Translations under genes and position numbers: made by a program
Source: Flavobacterium aquiphilum
Lineage (GTDB): Bacteria; Bacteroidota; Bacteroidia; Flavobacteriales; Flavobacteriaceae
DNA length: 64,000 bases
NCBI RefSeq assembly: GCF_027111335.1
Contig: NZ_CP114288.1
Coordinates: 1,860,001 to 1,924,000, forward strand
Direction of reading: 5' to 3'
Notes under the pieces: generated by a model
What the model was told of the DNA's origin: nothing
Seen by the model: only the letters and a program-made list of their open reading frames with translations
Databases searched by the model: none
Part shown: positions 1 through 64,000 of the stretch, piece by piece
Position numbering within the stretch: the stretch's first letter is position 1
Layout of the letters: every line of letters begins with the position of its first letter

Positions 1-365
1 ATTAATTTGAAACAAAAAGGTTCTTTAACAATGCGCATTCCCAATGTGTTATCAGGTGCAATAATATTTGGAGCCACATTTCGCGGTTGATCTAGGATTA
101 ATGTCGTTGGTTTTTCGGACAAATCGATGATTTGCCAAGCAACTTCCGGAATTTCCTTGAAAACATTGTAAACCATTTTTTCGCCATTCATTAGGCAAAT
201 CATGCTCTGTGTTTCGGCTCTTTGTTTGAGTTTGTATATTTTAGCAATCGCTTCAGGGTTAGTTGCATCACAACCAATTCCCCAAACAGTGTCAGTAGGG
301 TATAGTATGATTCCGCCTTCTTTTATGACTTCAAATGCGTTGTGTACTTCTTGATTAACGTCCAT
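1..365 (-). CDS. L-threonylcarbamoyladenylate synthase (Sua5/YrdC/TsaC), 3' part missing
   Basis: This enzyme makes threonylcarbamoyl-AMP from threonine, bicarbonate and ATP in the cytoplasm, the first step of the t6A37 modification of tRNAs that read ANN codons. About 121 N-terminal residues are visible; the gene runs off the left edge of the window, and family members are usually about 200 residues. The family signature PTDTVWGIGCD (usually PTDTVYGLG) lies near residues 23-33, followed by a KIYKLKQR segment that matches the family's K-x-R nucleotide-binding region. The ATG at 363-365 is the only good start. The gene points the same way as the glycosyltransferase behind it, with only a 6-base gap. 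I am confident of the family; which of the TsaC or TsaC2 subtypes it is cannot be told. Confidence 0.9.
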   Translation of the reverse strand, partial: MDVNQEVHNAFEVIKEGGIILYPTDTVWGIGCDATNPEAIAKIYKLKQRAETQSMICLMNGEKMVYNVFKEIPEVAWQIIDLSEKPTTLILDQPRNVAPNIIAPDNTLGMRIVKEPFCFKL

Positions 366-371
366 TTTGTA

Positions 372-1349
372 TTAGTTTAATTGTCTTTTGCCTCTTATTT
401 TGTCCGACAAATTTCGGAAAAAATAGAAAAAAGGGTTCGATTTTTTTAACGAGTCATTACATTTTTTGAATTGGTCTAAGTAGATTTCTGCTATTTCATT
501 AAAATTCACAGGAAATCCTTCTTTAGCTTCTTTGGATGCTGTTTTGAATTTTATATAATTCCTGTAATAGACTTTGGCCAATTGATTACATTCCTTAAAT
601 GATTTAGGTACGTCATGACCTAATATATGGTTGCTTTTTAATTGGTATTTTTTTGACTTATTGGCCTTAAGATTGTCACTAAAACCACTTTGCTGATTGC
701 CATGAATTCTATAGGAAATCAATCTTTCGGTTAAATATCCTAAATTGTTTCGGTAGGCAATGGCTATAGCAATCCATTCATCATGATAAAACTTTTTAAT
801 ATTTGGAATGGGGAGAATTAATTCTTTTATTTCCTTTTTTAAACAAAGTGTGGCGCCAGTTACCATATTCGCTTTAAATATGATGTGGTCGTATAGTTTT
901 ATAGGTTTCTCTAACTGACTTTCCATGAAAAAAGTGAAATCCCAAAGGCTGTTTTGGGTAAAATTTTCACTTTTGCCATTTATTAAATCCCCGTTTGTAA
1001 AAACTGCTTCCATTGATGGATTTACTTGAAAATATTTAATTATTTTCTCGACTTTGTTTTTTTTCCAAATATCGTCTTGATCACTCAAAAAGATATAATC
1101 TCCAGTGCAATTAGAAATGGCTTTTTCAAAATTCTTGCTAATCCCAAGATTGATATGATTTTGATGCAGTGATATTTTATTGGGATATTCGATCTGAAAT
1201 TGTTTAATGATTGCGATGGTTTTATCACTAGATCCATCATCACAAACGATTATTTCGTCAATAGTTATTGTTTGGGTTAAAATACTTTCAAACTGTTCTT
1301 TGATATATTTTTCGCCATTATAAGTACACATGGCAACAGATAGTCTCAT
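372..1349 (-). CDS. Family 2 glycosyltransferase (rhamnosyltransferase-like)
   Basis: This is a GT-A fold glycosyltransferase of 325 residues, probably adding a sugar to a surface polysaccharide or LPS O-unit at the inner face of the membrane. The N-terminus has the GT2 start pattern (SVAMCTYNGEKY), a CDDGSSD nucleotide-sugar motif near residue 36 and a SDQDD motif at residues 89-93 acting as the DXD metal site, followed by IW. There is no membrane segment. It is a clear paralogue of the gene at 3560-4540: both share the CTYNGEK, DEIIVCDD, SKNFEKAI and GDYIFLSDQDDIW blocks. The donor and acceptor sugars cannot be inferred. Confidence 0.9.
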   Translation of the reverse strand: MRLSVAMCTYNGEKYIKEQFESILTQTITIDEIIVCDDGSSDKTIAIIKQFQIEYPNKISLHQNHINLGISKNFEKAISNCTGDYIFLSDQDDIWKKNKVEKIIKYFQVNPSMEAVFTNGDLINGKSENFTQNSLWDFTFFMESQLEKPIKLYDHIIFKANMVTGATLCLKKEIKELILPIPNIKKFYHDEWIAIAIAYRNNLGYLTERLISYRIHGNQQSGFSDNLKANKSKKYQLKSNHILGHDVPKSFKECNQLAKVYYRNYIKFKTASKEAKEGFPVNFNEIAEIYLDQFKKCNDSLKKSNPFFYFFRNLSDKIRGKRQLN

Positions 1350-1439
1350 AGTATTTTTATGTTAATGCAATAATCAAAAGTGCAAATATACTTTTTGTAA
1401 AAGGTTTTCTTTGCTGTGTTTTGAGATAATTTAATGCAA

Positions 1440-2384
1440 TTATTGAAAAACTTGATTAATCCATTTTTCTAAAGTGTATTTTTCGGAAATGGTCTCGGGA
1501 ATCTTTTCATACTCACTATTGAAAAAAGCCAAAGGAATATGGGGCTTTTTCTCATCAATGATCAATATGTTATTTGGATTGTAAAAATCATAATTTTTAA
1601 TATCGACATTTGTAGTGATTAACTTTTTTTCAAGACCTATGCTTTCAAATACTCTGAAAGTAAGTCCGTTTTGTCCACTTCGATTAATGTCTAATAGCAC
1701 TTTAGAATTACATAGATTGTCTATTACTTCTACTAACGGAATTGGTTTTTTGGTGTATTCCAGATTTTTATCCTGTTTTTTATTTTTTTTATCGAAAATC
1801 ACAATTTTATAATTGATGTTATTCGTCTTTAAAACTTCAGCTATTCTTGATAAGATAATTAATCGATTGTCTTTGGAACTAATGTTATAAACCTGAAATT
1901 GTACCTTACTCTGATTTTGTGCTTTTATCGGATAAATCCAATTGGTTATAAAATGTAAATTATATTTTTTACAATCATTTTTTTCAAATGAATATACTTC
2001 GTCAAAAGAAGAGATAACTCTTTTTATTTTTTGGCAGCGAGTAATACTGTCATTGAAAAAGGCGATTGATTTTTTGGTAAACTTTTTGAATTCCAAAATA
2101 CAGTTAGGATCAATGAAATCACCTTTTATTGTAAGAATTACGTCTTGGATTTCATTGTTTTGGGCTAACTTTTTTAGTATTTCTTTGCCGTAATAAGTTT
2201 GCTTTATGTTTTTGTTAAAAACTGTTTTTAAAAGAAAATTGTAAAGTTTGGATCCAAAATTTGGGTATTTGTGCTTGAATTCAAAAAAATTAATGTGACG
2301 AACAGTATGTCCATTTTGAGTTAAGGCATTTTTAAGGTGATTGTTTAGTCCCCAATTATCATAGCTTATTATTGTGATTTTCAT
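1440..2384 (-). CDS. Putative glycosyltransferase-like protein, unknown specificity
   Basis: This is a 314-residue soluble protein beginning MKITIISYDNWGLNN. I do not recognise a named family with certainty. The layout (an N-terminal Rossmann-like start, a middle part with short strands and SFDEVYSFEKNDCKKYNL, then a C-terminal segment LVEVIDNLCNSKVLLDINRSGQNGLTFRVFE) resembles the GT-B fold of CgeB/DUF3880-like glycosyltransferases, where the C-terminal E and the RVFE region bind the nucleotide sugar. It lies 12 bases beyond the WbsX-like gene on the same strand, so the two are probably co-transcribed. The role in polysaccharide assembly is inferred mostly from context. Confidence 0.6.
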   Translation of the reverse strand: MKITIISYDNWGLNNHLKNALTQNGHTVRHINFFEFKHKYPNFGSKLYNFLLKTVFNKNIKQTYYGKEILKKLAQNNEIQDVILTIKGDFIDPNCILEFKKFTKKSIAFFNDSITRCQKIKRVISSFDEVYSFEKNDCKKYNLHFITNWIYPIKAQNQSKVQFQVYNISSKDNRLIILSRIAEVLKTNNINYKIVIFDKKNKKQDKNLEYTKKPIPLVEVIDNLCNSKVLLDINRSGQNGLTFRVFESIGLEKKLITTNVDIKNYDFYNPNNILIIDEKKPHIPLAFFNSEYEKIPETISEKYTLEKWINQVFQ

Positions 2385-2396
2385 TTAAGAAAGAAT

Positions 2397-3482
2397 TTAT
2401 TTCGAAATTTGTCTTTTTAAAGCTTCAAGAAATTTGGTGCCCCACCGTAAATCGGGTTCCATATAATTACCTTCTGCCCACTCATTCCATGATTTAATAA
2501 AAATAATTCTGTGCTCGTCACTTTTATTTTTTACAATTTCGACAGCCTCTTTTACATGATTTTCAAATGCTTCAGGATTAGCTTCGGTTAAGATTAATCC
2601 TTCTTTACCGCTACGCGGACTATGATCCCAACCGGGAATGATACTTGGGTAAACATTTTCTTTACTGTCTATTTCAGGTAAAATGAATTTTTCTGAAACA
2701 ATTTCATAAGGATATGCTTTTATGTTACTCCTGAAAAATTTATTGTATCTTTTGTAGAGTTTTCGGGGGATGGATTTTTTTTCGAATAAAAAATCGTTTA
2801 ATCGAACAGTATTTATAGCGTCAATCCCCGTTTCCAGCAGTTTTTCATTACTGATAGTAATATCCATGTTGTGTCCGATGAAATAAATACCTTCCAAACT
2901 GTTTTCTGCTGCCAGTTTACGCCATGTTTTGATAAATACAGGAATTTCAGAATTGGCTAAGGGTTTGTAAATCATGAAAACTGGTTTGTTGTCAATTGTG
3001 ATATACCTTTTGTCTTTAAAAGCAGGTAATACTTCATGAAAATGTGCCTTATAATCTTCGATGCCAGGATAGAATTGTTCAATCAAAATATTTCGATTTT
3101 GTAAGCCATGGTCAAAACCTTTCCATGTTTCATTTGCCCATGCTAAACAAAAAGGAAAATCAGGTTCTCCTGAAGTGATCACTTCATTAAAAGGTCTTTC
3201 TATTAATCGCTTACCATTACCAAACCAGTAATGCCAATAGCAAAATCCTTCAACACCATATTCACGAGCCATATCCGCTTGGGCTTTGCGGGTTTCGGGC
3301 AGACGCAAATCATAATAACCCAAATCTGCCGGTACACGCGGCTGATAATGTTTTTTAAACAGAGCTTTTGCCTTACCCACATTGGTCCACTCCGTAAAGC
3401 CTTTTCCCCACCATTCATCATTTTCTGGAATAGGGTGATATTGTGGTAAATAAAATGCTATTATTCGGGCTTTTGTATCCAT
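2397..3482 (-). CDS. WbsX-like glycan-processing protein (GH99-like domain)
   Basis: This 361-residue protein matches the Glyco_tran_WbsX family found in O-antigen and capsule clusters. The recognisable blocks are IAFYLPQYHPIPENDEWWGKGFTEW near residue 8, a YGVEGFCYWHYWF block near residue 75, a FPFCLAWANETW block near residue 109, a PGWDHSPRSG block near residue 264, and the C-terminal IIFIKSWNEWAEGNYMEPD. These aromatic and acidic blocks are those of GH99-like TIM barrels. There is no signal peptide, which fits a cytoplasmic assembly enzyme rather than a secreted hydrolase. It lies upstream of the 1440-2384 gene in the same direction. The family is sure; the reaction is not established. Confidence 0.88.
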   Translation of the reverse strand: MDTKARIIAFYLPQYHPIPENDEWWGKGFTEWTNVGKAKALFKKHYQPRVPADLGYYDLRLPETRKAQADMAREYGVEGFCYWHYWFGNGKRLIERPFNEVITSGEPDFPFCLAWANETWKGFDHGLQNRNILIEQFYPGIEDYKAHFHEVLPAFKDKRYITIDNKPVFMIYKPLANSEIPVFIKTWRKLAAENSLEGIYFIGHNMDITISNEKLLETGIDAINTVRLNDFLFEKKSIPRKLYKRYNKFFRSNIKAYPYEIVSEKFILPEIDSKENVYPSIIPGWDHSPRSGKEGLILTEANPEAFENHVKEAVEIVKNKSDEHRIIFIKSWNEWAEGNYMEPDLRWGTKFLEALKRQISK

Positions 3483-3559
3483 GTATTGTGAATTATTGAC
3501 GTGGAATTATAATGAATCAGATTAAGATTTTTTGTAAATATATTTTTTGAAGGCGATTA

Positions 3560-4540
3560 TTAGTCTTTAATTTGCATTCTGCCTTTTTTTTCATTTTTTC
3601 TTTTTCTGAAAAAATACCGAATCGGATGTTTTATTTTCATTTCAAGATCATAAGTGGTGTATAATTCGGTAGTAGTATCAATTAATACGTTAATAATTGA
3701 TGTATTTGGGTTTTTGCTTTTTAGGCTTTTAAATCTTTCATATTGGGCAAAGTACCGATTTGTTAAAAATTTATAATCCTTAAATGATGTTGGTTTTTTT
3801 AACTTTAAGATAATATTTTGCTTTTTAGTAAATTTTCTGACATATTCTGCAATATTGACTATGTTGGCAATTCCAAGTTGTTGCGAATCATGTAAACGGT
3901 ATAAAAGTAGCTTGTCTGTAGTGTAATATAATGTTTTTCTTTTGGATAAAATTAAAGCGAACCATTCGTCATGTAAGAATTCATTAGAGGTTATGAATGG
4001 GAAACAAAATTTTTTTACTTCTTTTCGAATACACAATGTAGCTCCAGTTAAAAAATTTCCATTTGAAATTAGGAATTCAAACAAATCGATTGGCTTATTC
4101 ATTTTTGATTCATAAAAGAAAAAGGAATCCCATAACGAATTGTCTTTATAAATAACTTCTCCTTCATTGTTTATTAATACTCCATCTGAAAAAACACCAT
4201 CTGCTTCTTGATTTTGATTAAAAACGGCTAAAGTTTTTTCAACTTTGTCATTTCGCCAAATGTCATCCTGATCACTTAAAAAGATATAATCACCAGTACA
4301 AAGCGCAATAGCTTTTTCAAAATTTTTGCTAGTTTTTAAGTTCGTTTTATTTTGATATATCTGAAAAATGCCAGGATTATTTTTTTCATATTCTTCCAAT
4401 ATCGTTAATGTGCTGTCAGTAGAGCAATCATCACAAACAATTATTTCGTCGACTTTTAGGGGTTGGGCGAGTATAGAATCAATTTGTTTATGGAGAAATT
4501 TTTCTCCATTATAAGTGCATAGCGCAACAGATATTTTCAT
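3560..4540 (-). CDS. Family 2 glycosyltransferase, paralogue of the 372-1349 gene
   Basis: This GT2 enzyme (326 residues from the chosen start) has the N-terminal SVALCTYNGEKF block, a CDDCSTDS motif and a SDQDDIW metal-binding motif near residue 90. The open frame extends upstream to 4567, but the ATG at 4538-4540 gives MKISVALCTYNGEKF, matching the start of the paralogue at 372-1349, so I chose it. Both copies share the inserted block TGATLC-K followed by HDEW, typical of this rhamnosyltransferase-like group. The C-terminus is lysine and arginine rich, suggesting a peripheral membrane contact. The two paralogues bracket the WbsX pair, as if the cluster grew by duplication. Confidence 0.9.
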   Translation of the reverse strand: MKISVALCTYNGEKFLHKQIDSILAQPLKVDEIIVCDDCSTDSTLTILEEYEKNNPGIFQIYQNKTNLKTSKNFEKAIALCTGDYIFLSDQDDIWRNDKVEKTLAVFNQNQEADGVFSDGVLINNEGEVIYKDNSLWDSFFFYESKMNKPIDLFEFLISNGNFLTGATLCIRKEVKKFCFPFITSNEFLHDEWFALILSKRKTLYYTTDKLLLYRLHDSQQLGIANIVNIAEYVRKFTKKQNIILKLKKPTSFKDYKFLTNRYFAQYERFKSLKSKNPNTSIINVLIDTTTELYTTYDLEMKIKHPIRYFFRKRKNEKKGRMQIKD

Positions 4541-4724
4541 TTTATTATATTGAATATTTGATTTCAAAGTTACTCAAAATTCAATTTGTAAAGGGCAATA
4601 AGAAATATTAAATAATGTGAGTTCTCTATAAGTAAGTAATAAATATGTAGAAATATTTGTATAAAAAAGCAGAAAACAGTGTGTTTAATGTGTTTAAAAT
4701 CAAATAAATACTAAATTTTCGTTT

Positions 4725-5651
4725 ATGCTTTCGCTTGATAAAATTATTAATATTTTTTGCTCTATTGATGATTTTTGTAAAGTTTTTATCCCAAATTCTG
4801 AAAACAATTACTCACAGAAGCCAAAAAACGGATTAGAAAGTCCAATTTGTCTCTTTCTGAAATAATAACAATCCAAGTTCTTTTTCATATTTCAGGATAT
4901 AGAAATTTCAAAGCTTGTTATATCGAATATGTTTCAAAATTTTTGACAAGTGAATTTCGAAATCTAGTGAGTTATAATAGAATGGTTGAACTCAAATCCT
5001 CTTCGCTTATTCCAATGATGATCTATCTTAAAACAAAGGTTTAGCCGATTGTACAGCTATAAGTTTTGTGGATTCAGCCTCTTTAAGAGTTTGCGATAAA
5101 AGTCGCATTCATCAACACAAAACTTTTAAAGATGTAGTCCAAAGAGGGCAATGCTCTTTAGGTTGGTTCTATGGATTTAAATTGCATATTGTAACCAATG
5201 ATTGCGGTGGAATCATTGGTTTTATGCTTACTCCTGCTGATGTACACGATACAAATCCATTAAAAATAAAAGGAGTTATCAAGAAACTTTACGGGAAACT
5301 TTTTGGAGATAAGGGGTATCTCTCAAAAGAACTTTTTAAAAGTCTTTTCACTAACGGAATCCATTTGGTTACCAAACTACGAAAAAAAAGAAAACCAAAT
5401 TAATAACACCAATTCAAGATGCATTTCATTTGAGAAAAAGAGCCATTATCGAGATAATTTTGGATCAACTAAAGAACATTTTTCAAGGTGAACATAGAAG
5501 AAATCAATCACAAACCAATTACTTTAACAGCATATTTTCAGCTTTAATTACTTATAATTTTGCTGACAAAAAAACTTCTTTAAAAAGCAACTTTATTGAT
5601 ACTAAACAACTAATGTTTTTTAATGATTTATATCGAACTTACGTTAAATAA
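4725..5651 (+). pseudogene. IS982-family transposase, decayed by three frameshifts
   Basis: Reading across three frames gives an almost full-length IS982-type transposase. The segments are MLSLDKIINIFCSIDDF from 4725, then LSLSEIITIQ...SGYRNFK from about 4847, then SFVDSASLRVC...GWFYGFKLH...FGDKGY from about 5060, then LRKRAIIE...DQLKNI...NYF up to 5651. The three presumed catalytic acids survive (D in SFVDS, D in FGDKGY, E in RAIIE). The frame moves back by one base three times, near 4825-4845, 5035-5050 and 5385-5400. The first and third shifts lie in runs of A. As read, no full-length protein can be made. I could not find convincing terminal inverted repeats, so the element's ends are unknown. 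Confidence 0.85.
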
Positions 5652-5844
5652 TAAATCTTAATTTTTATAGAATTGGTTTTAAAATGGAATTTTTTTGAGA
5701 TTTATATTTAAAAAAAAGACTTTAAAGAATAATTTTATTTTTATTCTTTGAATTAGCAGGTATTTTTCTGTTAATTAAGCGTTTTTAGCGAGCTTTTTTG
5801 ATCGTAAAGGAGTTTTTTTTTAAGTGGTTGTCAATTAATAAATA

Positions 5845-5852
5845 TATTTTTG
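5845..5852 (+). promoter_or_regulatory. Bacteroidetes-type -7 element before the GT4 gene
   Basis: TATTTTTG matches TAnnTTTG and ends 16 bases before the start codon at 5869, giving a predicted leader of about 10 bases. Upstream, GTTG at 5827-5830 is too close (14 bases) to be a good -33 element, so support rests on the -7 match alone. Confidence 0.45.
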
Positions 5853-5868
5853 CAAAAAAACCATTGCA

Positions 5869-7008
5869 ATGCGAATACTTTTAGATCCTCAAATATTTAA
5901 TAATCAAAAATATGGAGGTATTTCCAGATATTATTCCGAAATTTTTGTTGACTTAAAAACGAGAAATGGTATAGAAATTCAAGTTCCCTTGATCTACACT
6001 AATAATATTTATTTTAGTGAAAGTTCACTGATTACAAAACAACAAAAAAGGAATGCTTTTTTTTTCAATTTAATTGTTAAGGCAGGTATTAGCATAAGAA
6101 AAAAAACAAGGAAACTCAATTGTAAAAAAACAATAGAGGCTCTTAAAAAGCAGGATTTTGATTTGTTTATTCCTACTTATTATGATCCTTATTTTTTAGA
6201 TTACATTGGTTCGAAACCTTTTGTTTTAACTGTTTATGATATGATTCATGAGTTATTCCCGCTAAATATTGCGGAGGATGCCAAATTGATAGAAAATAAA
6301 TTATTGTTGATGGAAAAAGCAACTAGGATAATTGCGGTTTCTCATAATACCAAAAGGGATATACTCAATATTTATCCTCATATATCTGAGTCTAAAATTG
6401 ATGTGATTTACCATGGTAACTCAATAGTAGTGAATAAAAATGCTAAAATAGATTTGCCTTCCAAGTATATTTTGTTTGTAGGGCCCAGGTTTCAGTATAA
6501 AAATTTCAAATTCTTTATTGAAGAAGTGGCAGGAATTTTAGAAAGGAATTCCAGTTTATATGTGGTTTGCGCAGGAGGAGGGAAATTTAAGAAAGGTGAA
6601 AAGGAGTATTTGAGCCAATTAAAGTTAACCAGACAAGTTATTCAGGTTGATTTTGAAGAAAAACAACTTGGTTTAATCTATAATAAGGCTATCTGTTTTG
6701 TTTTTCCATCAATATATGAAGGTTTTGGTATTCCCGTTTTGGAATCTATGGCTTCTGGATGTCCAATTATTTTAGGAAATCATAGTTCTTTTCCAGAGGT
6801 TGCCGGTGAGGCTGGTGTTTTTTTTGATTTAAAAAAATCAGGAGATTTAGAGAGTAAAATTAATTTACTAATACAAAATGTATCTTTGAGACAAGAATAT
6901 TCTTTAAAAGGAATAAAGCAAGCAGAAAAATTTAATTGGAATAATGCGGCTAATGAGTGTTTGAATGTTTATATTGCGGCTACTAGGGATATTAATGAGA
7001 CTAAATGA
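5869..7008 (+). CDS. Family 4 glycosyltransferase (GT-B, mannosyltransferase-like)
   Basis: This 379-residue retaining glycosyltransferase has the GT4 layout. The N-terminal domain opens MRILLDPQIF with YGGISRYYSEI, the glycine-rich acceptor loop. The C-terminal donor domain holds LFVGPRFQYKNF near residue 203 and the E-x7-E motif EGFGIPVLE at residues 284-292, followed by SMASGCPII. It probably transfers a hexose to a lipid-linked or surface glycan. It starts a plus-strand run with the next two genes (gap 21 bases, then a 4-base overlap), so the three are likely one operon. It lies just downstream of the IS982 remnant. Confidence 0.9.
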   Translation: MRILLDPQIFNNQKYGGISRYYSEIFVDLKTRNGIEIQVPLIYTNNIYFSESSLITKQQKRNAFFFNLIVKAGISIRKKTRKLNCKKTIEALKKQDFDLFIPTYYDPYFLDYIGSKPFVLTVYDMIHELFPLNIAEDAKLIENKLLLMEKATRIIAVSHNTKRDILNIYPHISESKIDVIYHGNSIVVNKNAKIDLPSKYILFVGPRFQYKNFKFFIEEVAGILERNSSLYVVCAGGGKFKKGEKEYLSQLKLTRQVIQVDFEEKQLGLIYNKAICFVFPSIYEGFGIPVLESMASGCPIILGNHSSFPEVAGEAGVFFDLKKSGDLESKINLLIQNVSLRQEYSLKGIKQAEKFNWNNAANECLNVYIAATRDINETK

Positions 7009-7029
7009 ATATAAAGCCAATATTTGTAA

Positions 7030-7851
7030 ATGAATAAAATAGCAGTTATTACCATAAACTACAATGACAAATTAGGTTTAGAAAAAACTATTGAAAGTGT
7101 AAGAAATCAGACTTTTCAAAATTTTGAATATATCATTATCGATGGAGGTAGCACCGATGGTAGTTTGGCAGTAATAGAAAAAAACAAAGATAAAATAAGT
7201 TATTGGAAAAGTGAGCCTGATACTGGGGTTTACAATGCTATGAATAAAGGGATAAAGATAGCCACTTCAGATTTTGTGATTTTTATGAATAGTGGAGATA
7301 CTTTTTTTGATAAAAATGTGTTATCAATAGTTGCAGAAGATTTAACAGAGGATTTCGATATCTATTATGGAGATAATTATAAGGTAAAAGAGAATGGTTC
7401 CAAACGATTAAAAACCTATCCAGAAAAATTAACTTTTTCCTTTTTTTATACCAGCTGTATAAATCATCAATCAACATTCATTAGAAAGTCATTGTTCGAA
7501 GATCATTTTTATTATAATGAAAAGTATAAAATTGTATCAGACTGGGAATTTTTCATTTATGCAATTTGTTATAAAAATGTGCCTTATAAATATTTGGCCA
7601 AGACAATTGCTAATTATGATTTTACAGGAATTTCATCCTTGGATAAATACAAACATTTAGCAAAAGCAGAAAGAGCAGAAGTAATTGAGAAATATTTTCC
7701 TTCATTTGCTAAAGATTTTGTTCAAATAGCAGAATTAAATTCTAAAAGAGTACAACAAGTATTATATATTCAGCAATATGCTATCGCATGGAAAATTTTA
7801 AAAATTTTGATAAGCATAATTTTGATATTCATACCTAAAAACAAAAAATGA
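7030..7851 (+). CDS. Family 2 glycosyltransferase (WcaA/PGL-type)
   Basis: This 273-residue GT2 protein begins with AVITINYNDKLGLEKTIESV. It has an IDGGSTDGS motif near residue 37, the SEPDTGVYNAMNKGI block typical of colanic-acid type GT2 enzymes, and MNSGDTF near residue 90 in the place of the DXD motif. A short hydrophobic C-terminal segment (ILISIILIFIP, about residues 258-268) may anchor it to the membrane. Its last codon overlaps the start of the next gene by the ATGA arrangement, implying coupled translation. The sugar specificity is unknown. Confidence 0.88.
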   Translation: MNKIAVITINYNDKLGLEKTIESVRNQTFQNFEYIIIDGGSTDGSLAVIEKNKDKISYWKSEPDTGVYNAMNKGIKIATSDFVIFMNSGDTFFDKNVLSIVAEDLTEDFDIYYGDNYKVKENGSKRLKTYPEKLTFSFFYTSCINHQSTFIRKSLFEDHFYYNEKYKIVSDWEFFIYAICYKNVPYKYLAKTIANYDFTGISSLDKYKHLAKAERAEVIEKYFPSFAKDFVQIAELNSKRVQQVLYIQQYAIAWKILKILISIILIFIPKNKK

Positions 7852-8729
7852 AAAAGATTCATGTTGGATTTTTATTTTCGTATGATTACGAAAAATTGAA
7901 GCTGTCGATTCCTCCGGTTTATGAAGCATCGGATAGAATTTTCTTGGCAAAAGATCAGGAGTTAAGGACGTGGAATGGACAAAAATTTACTGTAGATGAA
8001 TCTTTTTATACTTGGTTAAAAGAAATTGATGTTCAAAATAAAATAGAAATTTATGAAGATGATTTTTATGTTCCATCTCTCTCAACAATTGAAAATGATA
8101 CACGTGAACGAACAATGCTTTCCCATAGAATGGGGATTGGAAATTGGTTGATTCAAGTGGATAGTGATGAGTATTTCGTTGACTTTAAGAAATTTGTTTC
8201 CAGTATTAGAAAATATGATCGTTATCTTATCAATCCTGCAAAGTATAAAATTCAGATTTATGCTTTTTGGTTGATCATTTATAAATATACAGAAAATGGT
8301 ATTTTATATGTTGATAAACCAAAGAAAGCTGTTTTTGCAACTAATTATCCCAATTATGAATATGCAAGAAGAACCAATGAAAGAATCATTTATGTTGATA
8401 GTTTGGTTCTTCATGAATCAGTAGCTAGAAGTGAAACGGAATTGCGTTTTAAGCTAGAAAATTGGGGACACAATGAAGAGGTGAATGATGGTTTTCTCAA
8501 AAAATGGATAGAGGTTAATGAAAATAACTATACAGATTTTAGAGATTTTTATTATATTAATCCTAAAAGGTGGAAAAAGTTAGCTTATTTTCCATCAAAA
8601 GACTTGAATATCATACAGAATATAGTAAGAAAATCAAAAAGATTAAATATTTCAAAAAGGAAATTGTTTTTTAAAAATTTTGGACAATGGTTTAAATATG
8701 TACGAAAGAAAAATAAAAAAACACTTTAA
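7848..8729 (+). CDS. Putative glycosyltransferase-like protein
   Basis: This 293-residue protein starts MKKIHVGFLFSYDYEKL and overlaps the previous GT2 gene by 4 bases (ATGA), so it belongs to the same operon. It lacks the classical GT2 opening, but the middle contains IGNWLIQVDSDEYFVDF (about residues 98-114), where DSDE resembles a DXD metal site following the usual GT-A hydrophobic strand, and a later HESVARSETEL block has the histidine often seen after the acceptor site. The C-terminus is very basic (KRKLFFKNF...KKNKKTL). It looks like a divergent GT-A enzyme; the function is inferred from context. Confidence 0.6.
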   Translation: MKKIHVGFLFSYDYEKLKLSIPPVYEASDRIFLAKDQELRTWNGQKFTVDESFYTWLKEIDVQNKIEIYEDDFYVPSLSTIENDTRERTMLSHRMGIGNWLIQVDSDEYFVDFKKFVSSIRKYDRYLINPAKYKIQIYAFWLIIYKYTENGILYVDKPKKAVFATNYPNYEYARRTNERIIYVDSLVLHESVARSETELRFKLENWGHNEEVNDGFLKKWIEVNENNYTDFRDFYYINPKRWKKLAYFPSKDLNIIQNIVRKSKRLNISKRKLFFKNFGQWFKYVRKKNKKTL

Positions 8730-8819
8730 AAGTTAAAGAGTTAAAAACTGGATTTTATTTTTAAGAATAATTCCAAAAGTTTTATTTTCTATCTGTAAAA
8801 AAGTAATTTGTTAATTTAA

Positions 8820-8980
8820 GAGCCTGTTTAAGTTTTATTTATTGGCTCTCTTATGACTTTTTTGGTTACAACTTTGTTAAATTTTTTATACAATAGCTCT
8901 TCTATTTTGTAAAAAAATGCCTCGTTTCACTCAAGAAATCCTCTAATAATAAATCTCAAAAATAAAATTTAAACAGGCTC
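8820..8980. mobile_element. 161-bp MITE-like element with terminal inverted repeats
   Basis: The left end GAGCCTGTTTAAGTTTTATTT and the right end (reverse-complemented, GAGCCTGTTTAAATTTTATTT) agree over about 21 bases with one mismatch. The flanks carry a direct TAA repeat (8817-8819 and 8981-8983) that would be the target-site duplication. The 161-base interior has no coding capacity. Short length, terminal inverted repeats and a 3-bp TNA-type target duplication fit a non-autonomous derivative of an IS5-like element; that family assignment is inference. The right end reaches into the glycosyltransferase gene at 8969 and provides its last codons. Confidence 0.7.
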
Positions 8981-9895
8981 TAATTTCTGTTTTGTTTTTA
9001 ATGATTGAGATAATGGAGCTCCTAATAAGATTAAAATAAACAATTGCCAATTTTTGGGTTTAAAAAAACTGCTTAGTAAATATTTAATAATTAAAAATAA
9101 CTGTACCGATTTATAGCCAAAAAGGCCATAATGTTTTCGGATAACATATAATAATGAAATTTTGAGCTCTTTTTTTATAGCTAAAGATTTTTCGGTGCTT
9201 GCACCATGTAAATGAATGAATTTTGCTTCGGGGATAAGGTAAGCATGTTTTTCTATTTTTTTCAATCTGAGACACAAATCAGTTTCTTCATAGTAAAGAA
9301 ATATATTGGTGTCAAATCCGCCTATTTCATTAAAATCCGGGGCTTTTAAAAACATGAAGCTACCTGAAATAAAGCTAATTTGAATTGGAGTTGTGTATCT
9401 TTCTTTTCTTTTTGGATATTTTTTTGGATTGATAAATTCAAGAAAATTCCGACCAATAATTTCTTTTAAAGGTGAAGTAAAATGATCCCATGAAACCATA
9501 AAATCTCCGCTCTCGTTATATGATTGCCCTCCGGCAATTCCGATGTTTGGATTATTGTCTAATTCGTTTTTTAGAATCGATAAACAATCGTTTAAAAACA
9601 AGGTGTCGTTATTTATGAACGCATAATATTTTGAGTTCGCAAATTGAATTCCATTCATATTTCCACCACCAAAACCTGTATTGATATTGTTTCTGTGAAG
9701 TTCCAGATTTGGTAAAGAAATAGTCTCACAAAATTCTTTAAGCGCCAAATAGTCTTCTTTTCTTGAACAATTATCCGTTATGATGATTTGATAGTTAAGT
9801 TTTTCGGAAGTATTATCTACTATGGATTGAATACAATTTACAGTATGCTTACTTGAATTATAATTAATAAGAATTATTGCGATGTCAAATATCAT
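8969..9895 (-). CDS. Family 2 glycosyltransferase (WbbL-type), 3' end made by a MITE
   Basis: This 308-residue enzyme has the layout of rhamnosyltransferases of the WbbL type: IILINYNSSKHTVNCIQSI at the start, NTGFGGGNMNGI near residue 72, AFINNDTLF with a DXD-like NND near residue 93, and FLYYEETDLCLRLKK followed by FIHLHGAST near residue 200-230. A hydrophobic C-terminal stretch (LFLIIKYLL, LFILILLGAPL) probably touches the membrane. The final residues LEPV and the stop codon are encoded by the terminal repeat of the element at 8820-8980, so the native C-terminus was probably replaced; the domain itself looks complete. Confidence 0.87.
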   Translation of the reverse strand: MIFDIAIILINYNSSKHTVNCIQSIVDNTSEKLNYQIIITDNCSRKEDYLALKEFCETISLPNLELHRNNINTGFGGGNMNGIQFANSKYYAFINNDTLFLNDCLSILKNELDNNPNIGIAGGQSYNESGDFMVSWDHFTSPLKEIIGRNFLEFINPKKYPKRKERYTTPIQISFISGSFMFLKAPDFNEIGGFDTNIFLYYEETDLCLRLKKIEKHAYLIPEAKFIHLHGASTEKSLAIKKELKISLLYVIRKHYGLFGYKSVQLFLIIKYLLSSFFKPKNWQLFILILLGAPLSQSLKTKQKLEPV

Positions 9896-10256
9896 GTCTG
9901 TTGATTGTTTTTTCGAAAAAAGGCAGATTTTTTTGATTGTTTGTTTAGGTTTATTGCTGAGTTCTTTTGCTAAATCTCGCTATATTATAATAAATTTATG
10001 ATACTGTCTAATTTAGCAAATAAACGAAATATATTTGAGTGAAATAATTGTATTTGTATAAAAAAAACGTTTTTATTATGAGAATATTGCATGTTTTTGG
10101 GGGCAAATTGATGGGAGTGATGAACAACAAATAGTTTAACTTAATTTCTGTATTTGGAGAAGTGAAAACCTTGTTTTAGGAATTGGAAATTCTATGGCTA
10201 AAAGCAAGATTGAAAATTACTTGTCAAACTTTCATCGAATTTAAAAAACACTCCAA
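9896..10256. other. 361-base gap, possibly holding a decayed gene start
   Basis: No intact gene is seen. An ATG at 10078 opens a frame MRILHVFGGKLMGVMNNK and stops after 18 codons. MRILHVFGG is a typical opening of GT4 glycosyltransferases, so this could be the stub of a deleted gene, but the following 170 bases do not give a convincing continuation in any frame. The rest is AT-rich with no clear promoter or terminator. Confidence 0.25.
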
Positions 10257-11051
10257 TCATAGATATTGATTTATTCCTTTATCTGTAAACTTGAGTTTCT
10301 TTTCTATTGTTTCCCTCTCGATTTTTAAATTAATTTCCAGTTGCGGATTGTTTTGAGATTTATGATAAAGATGATAAGCAATTCCTGCAAATTTTAATCT
10401 GATGCCTTTTATTCCATTATTATGCATTCTTTCAATTAGTTCGGAGTCTTCTTTCCATGCTTCAACTAAGTTTTCATTATAGCCGTTTACACTTATAAAG
10501 TCTTTTTTCCAGAAAGATAAATTACATCCTCGAAGTTTTGAAGAACGTTTGTCAACTTTTTTAGAAAATTTCATTAAGAATGGAATTCTAATGGTTCTGC
10601 TTCGTCTTTTAATTCCTTTTGAAAAAAAATTGAAATGCATAGTTTTGAATTTATTGATGCTTTCCAGGATTGATTTTTGAATGTTGACTCTTGAACCAAA
10701 AAGATAATAGCCTTTTTTACAAAAGGTTAAATGATCTTCGATAAAATGTTTATTCATAATTATATCGCCATCAATTTGTATGATATAATCACAATTGGAT
10801 TGAGCAATTCCTTTGTTTAAAATTCTTGGTTTTTGATTACGATTGTCTTCTTGCCAAACATGGATAATAGGAATAGGAAGTTTGTCTCTAAAATTATCTA
10901 TAATTTTTTTTATGTTTTCTCCTGATCCGTCATCAGCAATAATTATTTCATTAGGTAAAACAGTTTGATTGATCAAACTTAGAAAAATGAGTTCTAGCGC
11001 TTCAGAACGATTATATACAGCTATTATTAAACTGGAACTAGGGAATATCAT
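10257..11051 (-). CDS. Family 2 glycosyltransferase with galactosyltransferase-like C-terminus
   Basis: This 264-residue protein has a GT2 N-terminal domain (SLIIAVYNRSEALELIF, IIADDGSGEN near residue 38) and the metal motif QIDGDIIMN near residue 92. A C-terminal segment RGCNLSFWKKDFISVNGYNENLVEAWKEDSELIERM carries the G-Y/F-x-E...ED pattern of the galactosyltransferase C-terminal domain (Glyco_transf_7C). No membrane segment is seen. It stands alone on the minus strand between the MITE-bearing gene and a long intergenic region. Its exact donor and acceptor sugars cannot be read from the sequence. Confidence 0.87.
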   Translation of the reverse strand: MIFPSSSLIIAVYNRSEALELIFLSLINQTVLPNEIIIADDGSGENIKKIIDNFRDKLPIPIIHVWQEDNRNQKPRILNKGIAQSNCDYIIQIDGDIIMNKHFIEDHLTFCKKGYYLFGSRVNIQKSILESINKFKTMHFNFFSKGIKRRSRTIRIPFLMKFSKKVDKRSSKLRGCNLSFWKKDFISVNGYNENLVEAWKEDSELIERMHNNGIKGIRLKFAGIAYHLYHKSQNNPQLEINLKIERETIEKKLKFTDKGINQYL

Positions 11052-11601
11052 ATTGTTTAATAAAAATATTTAATAGATAATTTTGGTGATATAGTAAATG
11101 TTTGATTTTAATTGGTCAACATCAGATAGAAAACATTATTGAATATTAAGAATTCTGAATGGTTGATTCTAGATTGTATTTAATAATATCATTACACAAA
11201 GGAACGAATAAAAAAATATAATTATGCAAATTAGGGATCTAAGATGGGACATTATTTAAGTTTTTTGATTTATTCTGATATTAAATAATTGAGTTGAGTA
11301 TTTAATTGCTTACAATTAATAAAAAATCACTGCATATTGATTGAGCTTCAAAAATACACTTTTTTTGAGCCTTTTAGTTTATGCAAATAAAAATTATGTG
11401 TTTTATTTTGTAAAAATATTACTCAGTGAAATTTTAGAAGTTAATTTATTTGGAGAAGGATTTTTAATTAATTTTTGGAATTACTTGTTTTCTTTTTTTG
11501 AATATTTAAATTTTTGTAAGTATTTTGTTTGTTTTTTTGTTTTAAAATAAAAAAAAAGACTACATTTGTTGTGAATTTAATTTATAAAGTAAAGTTGTAT
11601 T
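11052..11601. other. 550-base AT-rich intergenic region
   Basis: I see no convincing gene here. A 69-codon frame at 11341-11550 is built almost wholly of F, L, N and K codons from AT-rich sequence and starts at a non-ATG codon, so I do not call it. The only clear signal is the promoter at 11536-11568 that serves the lipoprotein gene. Confidence 0.6.
11536..11568 (+). promoter_or_regulatory. Bacteroidetes-type promoter of the lipoprotein gene
   Basis: TTTG at 11536-11539 and TACATTTG at 11561-11568 are separated by 21 bases, matching the TTTG-N(17-23)-TAnnTTTG consensus of the primary sigma factor in this phylum. The predicted start is near 11573-11575, about 28 bases before the ATG at 11602. 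Confidence 0.75.
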
Positions 11602-12543
11602 ATGAAAAAATGTATTGTTCTTATGGTGATATTATTTAGTATTGCTAGTTGTGATTCACCTCAAACGGAAAATGAAAGTCCAGTAGCTTCCAAAGAATCA
11701 GGATTAAAAACAGAAAGAGTTTTTTTTAAAGATTGGACTGATTTGACTAACGAGTATGCGAGAATCTCTAAGTTGAGTAAAGAAGAAATTTTTGGAGAGA
11801 ATGACTATGAATCAATTATTCAAAATGATGAAAGCCGTGAGAATTTATCTCCTGCTCTTAATAAGTTTATGAATAAAGATAACGAGTTTCAGATAGGAAA
11901 TGAAATCATGTGGTTTAAAGATGGTAATTTTTATTCATTTAATGTGAAAGATGAAAAAATATTGGATTCTTTAAAACTTAACTATAAAAATATCCCCGTA
12001 AGTGAAAAAATTGTTACAGGTATTGTAAGCGAATCAAAATCTAATAATAAAGGATTAAGCAGTCGAACTTCGATTGGTACTAATGGAGCAATTGATGCAA
12101 GGTATCAATATCAGTTTCGTAGACAATCATATTATGATTGTGGATCGACAGTTAATCAAGGAACAACAACGAGAGATCAAAAATATGTGCATGAGCTATA
12201 CACTGAAACTGTAAATGGTTGGAATTCACTTTATTTAAGGGTTAAGTTAGAGTGGAATCCAAGCGGCGGAAAATGGCGTTTTGCAGGAGAAAAAAGAACA
12301 ATTACAGTAAATATTTCCGGGAATGCAATTTTGACTACTACATATGGAGATGAAGTACCTGGGACATACGGTCAATTTGCAGTTAATCAGACATATAATT
12401 GTTCTCAAGATCAGACTATTTTATTATACTATTCTCAAGATTTTGGATCTCCGCAGTGGCATGTTGATATTACAGGGACAATTTATCAGCAAATAAATGG
12501 CGACGCATATTATAATGCATGGACAAATTATGTTAATTGGTAA
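11602..12543 (+). CDS. Hypothetical lipoprotein
   Basis: This 313-residue protein has a lipoprotein signal: MKKCIVLMVILF followed by the lipobox SIAS-C, with the modified cysteine at residue 17 and then DSPQ. It is therefore probably anchored in the outer or inner membrane. The mature part has a polar, helical N-terminal region (to about residue 150) and a C-terminal region rich in Tyr, Trp, Thr and Asn (GTNGAIDARYQYQ..., NVSGNAILTT, CSQDQTILLYYSQDF, WHVDITGTIYQ) that looks beta-rich. I recognise no family. It is a single-gene unit with its own promoter (11536-11568) and terminator (12603-12634), unlike its glycosyltransferase neighbours. Confidence 0.75.
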   Translation: MKKCIVLMVILFSIASCDSPQTENESPVASKESGLKTERVFFKDWTDLTNEYARISKLSKEEIFGENDYESIIQNDESRENLSPALNKFMNKDNEFQIGNEIMWFKDGNFYSFNVKDEKILDSLKLNYKNIPVSEKIVTGIVSESKSNNKGLSSRTSIGTNGAIDARYQYQFRRQSYYDCGSTVNQGTTTRDQKYVHELYTETVNGWNSLYLRVKLEWNPSGGKWRFAGEKRTITVNISGNAILTTTYGDEVPGTYGQFAVNQTYNCSQDQTILLYYSQDFGSPQWHVDITGTIYQQINGDAYYNAWTNYVNW

Positions 12544-12602
12544 TTAAATTAATAGATATTTCTTTAAGTATTGCTTTCGCAAACTAAATCATTCAATGTA
12601 AT

Positions 12603-12634
12603 AAGGGCTAGTTTTTTTAAATTAGCCCTTTTTT
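12603..12634 (+). terminator. Rho-independent terminator of the lipoprotein gene
   Basis: The arms AAGGGCTA (12603-12610) and TAGCCCTT (12623-12630) pair perfectly around a T-rich loop and are followed by a run of T. Confidence 0.8.
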
Positions 12635-12759
12635 GTGTGCAGAAAACAAGTCATAAACATAATTTTGTTTACAAACTAATTTGTTGTATCAGTAATCTTT
12701 TTTATGGTTCTAAAAAATCATTTGGTATTTTTGTAAAAAATTAAAGTCATAAATAATTT

Positions 12760-13524
12760 ATGTATTTTACTGTAAATCCTAAATTCAGTTCAAAGTCAAT
12801 AGCAATCAAAGATTGTATTTCTAATTTCAAAACTACTGGAAAACTCTTTGGCGACGGCAAAAGAAATGTTATTAAGTTGTTTGAACTTGGGGGATTGACG
12901 ATGAATATTAAATCTTTCAAAACACCTAATTTAATCAATAAAATTGCTTATCGGTATTTTAGAAAGTCCAAAGCAAGGCGCTCTTTTGAGTTTGCTACGC
13001 TTTTGTTAGAAAAAGGAATTGGAACACCTCAACCTCTTGCATATCTTGAAAATTACGACTGGATAGGATTGAAAGATAGTTATTATGCGAGCGAACATCT
13101 TGAGTGTGATTTGACTTATAGGGAATTGGTCGAAATACCTTCTTATCCTGATCATGAGAATATCCTTCGCCAATTTACTCGTTTTTCGTATTCTTTGCAT
13201 CAAAAAGGGATTGAATTCAAAGATCATTCACCAGGAAATACATTAATTAAGAAGAATGCCGAAGGTGAGTATGACTTCTTTTTGGTTGATTTGAACCGAA
13301 TGAGCTTTCATGAAAAAATGTCGTTTGATCTGCGAATGAAAAATCTGCGCCGTTTGACACCATTAAAAGAAATGGTTGCGGTAATGAGCAATGAATATGC
13401 AAAACTTTCAGGCGAATCTGAGAGTTTAATTTTCGAAACACTTTGGAAATACACTGCCGATTTTCAGGAGAAATTTTACAGAAAAAAAAGATTAAAAAAG
13501 AAACTTAGGTTTTGGAAGAAATAA
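12760..13524 (+). CDS. Kdo/WaaP-family lipopolysaccharide kinase-like protein
   Basis: This 254-residue protein has the fold of the LPS kinases (Kdo kinase KdkA, heptose kinase WaaP, InaA), which phosphorylate inner-core sugars of LPS at the cytoplasmic face. Visible motifs are VIKLFELGG near residue 30 (ATP-binding lysine region), ARRSFEFATLLLEKGIGTPQPLAYLE with its conserved glutamate near residue 70, the catalytic loop HQKGIEFKDHSPGNTL near residue 147 (the HxDxxPxN pattern), and LVDLNRM near residue 173 in place of DFG. Its 3' end overlaps the convergent WaaE-like gene by 20 bases. The substrate sugar is not certain. Confidence 0.85.
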   Translation: MYFTVNPKFSSKSIAIKDCISNFKTTGKLFGDGKRNVIKLFELGGLTMNIKSFKTPNLINKIAYRYFRKSKARRSFEFATLLLEKGIGTPQPLAYLENYDWIGLKDSYYASEHLECDLTYRELVEIPSYPDHENILRQFTRFSYSLHQKGIEFKDHSPGNTLIKKNAEGEYDFFLVDLNRMSFHEKMSFDLRMKNLRRLTPLKEMVAVMSNEYAKLSGESESLIFETLWKYTADFQEKFYRKKRLKKKLRFWKK

Positions 13525-14299
13525 AACTTTTCTTTTGTTTCCAAAGTTTTTTTAGTTCTCTGTACCGAATAACGATCGAATAAGCATTTAGATAACAAAT
13601 GATTATTCCTTTTTTGCCATCAAGAAATCCTAATCGCATGAAATAATTATAAATGAAATTATATGAAGGATGGAAAAGTTGATGGAAAACAGTTGTTTTT
13701 TTGTTTTTTAAAAACTTTTCCTGAGCTTTGAATTTGCCGTAAAAAATAATTTTATCCCTGTAATCCTGATAACTCGAATAGGAATAGTGAATGAGTTTAT
13801 TTTTTAGAAAACCAATTTCGCCATTAACAATCAGCTTTTCATGAACCAATCTTTTTTCATCATATCGAGCTGATTTTTTATCGAAAAGCCGAAATATTTT
13901 ATCGGTTTGATTGCCGCTATATTTCAGAATACTATTTTCAAACATAAAAATCCGCTCAAAAAAATAAGCCGAATAGGTTTTATTATTTTGTAAAGTTTGG
14001 ACAATTTCCTGCTTTAATTCTGGTGTCAAAACCTCGTCGGCGTCAAGAAATAGAATCCAGTCATTCTGAGCTTTTGAAATTGCAAAATTTCGCTGAGCAG
14101 AAAAATTTTCAAACTTATTCTGAATAAACTTTACTTTGGGAAATGATTTGGCAATAGTTTGCGTTCCGTCTGTACTGAATGAATCGACAACCACAATTTC
14201 ATCAGCAAAATCCAAATCCGATAGCAAAGCTTTTAAATGTTTTTCTTCATTTAAAGTGATGATTAACACAGACAATTTTTCGGAATTGCTATTGATCAT
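13505..14299 (-). CDS. Family 2 glycosyltransferase (WaaE/KdtX-like, LPS core)
   Basis: This 264-residue GT2 enzyme resembles WaaE/KdtX, which adds a beta-linked glucose to the inner core of LPS. It has LSVLIITLNEEKHLKAL at the start, VVVDSFSTDGT near residue 37, an NFSAQRNFAI block and the metal motif WILFLDADEVL near residue 79. Later HEKLIVNG and HYSYSS carry conserved histidines. Its 3' end overlaps the kinase-like gene by 20 bases, tail to tail. Four bases separate it from the upstream GT2 gene on the same strand, so 13505-16365 is probably one operon of three genes. Confidence 0.88.
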   Translation of the reverse strand: MINSNSEKLSVLIITLNEEKHLKALLSDLDFADEIVVVDSFSTDGTQTIAKSFPKVKFIQNKFENFSAQRNFAISKAQNDWILFLDADEVLTPELKQEIVQTLQNNKTYSAYFFERIFMFENSILKYSGNQTDKIFRLFDKKSARYDEKRLVHEKLIVNGEIGFLKNKLIHYSYSSYQDYRDKIIFYGKFKAQEKFLKNKKTTVFHQLFHPSYNFIYNYFMRLGFLDGKKGIIICYLNAYSIVIRYRELKKLWKQKKSFISSKT

Positions 14300-14303
14300 G
14301 AAT

Positions 14304-15260
14304 TTATTTTTGATAGTTAACGGATTGTTTGCTCAGCCAAGTTTGTTTTTTTATAGCGTTAAAATAATAATCACAAAGATTTTTGAGAATGTGTCTATTG
14401 GTTTTCAACTTTATATTAGAAAACAAAAATAGACTTAAAATCGTTAGAAAGCTTTTTTCAATAAGCGTAAAAATAATAAGGAAAAGGTGAGCTGGTACTT
14501 TAGACAAAGCAGAAAAATTATTGTTTACATAAACGTGTTTTGAAATTAAAACTTCAGTTTTACTGATGTGTTCGGTTTCAAAATCATTTCTTGAAGACCC
14601 ACCATGTTCGTGTAAAATAGTTGTGTTTCGAGTTACTGTAATTTTACCATTTTGTTGACTGATTTTTTTGCAAATTTCTACATCTTCAAAATAAAGCCAA
14701 TAATCTTCATTCCATCCATTTACTTTTTCAAATCTATGTTTGCTGATGAAAATGGCAGCGCCTGAAACCCAGTCAGGATAAAATAATTCTTCGTCGCCGT
14801 TAAAACTAGTTTTTGTTTTTCGGTATAAAAAACGGCCTATTCCAAAAATCTGAAACAGTGACGGAAAAATATTTTGTTGATTAAAATGGCGGTTATTTTT
14901 GTCTTTCAGAAGGCAGGATAATATTCCTATCTCAGGATGTTTTTTGGATGTCGTGTAGAGTACATCAATGGTATTTGGTGAAATTATTGTGTCAGGATTT
15001 AAAAAAAGAAAATATTTTCCTTTTGCTCTTTTTGCTCCCAAATTACATCCATTGGCAAATCCTGAATTAGTATCGTTTTGGACGAAAACAACATTTTTAA
15101 ATTTATTTTGATAAAAATCAAACTGCCCGTCATCAGAAAAATTGTCAACTACGATTACTTCAAAAAGGATGTTTGCTTTATCTGCCGAAAGTATTGATTC
15201 CAGACACTTAAGCAAAGGTTTCCAACTTCGGTAATTGACAATAATAATAGATATATCCAT
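14304..15260 (-). CDS. Family 2 glycosyltransferase
   Basis: This 318-residue protein starts MDISIIIVNYRSWKPLLKCLESI and shows VVDNFSDDG near residue 37, SGFANGCNLGAKRAKGKYFLFLNPDTI (the DXD equivalent is NPD near residue 93), then SGAAIFISKHRFEKVNGWNEDYWLYFEDVEICKK and HEHGGSS, as in WbbL-type rhamnosyl- or mannosyltransferases. A hydrophobic segment LFLIIFTLIEKSFLTILSLFLF near residues 262-283 is a likely membrane anchor. It lies between the WaaE-like gene and the heptosyltransferase-like gene on the minus strand, which suggests a role in core or O-antigen assembly. Confidence 0.88.
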   Translation of the reverse strand: MDISIIIVNYRSWKPLLKCLESILSADKANILFEVIVVDNFSDDGQFDFYQNKFKNVVFVQNDTNSGFANGCNLGAKRAKGKYFLFLNPDTIISPNTIDVLYTTSKKHPEIGILSCLLKDKNNRHFNQQNIFPSLFQIFGIGRFLYRKTKTSFNGDEELFYPDWVSGAAIFISKHRFEKVNGWNEDYWLYFEDVEICKKISQQNGKITVTRNTTILHEHGGSSRNDFETEHISKTEVLISKHVYVNNNFSALSKVPAHLFLIIFTLIEKSFLTILSLFLFSNIKLKTNRHILKNLCDYYFNAIKKQTWLSKQSVNYQK

Positions 15261-15297
15261 TAATGTGATTGGATAGGTTTTTTGATGGACTTGATTT

Positions 15298-16365
15298 TTA
15301 TGTATTGCTGGTTATGAAAAAATCGATTTTATCTTTAAATAATTCAGGTGTTAGCTGTTGGTACAAAGAAGTGTGGTTTTTCTTTATTTCGTCATGATGG
15401 ATGTCCGTAAATAAATCGGGTCTGAAATCTTTCAAATGAACTGAAATGTTTTTCAATCCATCTTCGAATGTGGCCCAAATGTTCTTTTCTACAAAAGGAG
15501 AAAAAATTGTGAAAGCGGGCTTGTTTAACGCCTTTGCCATGTTGATGGCACCACCGTCATTACCAATTATTAAATCACATTGATTCATTATCGCTACAAA
15601 GGATCTTAAATCTTTACCAAATAAATCAAAACGTATTTTTTCCTGAGTTTCTTTTGAGCAGGCATTGTAAATTGTTTTTGCATCTTCAATTTGACTATCG
15701 AAATAATTAAAAAGAATTGTTACGTCTTTATGGTTTGCAACGTATTCAACAACTTTGGTCATATATTGTAATGGATAAGTTTTGTTTTTTTCGCTTCCCA
15801 GCAAACTTATCATTATTGTTTTTTTGCTTCGGTCTATTTTGTGTTTTTCAAATAGAGCAATGGTTTCTTCATTTTCTTTTGGACTGACAAATAATTTTGG
15901 ATAGGGGTCTAGTTTGCTTTTATCCAAATTTAATGGTTCCAATAACAAAAGCCTGTTGTCAATGGCAAAACCATATTTTGGTTGTGCATTATTGTCAAAA
16001 CGTTTTAAATTATGGGTATAGAAAATTGTAGTGTACCATTTATAATAGCCAATTTTAATTTTAGCTCCAGTAAACATCGTAATGAGGTTTGTTTCCAGTT
16101 TATTGTAAACATCAATTACAATATCGTATTTTTTAGCTCTAATTTCAAAAATAAACTTAAATAGAGAGAAATAATTCTTTCTTATTTTGTGAGGTAGTGG
16201 AACTATGTTGTCAATATATGGATTCCCTATTAGTACATCAAGGCTATTGGTGTAACACATGTAATCAATTGTTGCATCGGGATATTGTTTTTTTAAATTG
16301 TTACATATTATTGTACTTGTAAGTACGTCACCAATTCTTTTTTGTTGAATAACTAAAATTCTCAT
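15298..16365 (-). CDS. Family 9 glycosyltransferase (heptosyltransferase-like)
   Basis: This 355-residue GT-B enzyme has the GT9 opening MRILVIQQKRIGDVLTSTIICNNLKKQYP and the ADP-sugar binding C-terminal domain with KTIMISLLGS near residue 180 and DLIIGNDGGAINMAKALNKPAFTIFSP near residue 261-287. These are the marks of ADP-heptose:LPS heptosyltransferases. It heads a minus-strand run of three genes, with only 71 bases between its start and that of the divergent deacetylase. It probably builds the inner core of LPS, but in Bacteroidota GT9 members may use other sugars. Confidence 0.88.
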   Translation of the reverse strand: MRILVIQQKRIGDVLTSTIICNNLKKQYPDATIDYMCYTNSLDVLIGNPYIDNIVPLPHKIRKNYFSLFKFIFEIRAKKYDIVIDVYNKLETNLITMFTGAKIKIGYYKWYTTIFYTHNLKRFDNNAQPKYGFAIDNRLLLLEPLNLDKSKLDPYPKLFVSPKENEETIALFEKHKIDRSKKTIMISLLGSEKNKTYPLQYMTKVVEYVANHKDVTILFNYFDSQIEDAKTIYNACSKETQEKIRFDLFGKDLRSFVAIMNQCDLIIGNDGGAINMAKALNKPAFTIFSPFVEKNIWATFEDGLKNISVHLKDFRPDLFTDIHHDEIKKNHTSLYQQLTPELFKDKIDFFITSNT

Positions 16366-16436
16366 TATTGTTTCGACTATTTTTAAATAAAAAAGTTACT
16401 TTTGAAAAGTCATCAATATTACAAAAAAAAAAATTA

Positions 16437-17150
16437 ATGTCGAAGTTGCCAATCCTAATGTATCATAATGTTACAGATGATGTATCTAAAACGAATGATT
16501 TAACTGTTTCTACCGAAAAACTTGAATCTCAGTTTAAGTTTTTGCATGATAATGGCTATCAGACATTTCACTTTAATGAATTAGAAAATCGCAATTCTTT
16601 ACCCGAAAAAAGCGTTATTATTACTTTTGATGATGTTACCGAAAATCAGCTTATTTTTGCCGTGCCATTACTTGAAAAATATCAATTAAAGGCTTCTTTT
16701 TTTGTTCCGTTTACATATGTGGGAAATTATGACTATTGGATTGAGGGCAAGGAAAAGATAATGAGTGTTGAACAATTGAAAGGTTTGGATAGCAATTTGA
16801 TAGAGCTGGGGTATCATTCTTTTGAACATAAAAGATATGCCTCGATGTCTAAAGAGGAGTTGTTGAGTGATTTTGAGAAAAGCAATCTTTTTATAAAAGA
16901 AAATAATCTTAATATTGTACCGGTTTTGGCTTATCCTTTTGGAAATTATCCCAAAAAGGATGAAAAATTTGCCGTTTTTGAAAAAGTATTATCTCAAAAT
17001 GGCATAATCTTTGGCTTGAGAATTGGAAACAGAGTAAATCGTTTTCCTTTCAAAAATAATTATTTGGTAAAACGAATTGATATAAAGGGGGAGGATAATT
17101 TGTTTAGATTTAGATTAAAATTAAAAATTGGAAAACTTAAATTGTTTTAA
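16437..17150 (+). CDS. Polysaccharide deacetylase (NodB/CE4 family)
   Basis: This 237-residue protein has the CE4 motifs. PILMYHNVTDD opens the domain. VIITFDD near residue 57 supplies the catalytic Asp and the metal-binding Asp, HSFEH near residue 122 is the H-x3-H zinc motif, and VLAYPFGNYPKKDE near residue 158 is the motif with the conserved R/Y-PF/Y. The open frame extends to a TTG at 16368, but the ATG at 16437 starts right before the domain and I chose it. There is no signal peptide, so it probably acts on a cytoplasmic or inner-leaflet glycan intermediate. It is followed after 8 bases by a WaaE-like gene and is likely co-transcribed with it. Confidence 0.87.
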   Translation: MSKLPILMYHNVTDDVSKTNDLTVSTEKLESQFKFLHDNGYQTFHFNELENRNSLPEKSVIITFDDVTENQLIFAVPLLEKYQLKASFFVPFTYVGNYDYWIEGKEKIMSVEQLKGLDSNLIELGYHSFEHKRYASMSKEELLSDFEKSNLFIKENNLNIVPVLAYPFGNYPKKDEKFAVFEKVLSQNGIIFGLRIGNRVNRFPFKNNYLVKRIDIKGEDNLFRFRLKLKIGKLKLF

Positions 17151-17158
17151 TAGATATT

Positions 17159-17908
17159 ATGAAAATTAGTGGGCTGGTTATAACCTATAATGAAGAAAAA
17201 CATATAGGAAAATGTATTGATGCGCTTTATAAAGTGTGCGATGAAGTAATCATAATCGATTCACTAAGTGCTGATAATACTGTTAAAATTGCCGAAGAAA
17301 AAGGAGCGAAGGTCATTTCGCAAGCTTTTTTAGGTGATGGTCCCCAGAGAATATTTGGACTGGCTTATTGTAAAAATGATTGGATTTTAAACTTAGATGC
17401 CGATGAGATTCTTGCAACCGATGCTGAAGAATTTATTTTGTCTGGAAAATATGAGAAAGACGATTATGATGTTTACTCTTTCCGATTGTATAATTATATG
17501 GACGATAAACTAATCAATTTCTCTGGTTGGTATCCTGACAGAACATCTCGTTTTTTTAATAAAAAAACAGCATCGCCGTCAAAAGATGTGGTTCATCAAA
17601 GAGTTTCCGGGCTTAAGAAAACTGAGGTAAATCTTCATATTCATCATTATGCATGGAAGGATTTGAATCAATTTATAACCAAAAAGAATTTGTATTCGAC
17701 ATGGGCTGCGCAACAACTTTATGACGACGGTGTTAGGGTTTCGGGTTATAAACCTATTCTTAATGGGACAGTTGCATTTATACGATGCTATTTTTTCAAA
17801 AAAGGATTTCTGAATGGACTTGACGGGCTAACCATTTCAATGGTTCAAGCTTTCTTCTCCTATTTGAAATACGCTAAACTCATTAAAATTCAGATTAAAA
17901 ATAAATAA
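17159..17908 (+). CDS. WaaE-like family 2 glycosyltransferase, first of a tandem pair
   Basis: This 249-residue enzyme starts ISGLVITYNEEKHIGKCIDAL and has a VIIIDSLSADNT motif near residue 36, GDGPQR near residue 60, and WILNLDADEIL with the metal site near residue 81. Later SGWYPDRTSRFFNKK, VVHQRVSG and HHYAWKDL give the conserved arginine and histidines of the KdtX/WaaE group. The next gene (18258) is a close paralogue with the same length and blocks. It follows the deacetylase by 8 bases and ends in a strong hairpin terminator. LPS core glucosyl transfer is the likely role, inferred from the family. Confidence 0.88.
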   Translation: MKISGLVITYNEEKHIGKCIDALYKVCDEVIIIDSLSADNTVKIAEEKGAKVISQAFLGDGPQRIFGLAYCKNDWILNLDADEILATDAEEFILSGKYEKDDYDVYSFRLYNYMDDKLINFSGWYPDRTSRFFNKKTASPSKDVVHQRVSGLKKTEVNLHIHHYAWKDLNQFITKKNLYSTWAAQQLYDDGVRVSGYKPILNGTVAFIRCYFFKKGFLNGLDGLTISMVQAFFSYLKYAKLIKIQIKNK

Positions 17909-17932
17909 TCCTTTTAAAGGAGTTCAAAAAAG

Positions 17933-17976
17933 AAAAATCCAAATCCCAATCTAAATAATTGGGATTTGGATTTTTT
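17933..17976 (+). terminator. Rho-independent terminator after the first WaaE-like gene
   Basis: AAAAATCCAAATCCCAAT pairs with ATTGGGATTTGGATTTTT around a 7-base loop, giving a long perfect stem with T at the 3' side. The same stem sequence returns at 19043-19087. Confidence 0.88.
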
Positions 17977-18257
17977 ATTTGGCGTTAAGGCCAAAAGAGG
18001 TTGTAGAGTCATGTGCTATTTGGATTAGTTGTTAAAATTTTATTAAAACAGACATTCGTCATTAAACTAAAAAAAAGGGTTTGAGTCTAAACTCTTGAAT
18101 AAAGTAATTTTTATTTCAGATTAATTAGTCAAGATGTTAAGTCGAAGTTGTTGCTGCTTAGGATTGTCTAAGCAGTGATGATTTTGATGGTAGGTGATAA
18201 TAAAGAGACAGTTTTTCAGTTTTAGAAATACATTTTAATAAAAAAATAAATAGTTTA
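17977..18257. other. Intergenic stretch between the tandem WaaE-like genes
   Basis: With the terminator this forms a 349-base gap. The only structure I see is a small hairpin CTGCTTAG/CTAAGCAG (18154-18161 and 18168-18175) without a T run. I find no good TTTG/TAnnTTTG promoter for the second paralogue, and no gene. Confidence 0.5.
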
Positions 18258-19010
18258 ATGGCAATAAGCGGATTGGTTATTACTTTCAATGAGGAGAAAA
18301 CAATAGGTGAGTGTATCGATGCGCTTTTTAGAGTTTGTGATGAAGTAATTATAGTTGATTCCTTTAGTAAGGATCGAACAGTTGAGATAGCTAAAGCAAA
18401 GGGAGCAATAGTTATCGAACAATCTTTTCTGGGGGATGGTCCCCAACGTTCACACGGATTGCCATATTGCAAAAATGATTGGATTCTTAATTTGGATGCA
18501 GATGAATTTTTGGATGTCGATGCGGAGGATTTTATACAGAAAGAAAAATATTTAAAAGGCGGTTATGACGCTTTTAGTTTTAGGGTAAAAAATCACTTAG
18601 GAAATAAATTAATAGATTTTGCAGGTTGGTATCCGGATCACAAAGTTCGTTTTTTTAATAAAACAACGGCCAGACCTTCGGATTCAAGAGTGCATCAGAC
18701 AATAGTTACAACAAATGAAAAGAAAGTTCCGGTACATATATTGCATTATGGTTGGGATTCTTTGGGACAAATGCTTTCCAAAAAAAATCAATATTCCAAT
18801 TGGCATGCTCAGCAACTTTTTGATCAAGGATTTAGGATATCATCATTTAGGCCTGTTTTGAGCGGAACGGTTGCGTTTGTTCGTTGTTATTTTTTTAAAA
18901 AAGGTTTTTTGAACGGACTTGATGGATTGACAATTTCGTTGATTCAAGGTTTCTTTTCTTACAGTAAGTATTTTAAACTGATTAAAATTCAGAATGCTGA
19001 CAAAGGATAA
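18258..19010 (+). CDS. WaaE-like family 2 glycosyltransferase, second of a tandem pair
   Basis: This 250-residue enzyme is a close paralogue of 17159-17908. The shared blocks are ISGLVIT-NEEK, IDAL, CDEVII-DS, FLGDGPQR, YCKNDWILNLDADE, GWYPD, and a nearly identical C-terminal RCYFFKKGFLNGLDGLTIS stretch. The metal site is DADE near residue 81. The copies differ most in the acceptor-side region (residues 90-180), which suggests that they use different acceptors or add successive sugars. A matching terminator follows. LPS core assembly is inferred from the family. Confidence 0.88.
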   Translation: MAISGLVITFNEEKTIGECIDALFRVCDEVIIVDSFSKDRTVEIAKAKGAIVIEQSFLGDGPQRSHGLPYCKNDWILNLDADEFLDVDAEDFIQKEKYLKGGYDAFSFRVKNHLGNKLIDFAGWYPDHKVRFFNKTTARPSDSRVHQTIVTTNEKKVPVHILHYGWDSLGQMLSKKNQYSNWHAQQLFDQGFRISSFRPVLSGTVAFVRCYFFKKGFLNGLDGLTISLIQGFFSYSKYFKLIKIQNADKG

Positions 19011-19042
19011 GTTTTTTGTCTTATCAGAAAAGAGGTTTAAAT

Positions 19043-19087
19043 AAAAAATCCAAATCCCAATTGTTTAGATTGAGATTTGGATTTTTT
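19043..19087. terminator. Bidirectional terminator between the second WaaE-like gene and dapD
   Basis: AAAAAATCCAAATCCCAA and the opposite arm ATTGAGATTTGGATTTTTT pair with one C-A mismatch. A run of A precedes and T follows, so it can end transcription of both converging genes. Its sequence repeats the terminator at 17933-17976. Confidence 0.8.
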
Positions 19088-19110
19088 ATTTTGGAATTTA
19101 ATTTGAAAAA

Positions 19111-19926
19111 TTAAACCGCTACATCATATTCGCGTAAAGCGTTATTCAAAGATGTTTTTAAATCAGTTGATGGTTTGCGAGTTCCAATAATCAAAGCACA
19201 TGGCACTTGGTATTCGCCAGCAGCAAATTTTTTAGTGTAACTTCCAGGAATTACAACTGAACGAGCAGGAACAAAACCTTTCATTTCAACAGGAGTATCT
19301 CCAGTAACGTCAATAATTTTTGTTGAAGCAGTCAAACATACATTGGCGCCAAGAACCGCTTCTTTACCTACGTGTACACCTTCTACAACGATACATCTTG
19401 AACCAACAAATACACCGTCCTCAATAATTACAGGAGCTGCTTGTAATGGTTCCAAAACACCACCAATTCCAACACCTCCACTTAAATGTACGTCTTTACC
19501 AATTTGTGCACAACTACCAACAGTTGCCCAAGTATCTACCATTGTTCCGGCATCAACATAAGCACCAATGTTTACGTAACTTGGCATCATGATTACACCG
19601 CTAGAAATGTAAGCACCATAACGAGCTGATGCGCCCGGAACTACACGAACTCCTTTTTCGGCATAGTCTCTTTTCAGCAACATTTTATCGTTGTATTCAA
19701 ATATTCCAGCTTCTAATGTTTCCATTTTTTGAATTGGGAAATACATTACAACAGCTTTCTTTACCCATTCGTTTACTTGCCATCCGTCTTCTTTTGGTTC
19801 GGCAACACGTAATTTTCCTGAATCTAATAATTCGATAACTTCTCTGATGGCATCAGTAGTTTTTGTTTCTTGTAGTAAAGCGCGGTTTTCCCAAGCTTGC
19901 TCTATTATGGACTGTAATTCGTTCAT
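19111..19926 (-). CDS. dapD: 2,3,4,5-tetrahydropyridine-2,6-dicarboxylate N-succinyltransferase
   Basis: DapD transfers succinyl from succinyl-CoA to tetrahydrodipicolinate in the lysine and meso-diaminopimelate pathway. The 271-residue protein has the N-terminal helical domain (MNELQSIIEQAWENR) and then a left-handed beta-helix of hexapeptide repeats (residues about 100-230, with RYGAYISSGVIMMPSYVNIGAYVDAGTMVDTWATVG and GIGGVLEPLQAAPVIIEDGVFVGSRCIVVEGV). The ATG at 19924-19926 gives the family's usual start; the longer frame to 19971 is not needed, and the promoter at 19944-19972 would lie inside it. It is a single gene here, with a terminator shared with the WaaE-like gene. Confidence 0.96.
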   Translation of the reverse strand: MNELQSIIEQAWENRALLQETKTTDAIREVIELLDSGKLRVAEPKEDGWQVNEWVKKAVVMYFPIQKMETLEAGIFEYNDKMLLKRDYAEKGVRVVPGASARYGAYISSGVIMMPSYVNIGAYVDAGTMVDTWATVGSCAQIGKDVHLSGGVGIGGVLEPLQAAPVIIEDGVFVGSRCIVVEGVHVGKEAVLGANVCLTASTKIIDVTGDTPVEMKGFVPARSVVIPGSYTKKFAAGEYQVPCALIIGTRKPSTDLKTSLNNALREYDVAV

Positions 19927-19943
19927 TTTTGATAATTTTTTTG

Positions 19944-19972
19944 CAAATATACCATTTTTGGCCAATAGCAAA
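19944..19972 (-). promoter_or_regulatory. Bacteroidetes-type promoter of dapD
   Basis: On the minus strand TTTG (19972-19969) and TATATTTG (19951-19944) are 17 bases apart, a good match to TTTG-N(17-23)-TAnnTTTG. The transcript would start near 19938, about 12 bases before the ATG, which supports the start at 19926. Confidence 0.72.
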
Positions 19973-20058
19973 AAAAGGAAATGTATTGAAAATGTTATGG
20001 ATTTAACTTATGCTTGTTTAATAATTGTAAATTTGGTAAAAGTAAAAAGAATGGAAAT

Positions 20059-20793
20059 GTGAAAGATAATTTTTCTAAACAAGCTTTGGGATATTCAAAA
20101 TATCGACCTCAATATCCTGATGAGATGATTGATTATTTGATTTCGTTTGTCAATAATAAATCAATGGCACTTGATATTGCTACAGGAAACGGACAGATTG
20201 CCCATAAACTAACAGCTTATTTTGAAAAAGTGTATGCAACTGATATCAGTCAAAAACAATTGGATAATGCTATTCAAGCTCCAAATTTAGTTTATCGATT
20301 AGAGCCGGCTGAAAAATCAAGTTTTGATAATCAGGCTTTCGATTTAATTACTGTTGCCCAAGCTGTCCATTGGTTTGATTTTGATTTGTTTTATAAAGAG
20401 ATCTACAGAATCTTGAAGCCTGATGGAGTTTTTGCGGTATTGGGATACGGATTGTTTTCTACCAATTCCGAATCAGATGTGATACTTCGCAATTATTACT
20501 ACAACATTGTTGGGTCGTATTGGGATAAAGAGCGAAAATATTTGGATGAAAATTATACTACGATTCCTTTTCCTTTTAATGAAATGGAAACAAAAAGTTT
20601 CGAAAATCATTTCATTTGGACTTTTGAAGAATTGATTGGTTATTTGAAAACCTGGTCAGCAACACAGCATTATATTTTGAAAAATAAAAGCAATCCGATT
20701 GATTTAATTAGAGAAGAATTGAAAATTTCCTGGCAAAAAAATGATAAGAAAGTGACTTTTCCTTTGTTGCTCCGTATTGGAAAATTAAAATAG
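20059..20793 (+). CDS. Class I SAM-dependent methyltransferase
   Basis: This protein of about 244 residues has the Rossmann methyltransferase fold: SKYRPQYP before the domain, motif I ALDIATGNGQIA near residue 37, YATDISQKQLD (the acidic loop), AEKSSFDNQAFDLITVAQAVHWFDFD, and ILKPDGVFAVLGYG. This group includes Tmt1/trans-aconitate-like and uncharacterised methyltransferases; the substrate is unknown. The open frame begins at a TTG (20014). The GTG at 20059 gives the expected MKDNFSKQALGYSKYRPQYP start and I prefer it, since ATGs nearby are out of frame. It is followed by ruvX in the same direction. Confidence 0.82.
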   Translation: MKDNFSKQALGYSKYRPQYPDEMIDYLISFVNNKSMALDIATGNGQIAHKLTAYFEKVYATDISQKQLDNAIQAPNLVYRLEPAEKSSFDNQAFDLITVAQAVHWFDFDLFYKEIYRILKPDGVFAVLGYGLFSTNSESDVILRNYYYNIVGSYWDKERKYLDENYTTIPFPFNEMETKSFENHFIWTFEELIGYLKTWSATQHYILKNKSNPIDLIREELKISWQKNDKKVTFPLLLRIGKLK

Positions 20794-20794
20794 T

Positions 20795-20802
20795 TACCTT
20801 TG
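20795..20802 (+). promoter_or_regulatory. -7 element before ruvX
   Basis: TACCTTTG matches TAnnTTTG and ends 14 bases before the ruvX ATG. The nearest upstream TTG or TTTG words have spacings outside the usual range, so only the -7 match supports it. Confidence 0.4.
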
Positions 20803-20816
20803 ATAAAAAAAATAAA

Positions 20817-21227
20817 ATGCCAAGAATACTCGCCATAGATTACGGACAAAAACGAACAGGAATAGCGGTTACCGATGAATTGCAAATTATCGCTTCGGGT
20901 TTGACTACGATTCCTTCAGCTACTGCAATTGATTTTTTGAAAGATTATTTCGCCAAAGAAAAAGTAGAAGCGGTTCTTATTGGAGAGCCCAAACAAATGA
21001 ATGGAGAGCTATCTCAAAGTGCTTCCATCATAAAAGGATTCGTAACACATTTCACCAATCATTTTCCGGATATGAAAGTCATTCGCGTAGATGAGCGTTT
21101 TACTTCAAAAATGGCTTTTCAAACCATGATTGATAGCGGTCTCAATAAAAAGCAGCGTCAAAACAAAGCGTTAATTGATGAAATTTCGGCCACAATTATG
21201 CTTCAGGATTATTTGAATCGGAAATAA
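20817..21227 (+). CDS. ruvX: Holliday junction resolvase-like protein RuvX (YqgF)
   Basis: RuvX/YqgF is an RNase H-fold nuclease linked to pre-16S rRNA 5' processing and to recombination. The 136 residues match the family's usual length. AIDYGQKRTGIAVTD near residue 5 carries the first catalytic Asp. IGEPKQMNGELSQSA near residue 59 is the conserved GxP...G block, and VDERFTSKMA near residue 91 and DEISATIMLQDYL near residue 120 carry the later acids. It sits 23 bases after the methyltransferase, with a possible promoter of its own. Confidence 0.92.
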   Translation: MPRILAIDYGQKRTGIAVTDELQIIASGLTTIPSATAIDFLKDYFAKEKVEAVLIGEPKQMNGELSQSASIIKGFVTHFTNHFPDMKVIRVDERFTSKMAFQTMIDSGLNKKQRQNKALIDEISATIMLQDYLNRK

Positions 21228-21305
21228 TGTGGTTTTTTTAACAATGTGTTGGTGTGTTCAAGGTTTTATAACTGAAAAAATATTTTTTTTTGGGGTTTTT
21301 AGAGC

Positions 21306-21313
21306 TAATTTTG
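21306..21313 (+). promoter_or_regulatory. -7 element before mqo
   Basis: TAATTTTG matches TAnnTTTG, followed by a 23-base leader to the mqo ATG. No well-spaced -33 TTTG is visible. Confidence 0.4.
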
Positions 21314-21336
21314 CAGCTTTTTAAATTTCATACAAA

Positions 21337-22830
21337 ATGCCAGATTCAACAATTAGGACAAATGCCGAAGTAGTACTTATAGGTGCAGGAATAATGAGCG
21401 CCACTTTAGGGATGATTCTGAAAGAATTACAGCCCGACATTAAAATAGAGATTTACGAAAGATTGGATATTGCCGCCGCCGAAAGTTCTGATGCATGGAA
21501 TAATGCGGGAACGGGTCACTCCGCTTTTTGTGAATTGAATTATACTCCAGAAAAGAATGGCAAAATAGATCCTAAAAAAGCCATTAGTATAGCCGAATCT
21601 TTTGAGGTATCAAGACAGTTTTGGGCTTATATGGTGCAACAAAACTATATTACCTCTCCTGAAAGTTTTATCAAAAGTATTCCCCATATGAGTTTTGTTT
21701 GGGGGGATAAAAACGTCTTTTATCTTAAAAAGAGATTTGATGTTTTACAGCCAAATGCCTTGTTTAAGGATATGCAATTTACCACTGACTTTGATAAATT
21801 GAAAGAATGGATGCCTTTGGTAATGGAGTCCAGAAAAGAAACGGGTAAATATGCAGGAACAACCATGAAAATGGGAACCGACGTTAATTTTGGTGAATTG
21901 ACACGATGCATGTTTAATCATCTGTCCAAAATGGAAGGGGTGTCAATGCATTTTAATCATCAGGTAAAAAAACTGAAAAAGCGTGAGGATGGAACTTGGA
22001 GGATTAAAATCACAGATTTAGAAAGCGGTCAAAAGAGAAAATCCTATACTAAATTTGTTTTCATTGGAGCTGGTGGTGGTTCGTTACCATTGTTAGAAAA
22101 AGCAAATGTACCGGAAGGAAAAGGTTATGGTGGTTTCCCTGTAAGCGGGCAATGGTTGAAATGTACCAATCCGGAAGTTATTGCGAAACATGAAGCGAAA
22201 GTATATGGAAAAGCTAGTGTTGGAGCACCTCCAATGTCTGTTCCTCATATCGATTCGAGAATGATAAATGGCGAAAAAGCATTGCTTTTTGGACCTTTTG
22301 CAGGATTTTCAACTCGTTTTCTGAAAAATGGTAAATACTCTGATTTGCCTTTGTCTATAAAAACGAATAACGTAATTCCGATGCTTGCCGCGGGTTACAA
22401 AAATTTACCTCTTACCAAATATTTAATTGAGCAAGTGCGTCAATCGCCTGCTGACAGAATAAAAGCTTTGAAAGAATATGTTCCTAAAGCTGTTGCCAAA
22501 GATTGGGTTTTGGAAAGAGCTGGGCAAAGGGTACAAGTAATCAAGAAAGACGAAAAAGAAGGTGGAGTCCTTGAATTTGGTACTGAAATGATTACTACTG
22601 CCGATGGTTCTTTGGCAGTTTTGTTGGGAGCTTCGCCAGGAGCGTCAACTGCAGTTTCTATTATGTTGGAATTAGTTGGTAAATGTTTTAAAGAAAAAAG
22701 TCAAACTCCTGAATGGCAAGAGAAATTCAAGAAAATGATTCCTTCTTTTGGACAAACATTAAATGATAAGCCAGAGTTATTAGCGGAAATCAGAAAGAAT
22801 ACTTCTGATGTTTTGAAACTCAATGAATAG
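21337..22830 (+). CDS. mqo: Malate:quinone oxidoreductase
   Basis: Mqo is an FAD-dependent peripheral membrane enzyme that oxidises malate to oxaloacetate and passes electrons to the quinone pool, replacing or aiding malate dehydrogenase in the TCA cycle. The 497 residues match the family. VVLIGAGIMSATLGMIL near residue 11 is the FAD dinucleotide-binding motif, NNAGTGHSAFCELNYTP near residue 52 is strongly diagnostic, and the C-terminal LAVLLGASPGASTAVSIMLEL completes the FAD site. It is a single gene ending in a hairpin terminator. The electrons it feeds to quinone could serve respiratory oxidases such as the cbb3 oxidase encoded downstream. Confidence 0.95.
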   Translation: MPDSTIRTNAEVVLIGAGIMSATLGMILKELQPDIKIEIYERLDIAAAESSDAWNNAGTGHSAFCELNYTPEKNGKIDPKKAISIAESFEVSRQFWAYMVQQNYITSPESFIKSIPHMSFVWGDKNVFYLKKRFDVLQPNALFKDMQFTTDFDKLKEWMPLVMESRKETGKYAGTTMKMGTDVNFGELTRCMFNHLSKMEGVSMHFNHQVKKLKKREDGTWRIKITDLESGQKRKSYTKFVFIGAGGGSLPLLEKANVPEGKGYGGFPVSGQWLKCTNPEVIAKHEAKVYGKASVGAPPMSVPHIDSRMINGEKALLFGPFAGFSTRFLKNGKYSDLPLSIKTNNVIPMLAAGYKNLPLTKYLIEQVRQSPADRIKALKEYVPKAVAKDWVLERAGQRVQVIKKDEKEGGVLEFGTEMITTADGSLAVLLGASPGASTAVSIMLELVGKCFKEKSQTPEWQEKFKKMIPSFGQTLNDKPELLAEIRKNTSDVLKLNE

Positions 22831-22840
22831 ATTTTTTTTT

Positions 22841-22879
22841 CAGCCACAGTTAGTGTTTGGAACTTGTGGCTGTTTTTTT
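22841..22879 (+). terminator. Rho-independent terminator of mqo
   Basis: CAGCCACA (22841-22848) pairs with TGTGGCTG (22865-22872), followed by seven T residues. Confidence 0.85.
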
Positions 22880-22938
22880 AACCTCTTGGGTGTAATTCCG
22901 TTTTATTTTAATGAAGCAGAATTGCACCCAATGTTTTT

Positions 22939-25152
22939 TTATTCTTCCATTAAAGTTTTGGTTGTTTTTAAAATATTTTCGGATAAATTAGTCAGCCAAA
23001 TTAATTGTTCAATAACCAATTGGGCTTCCTGCATTTTTATTACAAAGGCTTCCTCATCAATTGGAATTCCTTCTTTTAGCTCTTTTTGACGAATGTTTTT
23101 TAATTCGGTAAAACGGTTGGCTAACTCTTCATTGGTAATTTCGGTTTTTGTCTCAAATTCCTCTTCTTTTAAAAGGGCAATAGCCTGTTCTAGATTTTTG
23201 AGCACTTTTTCTACAACAATAGTCAGTGCTTTGGAAGACGGTGTTGTTTTATGGGATTGCGTATAAGTTCCCAAAGAGGCTATAGATGAAAGCAAAGAAT
23301 GGTTGAGTTCTGTCAATTTATACACGAGCAACCTGTTCTTTTGTTTGGATTTTGGTTCCTGTGACATTCTTTGGAACGAAGCCATAAGATTTCCGATTTC
23401 GATAAATGCATTTTTTCGGGCTAGACGGTAGGAAGTGGTAACGTCTCCTTTTTTTGTGTAGAAATCGAATATTTCCTTTAAATATTCTCTATTCGCAGAA
23501 ATCGATTTTTCCAAGTATTCAGGGGCTTTGGTGTATTCCCAAGATGGCCATAGGAAATGGTTGGCTAAGTAGGCTAGTAAAGCTCCCGTTAAAGTATCTA
23601 CTATTCTGAACTGAATTACATGAACAACATCCGGTGTTAATACGCCATATAAAAATACAATATACATAGTTACAAATGCTGCGCTTACAGTGTATTTTAT
23701 GGTGTTGAATATGAATCCCAAAAGCATGCATAATATTGCTAAAATACTTAAGGTATAGTGGTTAGTAACTAACAATAATACGCTAAATGCAATGATTCCA
23801 CCAATTATTGTTCCAATGGCTCTTTCGATGGATCGCTGTTTGGTTAATCCATAACCAGGTCTCATGATGATGATAATCGTCATGAGAATCCAATATACAT
23901 TTTGAAACGGAAGAATAAGCCCTATGGCGTATCCCGCTGCCAAAGTAGTTGTCAGCCTTAACGAATGTCTGAAAATGGTTGACGAAAAACCAAGGTTTTC
24001 TATAAACGTGCTTATCGGATAATATTGTGGAGCCAAGAATTTTTCTAAATCTTTGTCCTTTCCTTTGAAATCATAGGTATTGGTCACGATTGTAAAGGCT
24101 CGTTCAATAATTTTGATTTTTTCAATTTGTTTTTCGGCATATTCAAGCATGGTTCTTAGCATGAAAACACCTTCAGAAGCTTCTTCTTTGTCTAATTCGT
24201 TTTCATACTCTTCGATGGCTTGCTCTAATGCTTGAAGCCCTTTGAATAAGGAGTGTTTTGAAACGTATTTGGTTCTGTTCTCGATATTTTTGGATATGCG
24301 TTTTAAAGTGGAGGCAAGGTTGTAGGCAAGATTTTGATAAGTAGTTAAAACCTTGGGGTGTTTTTCAAATTTTTGATGTAATTTATTATGGTCAAATGAA
24401 GTAGATAGTGCCAATTCTAATATTTCTACCAAAGAAATAAATACAATTAGCATTTTTCGATTTTGATTGGAAGAAACAGAATTGATTTGTTTCCCGATTA
24501 GTACTCTTCGGATATTATGGTGAATGTCATTGAGTTCGACCTGTAAATGCAATTGCTTTTCGAGTATTACTTTTCTGTCGGCAATGCTGTTCCATAAATC
24601 GCCTCTTAATTTTAGGTATTTTGAGGTTAATTTGATGCATTCGGTAACCTGCAATTCGGCATATCGATAAGGACGAAGGTAATAAAACAGTAATGAGACA
24701 ATAGTGTAAAATAGCCCTCCCGCAAGTATTAAACCTGAATGTTCGATCATTTCCCATCCGGTGTACGTGTGGGATAACGACAATGATATAGTTAATAAAG
24801 CAGAAAACGAAGTGAATGTGGCTCTTTGCCCATATACCGAAATCATTGCCAAAATAAATACCAACAAACAAAAAAATGGAAAGAAAATTACAGGGTAAGG
24901 ATAGGTTAGATTGATGGATAGATTGACTCCAGCCACCAAAAAAGCAGTTACGATTAATCCGTTGATTTTATGTTGCAAACTACTTGGAATGTCACTAGGG
25001 TAGGTAAGCAGCGCACCGAGCGCTATGGCAAAACCCATTTCGAAATATCCCAGGTAGCTGAGTACTAAAACAGGAAAAACCGCAGATAATGTTGCTTTTA
25101 TGGCATTAGTAAAATAAGTGGTATCTGTGAATTTTTCTATTTTATTAATCAT
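22939..25152 (-). CDS. FUSC/YccS-type inner membrane protein
   Basis: This 737-residue membrane protein has the FUSC layout: two blocks of about six membrane helices (residues about 15-165 and 395-530), each followed by a long cytoplasmic helical region. The second block opens with SLRLTTTLAAGYAIGLILPFQNVYWILMTIIIIMRPGYG, containing the family's RPG...T-x-R signature (here RPGYGLTKQRSIERAIGTIIGG). The C-terminal part is charged and helical. The family includes YccS/YhfK and the aromatic acid efflux protein AaeB; the cargo of this one is unknown. It converges on mqo, separated by the mqo terminator. Confidence 0.88.
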   Translation of the reverse strand: MINKIEKFTDTTYFTNAIKATLSAVFPVLVLSYLGYFEMGFAIALGALLTYPSDIPSSLQHKINGLIVTAFLVAGVNLSINLTYPYPVIFFPFFCLLVFILAMISVYGQRATFTSFSALLTISLSLSHTYTGWEMIEHSGLILAGGLFYTIVSLLFYYLRPYRYAELQVTECIKLTSKYLKLRGDLWNSIADRKVILEKQLHLQVELNDIHHNIRRVLIGKQINSVSSNQNRKMLIVFISLVEILELALSTSFDHNKLHQKFEKHPKVLTTYQNLAYNLASTLKRISKNIENRTKYVSKHSLFKGLQALEQAIEEYENELDKEEASEGVFMLRTMLEYAEKQIEKIKIIERAFTIVTNTYDFKGKDKDLEKFLAPQYYPISTFIENLGFSSTIFRHSLRLTTTLAAGYAIGLILPFQNVYWILMTIIIIMRPGYGLTKQRSIERAIGTIIGGIIAFSVLLLVTNHYTLSILAILCMLLGFIFNTIKYTVSAAFVTMYIVFLYGVLTPDVVHVIQFRIVDTLTGALLAYLANHFLWPSWEYTKAPEYLEKSISANREYLKEIFDFYTKKGDVTTSYRLARKNAFIEIGNLMASFQRMSQEPKSKQKNRLLVYKLTELNHSLLSSIASLGTYTQSHKTTPSSKALTIVVEKVLKNLEQAIALLKEEEFETKTEITNEELANRFTELKNIRQKELKEGIPIDEEAFVIKMQEAQLVIEQLIWLTNLSENILKTTKTLMEE

Positions 25153-25362
25153 GAAGCTAAGTTTGATACAAAGATAAGTTTTATATGTATTAAGGCAGTT
25201 TTATAAAGCCTTTCTTGAACTAATTTACTAAATTCTGTTAATTTTTTTGGTTAAAATGGTATCAAAATCATGTTTTATTTCTGTTGAAAAGAATTCGCAG
25301 TTTTTGGTGGTCAAAATTCGAATACTTTTTCGGAAGAAATCAATCGATATCTATTTTTTTAC

Positions 25363-25370
25363 TACTTTTG
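25363..25370 (+). promoter_or_regulatory. -7 element upstream of def
   Basis: TACTTTTG followed by C matches the TAnnTTTG consensus well and predicts a leader of about 55 bases before the ATG at 25431. A clear TTTG at -33 is absent. Confidence 0.5.
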
Positions 25371-25430
25371 CGAACTTAAATAAACGGTTTTTCCCTTTAT
25401 TTACGCTAGTTAATAATAAATACAAATCAA

Positions 25431-26018
25431 ATGATATTACCAATTATAGGATATGGTGATCCTGTTTTAAGAAAAATAGGGGAGGAACTTACTCCGGATT
25501 ATCCAAATTTGAAAGAAGTTATTGCAAACATGTACGAAACCATGTATAATGCAAGTGGAGTTGGTCTTGCTGCTGAGCAAGTGGGTTTGTCAGTGCGATT
25601 GTTTGTTATTGATACGACTCCGTTTAGCGATGATGAGGATTTGGAAGACAAAGAGCAAAACAAATTGAAAGGTTTCAAAAAGACTTTTATCAATGCCAAA
25701 ATTATAAAAGAAGAAGGTGAGGAATGGGCTTTTAACGAAGGTTGTTTAAGTATTCCGGATGTTCGTGAAGATGTGTACCGAAAACCAATAGTTACAATTG
25801 AATATTGTGAGGAGGACTTTGTGATGAAGACCGAGGTTTTCGATGGTTTGATTGCCAGAGTTATTCAGCATGAATACGATCACATCGAAGGGATTTTATT
25901 TACAGATAAAATATCATCTTTGAAGAAGCGTTTGATTCAAAAGAAATTAAAAAATATCAGCGAAGGGAAAACATTTCAGGATTACAGAATGAAGTTTTTT
26001 GCCAAAAAAGGGAGATAA
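25431..26018 (+). CDS. def: Peptide deformylase
   Basis: Def is a metalloprotease that removes the formyl group from the first methionine of new proteins. The 195-residue protein has all three motifs: GVGLAAEQVGL near residue 43 (motif 1, GxGxAAxQ), EGCLSIP near residue 104 (motif 2, with the metal-binding Cys), and QHEYDHIEGILFTD near residue 146 (motif 3, HExDH). It is 68 bases upstream of the DUF5606 gene and could be co-transcribed with it and perhaps mazG. Confidence 0.96.
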   Translation: MILPIIGYGDPVLRKIGEELTPDYPNLKEVIANMYETMYNASGVGLAAEQVGLSVRLFVIDTTPFSDDEDLEDKEQNKLKGFKKTFINAKIIKEEGEEWAFNEGCLSIPDVREDVYRKPIVTIEYCEEDFVMKTEVFDGLIARVIQHEYDHIEGILFTDKISSLKKRLIQKKLKNISEGKTFQDYRMKFFAKKGR

Positions 26019-26086
26019 TTTTTAACTAATCTATTGACAGTATTAAGTTTTCAGATTTTAATAAAGAATAAATAAAAAAGATAAAA

Positions 26087-26578
26087 ATGAGTTTAGAGAA
26101 AATCTTATCCATTTCAGGAAAACCAGGATTGTATGTTTTAAAAGTGCAAACGCGTACCGGTTTTGTGGCGGAGTCATTATTGGATGGAAAAAAAATTACA
26201 GTAAGTTTAAAAAGCAATGTAAGTTTGTTATCTGAAATTTCCATTTACACTTACGAAGGTGAGAAACCATTGACCGAAATCATGCAAAACATTGCCAAAA
26301 GAGAAAACAATGGACAAACCATTTCTCACAAAGAAGACAATGCAACACTATTGTCTTATTTCAGAGAAATATTGCCCGAATATGATGAAGAAAGAGTGTA
26401 TGCTTCTGATGTGAAGAAAATAGTAAATTGGTACAATATGCTTCAGGATAAAGGTCTTTTGATAGATGCTCCAGCTGAGGCAGAAGAAGCTGCTCCTGTT
26501 GCTGAAGAAGTTGCGGTTGAAGAAGTTGTTGCCGAAAAAAAGGCTCCTGCTAAAAAAGCAAAAGCAAAGAAAGAGTAA
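26087..26578 (+). CDS. DUF5606 domain protein
   Basis: This 163-residue protein of a Bacteroidota-specific family opens with MSLEKILSISGKPGLYVLKVQTRTGFVAESL, an SH3-like small beta-barrel start, followed by the block ISIYTYEGEKPLTEIM near residue 51 and YDEERVYASDVKKIVNWYNMLQDKG near residue 103. The tail is a low-complexity run rich in Ala, Glu and Val, then Lys (residues 128-163). There is no signal peptide. The function is unknown; in my experience of this phylum it is often found next to def and mazG, as here. It ends with a hairpin terminator. Confidence 0.85.
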   Translation: MSLEKILSISGKPGLYVLKVQTRTGFVAESLLDGKKITVSLKSNVSLLSEISIYTYEGEKPLTEIMQNIAKRENNGQTISHKEDNATLLSYFREILPEYDEERVYASDVKKIVNWYNMLQDKGLLIDAPAEAEEAAPVAEEVAVEEVVAEKKAPAKKAKAKKE

Positions 26579-26600
26579 TTATTCCAAATTCAGTATATTT

Positions 26601-26637
26601 ATCCTGCCGAGATTTTCTTGGCAGGATTTCTTGTTTT
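26601..26637 (+). terminator. Hairpin terminator after the DUF5606 gene
   Basis: ATCCTGCC (26601-26608) pairs with GGCAGGAT (26620-26627), followed by TTCTTGTTTTT. Confidence 0.75.
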
Positions 26638-26701
26638 TACAATGATGATGTTTAGTAAAACACTAAACTTTTAAACCAAATAACTTATCTAAATTTTTCT
26701 A

Positions 26702-27475
26702 ATGAATTCTAAGCAAAAACAACTCCAAGCCTTTGAACGATTGCTGAACATTATGGATGATTTGCGCGAAAAATGTCCTTGGGACAAAAAGCAAACCATG
26801 CAAACGCTTCGCCATCTTACTATTGAGGAAACTTACGAATTGGGGGATGCAATCTTGGATAATGATTTAAACGAAGTCAAAAAAGAATTAGGGGATTTGC
26901 TGTTGCATATCGTGTTTTATGCCAAAATAGGGAGTGAGACGAATGATTTTGATATGGCCGATGTTTGTAATGATATTTGCGAAAAATTGATTCACAGGCA
27001 TCCTCATATTTACGGAGATACAATTGTTAAAGACGAGGAAGAGGTAAAGCAGAATTGGGAAAAACTCAAACTAAAAGAAGGAAAGAAATCTGTTCTTGAA
27101 GGTGTTCCCAAAAGTTTACCGGCACTTGTAAAAGCCAGCAGAATTCAGGATAAGGTAAAAGGTGTAGGGTTTGATTGGGAAGAACCGCATCAGGTTTGGG
27201 ATAAAGTGCAGGAAGAATTGCAGGAATTGCAGGTTGAGGTTACAGCAGGTAATCAGGATAAAATGGAATCCGAGTTTGGAGATGTTTTGTTCTCAATGAT
27301 TAATTACGCCCGATTCTTAAATATTAACCCCGAAGATGCTTTGGAGCGAACCAATAAAAAATTCATTAAGCGTTTTCAGTATCTTGAAAGCAAAGCCAAA
27401 GACCTTGGTAAGCCCTTAATGGATATGACGCTTGCCGAAATGGACGTTTTTTGGAACGAAGCGAAGAAGTTGTAG
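26702..27475 (+). CDS. mazG: Nucleoside triphosphate pyrophosphohydrolase MazG
   Basis: MazG hydrolyses nucleoside triphosphates to monophosphates and pyrophosphate and is thought to clear aberrant nucleotides and, in some bacteria, (p)ppGpp. The 257 residues fit the two-domain MazG. The first domain holds CPWDKKQTMQTLRHLTIEETYELGDAI near residue 25 and KKELGDLLLHIVFYAKI near residue 62 (the EExxE...ELGD metal sites). The second holds EEPHQVWDKVQEELQEL and ESEFGDVLFSMINYARF near residue 194. It is convergent with the Crp/Fnr gene, and a weak shared hairpin lies between them. Confidence 0.94.
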   Translation: MNSKQKQLQAFERLLNIMDDLREKCPWDKKQTMQTLRHLTIEETYELGDAILDNDLNEVKKELGDLLLHIVFYAKIGSETNDFDMADVCNDICEKLIHRHPHIYGDTIVKDEEEVKQNWEKLKLKEGKKSVLEGVPKSLPALVKASRIQDKVKGVGFDWEEPHQVWDKVQEELQELQVEVTAGNQDKMESEFGDVLFSMINYARFLNINPEDALERTNKKFIKRFQYLESKAKDLGKPLMDMTLAEMDVFWNEAKKL

Positions 27476-27506
27476 ATTTCCGTAATAGAATTTTGTGTCA
27501 GTATTT

Positions 27507-27541
27507 AGTGGTCTTCTGATTTTTGCATTGTGACCACTGTT
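27507..27541. terminator. Weak shared hairpin between mazG and the Crp/Fnr gene
   Basis: AGTGGTC (27507-27513) pairs with GACCACT (27532-27538) across an 18-base loop, with a short T-rich tail. It may end both converging transcripts. Confidence 0.45.
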
Positions 27542-28222
27542 TTACTCAGCTAGTTTTTTAAGCTTTTGAAGGTCTTTTAAAACAATTTTTTTACCTACTA
27601 ATTCAATTAGCCCCAATTTGTTGAAATCAGATAATAAACGGATACAACTTTCGGTTGCAGTACCTATCATACTAGCCAATTCGTCTCTAGAAAGCTGAAC
27701 TTTCAGTGTTTTATCGTTATTGATGCCAAAAGTTTCGTGTAAATAAATCAAAGTTTCTGCCAAACGTTCTTTTACCGATTTTTGTGCCATATTAACCATG
27801 TGGTCGTCTGCCAATCTCAAATCGCCACAAATAGTTTTCATTACGTTCATTGAAAACTGATTGTTTTTGTCGAAAAATCCAAGTATTTCATTTTTGGGAA
27901 TAAAACAAACCTGCATATCTTCTAATGCTACGGCGCTCAAATTGGCAGGCTCTTCACTTATCATGGAGCGCTGACCCAATAGTTCACCTTTGGCAACAAG
28001 TTTAACGATTTGATCTTTTCCGTTTGGACTTAATTTGGTCAATTTACATATACCGTCCTTTACGCAAAAAATGCCGTTGACATTTTCACCTTCTTCAAAT
28101 ATGGTTTCTCCCTTTTTGATGGTTCGGGAAGTTTTGCATTCAGAAATTTTTATAAGTTCGTCTTTACTTAGCGCTTTCAAAGAGCTAAATTCCCTCACGA
28201 TACATTGCTCACATTTACTCAT
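27542..28222 (-). CDS. Crp/Fnr-family transcription regulator, probable oxygen sensor
   Basis: This 226-residue regulator has an N-terminal cyclic-nucleotide-binding-like beta-barrel (KKGETIFEEGENVNGIFCVKDG, residues about 36-57), a dimer helix, and a C-terminal winged helix with SRDELASMIGTATESCIRLLSDF. Cysteines C4 and C7 (CEQC) and C106 keep the spacing of E. coli FNR C20, C23 and C122, but the position of the third N-terminal ligand, C29 in E. coli, is Ser13 here. In the recognition helix E192 and R196 match FNR E209 and R213, while FNR Ser212 is Ile195. It diverges from the CcoI gene, and a palindrome (28262-28275) in the shared region may place it under its own control. It is the likely regulator of the cco genes and hemN; its ligand is unproved. 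Confidence 0.9.
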   Translation of the reverse strand: MSKCEQCIVREFSSLKALSKDELIKISECKTSRTIKKGETIFEEGENVNGIFCVKDGICKLTKLSPNGKDQIVKLVAKGELLGQRSMISEEPANLSAVALEDMQVCFIPKNEILGFFDKNNQFSMNVMKTICGDLRLADDHMVNMAQKSVKERLAETLIYLHETFGINNDKTLKVQLSRDELASMIGTATESCIRLLSDFNKLGLIELVGKKIVLKDLQKLKKLAE

Positions 28223-28261
28223 AATGAAATTGTATTTTCGACTACAAAGTTATAAATTTAT

Positions 28262-28275
28262 ATGATAAATATCAT
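28262..28275. promoter_or_regulatory. Fnr-type palindrome between the regulator and ccoI
   Basis: ATGATAAATATCAT is a perfect palindrome of the form TGAT-N4-ATCA. Its centre (28268.5) is 36.5 bases upstream of the last base of a -7-like element (GAATTTTG, 28298-28305) leading to ccoI, which gives an activator position near -42. On the minus strand TAACTTTG (28252-28245) is a -7 element for the regulator gene itself, so the site would overlap that promoter's -33 region and could repress it. Confidence 0.72.
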
Positions 28276-28332
28276 TGTTGTTATACAATCAATTTACGAA
28301 TTTTGTGCGTTTTTAATTTCCCCCTTTTGTTT

Positions 28333-30705
28333 ATGGAAAAAAATAATTGTTTTCATTGTGGTTTAGTAATAGAGGATAAAATTATCTTTGATGAAAAGGA
28401 ATTTTGCTGCAACGGGTGTAAAACAGTTTACGAGATATTTAGCCTAAATGATTTAACATGCTATTACGATTTTGAAAAATCACCGGGGGCAACTCCACAA
28501 GATATAAGCGGGAAGTATGATTTCTTGGATAATGAAAGTATTGTTGCAAAATTATTGGAGTTCCAAGAAGATGCAACAGCCATTATTTCATTAAGTATTC
28601 CGCATATTCATTGCAGTTCTTGTATTTGGATTTTAGAAAATTTACAAAAACTCCAAAAAGGGATTAACACTTCGCAGGTAAATTTTCCCGAAAAGAAAGT
28701 CCGAATCAATTACAATCCTGATGTCGTTTCCCTGAAAAGTATTGTTCATTTATTGAGCTCGATTGGCTATGAACCTTATATTAGTTTGGAAAATTACGAA
28801 ACAGGGAAAAGAAATATCGATAGAAGTCTGACTTATAAATTAGGTGTGGCATTCTTTTGTTTCGGGAATATTATGCTGCTTTCATTTCCTGAATATTTCG
28901 AGGTAAAAGAATATTGGTTGGATAATTATCGCCCCTTTTTCAGGTGGTTGATTTTTGCTTTGTCTTTGCCTTCTTTTTTATACTCGGCTAGCGGTTATTA
29001 TGTTTCGGCCATTAAAAGCATAAAGTCCAAAATGCTCAATATCGATATTCCTATTGCCTTGGGAATTGTTGTGATGTTTGTTCGAAGCACTTTTGATATT
29101 GTAATGGACTATGGTTCCGGTTTTTTTGACAGTTTGACCGGATTGATTTTTTTCATGTTGTTGGGAAAAATGTTTCAAATTAAAACCTATAGTTTCCTTA
29201 GTTTCGAAAGGGATTTTAAATCTTATTTTCCGATTGCCATTACCAAAATTAATGCTGACACGACAGAGGAAAGTATTCCTGTTTATGAAATTAAAAAAGG
29301 GGACCGATTATTGATCCGAAATCAGGAATTGATTCCGGTTGATGGTATTTTAATATCTGATAAAGCAGAAATTGATTATAGTTTTGTTACCGGAGAAGCC
29401 GTTCCGATTACCAAGAAATCAGGTGATAAGGTTTTCGCTGGTGGAAAGCAAATTGGAAAAGTAATCGAAATGGAAGTGTTGCATTCGGTTTCCCAAAGCT
29501 ATCTGACTCAACTTTGGAGTAATGATGTTTTCCAAAAAAGGGTAGAGCAAAAACATAAAACCATTACCGACAGTATAAGTCGTTATTTTACGCCAATACT
29601 TTTGTTGATTGCATTTGCAGGATTTGGATATTGGATATTTTTTGATGCCAATACCGCTTTCAATGTTTTTACAGCCGTACTGATTGTTGCCTGTCCTTGT
29701 GCATTGGCATTGACAGCTCCTTTTACGATGGGGAATATGCTTCGTATTTTTGGTAATAAACATTTTTACCTAAAAAATGCTTTGGTGATTGAACAATTGG
29801 CCAAAGTCGATACGGTTGTTTTTGATAAAACGGGAACTATCACCACCAATGCAAAATCGAATATTTCTTATGAAGGAAAAGTGATTGACGAATCTAATTT
29901 GGCATTATTGAAAAGTGTACTTCGTGCATCAAATCATCCTTTGAGTCGAATGTTATACGATTTTCTTCCGGAGACCAAAAGATTAAAGTTGGATTCATTT
30001 GAAGAAATAACAGGAAAAGGTATTCAGGCTGAAGTTAATGGAATTTCAATTCAAATGGGTTCTGCCAATTTTGTTGCTGAAAAAGGACAAAGCGAAATTC
30101 AGCAAACTTCTGTTCATGTAAAAATAGGAGATGAGTACTTTGGGAAATATATTTTCAACAATCAATATAGGGAAGGCTTATCTGAATTATTCAGTAAACT
30201 GAGTTCTCAATTCCAACTGAAAGTTTTGTCGGGTGACAATGAAGGAGAGCGCAGTCTATTAGAGTCAATTCTGCCCAAAGGAACCGAAATGGTTTTTAAT
30301 CAAAAACCGGAACAGAAATTGGAATTCATAAAATCATTGCAAGAACAAGGCAAAAATGTAATGATGGTTGGTGATGGACTTAATGATGCCGGTGCTTTGG
30401 CACAGAGTAATGTGGGGGTTTCTATTTCAGAAAACGTGAATGTTTTTTCGCCCGCTTGTGACGCTATTTTGGATGCAAAAGAGTTTAAAAGGCTGCATTA
30501 CTTTTTAAAGCTGTCCAAAAAATCCATAACTACAATCAAAATGAGTTTCACTTTGTCACTTTTGTATAATGTAGTTGGATTGTCTTTTGCAATTACAGGA
30601 AATCTGTTGCCATTGGTGGCTGCAATCATTATGCCGTTGAGTACCATTACGATAGTGAGTTTTGTGACAGTGATGAGTAATTATTATTCAAGGAAAATAA
30701 AATAA
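28333..30705 (+). CDS. ccoI: Copper-transporting P-type ATPase CcoI
   Basis: CcoI pumps copper across the inner membrane for assembly of the cbb3 oxidase copper-haem centre. From the ATG at 28333 the protein is 790 residues. In order it has a Cys-rich metal domain (C6, C9, C25, C26, C29, the ATPase-associated metal-binding type), a heavy-metal domain with HCSSC near residue 98, membrane helices, the actuator loop with VTGEAVP, the CPC metal site (C454-P-C456), the phosphorylation motif DKTGT at D498, and GDGLNDAGALAQSNVG. The frame opens earlier at 28303, but the ATG at 28333 starts right before the metal domain. An Fnr-type box lies 58 bases upstream. It is followed by ccoS, the usual order in Bacteroidota. 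Confidence 0.93.
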   Translation: MEKNNCFHCGLVIEDKIIFDEKEFCCNGCKTVYEIFSLNDLTCYYDFEKSPGATPQDISGKYDFLDNESIVAKLLEFQEDATAIISLSIPHIHCSSCIWILENLQKLQKGINTSQVNFPEKKVRINYNPDVVSLKSIVHLLSSIGYEPYISLENYETGKRNIDRSLTYKLGVAFFCFGNIMLLSFPEYFEVKEYWLDNYRPFFRWLIFALSLPSFLYSASGYYVSAIKSIKSKMLNIDIPIALGIVVMFVRSTFDIVMDYGSGFFDSLTGLIFFMLLGKMFQIKTYSFLSFERDFKSYFPIAITKINADTTEESIPVYEIKKGDRLLIRNQELIPVDGILISDKAEIDYSFVTGEAVPITKKSGDKVFAGGKQIGKVIEMEVLHSVSQSYLTQLWSNDVFQKRVEQKHKTITDSISRYFTPILLLIAFAGFGYWIFFDANTAFNVFTAVLIVACPCALALTAPFTMGNMLRIFGNKHFYLKNALVIEQLAKVDTVVFDKTGTITTNAKSNISYEGKVIDESNLALLKSVLRASNHPLSRMLYDFLPETKRLKLDSFEEITGKGIQAEVNGISIQMGSANFVAEKGQSEIQQTSVHVKIGDEYFGKYIFNNQYREGLSELFSKLSSQFQLKVLSGDNEGERSLLESILPKGTEMVFNQKPEQKLEFIKSLQEQGKNVMMVGDGLNDAGALAQSNVGVSISENVNVFSPACDAILDAKEFKRLHYFLKLSKKSITTIKMSFTLSLLYNVVGLSFAITGNLLPLVAAIIMPLSTITIVSFVTVMSNYYSRKIK

Positions 30706-30759
30706 CACAATATGTAGTTTTCTTATTTTTTTTCATAAATTTAACATATTGGATTAAAT

Positions 30760-30773
30760 ATGATAAATGTCAT
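30760..30773. promoter_or_regulatory. Fnr-type palindrome before ccoS and ccoNOQP
   Basis: ATGATAAATGTCAT (TGAT-N4-GTCA) has its centre at 30766.5. A perfect -7 element TACTTTTG lies at 30796-30803, its last base 36.5 from the box centre, which is the same distance as at ccoI and hemN. There is no -33 TTTG at the usual spacing, as expected for an activator-dependent promoter. Confidence 0.78.
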
Positions 30774-30826
30774 ATTTTCTTAGAAGTGATGAATTTACTT
30801 TTGTTTACTAAATATTAAGATGTCTT

Positions 30827-31000
30827 ATGAGTGTTATTTATTTATTAATCGCAATCAGTATTTTCGTTGCTATTTGCTTCTTTATCGCTTTTGTTTTTGC
30901 GGTAAAGTCAGGTCAATATGATGACGATTATACCCCATCGGTTCGAATGCTTTTTGACGATGAGTTAATTAAATCTTCCCAAAAGAAATCTGAAAATTAA
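30827..31000 (+). CDS. ccoS: Cytochrome cbb3 assembly protein CcoS
   Basis: CcoS is a small single-helix membrane protein needed to insert the cofactors of cbb3 oxidase. This 57-residue protein starts MSVIYLLIAISIFVAICFF (one membrane helix, residues about 3-25), followed by VKSGQYDDDYTPSVRMLFDDE, the family's short conserved tail with the GQYDD block. It lies between ccoI and ccoNO, starts 24 bases after the -7 element TACTTTTG and is preceded by an Fnr-type palindrome. Confidence 0.93.
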   Translation: MSVIYLLIAISIFVAICFFIAFVFAVKSGQYDDDYTPSVRMLFDDELIKSSQKKSEN

Positions 31001-31066
31001 AGGTAAATTACTCTTTAATCTTTTGATTGAATTCTGTTATAAACAACTTTAAAATCAATTATAAAT

Positions 31067-33244
31067 ATGGAAATGGAACAATTTTATTATGACAACAAAA
31101 TTGTAAAGAAGTTCATTTATGCTACCATTGTGTTTGGAGTAGTTGGGATGTTGGTGGGTCTTATATTGGCCACTATGTTCCTTTTCCCAAACATGACCGA
31201 GGGTATTTCTTGGTTAAGTTTTGGTAGGTTGAGACCTTTACATACCAATGCAGTAATTTTTGCCTTTGTAGGTAACGCAATGTTTGCGGGTATTTACTAC
31301 TCGTTGCAGCGTTTATTAAAAGCCAGAATGTACAGTGATTTCTTGAGCAACCTGAATTTTTGGGGTTGGCAATTAATTATTGTTGCTGCGGCAATCTCTC
31401 TCCCATTGGGATATACTTCGTCAAAAGAGTATGCCGAATTAGAATGGCCAATTGATATTGCCATTGCTTTAATTTGGGTAGCTTTCGGTATCAACATGAT
31501 TGGTACAATGCTAAAAAGAAGAGAGCGTCATTTATATGTTGCCATTTGGTTTTACCTAGCCACATTCATTACGGTAGCGGTATTACATATTTTTAATAGT
31601 TTGGAGTTACCGATTTCCGCTATGAAAAGCTACTCTGTTTATGCAGGGGTGCAAGATGCATTGGTGCAGTGGTGGTATGGTCATAATGCGGTTGCTTTCT
31701 TCTTGACAACGCCATTTTTAGGTTTGATGTACTATTTCGTGCCTAAAGTTGCCAATCGTCCTGTGTATTCTTATAGATTGTCCATTATCCACTTTTGGTC
31801 ATTGATATTCTTATATATTTGGGCAGGGCCTCACCACTTATTATATTCTGCTTTGCCAACTTGGGCTCAAAATTTAGGAGTTGTTTTCTCAGTAATGTTG
31901 ATTGCGCCATCTTGGGGAGGTATGATTAACGGATTGCTTACTTTAAGAGGAGTTTGGGACAAAGTACGTGAAGAACCGGTTCTGAAATTCTTTGTTGTAG
32001 CTATGACCGGTTACGGAATGGCAACTTTTGAAGGACCAATGCTTTCTCTTAAAAATGTAAATGCTATTGCCCACTATACGGACTGGATTATTGCCCACGT
32101 ACACGTTGGAGCTTTAGCTTGGAATGGTTTCATGGCGTTTGGTATCATTTATTGGTTGATTCCAAGAATGACAAAAACCACTTTATATTCTACTAAACTG
32201 GCTAATTTCCATTTTTGGGCCGGAACACTTGGAATTATATTATATGCATTGCCATTATATTTAGCTGGATTCCTTCAGGCTTCTATGTGGAAACAATTTA
32301 ACCCTGACGGAACTCTAACTTACGGTAACTTCCTTGAAACAGTTACTCAAATCATTCCGATGTATTGGATGAGAGCGATTGGGGGAACCTTGTATTTAAC
32401 AGGGATGTTAACGTTGGTTTACAATATTATTCAAACAGTTAAAGCTGGTGAAGAAGTTGAAGATGAATTGGCTGAAGCTCCGGCATTAAAAACTATCAGT
32501 TCAGGAAGACTTAAAGGAGAAAAATACCATAGCTGGTTGGAAAGAAAACCAATCAAAATGGCTGTTTTCGCGACAATCGCAATATTAATTGGTGGAATTA
32601 TTCAAATCGTTCCAACGATTATGGTGAAATCTAATATTCCGACAATTTCAAGTGTTAAACCATATACTCCTTTGGAATTAGAAGGTCGTGATTTGTATAT
32701 CCGTGAGGGTTGTGTTGGATGTCACTCTCAATCGGTTCGTCCATTTAGAAGTGAAGTGGAGCGTTATGGACCACAATCCAAAGCTGGAGAGTTTGTTTAT
32801 GACCATCCATTTTTATGGGGATCAAAACGTACAGGTCCTGATTTGTTAAGAGTTGGTGGGAAATATAACGACAACTGGCATTTTAACCACTTCTGGAGTC
32901 CACAAAGTATTTCGGCAGGTTCTATTATGCCTAGCTACAAATGGTTGTTTGACAATAAACCAATGGACATTTCTTTGACCGAAAAGAAAATGAAAGCAAT
33001 GAAGACTCTTGGTGTTCCTTATACCGATGCTCAAATTGCAAGCGGTTTGAAAGATTTAAGAGCTCAGGCAATTTCGATTGAGGAAAGTCTTAAAAATGAT
33101 CCTGACTTTGTGAAAAGTTATGATGAAAGCAAGAAAAAAGCTTTGGCTAAAGGAGAGAAATTCGTTCCGATGAACGAAAGAGAAATTGTGGCATTGATTG
33201 CTTACATTCAAAGACTGGGAACTGATATTAAAGTGAAAGAATAA
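31067..33244 (+). CDS. ccoN: Cytochrome cbb3 oxidase subunits I and II fused (CcoN-CcoO)
   Basis: This 725-residue protein joins the catalytic subunit CcoN to the mono-haem subunit CcoO. The CcoN part (residues 1-about 480) has about twelve membrane helices. Its metal-binding histidines appear in LRPLHTNAVIF near residue 60, WWYGHNAVAFF near residue 201, GPHHLLYSALP near residue 250 and IIAHVHVGALAWNGF near residue 345. The CcoO part follows an anchor helix (residues about 502-522) and has C549-V-G-C552-H553 and later SIMPSYKWLF, which holds the axial Met. The fusion is typical of Bacteroidota. It is the high-affinity terminal oxidase for low oxygen; quinol electrons reach it through cytochrome c. 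Confidence 0.95.
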   Translation: MEMEQFYYDNKIVKKFIYATIVFGVVGMLVGLILATMFLFPNMTEGISWLSFGRLRPLHTNAVIFAFVGNAMFAGIYYSLQRLLKARMYSDFLSNLNFWGWQLIIVAAAISLPLGYTSSKEYAELEWPIDIAIALIWVAFGINMIGTMLKRRERHLYVAIWFYLATFITVAVLHIFNSLELPISAMKSYSVYAGVQDALVQWWYGHNAVAFFLTTPFLGLMYYFVPKVANRPVYSYRLSIIHFWSLIFLYIWAGPHHLLYSALPTWAQNLGVVFSVMLIAPSWGGMINGLLTLRGVWDKVREEPVLKFFVVAMTGYGMATFEGPMLSLKNVNAIAHYTDWIIAHVHVGALAWNGFMAFGIIYWLIPRMTKTTLYSTKLANFHFWAGTLGIILYALPLYLAGFLQASMWKQFNPDGTLTYGNFLETVTQIIPMYWMRAIGGTLYLTGMLTLVYNIIQTVKAGEEVEDELAEAPALKTISSGRLKGEKYHSWLERKPIKMAVFATIAILIGGIIQIVPTIMVKSNIPTISSVKPYTPLELEGRDLYIREGCVGCHSQSVRPFRSEVERYGPQSKAGEFVYDHPFLWGSKRTGPDLLRVGGKYNDNWHFNHFWSPQSISAGSIMPSYKWLFDNKPMDISLTEKKMKAMKTLGVPYTDAQIASGLKDLRAQAISIEESLKNDPDFVKSYDESKKKALAKGEKFVPMNEREIVALIAYIQRLGTDIKVKE

Positions 33245-33255
33245 AAGTTAGCGTT

Positions 33256-33423
33256 ATGTTTGAGCAAATAAAACACAATATGGAAACCATTGCCGGTGTT
33301 GCAATATTTCCGATACTATCGTTGCTGATTTTCTTTTTCTTTTTTCTTGGTTTGGGCTTTTGGGTTTACTCCTATAAAAAAGAGACTATTGACGAAATTA
33401 GCCAAATCCCGTTAGAAGACTAA
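33256..33423 (+). CDS. ccoQ: Cytochrome cbb3 oxidase small subunit CcoQ
   Basis: This 55-residue protein starts MFEQIKHNMETIAGVAIFP and has one membrane helix (ILSLLIFFFFFLGLGFWVYSY, residues about 20-41), then a short charged tail KKETIDEISQIPLED. Size, topology and position between ccoNO and ccoP identify it as CcoQ/FixQ, which stabilises the interaction of CcoP with the core. It lies 11 bases after ccoNO and 26 bases before ccoP, in the same operon. Confidence 0.88.
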   Translation: MFEQIKHNMETIAGVAIFPILSLLIFFFFFLGLGFWVYSYKKETIDEISQIPLED

Positions 33424-33449
33424 TTGTACAATTTCAAAAAATATAAATA

Positions 33450-34358
33450 ATGAAAAAATTAATTCCACCATATATAAGAGTTCTTTTCATATTTTTCTCA
33501 GTCATGGGATTGATGGAATATTTTATCGACTCAGGAAATCGTCCTGCTTTTGTAAAATACCCTATGGTTGCTGTCTTTTTGTTTGTATTGCTTTTTCTTT
33601 TGATTGCAATAGAAGTAACATTGAAGGCTGTAAACACAATCACTTACACATTGTTGTCAGATGAGGAAAAAGCAAAATTAGCCCATGAGGATACTTTAAG
33701 TCTAAAAGAAAAATCTTGGTATAAAAACCTGATGCAACGTTTGACAAGAACGGTGCCGATTGAAGATGAAAAGCAATTGTTGATGGATCATGATTATGAT
33801 GGTATCAAAGAATTGGACAACAATTTACCACCATGGTGGGTGTATTTGTTTTATGCCTGTATTATTTTTGCAGTGATCTATTTGGTTCGTTACGAAATTA
33901 TGGGAGCACCGGATCAAGAAGCTGAATTAAAAAGTGAAATGGCACAGGCCAAAATTGAAGTAGCCGAGTATATGAAAACGGCTCCTGATTTGATGGACGA
34001 AAAAACAGTAACTTTACTAACAGATAAAGCTGATTTAGATAAAGGGAAAACTATTTTCGAGACCAATTGTGCGGCTTGTCATCGTGCTGATGCAGGAGGG
34101 CAAATTGGACCAAACTTAACTGACGACCATTGGATATTGGGTGGAGGGATCAAAAATATTTTCCATACTATTACAAATGGAGGTCGTGACGGAAAAGGAA
34201 TGATTGCCTGGTCTAAAAATGGATTAAAACCAAAAGAAATTCAGGCGGTTGCAAGTTATGTTATCTCATTGAGAGGAAGTAATCCAAAAGATCCAAAAGC
34301 ACCTGACGGTGAAATTTGGGTTGATGAGAACGCTCCTGCCGGTACCGCAACAAAATAA
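33450..34358 (+). CDS. ccoP: Cytochrome cbb3 oxidase subunit CcoP (single-haem form)
   Basis: CcoP carries electrons from cytochrome c to the core of the cbb3 oxidase. The 302-residue protein has two extra N-terminal membrane helices (residues about 8-26 and 37-58), the FixP-type anchor ELDNNLPPWWVYLFYACIIFAVIYLV near residue 124, and one class I cytochrome c domain with C207-A-A-C210-H211 and GMIAWSKN supplying the axial Met. Proteobacterial CcoP has two haem c sites; I find only one CxxCH here. It is followed by a hairpin and then ccoG. Confidence 0.92.
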   Translation: MKKLIPPYIRVLFIFFSVMGLMEYFIDSGNRPAFVKYPMVAVFLFVLLFLLIAIEVTLKAVNTITYTLLSDEEKAKLAHEDTLSLKEKSWYKNLMQRLTRTVPIEDEKQLLMDHDYDGIKELDNNLPPWWVYLFYACIIFAVIYLVRYEIMGAPDQEAELKSEMAQAKIEVAEYMKTAPDLMDEKTVTLLTDKADLDKGKTIFETNCAACHRADAGGQIGPNLTDDHWILGGGIKNIFHTITNGGRDGKGMIAWSKNGLKPKEIQAVASYVISLRGSNPKDPKAPDGEIWVDENAPAGTATK

Positions 34359-34380
34359 TAGTAATAATTATATAAATATG

Positions 34381-34424
34381 AAGAGCTTTATCAAAATTCA
34401 ATACTTTGAGAAAGCTCTTTTTTA
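34381..34424 (+). terminator. Hairpin between ccoP and ccoG (terminator or attenuator)
   Basis: AAGAGCTTT pairs with AAAGCTCTT, the inner TCAAA with TTTGA, followed by a run of six T residues. It sits in the middle of an otherwise continuous gene series, so it may lower expression of ccoG and the genes after it relative to ccoNOQP. Confidence 0.7.
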
Positions 34425-34440
34425 ATTTAAAAATAATAAA

Positions 34441-35859
34441 ATGTCAAGTAAACTGGACGAATCTTTCAGAGATACCATTGGAACTGTTGATAAAGAAGGC
34501 CACAGAAAGTATATTTATCCGAAAAAGCCATCGGGTAAATTTTATGATTATAGAAAATGGGTGAGCTATTTTTTATTGATCATTCTTTTTGTCAATCCAT
34601 TTATAAAAATAAATGGGAACCAATTCATGATGTTCAACGTTTTGGAACGTCGTTTTAATATTTTCAGTTTCCCTTTTTGGCCACAGGACTTTTATATTTT
34701 TGTACTGTTTATGGTCATTGGGGTTGTGTTTGTTATCTTGTTTACGGTTATTTTTGGTCGAATTTTTTGCGGTTGGATTTGTCCGCAGACGATTTTTATG
34801 GAAATGGTTTTCCGCCGTATAGAATATTGGATTGAAGGAGACAGGGGGGCGCAAATCCGTTTGCAAAAACAAGAATGGAACGGGGAAAAAATAAGAAAGA
34901 AAACTTTGAAATGGTTTATGTTTCTTGTGATTTCGTTTCTGATTGCCAATATATTTTTGGCGTATCTTATCGGTAGTGATGAATTATTTCGTTTGATTGA
35001 AGATGGGCCTTTGGCACATTCAAGCAGTTTTATTTCTTTATTGATATTCACGGGCGTTTTCTATTTTGTTTTTGCTTGGTTTAGAGAACAGGTTTGTATT
35101 ATTGCCTGTCCTTACGGAAGATTGCAAGGTGTGTTATTGGACAAAAAATCAATAAACGTTGCTTATGATTTTGTACGAGGTGAAAAAGAAGTTGGTAGAG
35201 CCAAATTTAATAAGCAGGAAGACAGGGCTGCCTCCGGAAAAGGCGATTGCATCGATTGTAAGCAATGTGTAAATGTTTGTCCGACTGGAATTGATATCCG
35301 TAACGGAGTTCAGTTGGAATGTGTAAATTGTACCGCCTGTATCGATGAATGCGATACCATAATGGAAAGTGTAGGACTGCCTAAAGGGCTTATTAGATAT
35401 GCTTCGGAAGATGAAATAGAGACTAAAGCCAAGTTTAAGTTTACTGCAAGAATGAAAGGGTACACTGCAATTTTGGTTATATTGGTTAGTGTACTCACAG
35501 GTTTATTGTTTTTAAGAACCGAAGTTGAGGCTACCATTTTGAGATTACCGGGGCAATTATATCAGCATAAAGGAGATAATATCAGTAATATATATACTTT
35601 TAAAATTATCAACAAAACCAATCATGATATCAAAGACATGAATTTTAGATTGGTTGGAATTAAAGGAACATTGAAAGTAGTTGGGGTTCAGGAATTAAAA
35701 GTTCCTATGCACGGAATGTCTAGCGGAACTATGTTTATTGAAATTAATAAGTATTTGTTGGAAAGCGACAGAACAAATCTGGAGATTGATCTGTATGAAG
35801 GGAATAAAAAAATAGAATCTACCCATACAAGTTTTTTAAGCCCGCGCAGTTTCGATTAG
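34441..35859 (+). CDS. ccoG: Cytochrome cbb3 oxidase accessory protein CcoG
   Basis: CcoG is a membrane-bound iron-sulphur protein that reduces Cu(II) for copper delivery to cbb3 oxidase. The 472 residues contain about five membrane helices and FGRIFCGWICPQTIFMEMVFRRIEYW near residue 104, where the conserved Cys pair lies. CIIACPYGRLQG follows near residue 219, then two 4Fe-4S motifs, CIDCKQCVNVCPTGID near residue 270 and CVNCTACIDECDTIM near residue 294. The C-terminal 100 residues form the FixG Ig-like domain on the periplasmic side. It follows ccoP across a hairpin and precedes ccoH. Confidence 0.94.
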   Translation: MSSKLDESFRDTIGTVDKEGHRKYIYPKKPSGKFYDYRKWVSYFLLIILFVNPFIKINGNQFMMFNVLERRFNIFSFPFWPQDFYIFVLFMVIGVVFVILFTVIFGRIFCGWICPQTIFMEMVFRRIEYWIEGDRGAQIRLQKQEWNGEKIRKKTLKWFMFLVISFLIANIFLAYLIGSDELFRLIEDGPLAHSSSFISLLIFTGVFYFVFAWFREQVCIIACPYGRLQGVLLDKKSINVAYDFVRGEKEVGRAKFNKQEDRAASGKGDCIDCKQCVNVCPTGIDIRNGVQLECVNCTACIDECDTIMESVGLPKGLIRYASEDEIETKAKFKFTARMKGYTAILVILVSVLTGLLFLRTEVEATILRLPGQLYQHKGDNISNIYTFKIINKTNHDIKDMNFRLVGIKGTLKVVGVQELKVPMHGMSSGTMFIEINKYLLESDRTNLEIDLYEGNKKIESTHTSFLSPRSFD

Positions 35860-35989
35860 GTTTAAGAGTAATCAAAAAAGACAAATAAAATAAATATTAA
35901 GATTAAGAGATGAAATCGCAATTAACAACAAGTTTGTTGCAAACAAACTCGAATAAATAAAAAGCGATACCATAAATGACCTATAACAA

Positions 35990-36463
35990 ATGAATTTTAC
36001 ATTTATGAAAATAAAAATTAATTGGGGGACTTCAATCGTGATTGCGTTCGTTCTGTTTATCAGCTTTATTATGTATTTTGTTTTAAAAGTACAGTCAGAC
36101 AGTAAGTATGACAACGAATTGGTGGTGGACGAGTATTACAAGCACGATGTCCATTTTCAGGATGAAATGGTACGAATTCAAAATGCACATGATTTAAAAG
36201 AAAAACCGGTGATTATTGTTGGTTCCAATGGTGTGACGGTTTCTTTTCCGGCAGTTTTTTCGCCAAAGGATATCAAAGGAACAGTCGCTTTATATAGAGC
36301 TTCCAATAAGAAATTTGATTTTCAAGTACCACTCGCTTTTACGGATTTAGCTTCTTTGTCTATTCCTAAGGATAAGTTTGTTGGTGGTGAATGGTACATC
36401 AATATGGAATGGAAATATAATGGTAAAGCCTATTTGACCAAACAAAAGATTTATATTAAATAA
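35990..36463 (+). CDS. ccoH: FixH/CcoH family protein
   Basis: CcoH is a single-helix membrane protein that stabilises cbb3 assembly. The 157-residue protein has one N-terminal membrane helix (INWGTSIVIAFVLFISFIMYFVL, residues about 9-31) followed by the FixH block KYDNELVVDEYYKHDVHFQDEMVRIQNA and a periplasmic beta domain ending KVY-like KAYLTKQKIYIK. The frame also has an ATG at 36005 (MKIKINWGTS), which may be the true start; most homologues I know begin this way. It lies 130 bases after ccoG. Confidence 0.86.
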   Translation: MNFTFMKIKINWGTSIVIAFVLFISFIMYFVLKVQSDSKYDNELVVDEYYKHDVHFQDEMVRIQNAHDLKEKPVIIVGSNGVTVSFPAVFSPKDIKGTVALYRASNKKFDFQVPLAFTDLASLSIPKDKFVGGEWYINMEWKYNGKAYLTKQKIYIK

Positions 36464-36577
36464 AGTTAGAGGTAGAAGTTAGAAATAAGAAGTTGTCTTA
36501 AACCTGTTTTTTGTAAGGTAATATCTTTTTTTTTAATTTTTAACTTCTAATTTCAAACTTTTAATTTCTAACCTCAA
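36464..36577. repeat. Imperfect inverted repeats of AGAAGTTAGAAAT-type words
   Basis: The left part (AGGTAGAAGTTAGAAATAAGAAGTT) and the right part (AACTTCTAATTTCAAACTTTTAATTTCTAACCTC) hold several complementary words such as GTTAGAAAT/ATTTCTAAC and AGAAGTT/AACTTCT. The gap may form a loose hairpin between ccoH and the SafE-like gene; no gene is present. Confidence 0.4.
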
Positions 36578-37279
36578 ATGCTTTACACGGCTTTTTTATT
36601 TGGTTTAATCAGTAGTTTTCACTGCATAGGAATGTGTGGTCCCATTGCTATGATGTTGCCTGTAGAACGAAATAATCCCGCAAAGAAAGTAATTCAAATC
36701 ATTACGTATCATTCAGGGAGGTTAACTGCTTATGGAAGCATAGGTTTGCTTTTTGGATTATTGGGCAGAGGTTTGTTTTTAGCAGGAATCCAACAGCAGT
36801 TGTCTATTTTTATTGGGGTAGCTATGATTTTGGTGATTTTAACTCCCGAAAAGATTTTTTCCAAATATAATTTTTCGAAACCGGTGTACGGTTGGATTTC
36901 AAAAATCAAGCAAAGTTTAGGTAGTCATTTCAAAAATAAAAGCTTCAAATCGCTTTTTATTATCGGGTTGCTTAACGGTTTTTTGCCTTGCGGAATGGTC
37001 TATGTGGCTTTGTTTGGAGCTATTGCCATGCAGAGCGCCGGTTTTGGAGTTTTGTACATGGTACTTTTTGGATTGGGAACCGTGCCTTTGATGAGTTTGG
37101 TAGTTTATATTAATTCGTTTCTGACCGTCGGCTTTCGGAATAATATTCAAAAAATTATTCCCTATGTTGGTATTGCGATAGGTATTTTGTTTATCCTAAG
37201 AGGACTGGGGCTAGGGATTCCCTATGTTTCGCCTTCCAACATGAGTTTGTTTGTACAAGAAAAAGCCAATTGTCATTAA
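36578..37279 (+). CDS. SafE/UreH-type membrane protein of the cbb3 cluster
   Basis: This 233-residue protein with about six membrane helices starts MLYTAFLFGLISSFHCIGMCGPI, where the HCIGMCGPI motif is the mark of the UreH_2 branch of the TauE/SafE superfamily. A second copy-like block FIIGLLNGFLPCGMVYVALFGAIAM lies near residue 127. Members in cco clusters are thought to help copper or haem handling during oxidase assembly; the cargo is not proved. It is the last gene of the cco series. Its final codons are part of a terminator. Confidence 0.85.
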   Translation: MLYTAFLFGLISSFHCIGMCGPIAMMLPVERNNPAKKVIQIITYHSGRLTAYGSIGLLFGLLGRGLFLAGIQQQLSIFIGVAMILVILTPEKIFSKYNFSKPVYGWISKIKQSLGSHFKNKSFKSLFIIGLLNGFLPCGMVYVALFGAIAMQSAGFGVLYMVLFGLGTVPLMSLVVYINSFLTVGFRNNIQKIIPYVGIAIGILFILRGLGLGIPYVSPSNMSLFVQEKANCH

Positions 37280-37291
37280 TTGGCTTTTTTT
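37261..37291 (+). terminator. Terminator overlapping the end of the SafE-like gene
   Basis: AAAAGCCAATT pairs with AATTGGCTTTT around a 6-base loop, followed by more T. The left arm encodes the last codons (KANCH), and the stop codon is in the stem, so it is a compact end to the cco operon. Confidence 0.88.
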
Positions 37292-37370
37292 ATGCTTTTC
37301 AAGCAAAATAAGTTTTAAAATCTAAACTCGATTTTTTAGTATGATGGCAAAAAAGCAAAATCTTTCCTTT

Positions 37371-37456
37371 TAGCCCCGACAGTAGCGAAAATCCTCTTGT
37401 CCTGTCTCGTCCCAAAAGACGAGAAGGACAAGAGATTATAGTGGATGGCGGGACAA
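37371..37456 (+). repeat. Structured intergenic repeat, first copy (plus strand)
   Basis: TAGCCCCGACAGTAGCGAAAATC precedes a strong two-part hairpin (CTCTTGTCC 37394-37402 with GGACAAGAG 37426-37434, inner TCTCGTC with GACGAGA and a CCAAAA loop), followed by ATTATAGTGGATGGCGGGACA. From memory, elements with this TAGCCC...AGCG...hairpin...AGTGGA...GCGGGA layout recur between genes of Flavobacterium; I could not check this by search. It shares the 416-base gap between the SafE-like gene and hemN with the copy at 37571-37640. Confidence 0.65.
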
Positions 37457-37570
37457 TGATTACTGAAAATGCCTAATTTTTCCTGCTCCAAAAATTAATA
37501 ATCGTATCCATGTTTAAGAGATTTTGTCGTTAGTGGATATTTTTTGATTAGACCTAACTTAAGGACGTAT

Positions 37571-37640
37571 AATAAAAAAGCGGGTACGCTTAGCACGACC
37601 CGCAGTCCCGTCTTTTGGGGCGAAGCCAAAAGCTCTCAAA
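37571..37640 (-). repeat. Structured intergenic repeat, second copy, and hemN terminator
   Basis: On the minus strand, CTTTTGG (37632-37626) pairs with CCAAAAG (37618-37612). GGGACTGCGGGT follows, and GCGGGT pairs with ACCCGC (37603-37580) before a run of T. The last hairpin is in the right place to end hemN, which finishes at 37696. The GCGGGAC/GGGACTGCGGG words suggest that this is the 3' part of the same repeat family as 37371-37456 in opposite orientation. Confidence 0.65.
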
Positions 37641-37695
37641 AAGGGTGAATTATAAATGAATTAAATCAAAATGATATTTTAAAAGTATCAATTTT

Positions 37696-39060
37696 TTAAA
37701 TAGTCATTGAAAACAGTGCCGTTTCAGGCGCTTTTCTTTTTAATCTTAAATCGAAGGCCATGCAAATGTTGCGGACATACGGTTTTCCTTCTTCAGTGAC
37801 AATGATTTTTTTGTCGCCAATAGTCAATAAACCGTCGTTTTCCATTTCTTTCAGCTGAATTAGAATATCTGGGATTTCAGAAACATAATTTGCCGAATCT
37901 TCCCAACTGGTTTCAAAATGGCACATTAGGTTCAGGATATGTCTCCTGATAATTAAATCTTCTGCAGATAATAAATGGCCTCTATAAACCGGCAATTGAT
38001 CGGTTTTTAATACTTCGTAATATTCTTCGATGGTTTTGACATTTTGAGCAAAACTGTACCAACTGTCGCTTATGGACGAAACACCTAAACCAATCATTAA
38101 TTGGGTTTTTGAGGAGCTGTAGCCCATGAAGTTTCGGTGCAATTTTTTATTGTCAAACGATTTGTATAAACTGTCTGACTTTAAGGCAAAATGATCCATG
38201 CCAATTTCGTAATACTCATTTTCAAAAAGCAATTCTTTTCCAACTTCGTATAATTTTCTTTTGGCATCATCTTTCGGAATGTCTTCATCACGGAATCCGC
38301 GTTGTCCATTTCCTTTTATCCACGGCACATGGGCGTAGCTATAGAATGCCAATCGATCAGGTTGTAGCGAGTTTGTTTTTTCAATCGTATCTATGACATC
38401 TTCTACTTCCTGAAAAGGTAAGCCAAAGATAATGTCATGTCCGATGGAGGTATAACCTATTTTTTTTGCCCAAAAAGTTACTTTGGCAACATTGTGGAAA
38501 GGTTGTATTCTGTGGATCGCTTGTTGTACTTTTTCGGAATAATCCTGAACGCCAAAACTCACTCTTCTGAAGCCCAAATCGTACAGTTTTTGCAAATGGG
38601 CAAGTGTGGTGTTATTGGGGTGTCCCTCAAAACTAAATTCAAATCCTTCGGCTTTTTCAGCAAGCGCGAATATCCCGTTTATTAAGTTTTCAAGGTTTTC
38701 TACGGAGAAAAAAGTTGGTGTCCCTCCGCCTAAATGGATTTCTTTAATTTTAGGTTTTTTCCCCAAGATATTGCGGTAAAGCGTCCATTCTTTTAGGACA
38801 GCCTCAATATATGGATTTTCGACGTAGTGGTTTTTGGTGATGCGTTTGTTGCAACCGCAAAAGGTGCACAAACTTTCGCAAAATGGAAGATGAATATATA
38901 AACTTATCCCTTCTTTGTCATTACTTTCCTGAAACGACCTTTTTAGGGTTTCTATCCAAAGTTCATTAGTAAATCCTGACTCATCCCAATAAGGAACCGT
39001 AGGATAACTAGTGTAACGAGGCCCAGGTACATTGTATTTTTGAATAAGAGAGGTTTTCAT
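37696..39060 (-). CDS. hemN: Oxygen-independent coproporphyrinogen III oxidase
   Basis: HemN is a radical SAM enzyme that makes protoporphyrinogen IX from coproporphyrinogen III without oxygen, for haem synthesis. The 454 residues match HemN rather than the shorter HemW. YTSYPTVPYWDE near residue 17 is conserved, and IHLPFCESLCTFCGC near residue 56 carries the CxxxCxxC iron-sulphur site and the following Cys typical of true HemN. HLGGGTPTF near residue 109 and IFGLPFQ come later. An Fnr-type box 54 bases upstream links it to the cco genes, whose oxidase needs haem at low oxygen. Confidence 0.96.
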   Translation of the reverse strand: MKTSLIQKYNVPGPRYTSYPTVPYWDESGFTNELWIETLKRSFQESNDKEGISLYIHLPFCESLCTFCGCNKRITKNHYVENPYIEAVLKEWTLYRNILGKKPKIKEIHLGGGTPTFFSVENLENLINGIFALAEKAEGFEFSFEGHPNNTTLAHLQKLYDLGFRRVSFGVQDYSEKVQQAIHRIQPFHNVAKVTFWAKKIGYTSIGHDIIFGLPFQEVEDVIDTIEKTNSLQPDRLAFYSYAHVPWIKGNGQRGFRDEDIPKDDAKRKLYEVGKELLFENEYYEIGMDHFALKSDSLYKSFDNKKLHRNFMGYSSSKTQLMIGLGVSSISDSWYSFAQNVKTIEEYYEVLKTDQLPVYRGHLLSAEDLIIRRHILNLMCHFETSWEDSANYVSEIPDILIQLKEMENDGLLTIGDKKIIVTEEGKPYVRNICMAFDLRLKRKAPETALFSMTI

Positions 39061-39113
39061 AATTTCGCATTTAATGTAAATGACAAAATTAAAAGGACTT
39101 TTTATAGATTAAA

Positions 39114-39127
39114 ATGATAATTGTCAT
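39114..39127. promoter_or_regulatory. Fnr-type palindrome before hemN
   Basis: ATGATAATTGTCAT (reverse ATGACAATTATCAT) has its centre at 39120.5. On the minus strand a perfect -7 element TAATTTTG ends at 39084, 36.5 bases from the centre, exactly as at ccoI and ccoS. The predicted transcript starts near 39079, about 19 bases before the ATG at 39060. Confidence 0.78.
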
Positions 39128-39154
39128 ATTTTCTTTGTTTGTGGCTATATACAA

Positions 39155-39182
39155 ACAAAGAGGTTCGTGTGAACCTCTTTGT
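39155..39182. terminator. Strong hairpin after the 39188 gene
   Basis: ACAAAGAGGTTC (39155-39166) and GAACCTCTTTGT (39171-39182) pair perfectly around GTGT. The T run on the plus strand is longer than on the minus strand, but the only gene that needs a terminator here is the minus-strand gene ending at 39188. Confidence 0.6.
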
Positions 39183-39187
39183 GTTTT

Positions 39188-39658
39188 TTATAGATTTTGA
39201 TTAATTATGGCAACCCATTTTTTTGCCAATTTGTGGTCTTCAAAGAGGCAATTAAAATCTAGATAATGGTTTTCGATATTGTAAATCGGAATCATTTCTT
39301 TTTTCATGGTGTTTTTATGCACGAGTTCTATTTCGACTTTTTCAATGATTCCTAATCTGCTTCGGGTGGTTTCAATTAGGTTGCAGAGGATAATATCTTT
39401 TAGATCTACAAAATAGGCAGTGTCTTTTTTATAACTGAAATCAATGAACAAAAAGCCTTTGTTCTTTTGGTCTATAGACAGGATTTTTTTGTTCTGTGTT
39501 TCAGTTAATTCAAAGTCGTAGTGATTGTTTTGGCTGTATTGTTTTTTTATCTCTTTTATTTTTGCCCTGTTCGTTATGTTGGAACGAAAGACTAAAGTTA
39601 TAGGAATACCTATTAAAATTGTAATTATTACGCCAATTATGGTTACAGATGTGTCCAT
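39188..39658 (-). CDS. Hypothetical protein with one N-terminal membrane helix
   Basis: This 156-residue protein starts MDTSVTIIGVIITILIGIPITLVF (membrane helix about residues 4-24), followed by a basic stretch (RSNITNRAKIKEIKKQ). The soluble C-terminal domain has alternating short strands (FELTETQNKKILSID, GFLFIDFSY, VDLKDIILCNLIETTR) and resembles a cytoplasmic PH-like or small beta domain. I recognise no family. It probably sits on the inner membrane with its C-terminal part in the cytoplasm. It is a separate unit with its own downstream hairpin. Confidence 0.65.
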   Translation of the reverse strand: MDTSVTIIGVIITILIGIPITLVFRSNITNRAKIKEIKKQYSQNNHYDFELTETQNKKILSIDQKNKGFLFIDFSYKKDTAYFVDLKDIILCNLIETTRSRLGIIEKVEIELVHKNTMKKEMIPIYNIENHYLDFNCLFEDHKLAKKWVAIINQNL

Positions 39659-39767
39659 TTTTTATTTTTTAGGATTAGATACAATGATTTTTTTTCCTGA
39701 TTCAGTTAGAATCAAGAATGGATTAAAAGTCGCTTTGACTTTAATAATTCGGAATCATGGTATTAAA

Positions 39768-40115
39768 TCACCAAAAATAATGGAAGGGAAAAAGTAAAAT
39801 CGAGACTTTGGAACATCTGTCGATGTCTTGGTCCGATAAAGCGATTTTGAGATCGTCTTCTTTAAAACTTGAATGTAAGGATATAGCCGTATTGAAGTTG
39901 TAAAAACTAGTTGGAATACGGTTGTTGTGTTTTACGTCTGGATTGCTCCTCTCTACAGTAGGTTGTATAAAGTGAGAAACGCTTAAACTTTCTTTGCTGA
40001 AAGCTGTCGCAGTATCTTTTTTTGAAGAAATCGTAGAATCGTGATTTGCACCAAAGGCAAGACTGAACTGAATCAGTAGTGCTGTGAATACGATAAATTT
40101 CCAAAATTTTCTCAT
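39768..40115 (-). CDS. Hypothetical secreted protein
   Basis: This 115-residue protein has a plausible signal peptide: MRKFWKFIVFTALLIQFSLAFGANHDS, with basic start, hydrophobic core and an A-x-A-like cleavage region near residue 22. The remainder is Ser-, Thr- and Asp-rich with no clear domain, and the C-terminus ends in the hydrophobic stretch VSILLFPFHYFW. I do not recognise a family. It stands alone between two minus-strand genes. The reading frame and signal peptide support a real gene, but with modest confidence. Confidence 0.5.
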   Translation of the reverse strand: MRKFWKFIVFTALLIQFSLAFGANHDSTISSKKDTATAFSKESLSVSHFIQPTVERSNPDVKHNNRIPTSFYNFNTAISLHSSFKEDDLKIALSDQDIDRCSKVSILLFPFHYFW

Positions 40116-40182
40116 ACTGCAAATGTAGAGAATAGACTTTGATCAGCAGAGTGTATTGTGGTAAATGAAAGTTAAAGTTGAT

Positions 40183-40217
40183 AAAAAAAAGCCTCAAACT
40201 TATTGGTTTTGAGGCTT
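40183..40217 (-). terminator. Terminator of the DUF349 gene
   Basis: On the minus strand AAGCCTCAAAACC pairs with a complementary arm around a short loop (plus-strand arms AAGCCTCAAA 40189-40198 and TTTGAGGCTT 40208-40217), followed by a long T run. Confidence 0.82.
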
Positions 40218-40238
40218 GATTCGATATTTAATTTGAAA

Positions 40239-42251
40239 TTAATCGAGGTTTAAATTTCGTAATTGTTTTAGTTTCTCCTTCCAAACATCTAAGCTCTCTT
40301 TGTGGATCGCAATGTTTTTTCGAACTTCTAATACAATTGAATTTTCTTTTTTCGAGTTCTTGGTATTGGCAAAAAACTGAATGTTGTTTTCCAATTGGAA
40401 AATTTCATTTTGCACTTCTTCGATTTTGCGCATTAAGAAAATCTTCTCGTTATCGAGTTTTCTGGTGTCGTTGCTTTCAGAAAGGTTTTCCATTCTGTTG
40501 GCAAAACGCATCATTTCAGTATCTTTTTTGCTTAAGCTTAATTTTTCGAATAAAGCATCAAGGATTTTGTTGAATTTCCCTTCGATATGTCTTCTTGGGA
40601 AAGGAACTTTTCCAAAGTTTTTCCAAGTTTCGATATGCAATTTGATGGCATCCAAATCGGTTTTGTGATCACCTGTCAATTGGAATTCTCTTAATGTTTC
40701 CAAATAGGCTTTCTTTTTGTCAAAAGCTTCTACTTCTTCAACATTTTCAACACTTTTGTGTTCTTTTAGTTTGTCGAAATAGTGGTTGCAAGCTTCTCTG
40801 AATTCATTCCAGATCTTATCGGAATATTTTCTTGGTACGTGACCAATTTTTTTCCAATCTTCCTGAATTTGTTTCATAATTGGAGTAGTGCTTGCAAAAT
40901 CGACACTTTCCTGTAATTCTTTGGCTTTTTTTACCAAAGCTATTTTCTTATTCAGGTTTTCGTTTTGATCTTTTTTGATGTCTTTGTAAAAAGAGTTTTT
41001 GAAGCTGTTGAAATTTCTAACGGCAGTTTTGAAAGCCAACCAAGTAGCTTCGTTAACATCGGCAGGGACTTTTCCTGCGGCGAAAAACTCAGAACGCAAT
41101 GCTTCTACTTTTTCAATTTGTGTTAGCCATTGTGAATGTGCATTTACTTTTTCGGTAGCTAAAACTTCAATTTTGGCAATAATTTCTTTTTTCTTTTCTA
41201 AATTTTCAATCTCAGTTCCTCTTAGCTTTTCAAACATTAATTCACGTTTATCGTGCATTTTTTTAGTCAGTTCGCTAAATTGGTTCCAAATTTCATCACG
41301 GTATTCTCTGGAAACAGGACCAATGTCTTCTTTCCAAATGCGGTGTAAATCCTGAAGTTCTCTGAAAGCTTTGTTGATGTCTGCTTCATTTAGCAATTCC
41401 TCAACGCGTGCTATTATTTTTTGTTTTTGTTCCAAATTGTATTTGAAATCAATATCTCTTGCTTCTCTGTCCAAGTGCAAATAATCATAGAAATTTTCTA
41501 CGTGAAAATGATAGTTGTTCCAAACGTGATTGTATTTGTCTTTTGGAATAGCTCCGGCATTTTTCCATCTTTCTCTTAATTCATTAAAATGATTTAAAGT
41601 GTCTTTGATGTTTGCTTGCGGATTGATCAGTTCTTTAAGTTCTTCTACAATAGCTAATCGTACTTCAAGGTTTGATTTTAAGTTGGATTGCAAACTTTTA
41701 AAGTGAGTATTTTTATTGTCTTTGTAGATAGTGTAATACTGATCGAACTTTGTTTTTAGCGGAGAATGATATTGGAATTCTTCGTTTGGATCTTGATTTT
41801 CATGATTGAATTCCTCTCTTTTTTCTTCAATGAGATGATTGTATTTGGCTAAAAAAGCTTTTTTGATTTCTTCAACATGCTCTTTTATAGACATCACCTT
41901 TTCATTTGTAACTAAATTTTTCAATTCATTTACAAGTTCATCCATAGGTAATGCCTCGTAATTAAGCATCGGGATATCGTGACGCTCTTTTAATGTTTCG
42001 TCTTCACTTTCTTCAGCATTTGTCTCAGCAATTGCATCAATTACATTCTGTTTTTCACTTTCTTCATCTTGATTCAAAATTGCTGATTCAGAAATAGGAT
42101 TTACTGTGTTTTCCTCTGCAACTGGAGAACTAATTTCGTTTTCAATTGTTGCATTCATTTCTGATTGAATTGTTTCTTGCAATTCATTGGCTGTTTTTCC
42201 ATCTATCTCATTTTCTTGAAGAGACAGGCTATCGTTCTTTTCTTCTAACAT
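40239..42251 (-). CDS. DUF349 repeat protein
   Basis: This 670-residue cytoplasmic protein from the ATG at 42249-42251 has an acidic, Glu-, Asn- and Ser-rich N-terminal 110 residues and then a long helical part with about five DUF349 repeats of roughly 75 residues. Each repeat has a W-(K/R)-x-(I/A)-G-x-(V/I)-P core, for example RWKNAGAIPKDKYNHVWNNY, DWKKIGHVPRKYSDKIWNEF and TWKNFGKVPFPRRHIEGKFN. The tail is coiled-coil-like. A longer frame to 42317 exists but the ATG chosen fits the repeat start better. The repeat is of unknown function and Bacteroidota copies are common. A terminator follows. Confidence 0.87.
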   Translation of the reverse strand: MLEEKNDSLSLQENEIDGKTANELQETIQSEMNATIENEISSPVAEENTVNPISESAILNQDEESEKQNVIDAIAETNAEESEDETLKERHDIPMLNYEALPMDELVNELKNLVTNEKVMSIKEHVEEIKKAFLAKYNHLIEEKREEFNHENQDPNEEFQYHSPLKTKFDQYYTIYKDNKNTHFKSLQSNLKSNLEVRLAIVEELKELINPQANIKDTLNHFNELRERWKNAGAIPKDKYNHVWNNYHFHVENFYDYLHLDREARDIDFKYNLEQKQKIIARVEELLNEADINKAFRELQDLHRIWKEDIGPVSREYRDEIWNQFSELTKKMHDKRELMFEKLRGTEIENLEKKKEIIAKIEVLATEKVNAHSQWLTQIEKVEALRSEFFAAGKVPADVNEATWLAFKTAVRNFNSFKNSFYKDIKKDQNENLNKKIALVKKAKELQESVDFASTTPIMKQIQEDWKKIGHVPRKYSDKIWNEFREACNHYFDKLKEHKSVENVEEVEAFDKKKAYLETLREFQLTGDHKTDLDAIKLHIETWKNFGKVPFPRRHIEGKFNKILDALFEKLSLSKKDTEMMRFANRMENLSESNDTRKLDNEKIFLMRKIEEVQNEIFQLENNIQFFANTKNSKKENSIVLEVRKNIAIHKESLDVWKEKLKQLRNLNLD

Positions 42252-42423
42252 TTTGTAAATGTTTAAGGTTTCTATTTTTTTACTAGCGAAAGATACTAAA
42301 GGTGCGCCAAAATACAAAATAAAACTTTGGTTAATAGTTTTGTTTTAAGGATAATTCTTTCTTTTTGGGTGTAATTTGTATTGTTTCTAGTTTGTTGTAT
42401 ATTGTTTTTAGGAAGGAGAAAAT

Positions 42424-42449
42424 AAAAAAAGTCCCGCCGAAGCAGGACT
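42424..42449 (-). terminator. Terminator of aroE with a UUCG tetraloop
   Basis: On the minus strand AGTCCTGC-TTCG-GCGGGACT forms an eight-pair stem with one G-T wobble closing a C(UUCG)G tetraloop, followed by seven T residues. Confidence 0.88.
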
Positions 42450-42477
42450 AAAGATTTTTATTTGTTTTTGATATTTT

Positions 42478-43227
42478 CTATTTATTCCAAATTTTCCAAG
42501 CCTTTTCCGCCTGAAAAATAAGCATATCCAAACCATTTTTTATTTGGGCGTCTTGTGCTTTGGCTTTGCTTAGAAATTGTGTTTCTGCCGGATTGTAAAT
42601 TAAATCGTAGGCAATGTGTTTTTCGGTAAAATATTCGTAGGGAATAAGGGGGAATAAATGCACATTTGGACTTGTTCCCACCGGTGTACAATTGATTATG
42701 ATTTGGTAATTGTCAAAGGTAGTAGCATTGATAAGGCTGTAATCAATGCAATTTGGCTTTGATTCACGGGATACAAAGGTGTAAGCGATATCCAATTGAT
42801 CTAAAGCAAAAGCAACACCTTTGGACGCTCCGCCTGTACCTAGTATAAGCGCTTTTTTATGATGTGGTTGTAATAGCGGTTCTAAAGATTTTTTGAATCC
42901 GTAGTAATCAGTATTATAGCCTTTTAGTTTTCCTTTTTTTGTGAATTTAATGGTGTTTACAGCTCCAATTTGGGCTGCGTTTTTTGATAATTTATCAAGA
43001 AAAGGAATTACTGCCTCTTTGTAAGGAATAGTTACATTCAGCCCGTTAAGATCCGTGTTGTTTTCTTTTAGTTCTGTAAAATGACTGATTTCCGGAATAT
43101 CAAAATTTTCATAAGAGTAACCTTCAAAATGCTCTTTGCTGAATTTTTCTGTAAAATATCCTTTTGAAAAGGAGTAACTAATATTGCGGCCCAATAGACC
43201 AAAACGTTTTCTTAAAACTTCAATCAT
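42478..43227 (-). CDS. aroE: Shikimate dehydrogenase
   Basis: AroE reduces 3-dehydroshikimate to shikimate with NADPH in aromatic amino acid synthesis. The 249 residues have the substrate domain start (FGLLGRNISYSFSKGYFTEKF), LNVTIPYKEAV near residue 64 with the catalytic Lys, GAVNTIKF near residue 87 and KGYNTDYYGF near residue 102. The Rossmann part follows with LILGTGGASKGVAFAL near residue 125 and INCTPVGTSP near residue 178. Its ATG overlaps the TPR gene stop by one base (TAATG), implying translational coupling. Confidence 0.94.
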   Translation of the reverse strand: MIEVLRKRFGLLGRNISYSFSKGYFTEKFSKEHFEGYSYENFDIPEISHFTELKENNTDLNGLNVTIPYKEAVIPFLDKLSKNAAQIGAVNTIKFTKKGKLKGYNTDYYGFKKSLEPLLQPHHKKALILGTGGASKGVAFALDQLDIAYTFVSRESKPNCIDYSLINATTFDNYQIIINCTPVGTSPNVHLFPLIPYEYFTEKHIAYDLIYNPAETQFLSKAKAQDAQIKNGLDMLIFQAEKAWKIWNK

Positions 43228-44624
43228 TATTGTTTTTTATGTTTGTCAATATAATTTCTCACCATTTTTTTCTCCCAAACAACAGGAAATAATTCTTCCA
43301 GCAAGATGTGATTGTCGTAATTCAAACGCAAAGCATTGCTCAAGTGGAATTTTGCTTTAATATTGTCTGAAATCATAAAATATAATCCTGCTAAACGGTA
43401 TTCAACTTCGTATTCTTCAGGGAAATATTCAGAGGCTTGCAATAGCGTTTGGATGGCGCTTTCGAATTCACCTAAGAATTGCAAAATATCAACCCAGAAC
43501 AGCCAAGTGTCAAGTTGATAATCTCCAAATTCTACCGCTTTTCTGAATCCATATTCGGCTTCTTCAAAAAGGTTCATTTGTTTGTTGATGGCAGCAAAAC
43601 GTTTCCAATACAATTTGTTTTGATTGTCTATCGCTAGTGCTTTGTTGACAAAAAACAACGCTTTTTGGTAGTTTTTTTGGCGAACATAAAAATCGGTGAT
43701 TGCGATCCAGCCTTTGTCCAAAAGAGGGTCTTCGTGTACCGTCTTGTTGAAATATTTTAGCGCCAAAACTTTGTTGCCTAATTTTTCGTAACATTTTCCT
43801 ATTCGAAGCAAAGCATAGGATGTGGCGTCGTCCAATTCGATGGTTCTGTTATAACTTTCAATGGCAAGTTCGTATTTTTTTAAACGTTCCAAAGCTTTTG
43901 CTTTTTCCATAAAAGCACCTAGGAATTCTTCGTCAATAAGTGTCGCGTAGTCAAAAGCACGTATCGCACTTTCATATTCTTTTACACCATAGTACAAACG
44001 TCCCAATTGATGCCAAGCAATTTCGCTGTAAGGGTTTTTGTCAATGTACTTGTTTAGATAAGCAATGGCTTCTTGGTTTTGATCCAAAAATTCATAACAA
44101 TAAACCACATTGTATAAGGCTGATTGGTCTTCAAAATCTTCTTCCAAGCATTTGATAAAGCTTTCTTTTGCCATTTCAAGATTGTCCATAAACAGATATT
44201 CCATGCCAATTAAGTTGTAAACATCGGCATAGTCATCTGTGTATTCTAGAGCAATCTTAAGCATTTCGACTGCTTTTTCATGTTGGTCTCTTTTGGAACA
44301 AATGTTGGCTTTTTGGATGTAAATTTCTTCGTTTGTAGGTTCAATGGCATACAACTCATTCAATAGTTTTTCGGCTATCTCAAGTTTGTCTTCGTAAATA
44401 AGCATTTCTACTTGGACTAATTTTAGTCCGCTGGATCTAGGGTGTTGTTCCAGTGCTAGTTTTAATGCTTTTTTGGCCAATGCTGTCTTGCCCATATCGA
44501 GGTAATGAAGAATGATTTCTTCAAATTCTTCGGAGTCAAAAAAGAGTACTTTGTTGGTTTTCAACATGGACTCAAATTTGGATAGGGATAAGTTATACTC
44601 TTCTTCTTCGTTGCTTAATTGCAT
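43227..44624 (-). CDS. Tetratricopeptide repeat protein
   Basis: This 465-residue protein is made of about ten TPR units (residues about 40-440), with typical helix pairs such as AEKLLNELYAIEPTNEEIYIQKANICSK, YADVYNLIGMEYLFMDNLEMAKESFIKCLE and AWHQLGRLYYGVKEYESAIRAFDYA. There is no signal peptide, so it is probably a cytoplasmic scaffold for protein contacts. It overlaps aroE by one base, so it lies in the same operon. The partner is unknown. Confidence 0.9.
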   Translation of the reverse strand: MQLSNEEEEYNLSLSKFESMLKTNKVLFFDSEEFEEIILHYLDMGKTALAKKALKLALEQHPRSSGLKLVQVEMLIYEDKLEIAEKLLNELYAIEPTNEEIYIQKANICSKRDQHEKAVEMLKIALEYTDDYADVYNLIGMEYLFMDNLEMAKESFIKCLEEDFEDQSALYNVVYCYEFLDQNQEAIAYLNKYIDKNPYSEIAWHQLGRLYYGVKEYESAIRAFDYATLIDEEFLGAFMEKAKALERLKKYELAIESYNRTIELDDATSYALLRIGKCYEKLGNKVLALKYFNKTVHEDPLLDKGWIAITDFYVRQKNYQKALFFVNKALAIDNQNKLYWKRFAAINKQMNLFEEAEYGFRKAVEFGDYQLDTWLFWVDILQFLGEFESAIQTLLQASEYFPEEYEVEYRLAGLYFMISDNIKAKFHLSNALRLNYDNHILLEELFPVVWEKKMVRNYIDKHKKQ

Positions 44625-44756
44625 ACTGTGTGTTTTTAAATTATCCTATAATAAAATTAGGAAAACGTATTGTTGATGTGAGGAAGAATTCTATTTGTTG
44701 TGAACAATTTAATTAACAGATTTTTCAATGTCAATGTAAAAAATTAAATTCAAAAA

Positions 44757-44791
44757 TCAATTTCAATGGCAATATCAATATCAATGTCAAC
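44757..44791. repeat. Short CAATGT/CAATAT simple repeat
   Basis: Four to five six-base words of the type CAATat or CAATgt (TCAATTTCAATGGCAATATCAATATCAATGTCAA) lie in the 234-base gap before the TPR gene. No gene or promoter is evident nearby. Confidence 0.4.
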
Positions 44792-44858
44792 CTTTAAATA
44801 TAAATCTAAATAAAACAAACATTAGATGTTTTAGATTTTAAATCTGCAATCAAAAATC

Positions 44859-46040
44859 TTAAATCATCATCTCATTCATTACTTCGAGAATTATTGCACA
44901 ACCTTCTCTAATTTCTTCTTCTGAAATTGTTAGAGGTGGTGTTATTCTAATTGCGCATCCTTCAAAAAGTAGCCAAAATAGAATCAAACCTCTGTCTTGA
45001 CATTTTAGGATCACTTCATTTGTGATGTCTGCACTCTCCGTCATGGCGGCAAGCATCAATCCTCTTCCTCTTATTTCTTTAATCAAAGGATGTACCAAAA
45101 GTGATCTGAAGAGTTTTTCTTTCTCTAAAGTGTCAGCCATGATACTGGTCTCAGTTAATTCTTTCAAAGTAGCCAGGCAAGCTGACGCAATGACAGGGTG
45201 TCCTCCAAAAGTGGTGATGTGGCCTAATTTTGGATTTTCGGTTAGTAAATCCATCATTGCTGATGAAGCTGTGAAAGCTCCTACCGGCATTCCTCCGCCC
45301 ATTCCTTTTCCCATAACAACAATATCTGGTATGACATCGTAATTTTGAAACCCGAAAAGTTTGCCTGTTCTTCCAAAACCCGGTTGGATTTCGTCTAGTA
45401 TCATTATTGCGCCTACTTCGTTACAACGCGCCCTTACTTTTTTTAGAAAATCATTATGTGGCTCAATAAAACCGGCTCCCCCTTGAATGGTTTCCAACAA
45501 GATTCCTGCTGTTTTAGTTGTGATTTTTTGTAAATCGGCTTCGTTGTTGAAGGTTATAAAATCAATGTCCGGGAGCAATGGGCGAAAAGCTTGTTTACGC
45601 TCTTCATATCCCATAACACTCATGGAGCCCATTGTATTACCGTGATAGGCATTGTGACATGAAATCAATTGACTTCTTCCTGTGGTTCTTTTGGCTAGTT
45701 TTAAGGCTCCTTCAATAGCTTCAGTACCCGAATTGACCAAATAAGTTTTGTCTAAGGGGGCGGGGAGAAGTGAAGCCATCAGTTTGCAATATTCTACCGC
45801 AGGGCTTTGTGAATATTCTCCATAAACCATGACATGTGAATATTTATCCAATTGATCCTTTATGGCATCATTTACTCTTTTGTTTTGATGTCCTAATGTG
45901 CAAGCCGAAACACCTGCTACAAAGTCCAGGTATTTTTTATCATTTGTATCAAAAATATAAGAGCCAATAGCATGTGAGACCTCCATGCCTAAAGGATAAG
46001 GAGAAGTTTGTGCTTGGTATTTTATGAAATCGGGGTTCAC
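44859..46040 (-). CDS. Class III PLP-dependent aminotransferase
   Basis: This 393-residue fold-type I enzyme has NPDFIKYQAQTSPYPLGMEV at the start and the substrate-loop blocks FVAGVSACTLGHQ and YLVNSGTEAIEGALKLAKRTTGR. GAIMILDEIQPGFGRTGKLFGFQNYDV is the conserved DEIQ motif with the PLP Asp, and VVMGKGMGGGMPVGAF near residue 246 carries the Schiff-base lysine. Acetylornithine, 4-aminobutyrate or related amino group donors are possible; the substrate cannot be told from sequence. It is followed by the OstA-like gene on the same strand after a repeat-filled 115-base gap. Confidence 0.9.
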   Translation of the reverse strand: MNPDFIKYQAQTSPYPLGMEVSHAIGSYIFDTNDKKYLDFVAGVSACTLGHQNKRVNDAIKDQLDKYSHVMVYGEYSQSPAVEYCKLMASLLPAPLDKTYLVNSGTEAIEGALKLAKRTTGRSQLISCHNAYHGNTMGSMSVMGYEERKQAFRPLLPDIDFITFNNEADLQKITTKTAGILLETIQGGAGFIEPHNDFLKKVRARCNEVGAIMILDEIQPGFGRTGKLFGFQNYDVIPDIVVMGKGMGGGMPVGAFTASSAMMDLLTENPKLGHITTFGGHPVIASACLATLKELTETSIMADTLEKEKLFRSLLVHPLIKEIRGRGLMLAAMTESADITNEVILKCQDRGLILFWLLFEGCAIRITPPLTISEEEIREGCAIILEVMNEMMI

Positions 46041-46045
46041 TTTTT

Positions 46046-46110
46046 AAAAGTTTAATTGTTTAAATGTTTAAGAGTTTAAATGTTTAAGAGTTTAAAAGTT
46101 TAAAAGTTTA
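46046..46110. repeat. Tandem GTTTAAGA/GTTTAAAT repeat
   Basis: About seven copies of a nine- to ten-base unit (AGTTTAAAT, TGTTTAAGAG, AGTTTAAAAG) lie between the OstA-like and aminotransferase genes. The gap holds nothing else that I recognise. Confidence 0.6.
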
Positions 46111-46155
46111 GGATATGGAATTTGTTTCAAATTCTATATTCTGAAATCTGCAATC

Positions 46156-47787
46156 TCAAATCTTTTTTTTCTTCTTATCATAATTCAAAGTTTCCTTTCG
46201 GATTTTCATTGGAGTAGCTTTTTTAGCTTTGTCTTTTTCAGTTGCTTCCTGAACTTTTTGTTCCTCATCATTTTCTTCTTTGCTAAAAACGTCATCTTTG
46301 GTCATTATCCGTTCATCACCGCGCCATTTGAGTCCCCTCAGCGTTCTTCCATTTTCAGGTAATTCGGCTTCAGGATAAATAGTTCCGTCAACTTGGTGGA
46401 AAAATGTGATATCTTCTATTGCGTTTTTGTCAAAAAGAATATTGATTTTGCTACTCACATTTTTGTTGATACCAATGAGTTCGTGATTGTCATTCCGCAT
46501 ATAATAAATTACTTCCGCATTTTTTATGATATCAACATCGTGGAGTTTTCCATCTTTGAATTTTCCAAATAGATTTAGTCCCTTTACTTGATTAAATCCG
46601 GTTCCGAGGGTGTCCTTCGAGACAATGAAAGTGTTGTTGAGGACTTTGAGTGAATCCAGTTTCTGTGTTTTTTTATCAGCGATAAGATGCATCAGATCGC
46701 CTGTGATTTGACTGTCACCATTCCATAATATAGGGTTTCCAATCAATTTTGTTAAACCTAATTTGGTGCTGGAATGTATAGAGTCACATTTTCCGCTCAT
46801 ATCAGTTTTGTAGAAACGAACGTTATTGAATGCCCGGATAATCCTGTTCCCTTCTTTGCCGGTAACTAAGAGTCTTTTACCATGGATATAAACCGAATCA
46901 TTATCTACAAAATTGACAGCCAATGCTCTTTTGGTTACGAACATCGAGTCCTTGTTTTTGTATAATTCGGCATAATGTCCTCGGACAACCCCGCGATTGA
47001 CGGAGTCGGTTATTTTTACATTTCTTGTGGCAGAAGCAAATTCTTTGTTTCTATCATAATACAAACTGTCGCCCTTTATTAGCCGGTCATCATATTTGAT
47101 ATAGGATTTGTCCAGAAAATGAGCGAGATTTTTTTTGGTATCGTAAAACCCTTTTTCTGTATAAATATAATTGGTTTTACTGGTTATAGTTGATGGACCA
47201 AAAAGATAAGAGTGCCCCGAATTACTGAAATAATCAAGATGATTAGATTTGATTTCGTATGATTTATTGGTAAGTGTAACTGCCGTTAAGAACTGGAATT
47301 TTTTCTGTGCTACATAATATCTTCCGGATTTACTCTTTAAAGTATTGTCTTTGTTGATAATTGTTCCTTGAGTGTTATAAAAAACCTCCTGAGTATTTCG
47401 GTCAAAATTAATTGTATCGGTGGCTAGAGTCGTATCGGGCGAACTCATGACAGCTTTTCCCGTTGCAAAAGCTTTTTTTAATTGACCACTGTATTCAGCA
47501 TAATCACTGTTCAAATACAAAGTGTCGCCTTGCACTAACTGTACATTTCCGAAGGCTTTTAAGTAGTTTTCTTTTTGAAAATAATAAGCTTTGTTACAGG
47601 TTAAAACCACGCCATCATGATTAACTTTTACGTTTCCGGTCAGTAAAAGTGCGTCAGGGAATTTGATTTCATCAACATCCGCAAAATCAGAATGTTCAAT
47701 TAATATTTTTTTGGGAGCCTGCGCTATTATTAGATTAGCACAAAGCAATACTAAGCTGTAGATAATGAAATTTAAAGATTTCTTCAA
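46156..47787 (-). CDS. OstA/LptA-like periplasmic LPS transport protein
   Basis: This 543-residue secreted protein has a signal peptide (MKKSLNFIIYSLVLLCANLIIAQA, cleavage near residue 24). The mature part is a long run of about 20-residue beta repeats with the OstA/LptA pattern: DALLLTGNVKVNHDGVVLTCNKAYYFQKENYLKAFGNVQLVQGD, SGQLKKAFATGKAVMSS, KYDDRLIKGDSLYYDRNKEFASATRNVKITD. This forms a beta-jellyroll bridge. LptA-like proteins carry LPS across the periplasm to the outer membrane, which fits an LPS-producing organism; no lptDE partner is in the window. The C-terminus is charged (KDKAKKATPMKIRK). Confidence 0.88.
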   Translation of the reverse strand: MKKSLNFIIYSLVLLCANLIIAQAPKKILIEHSDFADVDEIKFPDALLLTGNVKVNHDGVVLTCNKAYYFQKENYLKAFGNVQLVQGDTLYLNSDYAEYSGQLKKAFATGKAVMSSPDTTLATDTINFDRNTQEVFYNTQGTIINKDNTLKSKSGRYYVAQKKFQFLTAVTLTNKSYEIKSNHLDYFSNSGHSYLFGPSTITSKTNYIYTEKGFYDTKKNLAHFLDKSYIKYDDRLIKGDSLYYDRNKEFASATRNVKITDSVNRGVVRGHYAELYKNKDSMFVTKRALAVNFVDNDSVYIHGKRLLVTGKEGNRIIRAFNNVRFYKTDMSGKCDSIHSSTKLGLTKLIGNPILWNGDSQITGDLMHLIADKKTQKLDSLKVLNNTFIVSKDTLGTGFNQVKGLNLFGKFKDGKLHDVDIIKNAEVIYYMRNDNHELIGINKNVSSKINILFDKNAIEDITFFHQVDGTIYPEAELPENGRTLRGLKWRGDERIMTKDDVFSKEENDEEQKVQEATEKDKAKKATPMKIRKETLNYDKKKKKI

Positions 47788-47871
47788 TGGTTTTAATTTT
47801 TTTGTAAATTTATGAAAAATGAAGTAAACCCTTTAAATATTAGGATTTATTTATAATAGCCTATATTTGAA

Positions 47872-47879
47872 ATACGGGA
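47872..47879 (+). promoter_or_regulatory. Possible -7 element for the GH13 gene
   Basis: TATATTTG matches TAnnTTTG, but it is 196 bases before the chosen ATG and lacks a clear -33 TTTG. The leader between it and the gene holds no obvious structure. Confidence 0.25.
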
Positions 47880-48074
47880 ATAAATTTTAAAAAAAAATAT
47901 TTATAAACAAATGAATTAGCTATTACGTTGTAGTGGTTTTTTAATCTGAAAATCAGTTGTGATGGGCTGGTTAGTGCGATTGTTTTTTTGAAAAAAGAGC
48001 TAAATTTATGGATTGATACCGAACGTAGTTATAGTATCAGTTGTATATTTTTAATTTTTTATAATTTTAAAAAA

Positions 48075-49949
48075 ATGATCGCAAAAAAAATAGTAATGGC
48101 AGGAATAGTTGTTTTGCTTATAGCTACTGCCTGTAAAACTAAAGATGTTAAAATGAGTTTACAAAAGAAAGAAACAGTTCCTGAAAATAAAGCTGTAGTT
48201 TATCAAGTTTTTACCCGATTATTTGGTAACAAAAACACGACGAATAAGCCATGGGGAACTATTGAAGAAAATGGAGTTGGAAAATTTAATGATTTTACAG
48301 ATAAAGCTCTTCATGAAATAAAAGATTTGGGTGTTACACATATTTGGTACACAGGTGTTCCGCACCATGCAGTCATTAGAGATTATACTGCAATTGGAGT
48401 TTCAAATGATGATCCGGAAGTGGTAAAGGGAAGAGCAGGTTCTCCCTATGCTGTGAAGGATTATTACAATGTTAATCCTGATTTGGCAGTGAATCCAGCC
48501 AAACGTTTAGAAGAATTTGAAGCCTTAATCCAAAGAACACACAAGGCAAATCTAAAAGTGATTATCGATATTGTTCCCAATCACATTGCCCGAAAATATG
48601 AAGGGAAAAGTAATCCGAAAGGAGTGAGGGATTTTGGTGCAGATGACGATGTTACTGTAGAATACAAAAGAGACAATAATTTTTATTACATACCAAATAC
48701 TCCTTTTCAATTGCCTGATGGAGACAGACCTTTAAATGGGGAAGCGAATCCGCTTATTGATGGTAAATTCGAAGAAAATCCAGCAAAATGGACAGGAAAT
48801 GGTTCGCGATTGGCTAAGCCTGATAAAAACGATTGGTACGAAACGGTTAAGGTAAATTATGGTATTCGCCCTGATGGTTCAAAAGATTTCCCTGAATTGC
48901 CTTCAGGTTATGACAAGTTATCCTATAAAGAACATTATGATTTTTGGAAAGATAAAAGCGTACCTAGTTCTTGGATTAAATTAAGGGACATTGCTCTGTA
49001 TTGGATTGCCAAAGGAGTTGATGGTTTTAGATACGATATGGCCGAAATGGTTCCGTATGAATTTTGGAGCTATATGAACTCCTCTATAAAAAATGCGAAC
49101 CCGGATGCTTTCCTAATGGCTGAAGTATATAATCCTAAAGAATATCGTAATTATATTCATTTGGGAAAAATGGATTATTTGTATGATAAGGTAGAAACGT
49201 ATGATAAATTAAAAGATATCATTCAGGGAAAAACACCACCGGACGGACTTTCGTACATTCAAAGCGGTCTAGCCGATATTGATGTACACATGTTGAAGTT
49301 CTTGGATAATCATGACGAACAGAGATTGGCAAGTCCTGAATTTGCAGGTTCTCCCGAGAAAGGAAAACCAATGATGGTTGTTTCGGCGATGATAACTTCG
49401 GCACCTATTATGATTTATTTTGGACAGGAAGTAGGAGAGGCCGGAAATGAGAATGGTGGATTTGGATCCCATTCAAGAACATCTATTTTTGATTATGTAG
49501 GCGTTCCAAATCATCAACGATGGATGAATGATGGCGCATTTGATGGAGGGAAATTGTCGCAAAGCGAAAAAGACTTGCGTGATTTTTATAAAAGATTGCT
49601 CAATTTTTCTGCTAAAAGCTCAGGAGTAATGGGGCAATTTCAAGATCTTCAGGAAGTAAACCGTCATGCGGGTCTTGGATATGATCCTAATCATTTGTAT
49701 TCTTTTGTTCGTTGGTCGGATAAGCAAAAATTAATTGTTATTACTAGTTTTTCTTCTGAATCAACAAATAGTTTTGAATTGAAAATTTCATCAGATATTA
49801 TAAGTAAATGGAATTTGAAAGATGGAACTTATGTTTTAAATGATCAATTGTATGGAAAAAATGCCGTTCAGTTGCAGGTTTCAAATGGCGAAGGAAAAGC
49901 TTCAATAACAATTCATCCTTTGGAATCATTTATTTACCAGTTGGATTAA
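48075..49949 (+). CDS. Secreted GH13 alpha-amylase-like lipoprotein
   Basis: This 624-residue enzyme probably breaks alpha-glucans outside the cytoplasm. It has a lipoprotein signal (MIAKKIVMAGIVVLLIATAC, with the modified Cys at residue 20, then KTKD). The GH13 barrel motifs are IIDIVPNHI near residue 166 (motif I), GVDGFRYDMAEMVP near residue 315 (motif II, nucleophile Asp), AFLMAEVYNP (motif III, acid Glu) and FLDNHDEQRLAS (motif IV). The open frame reaches upstream to 47988, but the ATG at 48075 makes the signal peptide. No susCD-like partner lies nearby. It converges with the superoxide dismutase gene. Confidence 0.93.
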   Translation: MIAKKIVMAGIVVLLIATACKTKDVKMSLQKKETVPENKAVVYQVFTRLFGNKNTTNKPWGTIEENGVGKFNDFTDKALHEIKDLGVTHIWYTGVPHHAVIRDYTAIGVSNDDPEVVKGRAGSPYAVKDYYNVNPDLAVNPAKRLEEFEALIQRTHKANLKVIIDIVPNHIARKYEGKSNPKGVRDFGADDDVTVEYKRDNNFYYIPNTPFQLPDGDRPLNGEANPLIDGKFEENPAKWTGNGSRLAKPDKNDWYETVKVNYGIRPDGSKDFPELPSGYDKLSYKEHYDFWKDKSVPSSWIKLRDIALYWIAKGVDGFRYDMAEMVPYEFWSYMNSSIKNANPDAFLMAEVYNPKEYRNYIHLGKMDYLYDKVETYDKLKDIIQGKTPPDGLSYIQSGLADIDVHMLKFLDNHDEQRLASPEFAGSPEKGKPMMVVSAMITSAPIMIYFGQEVGEAGNENGGFGSHSRTSIFDYVGVPNHQRWMNDGAFDGGKLSQSEKDLRDFYKRLLNFSAKSSGVMGQFQDLQEVNRHAGLGYDPNHLYSFVRWSDKQKLIVITSFSSESTNSFELKISSDIISKWNLKDGTYVLNDQLYGKNAVQLQVSNGEGKASITIHPLESFIYQLD

Positions 49950-49966
49950 CTAAGATGAAAAGAAAT

Positions 49967-50003
49967 AAAAAAGCTGATATTTTTTAAGGTATCAGCTTTT
50001 TTT
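49967..50003. terminator. Bidirectional terminator between the GH13 and sod genes
   Basis: AAAAAGCTGATA pairs with TATCAGCTTTTT around a short loop, with A before and T after, so it serves both converging genes. Confidence 0.85.
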
Positions 50004-50008
50004 GTTTC

Positions 50009-50785
50009 TTATTTTTTGAAAGTTCCCTTATAGTTTTCGTTAACTTTTTCCCAGTTTATTATATCGAAAAAATCATCGATATATTTTTTCTTTTTGTATT
50101 GGTAATCCATAAAATAGGCGTGTTCCCAAAGATCAATTCCTAAAATTGGTGTACCATGAAATCCAACAACCGGTGCGTATGTCATTAGCGGATTGTCTTG
50201 GTCTTGTGTTGTTGATAATTGAAGAACTCCTGTTTTGTCCACTATTAACCAAACCCATCCTGAGCCAAATTGTTTATTTGCGGCGTCTTTAAATACTGTT
50301 TTGAAATTGGAAAAAGAGCCAAAATCTTTTGTGATTTTTGATGCTAATGTGTCTATTGGTTCACCTCCCGCTTTTGGAGATATACATCTAAAGTATAAAC
50401 TATGGTTGTAATATCCTCCGGCATTATTTCGAAGGGCAGCATCGTTAATATCTAATTTGGTTAAGATGTCTTCAATGCTGAGATTTTCTTTGTCGGTTCC
50501 AACAATCGTTTTGTTTAAGCTGTTGGTGTAATACAAATAATTTCTATAATGCGATTCCATCGTCAAAGCTGATAAATTTGGCGATAATGCATCATATCCA
50601 AAAGGAAGTTTTTCCATTTTAAATGGACCTTCTTCAGCTTTTAGGTCATCTGGATTGCCTATTTTTACTTTTTCCTGTACAGTTGGAAGTGGTACTTCTA
50701 CAACTTCGGTCATTTTTTTATCATTACATGAAATTAAAACCGAAATGAAGAGTAAATAAGCTGCTATATAAGTCTTCTTTTTCAT
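50009..50785 (-). CDS. Exported Fe/Mn superoxide dismutase lipoprotein
   Basis: This 258-residue protein converts superoxide to peroxide and oxygen. It begins with MKKKTYIAAYLLFISVLISCNDKK, a lipoprotein signal with Cys at residue 20, so the enzyme is membrane anchored rather than cytoplasmic. The dismutase domain starts at FKMEKLPFGYDALSPNLSALTMESHYRNY (first metal His), has NNAGGYYNHSLYF (second His), and ends with VVGFHGTPILGIDLWEHAYFMDYQYKKKKYIDDFF (Asp and His). The usual helix-forming N-terminal KPL...I pattern is present. It lies 15 bases after the acyl-CoA-binding protein gene in a lipid operon. Confidence 0.93.
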   Translation of the reverse strand: MKKKTYIAAYLLFISVLISCNDKKMTEVVEVPLPTVQEKVKIGNPDDLKAEEGPFKMEKLPFGYDALSPNLSALTMESHYRNYLYYTNSLNKTIVGTDKENLSIEDILTKLDINDAALRNNAGGYYNHSLYFRCISPKAGGEPIDTLASKITKDFGSFSNFKTVFKDAANKQFGSGWVWLIVDKTGVLQLSTTQDQDNPLMTYAPVVGFHGTPILGIDLWEHAYFMDYQYKKKKYIDDFFDIINWEKVNENYKGTFKK

Positions 50786-50800
50786 CAGAATATAGAGTAA

Positions 50801-51070
50801 TTACTTTTTTGTCAAGGAATGAATTAGTTCAATATATTGTCTTTTTGCTTCTTCTTTAGTAAGATGGCTTATTTGAATCCAGGCATTAGTTTTGAACGCA
50901 TTTCTTAGGTCAGAATTGTCCGAAACACTAAATTTGGATTTGTCAAATGTCGCGTGCTTATAAAAGGCATAAAGGCGTAACTGGACATCTTGTGGTAGAG
51001 ATGCTTGTGTCATAGCGGAAGCAATTTCAACGGCTTCTTTAAATTTTTTATCTAAATCTTTTCCGGTCAT
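50801..51070 (-). CDS. Acyl-CoA-binding protein
   Basis: This 89-residue helical protein binds long-chain acyl-CoA. It contains the family's YAFYKHATF (usually YGLYKQAT) and AWIQISHLTKEEAKRQYIELI blocks. The ATG at 51070 overlaps the stop of the upstream psd gene by one base, so translation is coupled. Together with psd and cdsA it forms a phospholipid operon. Acyl-CoA-binding proteins are rare in bacteria but known in Bacteroidota. Confidence 0.92.
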   Translation of the reverse strand: MTGKDLDKKFKEAVEIASAMTQASLPQDVQLRLYAFYKHATFDKSKFSVSDNSDLRNAFKTNAWIQISHLTKEEAKRQYIELIHSLTKK

Positions 51071-51723
51071 TAAGATTTAATTGCAATTATTGTTTTCCCT
51101 CCAATTGCTTTTTGGTTTAATTCCACATTTATTGGAGTACCTAAAGGTAAAAATATATCTACTCTTGAACCAAATTTAATAAAACCAGCATCGGTACCTT
51201 GTACAACCTGCATTCCTTCTTTCGCATAATTTACAATACGTTTGGCTAATGCACCAGCAATTTGACGGTACAATATAGCGCCGAAAGTATTGTTTTCTAC
51301 TACAATTGTAGTTCTTTCATTTTCTTCACTTGCTTTTGGATGCCAAGCAACTAAAAATTTACCTGGGTGATATTTACTGAATTTTACAATTCCGCTTATA
51401 GCATAACGAGTTACGTGAACATTTATAGGAGACATAAATATTGAAATCTGAATTCTTTTGTCTTTAAAATACTCACTCTCAAATACTTCTTCTATGACAA
51501 CAACTTTTCCATCAACAGGAGCAAGAATATGATTTTCGTTTATTTCTACTGTACGTTTTGGGTTTCTGAAAAATTGTAAAATGATAATTAATAGCAATAG
51601 AGCTATTATTTCAATAGTCATTTTAATCCATTCTGTCTGAATGAAATGATCAGCTACTAAACAAACAACAGCGGTAAAAACAGTTCCTAGTAAAATACTT
51701 TGAGTTCCTTCTTTATGAAACAT
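51070..51723 (-). CDS. psd: Phosphatidylserine decarboxylase
   Basis: Psd makes phosphatidylethanolamine from phosphatidylserine at the inner membrane. The 217-residue protein belongs to the short, self-cleaving form. It has N-terminal membrane helices (TQSILLGTVFTAVVCLVADHF and IKMTIEIIALLLLIIILQFF), the catalytic core with ENHILAPVDGKVVVIEEV, and FGSRVDIFLP near residue 188 where cleavage before Ser makes the pyruvoyl cofactor. Its 5' end overlaps cdsA by 11 bases. Confidence 0.94.
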   Translation of the reverse strand: MFHKEGTQSILLGTVFTAVVCLVADHFIQTEWIKMTIEIIALLLLIIILQFFRNPKRTVEINENHILAPVDGKVVVIEEVFESEYFKDKRIQISIFMSPINVHVTRYAISGIVKFSKYHPGKFLVAWHPKASEENERTTIVVENNTFGAILYRQIAGALAKRIVNYAKEGMQVVQGTDAGFIKFGSRVDIFLPLGTPINVELNQKAIGGKTIIAIKS

Positions 51724-52564
51724 AACTTAAAATTTGATAAAATAAAAATATTATTGGTGCGACAAAGATAACACTATCTAGTCGATCTAGAATGCCTCCA
51801 TGACCAGGCATTATGTTTCCACTGTCTTTTTTTTCTGAAATTCGTTTGAATTTAGATTCGACCAAATCGCCTATTGTTCCAAAAATACCTACTATTAAAG
51901 CAATTATGATCCAAATGTAAGTGTTCTTTTCTGGAAGTTGTAAAAAATATTTTGAGATAAAATAACTGGCAATTAAAGAGAATCCAATTCCACCCAAAAA
52001 GCCTTCGATAGTTTTTTTGGGAGAAATTCTTTCAAATAATTTGTGCTTACCAAAGGTTTTACCAACTAAATAGGCAAAAGTGTCATTGGTCCAGATTAAA
52101 ATGAAAATGCTAATCAGAATATTTGGATTGTATCCTTTTATTCCGAAAGGTATTTTGGTAATAATGATAAAGGGTAAGATGATGTATCCTATTAGATAAG
52201 CAAATTTAGAAAAGGTATCTACCTTTAGATTTTTGTTATCAAATAAGAACACAATACATTTTAGGGAAACGATCAGGGATAGAAAAAGTACTGCTAAATC
52301 AAAATTTTTGCTGTAGCGTAAAATGTAAAAAATCCCATCAACTTTTGTGGCTACTGCAATTTTGAAAAAAAGCAAATAAAATACATTGGCAATTATAATA
52401 GGGGTAATTTTGTTTAAGTGAACTAAATTGCAAAATTCCATTACCGCTATCAATAAAAAAACTCCGAATAGAATGAAAAAAGTTTCTATTGAGTATTGTA
52501 TTGAAGCTATGAGTAATAAAATATATAGAGCCCCGGATATCGATCTTTTTAGAGTTTCATTCAT
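51713..52564 (-). CDS. cdsA: Phosphatidate cytidylyltransferase
   Basis: CdsA makes CDP-diacylglycerol from phosphatidic acid and CTP. The 283-residue protein has about eight membrane helices and the complete family signature near the C-terminus: ESKFKRISEKKDSGNIMPGHGGILDRLDS (S-x-x-K-R-x4-K-D...P-G-H-G-G-x-x-D-R). It overlaps psd by 11 bases and lies 1 base after the LUD gene, so LUD, cdsA, psd, the acyl-CoA-binding protein and sod probably form one operon. Confidence 0.95.
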   Translation of the reverse strand: MNETLKRSISGALYILLLIASIQYSIETFFILFGVFLLIAVMEFCNLVHLNKITPIIIANVFYLLFFKIAVATKVDGIFYILRYSKNFDLAVLFLSLIVSLKCIVFLFDNKNLKVDTFSKFAYLIGYIILPFIIITKIPFGIKGYNPNILISIFILIWTNDTFAYLVGKTFGKHKLFERISPKKTIEGFLGGIGFSLIASYFISKYFLQLPEKNTYIWIIIALIVGIFGTIGDLVESKFKRISEKKDSGNIMPGHGGILDRLDSVIFVAPIIFLFYQILSYVS

Positions 52565-52565
52565 T

Positions 52566-53168
52566 TTAAAGATCTTCTAAAAGCAATAAATATAAATTTT
52601 TGGCAGAACTTCCGTATTGCGTAAAATCTTCCTCTTTTGCTTTTTCAAAATATTTTATTGTTGTGATATTGGTAGGGTATTCCGTCAAGTATTTTCGTCT
52701 TATTGCACTAAGGCCATCGCTTTTACCTTCAACTATTTGGCTTGTTTTGGCAAGAATAATGATGTTTGTAGGTAAATCATTTGGTTTTTTTTGCTTGATC
52801 TGATTTGATGAAAATAAAATAGAACCTTCTTCGGCAACCAGATTTTCGCAGCTTGATAATAAAAATTTAGGATTTATGTTTTGACCGTAAATGAGTTTGT
52901 TTTCATCCAATAAAGGAAATAATTTTGGTTCGTAACATAAAGCTTCACATTCAAACCAATCGTTTTCTTCAAGTATATTTTCAAATTGTTCTTTTACTTC
53001 ATTTGAGTTTTCGCAGTATAAAAATTTACCCCCATTTTTTTTGAAATTATAGACAAATTGCTCGTCCATAGGGGAATTAATATCTGGATTTGGTTTGTCT
53101 GAATGACCGCTTTTTGCTTCATCTGAAGCGGGATCGTTTGAACCAAATAATTTTTTAAAAAGATTCAT
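52566..53168 (-). CDS. LUD domain protein
   Basis: This 200-residue protein has the LutC/LUD fold. An acidic N-terminal region (about residues 1-40, FKKLFGSNDPASDEAKSGHSDKPN) precedes the domain, which contains VAEEGSILFSSNQIKQKKPNDLPTNIIILAKTSQIVEGKSDGLSAIRRKYLTEYP. LUD domains occur in lactate oxidation proteins, but this one is an isolated short form whose role is unknown; it is a fixed neighbour of ftsH and cdsA in flavobacteria as I know them. It starts 110 bases after the end of ftsH, across a terminator. Confidence 0.85.
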   Translation of the reverse strand: MNLFKKLFGSNDPASDEAKSGHSDKPNPDINSPMDEQFVYNFKKNGGKFLYCENSNEVKEQFENILEENDWFECEALCYEPKLFPLLDENKLIYGQNINPKFLLSSCENLVAEEGSILFSSNQIKQKKPNDLPTNIIILAKTSQIVEGKSDGLSAIRRKYLTEYPTNITTIKYFEKAKEEDFTQYGSSAKNLYLLLLEDL

Positions 53169-53213
53169 AATTTGTTAATAATCGTTCTGTGTTACTTGAA
53201 AACGTTCAAAGAT

Positions 53214-53255
53214 AAAAAAATCTTAATTCAAAACAGGGTTTTGAATTAAGATTTT
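53214..53255 (-). terminator. Terminator of ftsH
   Basis: AAAATCTTAATTCAAAAC (53217-53234) and GTTTTGAATTAAGATTTT (53238-53255) form an 18-pair stem with a 3-base loop and a T run on the minus strand. It separates ftsH from the LUD-cdsA-psd unit. Confidence 0.88.
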
Positions 53256-53278
53256 AATTATTTGTGTTTATTTAGTAA

Positions 53279-55204
53279 TTACGACACTACTTCACCTAGG
53301 TTTTTGTCAAAACTTCTTTTTCCAAAAATGGCTTCCAAATCGTCTTTGAAAATAACTTCTTTTTCGATTAGGATTGAAGCTAACTGTTCTAATTTGTCTT
53401 TGTTTTCTTCCAGAATAGTTATCGCTCTTTGGTATTGTTTTTCGATAAGATCTGAAATTTCTTTGTCAATTACTTTAGCAGTTTCATCAGAATATGGTTT
53501 AGAAAAACTGTATTCACTTTGTCCGCTTGAATCGTAATAAGTTACATTACCGATTTTGTCATTTAAGCCGTAAACAGTAACCATAGCACGGGCTTGTTTT
53601 GTAACTTTTTCCAAATCGCTTAAAGCTCCGGTTGATATTCTGTCAAAAGTTACTTTTTCGGCAGCTCTACCTCCCATAGTAGCACACATCTCGTCAAGCA
53701 TTTGGTCTGTACGAACAATTAAACGCTCTTCTGGTAGATACCATGCGGCTCCAAGGCTTTGTCCACGAGGAACAATGGTTACTTTGATTAGCGGAGCAGC
53801 ATGTTCCAACATCCAACTTACTGTTGCGTGTCCAGCTTCGTGAATAGCGATAGCTCTCTTTTCTTCAGGAGTGATGATTTTATTTTTCTTTTCAAGTCCT
53901 CCTATGATACGGTCAACTGCATCAAGGAAATCTTGTTTGTCAACAGCTTCTTTGTTATTTCTGGCAGCAATTAATGCGGCTTCGTTGCATACATTGGCAA
54001 TATCGGCACCGGAAAAACCTGGTGTCTGTTTGGCTAAGAAATCAATGTCTAATCCTTCTACTTTTTTCAATGGAGCAAGGTGTACTTCGAAAATTTCAGC
54101 TCTCTCGCGAATATCCGGTAAGTCAACAAAAATTTGTCTGTCAAAACGACCGGCGCGCATTAAAGCCTTGTCTAAAACATCGGCTCTGTTTGTCGCTGCT
54201 AAAACAATTACATTTGAATTGGTTCCGAAGCCGTCCATTTCGGTCAATAATTGGTTTAATGTGTTTTCTCTTTCGTCATTACCACCAGACATATTGCTTT
54301 TTCCTCTGGCTCTACCTACGGCATCAATTTCGTCAATAAAAATGATGGCAGGTGATTTTTCTTTAGCTTGTTTGAAAAGATCACGTACTCTTGAAGCACC
54401 TACGCCTACGAACATTTCAACAAAATCAGAACCTGATAAAGAGAAGAATGGAACTTGTGCTTCGCCAGCTACAGCTTTTGCCAATAATGTTTTACCAGTT
54501 CCTGGAGGTCCTACAAGCAACGCTCCTTTAGGGATTTTACCTCCTAAATTGGTATATTTTTCAGGGTTTTTAAGAAATTCTACAATTTCTTGTATTTCTT
54601 CTTTGGCACCTTCCAAGCCAGCTACATCTTTGAATGTAGTCTTGATATCTGTTTTTTCATCAAAAAGTTTCGCTTTAGATTTTCCGATATTAAAAATCTG
54701 TCCGCCTCCGCCACCTGGGCCACCAGACATTTTTCGCATGATGAAAATCCAAACACCAATAATGATAATTATCGGTAATAGACTTACAAAAAGATCAGTC
54801 CAATTACTTTTTTGTTTGAAATCATAATCTTTTAATTTTCCTTCAGAAACGGCTTTTTCTAACTTAGTCTGAAAAATTTGGTCATTACCAATGTCAAATG
54901 TATAATGAGGGCCTTTGTTTATGTTGCCCAGTACGTCTTTTGCTACGTTTTTATGTTGAGGGTCGCTTAAAGCTTTCTCGCTTAAATAAACTTCTGCTTC
55001 GTTTTTATTGTAAATAATTACTTTTTCGATTTGTCCTTTTTCTAAATAAGAATTGAATTTGGAAGAAGTTAATTGAGCAGGTTCGTGAAAGTTAGATCCA
55101 CCAGTTAAAAAACTTATTGCTAGGAAAATTAATAGTATAGCAGTATAGACTAACCAAGGACTTACCCTGAATTTATTTGGATTTTGATTATTTTCTTTAG
55201 CCAT
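53279..55204 (-). CDS. ftsH: ATP-dependent zinc metalloprotease FtsH
   Basis: FtsH degrades misfolded membrane proteins and regulators at the inner membrane. The 641-residue protein has two N-terminal helices (residues about 14-34 and 138-156), a GGPGGGGGQ glycine-rich linker, the AAA domain with GPPGTGKT at 232-239, IIFIDEIDAVG at 287-297 and the second region of homology with ATNRADVLDKALMRAGRFDR, then the HEAGH zinc motif at 455-459 with the later Asp ligand region. The acidic C-terminus ends EVVS. It follows rsfS by 17 bases. Confidence 0.97.
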   Translation of the reverse strand: MAKENNQNPNKFRVSPWLVYTAILLIFLAISFLTGGSNFHEPAQLTSSKFNSYLEKGQIEKVIIYNKNEAEVYLSEKALSDPQHKNVAKDVLGNINKGPHYTFDIGNDQIFQTKLEKAVSEGKLKDYDFKQKSNWTDLFVSLLPIIIIIGVWIFIMRKMSGGPGGGGGQIFNIGKSKAKLFDEKTDIKTTFKDVAGLEGAKEEIQEIVEFLKNPEKYTNLGGKIPKGALLVGPPGTGKTLLAKAVAGEAQVPFFSLSGSDFVEMFVGVGASRVRDLFKQAKEKSPAIIFIDEIDAVGRARGKSNMSGGNDERENTLNQLLTEMDGFGTNSNVIVLAATNRADVLDKALMRAGRFDRQIFVDLPDIRERAEIFEVHLAPLKKVEGLDIDFLAKQTPGFSGADIANVCNEAALIAARNNKEAVDKQDFLDAVDRIIGGLEKKNKIITPEEKRAIAIHEAGHATVSWMLEHAAPLIKVTIVPRGQSLGAAWYLPEERLIVRTDQMLDEMCATMGGRAAEKVTFDRISTGALSDLEKVTKQARAMVTVYGLNDKIGNVTYYDSSGQSEYSFSKPYSDETAKVIDKEISDLIEKQYQRAITILEENKDKLEQLASILIEKEVIFKDDLEAIFGKRSFDKNLGEVVS

Positions 55205-55221
55205 TACAGAATGTTATTTCT

Positions 55222-55593
55222 TTAATATTTGTTTTCAATTTTAGTGATTTTGGCATCACCCCAAAGGCTTTCAATGTTGTAGTATTCACGAATGTGTTTT
55301 TGAAATACATGAACTACAATGTGAACGTAATCCATTAGTACCCATTCGGCAACATCAGAACCTTCAACATGCCAAGGTTTGTCTTTTAAATCTTTAGAAA
55401 CTGTTTTTTGAATAGAATTGACGATGGCATTCACTTGAGTGTTTGAATTACCGTTGCAGATGACAAAATAGTCACAAACGGCTGTGTCTATTTCTCTTAA
55501 ATCTAAAATATCGATATCACTTCCTTTTACTTCTTCTATTCCTTTTATGATGTTTGCTAGTAGAACATCGTTGTTTATAGTCTTTTTCGTCAT
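55222..55593 (-). CDS. rsfS: Ribosome silencing factor RsfS
   Basis: RsfS binds ribosomal protein L14 and blocks subunit joining when nutrients are short. The 123 residues contain the family's DIDILDLREIDTAVCDYFVICNGNSNTQVNAI near residue 23 and the DYVHIVVHVFQKHIREYYNIESLWGDA block near residue 88. It lies upstream of ftsH on the same strand with a 17-base gap and is probably co-transcribed with it. Confidence 0.94.
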   Translation of the reverse strand: MTKKTINNDVLLANIIKGIEEVKGSDIDILDLREIDTAVCDYFVICNGNSNTQVNAIVNSIQKTVSKDLKDKPWHVEGSDVAEWVLMDYVHIVVHVFQKHIREYYNIESLWGDAKITKIENKY

Positions 55594-55610
55594 TTATTTT
55601 TTTGTATAAG

Positions 55611-55644
55611 TTTGTAAAGTTACCATTTTTTGTGATTAATTTTG
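55611..55644 (+). promoter_or_regulatory. Bacteroidetes-type promoter of birA
   Basis: TTTG (55611-55614) and TAATTTTG (55637-55644) are 22 bases apart, within the accepted range. The start would lie near 55650, 41 bases before the preferred ATG at 55691 and 17 before the first ATG at 55667. Confidence 0.68.
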
Positions 55645-55690
55645 AACCTTAACATAATATTAAATTATGTTTTACCAAAAAAAAGTATAC

Positions 55691-56419
55691 ATGAAGCTAA
55701 TCAAACTCGATGCCATAGATTCTACAAATGAATTTCTAAAAGGTTTATCGAACAAGCAAGAGGTTCAAAATTTTACTGTTGTCACCGCCGAGAATCAATT
55801 GAAAGGGAAGGGGCAAATGGGGGCAAAGTGGAATTCTGAGTCTGGTAAAAATCTAATAATGAGTGTTTTGATTAAGGATTTTTTGTTTGATAGTGAGTCC
55901 GTTTTTAATATAAATGTAGTCGTTTCGTTGGCGGTAATCAGGACGTTGAAAAAATACAATATCCCTGAATTAAGTGTGAAGTGGCCTAACGACATTATGT
56001 CAGCCAATAAGAAAATTGGTGGCATACTGATTGAAAATAGTATTAAAAGAACAGGGGCTATAAACTCAGTTGTAGGATTGGGTTTGAATGTAAATCAGAT
56101 GCAATTTGAGAATTTACCAAGAGCTTCTTCGTTGGCATTAATCTGCAATTGTTTTTTTGATAAAGAAGAAATTTTGTTTGGAATTATTGCAGAAATGGAG
56201 CAAATGATAGGTAGTTATGCTGTAAACGCTTTTGATTTATGGGAAGAATATACCAGCGAATTATTTAAAATTGGAGTTCCTGCGGCTTTTTCTAATGAAA
56301 ATGAAGACAACTTTATGGGGATCATAAAAGGGGTTTCTTCTATGGGAAAACTGCAGATTCTTTTGGAAGATGACAGTGTTTGTGAATACAATCTGAAAGA
56401 AGTGCAAATGCTTTACTAA
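55691..56419 (+). CDS. birA: Biotin--[acetyl-CoA-carboxylase] ligase
   Basis: BirA attaches biotin to the carrier protein of acetyl-CoA carboxylase. From the ATG at 55691 (MKLIKLDAIDSTNEFLK) it is 242 residues, without the N-terminal DNA-binding domain, so it is probably only an enzyme and not a repressor. The catalytic domain has DSTNEFLK near residue 10, AENQLKGKGQMGAKWNS (the biotin loop, GRGRxGR in E. coli), LSVKWPNDIM near residue 90, and KIGGILIEN. An ATG eight codons upstream (55667) is the alternative start. A promoter of Bacteroidetes type lies upstream. Confidence 0.94.
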   Translation: MKLIKLDAIDSTNEFLKGLSNKQEVQNFTVVTAENQLKGKGQMGAKWNSESGKNLIMSVLIKDFLFDSESVFNINVVVSLAVIRTLKKYNIPELSVKWPNDIMSANKKIGGILIENSIKRTGAINSVVGLGLNVNQMQFENLPRASSLALICNCFFDKEEILFGIIAEMEQMIGSYAVNAFDLWEEYTSELFKIGVPAAFSNENEDNFMGIIKGVSSMGKLQILLEDDSVCEYNLKEVQMLY

Positions 56420-56442
56420 GTCTGAATTTATTTTATAGCAAT

Positions 56443-56482
56443 AAAAAAGCCTTTTAGTTTTTGCTAAAAGGCTTTCTTTTTT
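56443..56482. terminator. Bidirectional terminator between birA and the SRPBCC gene
   Basis: AAAGCCTTTTAG pairs with CTAAAAGGCTTT around a short loop, flanked by A before and T after. Confidence 0.85.
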
Positions 56483-56494
56483 GATTATAACTGA

Positions 56495-56887
56495 TTAAAG
56501 TTTTGTCATGTTGTTTGCCAGGGTTTCAATGAATTTGCTGATAGGACCTTTCACCATCATGGCCATCATTGCATTAAATTCGCCTTCAAAATCAAGTTTT
56601 ACTGCGCTTGATTGTTCTGAAACCGTATCGATGTTCGCTACCAATGTAAATGGAACTTTGTCGCTTGCAGCACCCAAAACAATTTTGTTTGGAGCCACTT
56701 TTTCTTTCATCTTTAATTTGATTTCCGGCATTCCTTTTAATCCAAAAATAAAAGCGTCTGCATCGGTAACTTCAAACTTAGCGATATTGTCCGGCATTAA
56801 TTTTTCGAAGTTTTTTACATCACTCAATAAATTAAATAATTCTTGGCTTGATTTTTCAACTGTAACTTTTGGACTTTCTAAGTTCAT
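56495..56887 (-). CDS. SRPBCC/START-like small protein
   Basis: This 130-residue protein has the helix-grip fold of the SRPBCC superfamily: SPKVTVEKSSQELFNLLSDVKNFEKLMP at the start, KFEVTDADAFIFGLKGMPEIKLKMKEK in the middle and MMAMMVKGPISKFIETLANNMTKL as the final long helix. It resembles polyketide-cyclase or CoxG-like ligand-binding proteins, but no ligand is known. It is probably cytoplasmic. It follows pyrE on the same strand after 49 bases and is probably co-transcribed with it. Confidence 0.85.
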   Translation of the reverse strand: MNLESPKVTVEKSSQELFNLLSDVKNFEKLMPDNIAKFEVTDADAFIFGLKGMPEIKLKMKEKVAPNKIVLGAASDKVPFTLVANIDTVSEQSSAVKLDFEGEFNAMMAMMVKGPISKFIETLANNMTKL

Positions 56888-56936
56888 TATTTTTTGTGTT
56901 TTGTTTAAAGTAATTTACCTAAAATGAGAATGAATG

Positions 56937-57578
56937 TTAAATATTCCAAGTAGATGGACTTACATTCCATTCTCTTAAAGTTTGCTCTTCTTCTTCGGTA
57001 ACATACTTTTTGGCAACAGCCAAATTCAATAAGTTTTGATAATTACTCAAAGTGTATAAATCGATATTGGCATTTTTGAAGTTTTGGTCTGCAACTTCAA
57101 AACCATAAGTGAATATAGCTGCCATTCCTTTTATAACTGCTCCTGCTTCCCGTAAGCCTTCAACGGCGAGCAAGCTACTGTTTCCAGTACTGATTAAATC
57201 TTCTATTATTACTACGTTTTGTCCTTTTTGCAAAAATCCTTCCACTTGGTTTTGGCGACCGTGTTTTTTTGGTTCAGGACGTACATATACAAAAGGTAAT
57301 CCCATACTTTCTGCAACTAGCATTCCTATACCAATTGCTCCAGTGGCTACACCGGCAATTACGTCTGGTTTACCAAATTGTTTTTCTATATTTTTGGAAA
57401 ATTCGTCTCTAACATAATTTCTTATCGCTGGAAACGAGAGGATTAAACGGTTATCGCAATAGATAGGCGATTTCCACCCGGAAGCCCATGTAAAAGGATT
57501 TCCTGGATTCAATTTAATTGCATTTATTTGCAAAAGCAATTCGGCTGTTTTTTCGGCTGTATTTTTATTAAAAATCAT
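56937..57578 (-). CDS. pyrE: Orotate phosphoribosyltransferase
   Basis: PyrE makes OMP from orotate and PRPP in pyrimidine synthesis. The 213-residue protein from the ATG at 57576-57578 (MIFNKNTAEKTAELLLQINAIKL) has GWKSPIYCDNRLILSFP near residue 36, VAGVATGAIGIGMLVAE near residue 74, EPKKHGRQNQVEG and the PRPP motif VVIIEDLISTGNSSL near residue 120. A longer frame reaches 57611, but it would place the start inside the promoter at 57583-57612. The predicted transcript start is at the ATG itself. Confidence 0.96.
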   Translation of the reverse strand: MIFNKNTAEKTAELLLQINAIKLNPGNPFTWASGWKSPIYCDNRLILSFPAIRNYVRDEFSKNIEKQFGKPDVIAGVATGAIGIGMLVAESMGLPFVYVRPEPKKHGRQNQVEGFLQKGQNVVIIEDLISTGNSSLLAVEGLREAGAVIKGMAAIFTYGFEVADQNFKNANIDLYTLSNYQNLLNLAVAKKYVTEEEEQTLREWNVSPSTWNI

Positions 57579-57582
57579 AATA

Positions 57583-57612
57583 CAAATGTATAAAGTTTTT
57601 GTTAACGACAAA
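57583..57612 (-). promoter_or_regulatory. pyrE promoter overlapping the divergent NUDIX start codon
   Basis: On the minus strand TTTG (57612-57609) and TACATTTG (57590-57583) are 18 bases apart, a very good match. The -7 box covers the ATG of the plus-strand NUDIX gene (57586-57588), and the predicted start near 57577-57579 leaves no leader before the pyrE ATG. Confidence 0.75.
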
Positions 57613-58188
57613 CCACTTTTTTTGACAAATCAAATCTCAAAAGAGACAGATTTTCAACTTTTCTTGCTTGACAGTATTGATATTGAACAGGTTATTGTGA
57701 AAATGTTTCAGAATAAAATTAAGAAAGCTTATTTGTATCATCCTGATGAAAGCGTGATAATGAAAACTTTGAAAGCTAAAATTGCTGTCAATAAAGCTGG
57801 AGGTGGATTGGTATATAATAAAAAAGGTGAAGTCTTATTCATTTTTAGAAATGGAAAATGGGATTTGCCTAAAGGTGGCACCGATAAAGGTGAGTTAATT
57901 GAAGAAACCGCGATGCGCGAAGTGGAAGAGGAAACCGGTGTAAACGGATTAAAAGTCGTAAAAAAACTTCAGAAGACTTATCACATCTTTAAACGAAACG
58001 GAAAGTACCGATTAAAGATTACCCATTGGTTTGAGATGCAATCTACATTTGAAGGTACACCAAAGGGACAATTGGAAGAAGGAATTGAAAAAGTGGCCTG
58101 GCTTAAACCAAATGAAATCCCTGCTGCATTGCAAAATTCGTATGAAAATATTAAGCTTCTGTTTGAAGAAGAAAAAATGATTAAATAA
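57586..58188 (+). CDS. NUDIX hydrolase
   Basis: This 200-residue protein has a Nudix domain in the C-terminal two thirds. The full box GGTDKGELIEETAMREVEEETGV near residue 105-127 matches G-x5-E-x7-REUxEExGU, with FRNGKWDLPKGG before it. The N-terminal 75 residues (MYKVFVNDKPLFLTNQIS...) form a separate region of unknown role. The substrate is some nucleoside diphosphate linked to X; it cannot be named. It starts 7 bases from the divergent pyrE start, so its own promoter must lie inside the pyrE gene. Confidence 0.9.
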   Translation: MYKVFVNDKPLFLTNQISKETDFQLFLLDSIDIEQVIVKMFQNKIKKAYLYHPDESVIMKTLKAKIAVNKAGGGLVYNKKGEVLFIFRNGKWDLPKGGTDKGELIEETAMREVEEETGVNGLKVVKKLQKTYHIFKRNGKYRLKITHWFEMQSTFEGTPKGQLEEGIEKVAWLKPNEIPAALQNSYENIKLLFEEEKMIK

Positions 58189-58196
58189 AACCTCAG

Positions 58197-58237
58197 TCAC
58201 TATAGAGCCGCTTTAGGCTTGATTATTAGTGATTTTT
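58197..58237 (+). terminator. Possible terminator of the NUDIX gene
   Basis: TCACTA (58197-58202) pairs with TAGTGA (58227-58232), with an inner AGCC/GGCT, and five T residues follow. Confidence 0.4.
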
Positions 58238-58334
58238 AGTCTAAGAAAAAATCGTTTTTAAATTTGTTTATCCTTATTTTTGATAGTTGAATTTTTACAA
58301 TTATCATTTATTGGTATTCAAAATTTAAGTTCGA

Positions 58335-59531
58335 ATGAAAATAACTCTCACCCTCCTTGCTTTCCTCTCTTATACTTTTTATGCCTTTTCATTTTCGAAA
58401 AATGAGAATCCTTCGTTCTGTAAAAAGGGAATGACATCGACAGTGTTAATTGGTGTTTTGGATACTGTGAAAAAATCAGATACCATCAAAAAGAAAGAGA
58501 AGAAATTTGCTTTTATGCCATTGCCTACCTTGACTTACGACCGTTCACAAGGAGCCGGAATTGGGGTAATAGCTATGGGACTTTTTAAGGCAGATGACTC
58601 AAAAAAAGTACCTCTTTCCAGGATTATGGCAATTGGTAATTATGCTACAAATGATTCTTATTACATGATGCTGGGAACGCGTCTTTATTTAATGGAAGAT
58701 CAGTGGAGAATACTTGCTGCTGTAGGATATATTAATTACAATTTTCAGGCATTTCAAGATTTTGAAGATGCCGGCACTGGAGGAGTTACGGGTGTTTATG
58801 AAACTCCATATACCACAAAGGGAGGTTTGTTTGCTTTTGCCTTACAGAGAAGAGTCTTTGAAAATTTTTATTTGGGAATAGGAGGATTCATGATGCGGTC
58901 TGATGTGACAGTCTCACTCCCAGATGGCAGTGAAGTAGTGCAACCCAATAATATTAATTCATTGTCAGTGCCAATTAGTTATGATACCCGAAACAGTATC
59001 TACAATCCTAGCTCTGGAATTTTTATTGACGGAAGATTTTCAATTGTCCCCTCATGGCTTGATAATGACAATGATTTCGTTAAAACAATGCTATATGTAA
59101 ATCATTATAAAAAATTAGGAGACCATAAAATTTTGGCCAGCCGGTTCGCAATGAAAGCCAATTTTGGCGATGTTCCTTTTGCTTCGCAAGATTATATAGG
59201 GCAAACGGATTTAAGAGGTTATACCCAAGGGGAATACAGAGGAAATCAAACTTATACGGTTCAATCTGAATTCCGGAATAATTTTTATAAAAAATGGGGC
59301 TATGTTGGTTTTGCCGGACTTGGAATCGCCTACAGAAAGTCCGAAGAAGGTGCAGCAGCTGGGGATTGGTATAATTCCGGCGCTTCCTGGAGCAAGCCTT
59401 TACCAAGTATAGGTGCTGGTGCCCGTTATCAGGTAATTGAAAAAGCTGGTCAAAAAGTAAATGCAGGAATAGATGTTGCAGTAGGTCGTGGGGATTGGGG
59501 TTTTTATTTCAGAATTGCTGAGGCTTTTTAA
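58335..59531 (+). CDS. Omp85-like outer-membrane beta-barrel protein (Bac_surface_Ag)
   Basis: This 398-residue protein starts with a signal peptide (MKITLTLLAFLSYTFYAFS). The mature part resembles the C-terminal barrel of BamA/TamA: repeated amphipathic strands (FAFMPLPTLTYDRSQGAGIGVIAMGLF, RIMAIGNYATNDSYYMMLGTRLYL), and near the end GQTDLRGYTQGEYRGNQTYTVQSEFRNNFYKKWGYVGFAGLGIAY, with the (L/V)RGY turn characteristic of this superfamily. There are no POTRA domains, so it is the short, barrel-only form whose function is uncertain. It stands alone, between the NUDIX and helicase genes. Confidence 0.84.
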   Translation: MKITLTLLAFLSYTFYAFSFSKNENPSFCKKGMTSTVLIGVLDTVKKSDTIKKKEKKFAFMPLPTLTYDRSQGAGIGVIAMGLFKADDSKKVPLSRIMAIGNYATNDSYYMMLGTRLYLMEDQWRILAAVGYINYNFQAFQDFEDAGTGGVTGVYETPYTTKGGLFAFALQRRVFENFYLGIGGFMMRSDVTVSLPDGSEVVQPNNINSLSVPISYDTRNSIYNPSSGIFIDGRFSIVPSWLDNDNDFVKTMLYVNHYKKLGDHKILASRFAMKANFGDVPFASQDYIGQTDLRGYTQGEYRGNQTYTVQSEFRNNFYKKWGYVGFAGLGIAYRKSEEGAAAGDWYNSGASWSKPLPSIGAGARYQVIEKAGQKVNAGIDVAVGRGDWGFYFRIAEAF

Positions 59532-59766
59532 TTTTTTTTTGGAGCAGAAACATAAGGCGTTTTTGTAAACATGGATCCTGCTTTTCGCTGTATCTTTTCC
59601 TTTTTTCTTTAAAAAGGAAAAGGATGCCGCTACAATCAGGGCTAAAGGGAAATATTTTTGTTCTTTTGCCTTCATTACAGATTTTAATTAAGTCATAATA
59701 ATTAGAAGTGATTTTCGATATTATGATACTCCTATTTACTCTCAAAAGCAAAGTGTTATTTTTGAT

Positions 59767-59774
59767 TACCTTTG
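59767..59774 (+). promoter_or_regulatory. -7 element just before the DEAD-box helicase ATG
   Basis: TACCTTTG matches TAnnTTTG and ends only 4 bases before the ATG at 59779, so the transcript would start at or near the start codon. No well-spaced -33 TTTG is visible. Confidence 0.55.
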
Positions 59775-59778
59775 CAAA

Positions 59779-61125
59779 ATGAATAAGAAACACCACTCAA
59801 ACAATATATTATTGAATTTAGGTATCGAAAGCCTAAACGAAATGCAAGAAGTTGCACAAGATGTCATCCTAAATGACAATAATGTTTTACTGCTTTCTCC
59901 AACTGGTTCGGGAAAAACATTGGCATTCTTGTTACCAATTTTTGAAATGCTACAGCCTGAAATTTTGTCGGTTCAATGTCTGATTTTGGTTCCGTCAAGA
60001 GAGCTTGGTTTACAAATTGAGCAGGTTTGGAAAAAAATGGGAACTGATTACAAAGTGAATGTTTGCTATGGAGGACATTCAATTGATACTGAAATCAAAA
60101 ATCTGAGCAACCCGCCTGCAATTTTGATAGGAACTCCCGGTCGTGTTGCAGACCATATCGATAGAGGAACTTTTAGATTAGACAAAATCCAAACTTTGAT
60201 TTTGGACGAGTTTGATAAATCTCTTCAATTAGGTTTTCATGAACAAATGTCTTTCATTATTGGAAAATTGTCCAAGCTTAATAAACGAGTTTTAGTTTCT
60301 GCAACATCAGATATTGAAATTCCAAAATATACCCGAGTTGTAAATCCAACGATTTTGGATTTTATTCCAACCGAGGAAAAAGAGGAAAGTAATTTGGTTA
60401 CCAAAATGGTGGTTTCAAAAGAAAAAGACAAACTTGGAAGTTTGTTTAATTTGATCTGTTCGTTAAAATCCCAATCGGCGATCGTTTTTTGCAATCATCG
60501 TGACGCTGCCGAAAGGATTAGCGATACTTTGAATGAAAAGGGAATTTATTCTGTTTATTATCACGGCGGGATGGATCAGGAAGAACGAGAAAGAGCCTTA
60601 ATTCAATTCCGAAATGGAAGTATGAGTTATTTAATTACTACCGATTTGGCAGCTCGTGGTTTGGATATCCCCGAAATGAAACACGTAATTCATTATCATC
60701 TGCCTTTGAAAGAGGATGAGTTTACCCATAGAAATGGTCGCACCGCACGTATGCAGGCTACCGGAACCGCCTATGTGATTGCCCACGAGAGCGAGAAAAA
60801 AATGGATTACTTGGATTATGGTATGGAGGTGCTTGATGTGGAAACTGCAGCCACACTGCCAAAACCTCCCGAGTTTCAAACTATTTACATCAGTGGTGGA
60901 AAGAAAAACAAGCTGAATAAAATAGATATCGTCGGCTTTTTTTCTCAAAAAGGGAAACTGGAAAAAGGAGATTTGGGACTGATTGAAGTGAAAGATTTTA
61001 TTTCTTTTGCTGCTGTAAAATACAATAAAGTCAAGGATTTACTTCATCATGTGAAAGATGAAAAAATGAAAGGCAAGAAATTTAAGATTGAAGTGGCAAG
61101 AAAAGTTATCAAAAAAGAAGAGTAG
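59779..61125 (+). CDS. DEAD-box RNA helicase (DbpA-like)
   Basis: This 448-residue ATP-dependent RNA helicase has the motifs in order: MQEVAQDVIL (Q motif), SPTGSGKTLAF (I), VPSRELGLQ (Ia), GTPGRVADH (Ib), LILDEFDKS (II, DEFD instead of DEAD), VLVSATSD (III), the C-terminal domain with VFCNHRDAAERI (IV), TTDLAARGLDIP (V) and HRNGRTARM (VI). The last 75 residues (KNKLNKIDIVGFFSQKGKLEKGDLGLIEVKDF) match the RNA-binding domain of DbpA, which recognises 23S rRNA hairpin 92, so a role in ribosome assembly is likely. Confidence 0.92.
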   Translation: MNKKHHSNNILLNLGIESLNEMQEVAQDVILNDNNVLLLSPTGSGKTLAFLLPIFEMLQPEILSVQCLILVPSRELGLQIEQVWKKMGTDYKVNVCYGGHSIDTEIKNLSNPPAILIGTPGRVADHIDRGTFRLDKIQTLILDEFDKSLQLGFHEQMSFIIGKLSKLNKRVLVSATSDIEIPKYTRVVNPTILDFIPTEEKEESNLVTKMVVSKEKDKLGSLFNLICSLKSQSAIVFCNHRDAAERISDTLNEKGIYSVYYHGGMDQEERERALIQFRNGSMSYLITTDLAARGLDIPEMKHVIHYHLPLKEDEFTHRNGRTARMQATGTAYVIAHESEKKMDYLDYGMEVLDVETAATLPKPPEFQTIYISGGKKNKLNKIDIVGFFSQKGKLEKGDLGLIEVKDFISFAAVKYNKVKDLLHHVKDEKMKGKKFKIEVARKVIKKEE

Positions 61126-61340
61126 TTAGCTGTTTTTTAAATTACAGTATGTTTTTTTTTTAAACTACGGTCAAAAAAATAGAATTTAAAAATTCAGGCA
61201 CTTGTAGGTTTAATTTACAAACAAAAAACAAAAAATCCTGTTGATAAAATTATAGGGCTGTAAAAAACTTGTCTTTTTTTATTATTATGTTTGCTGGTAA
61301 ATGCTTACCTACTAAGTGTATTATTAACCCCAAATATATT

Positions 61341-61781
61341 ATGAGAAAAATTATTGCGATTGTTGCTTTATTTATTAGTTCTATTGGTTTTAGCCAAATT
61401 AAAGTTCTTGAAACTGTACAAGTTGAAAAACTAGGTAGAGTAAATAACAGTTTTTATGTTCAAAAAATAGGTGATGAGTTTACCTTTTTTTACACAACAG
61501 CTCAAAGTGAAGATGAAGAACCTGCTTTGAAAGCTTTTACTTTTAAAAATGTTGACAATGCTTATCAAAGTTTTTACAAAATTATTTCAGGTGGATTTAG
61601 CGCAAGCCCTTTGAATGATGTGAAATTGGAATTACCTAATAATTTTGTTTGGTTGCACTATATTGCAAGTTCTGACAAAACAATGGTGCAGTTTATGGTT
61701 TCAAGCAAAGATGCTGGTTTAACCCATATTTCAGAGCCTTTATCAAGAGAGCAGATTGAAAAATTATTTCAAAAAAGTTAG
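61341..61781 (+). CDS. Hypothetical secreted protein
   Basis: This 146-residue protein begins with a signal peptide MRKIIAIVALFISSIGFSQ (cleavage near residue 19). The mature part is a compact alpha-beta domain with VLETVQVEKLGRVNNSFYVQKIGDEFTFFYTT, NVDNAYQSFYKIISGG and FVWLHYIASSDKTMVQFMVSS. I recognise no family. The open frame starts earlier at a TTG (61269), but the ATG at 61341 gives the signal peptide. It ends with a strong terminator. Confidence 0.7.
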   Translation: MRKIIAIVALFISSIGFSQIKVLETVQVEKLGRVNNSFYVQKIGDEFTFFYTTAQSEDEEPALKAFTFKNVDNAYQSFYKIISGGFSASPLNDVKLELPNNFVWLHYIASSDKTMVQFMVSSKDAGLTHISEPLSREQIEKLFQKS

Positions 61782-61827
61782 TCAGTATTAAGATTTTAGA
61801 ATTAAGACTAAAGATTATACCGATAAT

Positions 61828-61859
61828 AAAAAAGTCCTCGATTTTCGAGGACTTTTTTT
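61828..61859. terminator. Bidirectional terminator between the hypothetical gene and phnA
   Basis: AAAAAAGTCCTCGA pairs with TCGAGGACTTTTTT around TTT, with A before and T after. Confidence 0.88.
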
Positions 61860-61875
61860 ATGTAAACTTGAAATA

Positions 61876-62454
61876 TTAGATTTTCTTAACGTATTGCGTA
61901 ATAATTACAATTTGTTGTCCATCCACTTTTCCTTCAATATATTCAGCATTTTCGTGATCTAAACGAATGTTACGCACAGCAGTTCCTTGTTTGGCAACCA
62001 TGCTTGATCCTTTTACTTTTAAATCTTTAATTAGGACTACTGAATCACCTTGCGATAAAACTACCCCGTTTACATCTCGGTGAACGATTTTGTTTTCGTC
62101 GTCTTCTCCTTCGCCGGTGGCTTGTGCCCATTCTAAAGTTTCTTCGTCCAAGTACATTTGTTCCAAAAGTTCTTGCGGCCAACCATTTTTGCGCAAACGG
62201 CTCAACATTCTCCAAGCGGCAACCTGCACAGGAATGTGTTCGCTCCACATGCTGTCGTTTAGGCATCTCCAGTGGTTTAGGTCTTCATGACCTGGATTTT
62301 CGATTTGGTCGATACAAGTTGGACAAGCAAAAATACTTTCGTCCAATCCGCCTTTTCTAGTAGGTAATAATTGTAATTCTTTCAGGTTTTCGGTAGCAGC
62401 GCATAATTCACATTGGGAACCGCTGCGTTTATTTAATTCTCTTTCGAAGCTCAT
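61876..62454 (-). CDS. PhnA-like zinc-ribbon protein
   Basis: This 192-residue protein from the ATG at 62452-62454 (MSFERELNKRSGSQCELC) has an N-terminal zinc ribbon (CELC near residue 15 and CPTC near residue 46) and a C-terminal PhnA domain with VLSQGDSVVLIKDLKVKGSSMVAKQGTAVRNIRLDHENAEYIEGKVDGQQIVII. Despite the name, most PhnA proteins are not phosphonate hydrolases, and the function here is unknown. A longer frame to 62481 exists. It lies between two hairpins and is a single unit. Confidence 0.9.
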   Translation of the reverse strand: MSFERELNKRSGSQCELCAATENLKELQLLPTRKGGLDESIFACPTCIDQIENPGHEDLNHWRCLNDSMWSEHIPVQVAAWRMLSRLRKNGWPQELLEQMYLDEETLEWAQATGEGEDDENKIVHRDVNGVVLSQGDSVVLIKDLKVKGSSMVAKQGTAVRNIRLDHENAEYIEGKVDGQQIVIITQYVKKI

Positions 62455-62539
62455 TATAAGTGATTTTTTTTTTGGTGGCAAAAGTACGCTAAATTGGTAG
62501 TTTTTGCAAGTTTATGATTTTTATGCTATCAATTTAAAT

Positions 62540-62585
62540 TCAGCTCCGACAGGTTTCAAAAAACTGTCGGGGCTGACTTTTTTTT
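62540..62585. terminator. Strong hairpin downstream of coaD
   Basis: CAGC-T-CCGACAG pairs with CTGTCGG-G-GCTG around an A-rich loop. The T run follows on the plus strand, while the gene it should serve, coaD, is on the minus strand, so its orientation is unclear. Confidence 0.55.
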
Positions 62586-62594
62586 GATTTTTTA

Positions 62595-63059
62595 TTACTT
62601 ATGTAATTTAACTCTAACTGCGTCCGGAACAAGCATTTCATATTCTCCGTGATTACGGATAACGTCTCTTACGATGCTGGAACTAATATAAGATGTTCTC
62701 GCTGCAGTCAATAAAAAGACTGTTTCTATTTTGGACAATCGTCTGTTGGTATGGGCAATGGCTTTTTCAAACTCAAAGTCGGCGGGGTTGCGGAGTCCTC
62801 TCAGGATAAAATTGGCATTGATTTTTTTACATAAATCAATAGTAAGTCCTTCATAAGTGATTACAGTAACCTTTGGTTCATTCTTAAAAGTCTCTTCAAT
62901 GAAACGTTTTCTTTCGTCCAATGAGAACATGTATTTTTTATCGGCATTGACACCAATGGCAATTACAATTTCGTCAAACAAAGGAATTCCTCTTTGTATA
63001 ATATCTTCATGACCTAATGTGATAGGATCGAATGATCCAGGAAAAATGGCTTTGTTCAT
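62595..63059 (-). CDS. coaD: Phosphopantetheine adenylyltransferase
   Basis: CoaD makes dephospho-CoA from phosphopantetheine and ATP. The 154 residues have FPGSFDPITLGHEDII near residue 6 (the T/H-x-G-H motif), NANFILRGLRNPADFEFEKAIAHTNRRL near residue 80 and RTSYISSSIVRDVIRNHGE near residue 119 (the ISSSxxR motif). Its ATG overlaps the stop of the TMEM175-like gene by one base, so the two are translated as a unit. Confidence 0.96.
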   Translation of the reverse strand: MNKAIFPGSFDPITLGHEDIIQRGIPLFDEIVIAIGVNADKKYMFSLDERKRFIEETFKNEPKVTVITYEGLTIDLCKKINANFILRGLRNPADFEFEKAIAHTNRRLSKIETVFLLTAARTSYISSSIVRDVIRNHGEYEMLVPDAVRVKLHK

Positions 63060-63637
63060 TATAATTTATTTAATTGTTTTTCAATTCTCGAATCAGGAAT
63101 AATCCAAAGTAATGCTACCGCAATATAGAGTAAACCCGAAATCCAAGGGGAGACAAAAGCAAGTGGAATGGCTAAAATATAACATACTACAGATATTTTA
63201 CCCTTAAGATCCTTTTCTACTGCCCGGTGCAAAATAGAATCTTTTCCTTCTAGGCATATAATTCTGTTTTGAAGAATATTATAAGCAATAGCACACATTA
63301 ACAGTACAAAACCATAAATGCTCATAGGAACTGCTGAAAAATGATGTTCCCCAATCCAACTGGTAGCAAATGGAATCAAAGACAGCCAAAAAAGTAAAAA
63401 GAGATTGCCCCATAAAACAGAACCATTTACTCTTTTTACCACTTGAAGCATGTGGTGGTGATTGTTCCAATAAATGCCAACATAGATAAAACTTAAAACA
63501 TAACTCAGGAAAATCGGAATTAAATGTTGCAAAGATTCGAAACTATCTTTTTCAGGAGCTTTTATTTCCAGAACCATGATTGTAATGATTATGGCTAGTA
63601 CACCATCACTAAAGGCTTCGAGTCTGCTTTTGTTCAT
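63059..63637 (-). CDS. TMEM175-family potassium channel protein
   Basis: This 192-residue membrane protein with about six helices belongs to the TMEM175/DUF1211 family of proton- or potassium-selective channels. The family signature R-x3-F-S-D is present at the start (RLEAFSDGVLAIIITIMVLEIKAP). Later YVGIYWNNHHHMLQVVKRVNG and LFWLSLIPFATSWIG form the second and third helices. It is the first gene of a two-gene unit with coaD. Ion selectivity has not been read from the sequence. Confidence 0.87.
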   Translation of the reverse strand: MNKSRLEAFSDGVLAIIITIMVLEIKAPEKDSFESLQHLIPIFLSYVLSFIYVGIYWNNHHHMLQVVKRVNGSVLWGNLFLLFWLSLIPFATSWIGEHHFSAVPMSIYGFVLLMCAIAYNILQNRIICLEGKDSILHRAVEKDLKGKISVVCYILAIPLAFVSPWISGLLYIAVALLWIIPDSRIEKQLNKL

Positions 63638-63733
63638 TTTTCTTTTGAGTTTCTATGTTTTTAATATGCTAATATGGTAAGATCCTGAGTTAATAAAATC
63701 CTTAGAAACTCAGAATCGTAGTAGTTCAGGAAC

Positions 63734-64000
63734 TTAATTCAGTACCAATTCGATGGCATTTGTGAATAAATCTTCCAATGAAATTCCTGCTGCTCTAGCT
63801 TGTTGCGGAATTAAACTTTCGGTGGTTAGGCCGGGAATGGTGTTCATTTCGAGCATATGTGGTTCACCATCCACAATGATGAATTCGCTACGGGAGAATC
63901 CTTTCATTTTTAGCACTTCGTAGGCGCGTTTTGCAATTTCTCCCACTTTTTGCGTCATCTCGTCCGAAAGGCGAGCAGGGGTGATTTCTTGTGATTTTCC
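63734..64000 (-). CDS. ddl: D-alanine--D-alanine ligase, C-terminal part (5' end outside window)
   Basis: Ddl joins two D-alanines for peptidoglycan. Only the last 88 residues are inside the window. They contain the end of the ATP-grasp domain: ITPARLSDE and the signature EFIIVDGEPHMLEMNTIPGLTTESLIPQQARAAGI, with the Glu and Asn magnesium ligands in the EMN...PG motif. The coaD, TMEM175 and ddl order fits a common flavobacterial neighbourhood. The start lies beyond base 64000. Confidence 0.92.
   Translation of the reverse strand, partial: GKSQEITPARLSDEMTQKVGEIAKRAYEVLKMKGFSRSEFIIVDGEPHMLEMNTIPGLTTESLIPQQARAAGISLEDLFTNAIELVLN

Follow-up and report, generated by a model that had tools for sequence, protein, structure and literature searches.

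We propose, with a probability of roughly 70%, that the Crp/Fnr-family gene divergent from ccoI encodes an Fnr-type oxygen-sensing activator, which would act from a class II position at the cco and hemN boxes, repress its own gene, and hold a [4Fe-4S] cluster through C4, C7, C53, and C106. From the observed boxes, their spacing and conservation, the cysteine pattern of the regulator, and its predicted fold, we infer that the regulator binds the boxes, activates the three promoters, represses its own, and senses the proposed signal through a cluster. At low oxygen, a dimer of the regulator would bind TGAY-N4-RTCA boxes centred at -41.5 and recruit the Bacteroidota housekeeping RNA polymerase (-7 element TAnnTTTG), giving class II activation of ccoI, ccoS-ccoNO-P, and hemN. 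At the box in the divergent region, the bound regulator should occlude its own promoter, resulting in negative autoregulation. The signal would most likely be the loss of the [4Fe-4S] cluster, for which C4, C7, and C106 could serve as ligands together with C53 from the beta-roll, replacing the third N-terminal cysteine of FNR.

Three boxes and their promoters

All coordinates are positions in the whole window of 64,000 nt that was analysed, not in one feature. The regulator gene, with cNMP_binding and HTH_Crp_2 domains, lies at 27542-28222 on the minus strand. Divergent from it is a gene for a copper-type P-type ATPase that serves the assembly of cbb3 oxidase (28333-30705, +; Pfam E1-E2_ATPase, HMA, and ATPase-cat_bd), which we take to be ccoI from its position. 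On the same strand are ccoS (30827-31000; above the TIGR00847 cut-off), a fused ccoN-ccoO (31067-33244; PRK14485 with 1330 bits, COX1 and FixO), ccoP (33450-34358; FixP_N and Cytochrome_CBB3), ccoG (34441-35859; Fer4_18 and FixG_C), ccoH (FixH; 35990-36463; PF05751), and, closing the cco cluster, a gene for a membrane protein with a DsbD_2 domain (36578-37279; PF13386). The hemN gene for oxygen-independent coproporphyrinogen III oxidase (37696-39060, above the TIGR00538 cut-off) is on the minus strand.

Exact matches to ATGATAANTRTCAT in the window are limited to box 1 (ATGATAAATATCAT, 28262-28275, no strand assigned) between the divergent regulator and ccoI, box 2 (ATGATAAATGTCAT, 30760-30773, +) upstream of ccoS-ccoNO, and box 3 (ATGATAATTGTCAT, 39114-39127, -) upstream of hemN. 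When up to two mismatches to ATGATAANTRTCAT were allowed, the window contained 18 matches on both strands, compared with a mean of 8.5 in shuffled sequences, and none of 100 shuffles reached 18. In all three promoters, the distance from the box centre to the last base of the -7 element is 36.5 bases, confirming the original prediction of three Fnr-type boxes with one geometry. The -7 elements themselves had also been predicted, and this holds for ccoS (TACTTTTG, 30796-30803, +) and hemN (TAATTTTG, 39091-39084, -), both at a spacer of 22 and both with the TAnnTTTG of Bacteroidota housekeeping sigma promoters including the T at -12. The ccoI element (GAATTTTG, 28298-28305, +) does not fit the consensus; it departs at -12, where T is missing, and this departure turned out to be a conserved feature (see below).

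The -7 box spans -12 to -5 in F. psychrophilum (excerpts of PMC9723704), and F. johnsoniae promoters have G at -5 (excerpts of PMC6847099). The last base of the -7 element can therefore be placed at -5 and the box centre at -41.5, supporting the previously suggested class II geometry as located from the -7 position. Little weight can be given to the reported lack of a good -33 element, because F. johnsoniae promoters in general are nearly devoid of the -33 motif (PMC6847099, in excerpt); moreover, a TTG follows shortly after the box in the ccoI promoter of the window. Under oxygen limitation, F. psychrophilum is reported to induce its cbb3 oxidase and heme-synthesis enzymes (excerpts of PMC9723704), which fits the predicted micro-oxic role.

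Conservation of the spacing and the divergent region

ATGAYN4RTCAT occurs at 45 places in the 5.05-Mb genome and its reversed control at 26, demonstrating that the box by itself is not specific. The combination of the box with a -7 element at a spacer of 10-35 was found at 11 places, compared with one for the reversed control, and seven of these 11 pairs have a spacer of 22. Identical spacings could in principle reflect coincidence or the common ancestry of one promoter instead of selection; the modest excess of boxes alone over the control (45 versus 26) and the kinship of loci within the genus would favour this explanation. However, the seven pairs precede unrelated genes of one genome, and without ccoS and hemN the spacer of 22 still accounts for five of nine pairs (binomial P of about 9e-6 for one particular spacing out of 26). 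The pattern also gave 71 matches in 16 genomes, against none for the reversed control. Coincidence or ancestry is already contradicted by these data and has a negligible probability.

Most of the related bacteria examined have the same layout of box and -7 element. A spacer of 22 is present in 72 of 72 scorable ccoS promoters, mostly from Flavobacterium records, and, order-wide, in 11 of 13 hemN promoters. The prediction could have failed if the box were as frequent at random positions as in front of such genes; it was not refuted, and ccoS in families f1, f4, f7, and f13 as well as hemN in f1 and f7 again have the exact core with a -7 element at the fixed spacing. Among more distant genomes of the phylum, the exact core was found in one (L289) of 22 stretches of 140 bases each (L269-L290), many of which are the end of ccoI. 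Tandem boxes 22 bp apart were observed in other lineages. In two genomes, G131 and G098, a receiver-Crp fusion stands in place of the regulator, with box and spacing kept; of these two, the receiver domain was confirmed by Pfam in G131 only.

In the divergent region, the exact core is upstream of ccoI in 78 of 78 named loci and of the regulator gene in 79 of 80. None of the 78 ccoI promoters has TAnnTTTG at a spacer of 22. The regulator has its own -7 element (TAACTTTG, 28245-28252, -) nine bases from box 1, and in 67 of 80 named loci this distance is 7-10 bases. The box common to both divergent genes sits where binding should block the promoter of the regulator. This blocking position of the box, the ccoI rule (0/78), the tandem boxes elsewhere, and the receiver-Crp substitution in two genomes are new here.

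The regulator and other genes with the same geometry

The predicted model of the regulator has the Crp/Fnr two-domain fold over its whole length. Fnr is its best-scoring NCBIfam model, with 87.1 bits, which is below the cut-off of 228. Orthologues share four conserved cysteines, C4, C7, C53, and C106. Three of them (C4, C7, and C106) align with cysteines of FNR that are cluster ligands; the third N-terminal cysteine of FNR has no counterpart, and instead C53 is conserved. The pattern is reversed in a family of paralogues, with the complementary third-cysteine position, and in family f5 all four cysteines are missing together. As further candidate ligands, C132 (replaced by Ala, Ser, Thr, or Met elsewhere among the orthologues) and the variable C29 and C59 were rejected. 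Judged from the sequence, the regulator is likely a variant Fnr-type [4Fe-4S] oxygen sensor and the likely activator at the three boxes.

The regulator might instead sense redox or another ligand through thiols, by a disulfide or a metal other than Fe-S, which we consider unlikely. Three of the four cysteines occupy positions of cluster ligands in FNR, the four are lost jointly in f5, and the paralogues have the complementary third position, all of which argue against thiol sensing. For a thiol mechanism speak the non-conserved position of the third FNR cysteine, the fact that the cysteine pattern is all that is known, and the thiol-based oxygen response of a family member, FixK2 (excerpts of PMC12937710).

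The spacer-22 geometry is also found in front of nirK, ric (RIC), YceI, and c-type cytochrome genes, and one base more (spacer 23) in front of globin and other genes. Several regulators may therefore share the box, and the geometry extends beyond one micro-oxic regulon; the original prediction of such a regulon agrees with the induction in F. psychrophilum (PMC9723704, in excerpt) and is too narrow for nirK, ric, and YceI. A real possibility, albeit on the improbable side, is that the boxes are an operator common to several Crp/Fnr paralogues with oxygen, nitric oxide, or two-component input, the divergent gene encoding just one of these proteins and not the principal activator at cco and hemN. 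Besides these additional genes, three further Crp/Fnr matches (E of 1e-12 or better) in the genome of the window and the unchanged box and spacing in the two genomes with the receiver-Crp fusion point in this direction. The near-invariant exact core on both sides of the divergent region (78/78 and 79/80) argues for the divergent gene. The centres of the cco boxes are mostly A/T with A as the first base, and those of the spacer-23 group are more mixed, a difference that points the same way but does not separate binding specificities.

Two other matches were rejected. An FnrS-like sRNA was considered behind the box at C1:2765767 (L023), where Rfam gave no match up to an E of 1, and the alignment of relatives points to a decayed gene for a membrane protein of 42-45 aa. 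The surroundings of another match with a spacer of 12 (L016) resemble part of this same gene, and it was discarded as a promoter.

A wider reading, which is tentative and falls somewhat short of an even chance, would join these observations. Bacteroidia would have an oxygen-sensing Fnr lineage of their own, in which the third ligand was relocated out of the N-terminal loop into the beta-roll, as C53. A tandem promoter with boxes at -63.5 and -41.5 would have been cut to a single class II box in Flavobacteriaceae, and the architecture would be fixed enough for a receiver-Crp fusion to replace the sensor. The ccoI promoter would have been selected off-consensus, and the copper pump would thus be kept in low and constant proportion to the oxidase.

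Significance and comparison with known systems

To our knowledge, low-oxygen control in Flavobacteriia is little described, and these bacteria make up much of the communities in the sea, soil, and fresh water. From a single gene, a single box, and a single exact spacing, predictions that can be tested follow for the genes of oxidases, heme synthesis, and denitrification in a large part of an order. If the moved cysteine is a ligand, it demonstrates that the cluster site of an Fnr protein can be built anew. The contrast between ccoI (0/78) and ccoS (72/72) in consensus is a natural experiment on the effect of the -12 base on promoter output when an activator works with a non-standard sigma factor. 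The literature searched, which covered papers outside subscription and these partly in excerpt, showed no Fnr box of Bacteroidota for cco, and this does not prove its absence.

The closest solved structure to the regulator is 2gau, CrpPg of P. gingivalis. CrpPg, PgRsp, and HcpR, the Crp/Fnr proteins of Bacteroidota that the literature search yielded, belong to the same superfamily and are described as effector-independent (2gau; PMC12937710), heme-binding (PgRsp; PMC6955866), and acting on hcp with other motifs (HcpR; PMC1274295); the excerpts of these papers contain no tie to cco.

FNR of E. coli and A. fischeri, with its oxygen-labile N-terminal [4Fe-4S] cluster and dimer-monomer switch, resembles the regulator in the full-length Crp/Fnr fold (predicted model), in three cysteine positions, in two residues of its recognition helix (Glu and Arg), and, as predicted from the -7 geometry, in the class II position. 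The proposed targets, cco and hemN, are of the FNR type. Unlike FNR, the regulator lacks the third N-terminal cysteine, has the conserved Cys 53 in its place, and so does not match the FNR ligand set of three N-terminal cysteines and one in the beta-roll; its recognition helix has Ile instead of Ser, and it misses the NCBIfam Fnr cut-off. The FNR box is TTGATN4ATCAA, whereas the boxes here are ATGAYN4RTCAT (core TGAYN4RTCA), combined with another sigma factor and -7 element.

In Proteobacteria, FixK2, FnrN, and ANR control the cbb3 oxidase and hemN. Unlike those described here, their promoters are proteobacterial, and FixK2 has no cluster and a cysteine in its DNA-binding domain (excerpts of PMC12937710). 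The choice of targets is alike, namely the high-affinity oxidase, the copper ATPase that serves it, and heme synthesis independent of oxygen.

Box position relative to the -7 element

Three boxes had been predicted to share one promoter geometry, and re-reading the sequence found all of them, with their -7 elements, as described: box 1 (28262-28275) between the regulator and ccoI, box 2 (30760-30773) before ccoS-ccoNO, and box 3 (39114-39127, minus strand) before hemN. Within the 64-kb window, the originally proposed box pattern has no other exact match. In published promoter maps, the TAnnTTTG box of F. psychrophilum spans -12 to -5 (PMC9723704); for F. johnsoniae, a set of 241 probable promoters shows almost no variation at T-12, A-11, T-8, T-7, T-6 and G-5 (PMC6847099). 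Because each box centre lies 36.5 bases from the last base of the -7 element (a spacer of 22 bases), these positions predict box centres at -41.5, and the reading as a class II activator geometry therefore stands. The lack of a -33 element at the three promoters is no sign of activator dependence, since such a motif is scarcely discernible among F. johnsoniae promoters generally (PMC6847099).

The box alone is weak evidence because ATGAYN4RTCAT occurs at 45 places in the window's genome versus 26 for the reversed control. Followed by a -7 element within 10-35 bases downstream, it occurs at 11 places, seven of them with a spacer of 22; after removal of ccoS and hemN, this spacer is found in five of nine pairs (binomial P ~9e-6). 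Pairs were found in 59 of 61 genomes of the genus. Among the first 114 of 149 matches listed, from 15 genomes, the spacer was 22 in 65, 23 in 25 and 21 in 8, with any other value in at most three each. The exact pattern at spacer 22 gave 71 matches in 16 genomes, and the reversed control gave none.

Conservation at ccoS and hemN, and the off-consensus ccoI promoter

For the genus level, we used 80 loci from named records, mostly Flavobacterium, where the exact core (TGAYN4RTCA), spacer 22 and exact TAnnTTTG occurred together in 72/72 scorable ccoS promoters. Across the order, a CcoNO relative is encoded in 63 of the 119 genomes searched, and 40 loci from 39 CcoNO-encoding genomes were picked to spread families; together with the window they yielded 90 promoters, excluding cases in which the start of the gene or the DNA before it lay outside coverage. 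Spacer 22 with exact core and exact -7 element was found at 22 of 39 ccoS promoters, other spacings being 44 (six), 10 (three), 33 or 34 (three), 23 (one) and 28 (one). The same combination was present at 11 of 13 hemN promoters; in the two exceptions (L032 and L036), hemN lies between ccoI and ccoS, within the cco cluster.

The exact core was likewise present in 78/78 scorable ccoI promoters of the named loci, yet spacer 22 and TAnnTTTG occurred together in 0/78, as opposed to 72/72 for ccoS. At spacer 22, NAnnTTTG is found in 66 promoters (41 with G, 16 with A and 9 with C at -12) and GTnnTTTG in six; T at -12 goes with spacer 21 in another three, and the last three have spacer 23, one of these with T at -12. 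Order-wide, the combination was found in 0/22 ccoI promoters, and NAnnTTTG at spacer 22 in 12/22. A scan of 16 genomes gave 29 matches with A, C or G at -12. Going by position, we read 15 of these as ccoI, a single one per genome in 15 genomes; the G020 match was assigned from its overlap with the promoter of the regulator itself, and in our reading G022 has none at ccoI. We see no other constraint on the ccoI -7 element, as this non-coding stretch and the regulator lie on opposite sides of the box. The off-consensus element probably serves to hold copper-pump output at a low, fixed level relative to the oxidase.

The regulator and the genes behind the box

Box 1 separates the regulator gene (27542-28222, minus strand) from the divergent ccoI. 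The regulator has cNMP_binding and HTH_Crp_2 domains; its best NCBIfam model, Fnr, scores 87 bits and falls short of the 228-bit cut-off. The distance between box 1 and the regulator's own -7 element, TAACTTTG, is 9 bases, so the box would cover -22 to -35 of the regulator promoter. Among the 80 named loci, the regulator's own -7 element lies 7-10 bases from the box in 67, elsewhere in eight, and is absent in five. From this placement we infer that the regulator may repress its own gene from box 1.

Five further targets-by-position surveys aside, the genes preceded by the -41.5 geometry in five Flavobacterium genomes, where 30 of 31 matches were retrieved, include nirK (TIGR02376) and RIC (TIGR03652), both above cut-off, as well as YceI and c-type cytochrome genes; such a YceI promoter is also present in the window's genome (L025). 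A -42.5 geometry precedes a globin gene (here not the first reading frame after the promoter but a later one), a U32 peptidase gene and another Crp/Fnr gene. The motif is therefore probably common to several regulators. A spacer-23 group (centre -42.5; L072, L080, L093), in which the box precedes genes for a globin and a small Cys-rich protein as well as a divergent Crp/Fnr gene, was found in G042, G013, G032, G040 and other Flavobacterium genomes, and is possibly the nitric-oxide regulon of another regulator. In several Flavobacterium genomes (L086, L087, L131, L132), a 42-45 aa protein of unknown family with a single membrane span lies behind the same box and spacing; its gene in the window's genome (G000:C1:2765767-2766036; L023, L129) looks decayed, with several stops, and retains box and -7 element. 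The window's genome also carries a Flavo-1 RNA (RF01705, 74 bits; L016:2675-2752, minus strand).

Variation among lineages

Outside Flavobacteriaceae, the ccoS promoter frequently has two boxes. The test covered 19 promoters from f2, f4, f7, f13 and f14 (families carry working labels, f1-f46) and a further 16 from other Bacteroidia: the exact core was found in 16/19 and 11/16, and an RTCA half-site exactly 22 bases past the first box in 10/16 and 7/11, respectively. Tandem promoters with an exact -7 element have boxes at about -63.5 and -41.5. The first box lies at spacer 44 in the six order-wide ccoS promoters (of 39) and, in a further set of 38, at 44 in three and 45 in one; the second box is, in our reading, usually degenerate in the class.

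In families f2 and f3 the regulator is retained without a good box, which speaks against a strict rule. In f16, possibly Blattabacterium, two reduced genomes (600 and 300 kb) gave no regulator match; the box is absent at both ccoI and ccoS in L059, and L058 has just 2-mismatch sites before ccoI, whose start was extrapolated. The orthologues of f5, possibly Weeksellaceae, carry none of the four cysteines C4, C7, C53 and C106 (L061, L063, L064, L065). The f5 box has a spacer of 43 at ccoI and of 32-34 at ccoS, or 10 to a nearer -7 element, and lies further upstream by about two helical turns (ccoI) or one (ccoS). Cysteine loss and box distances together suggest that f5 may have switched both signal and activation class.

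Two Flavobacteriaceae genomes, G131 and G098, have no close regulator orthologue (best identity 33% and 27%) and keep the box and its spacing at ccoS. In both, a Crp protein of ~350 aa resembles a receiver-Crp fusion by alignment, the Pfam receiver being confirmed for G131, where the gene lies ~1 kb from ccoI. Receiver-Crp-like proteins of ~350-370 aa share a contig with cco and lie no more than ~15 kb from it in G131, G261, G298, G305, G325 and G274, and away from cco in G098 and G257, as assigned by alignment, with Pfam run for G131 only. Such fusions could be a two-component route to the same box.

We found no prior description of this system in searches of open-licence literature. The analysis adds to the original prediction a regulator with an unusual set of cysteines, a geometry that suggests autoregulation, the rule at ccoI and a broader history across lineages.
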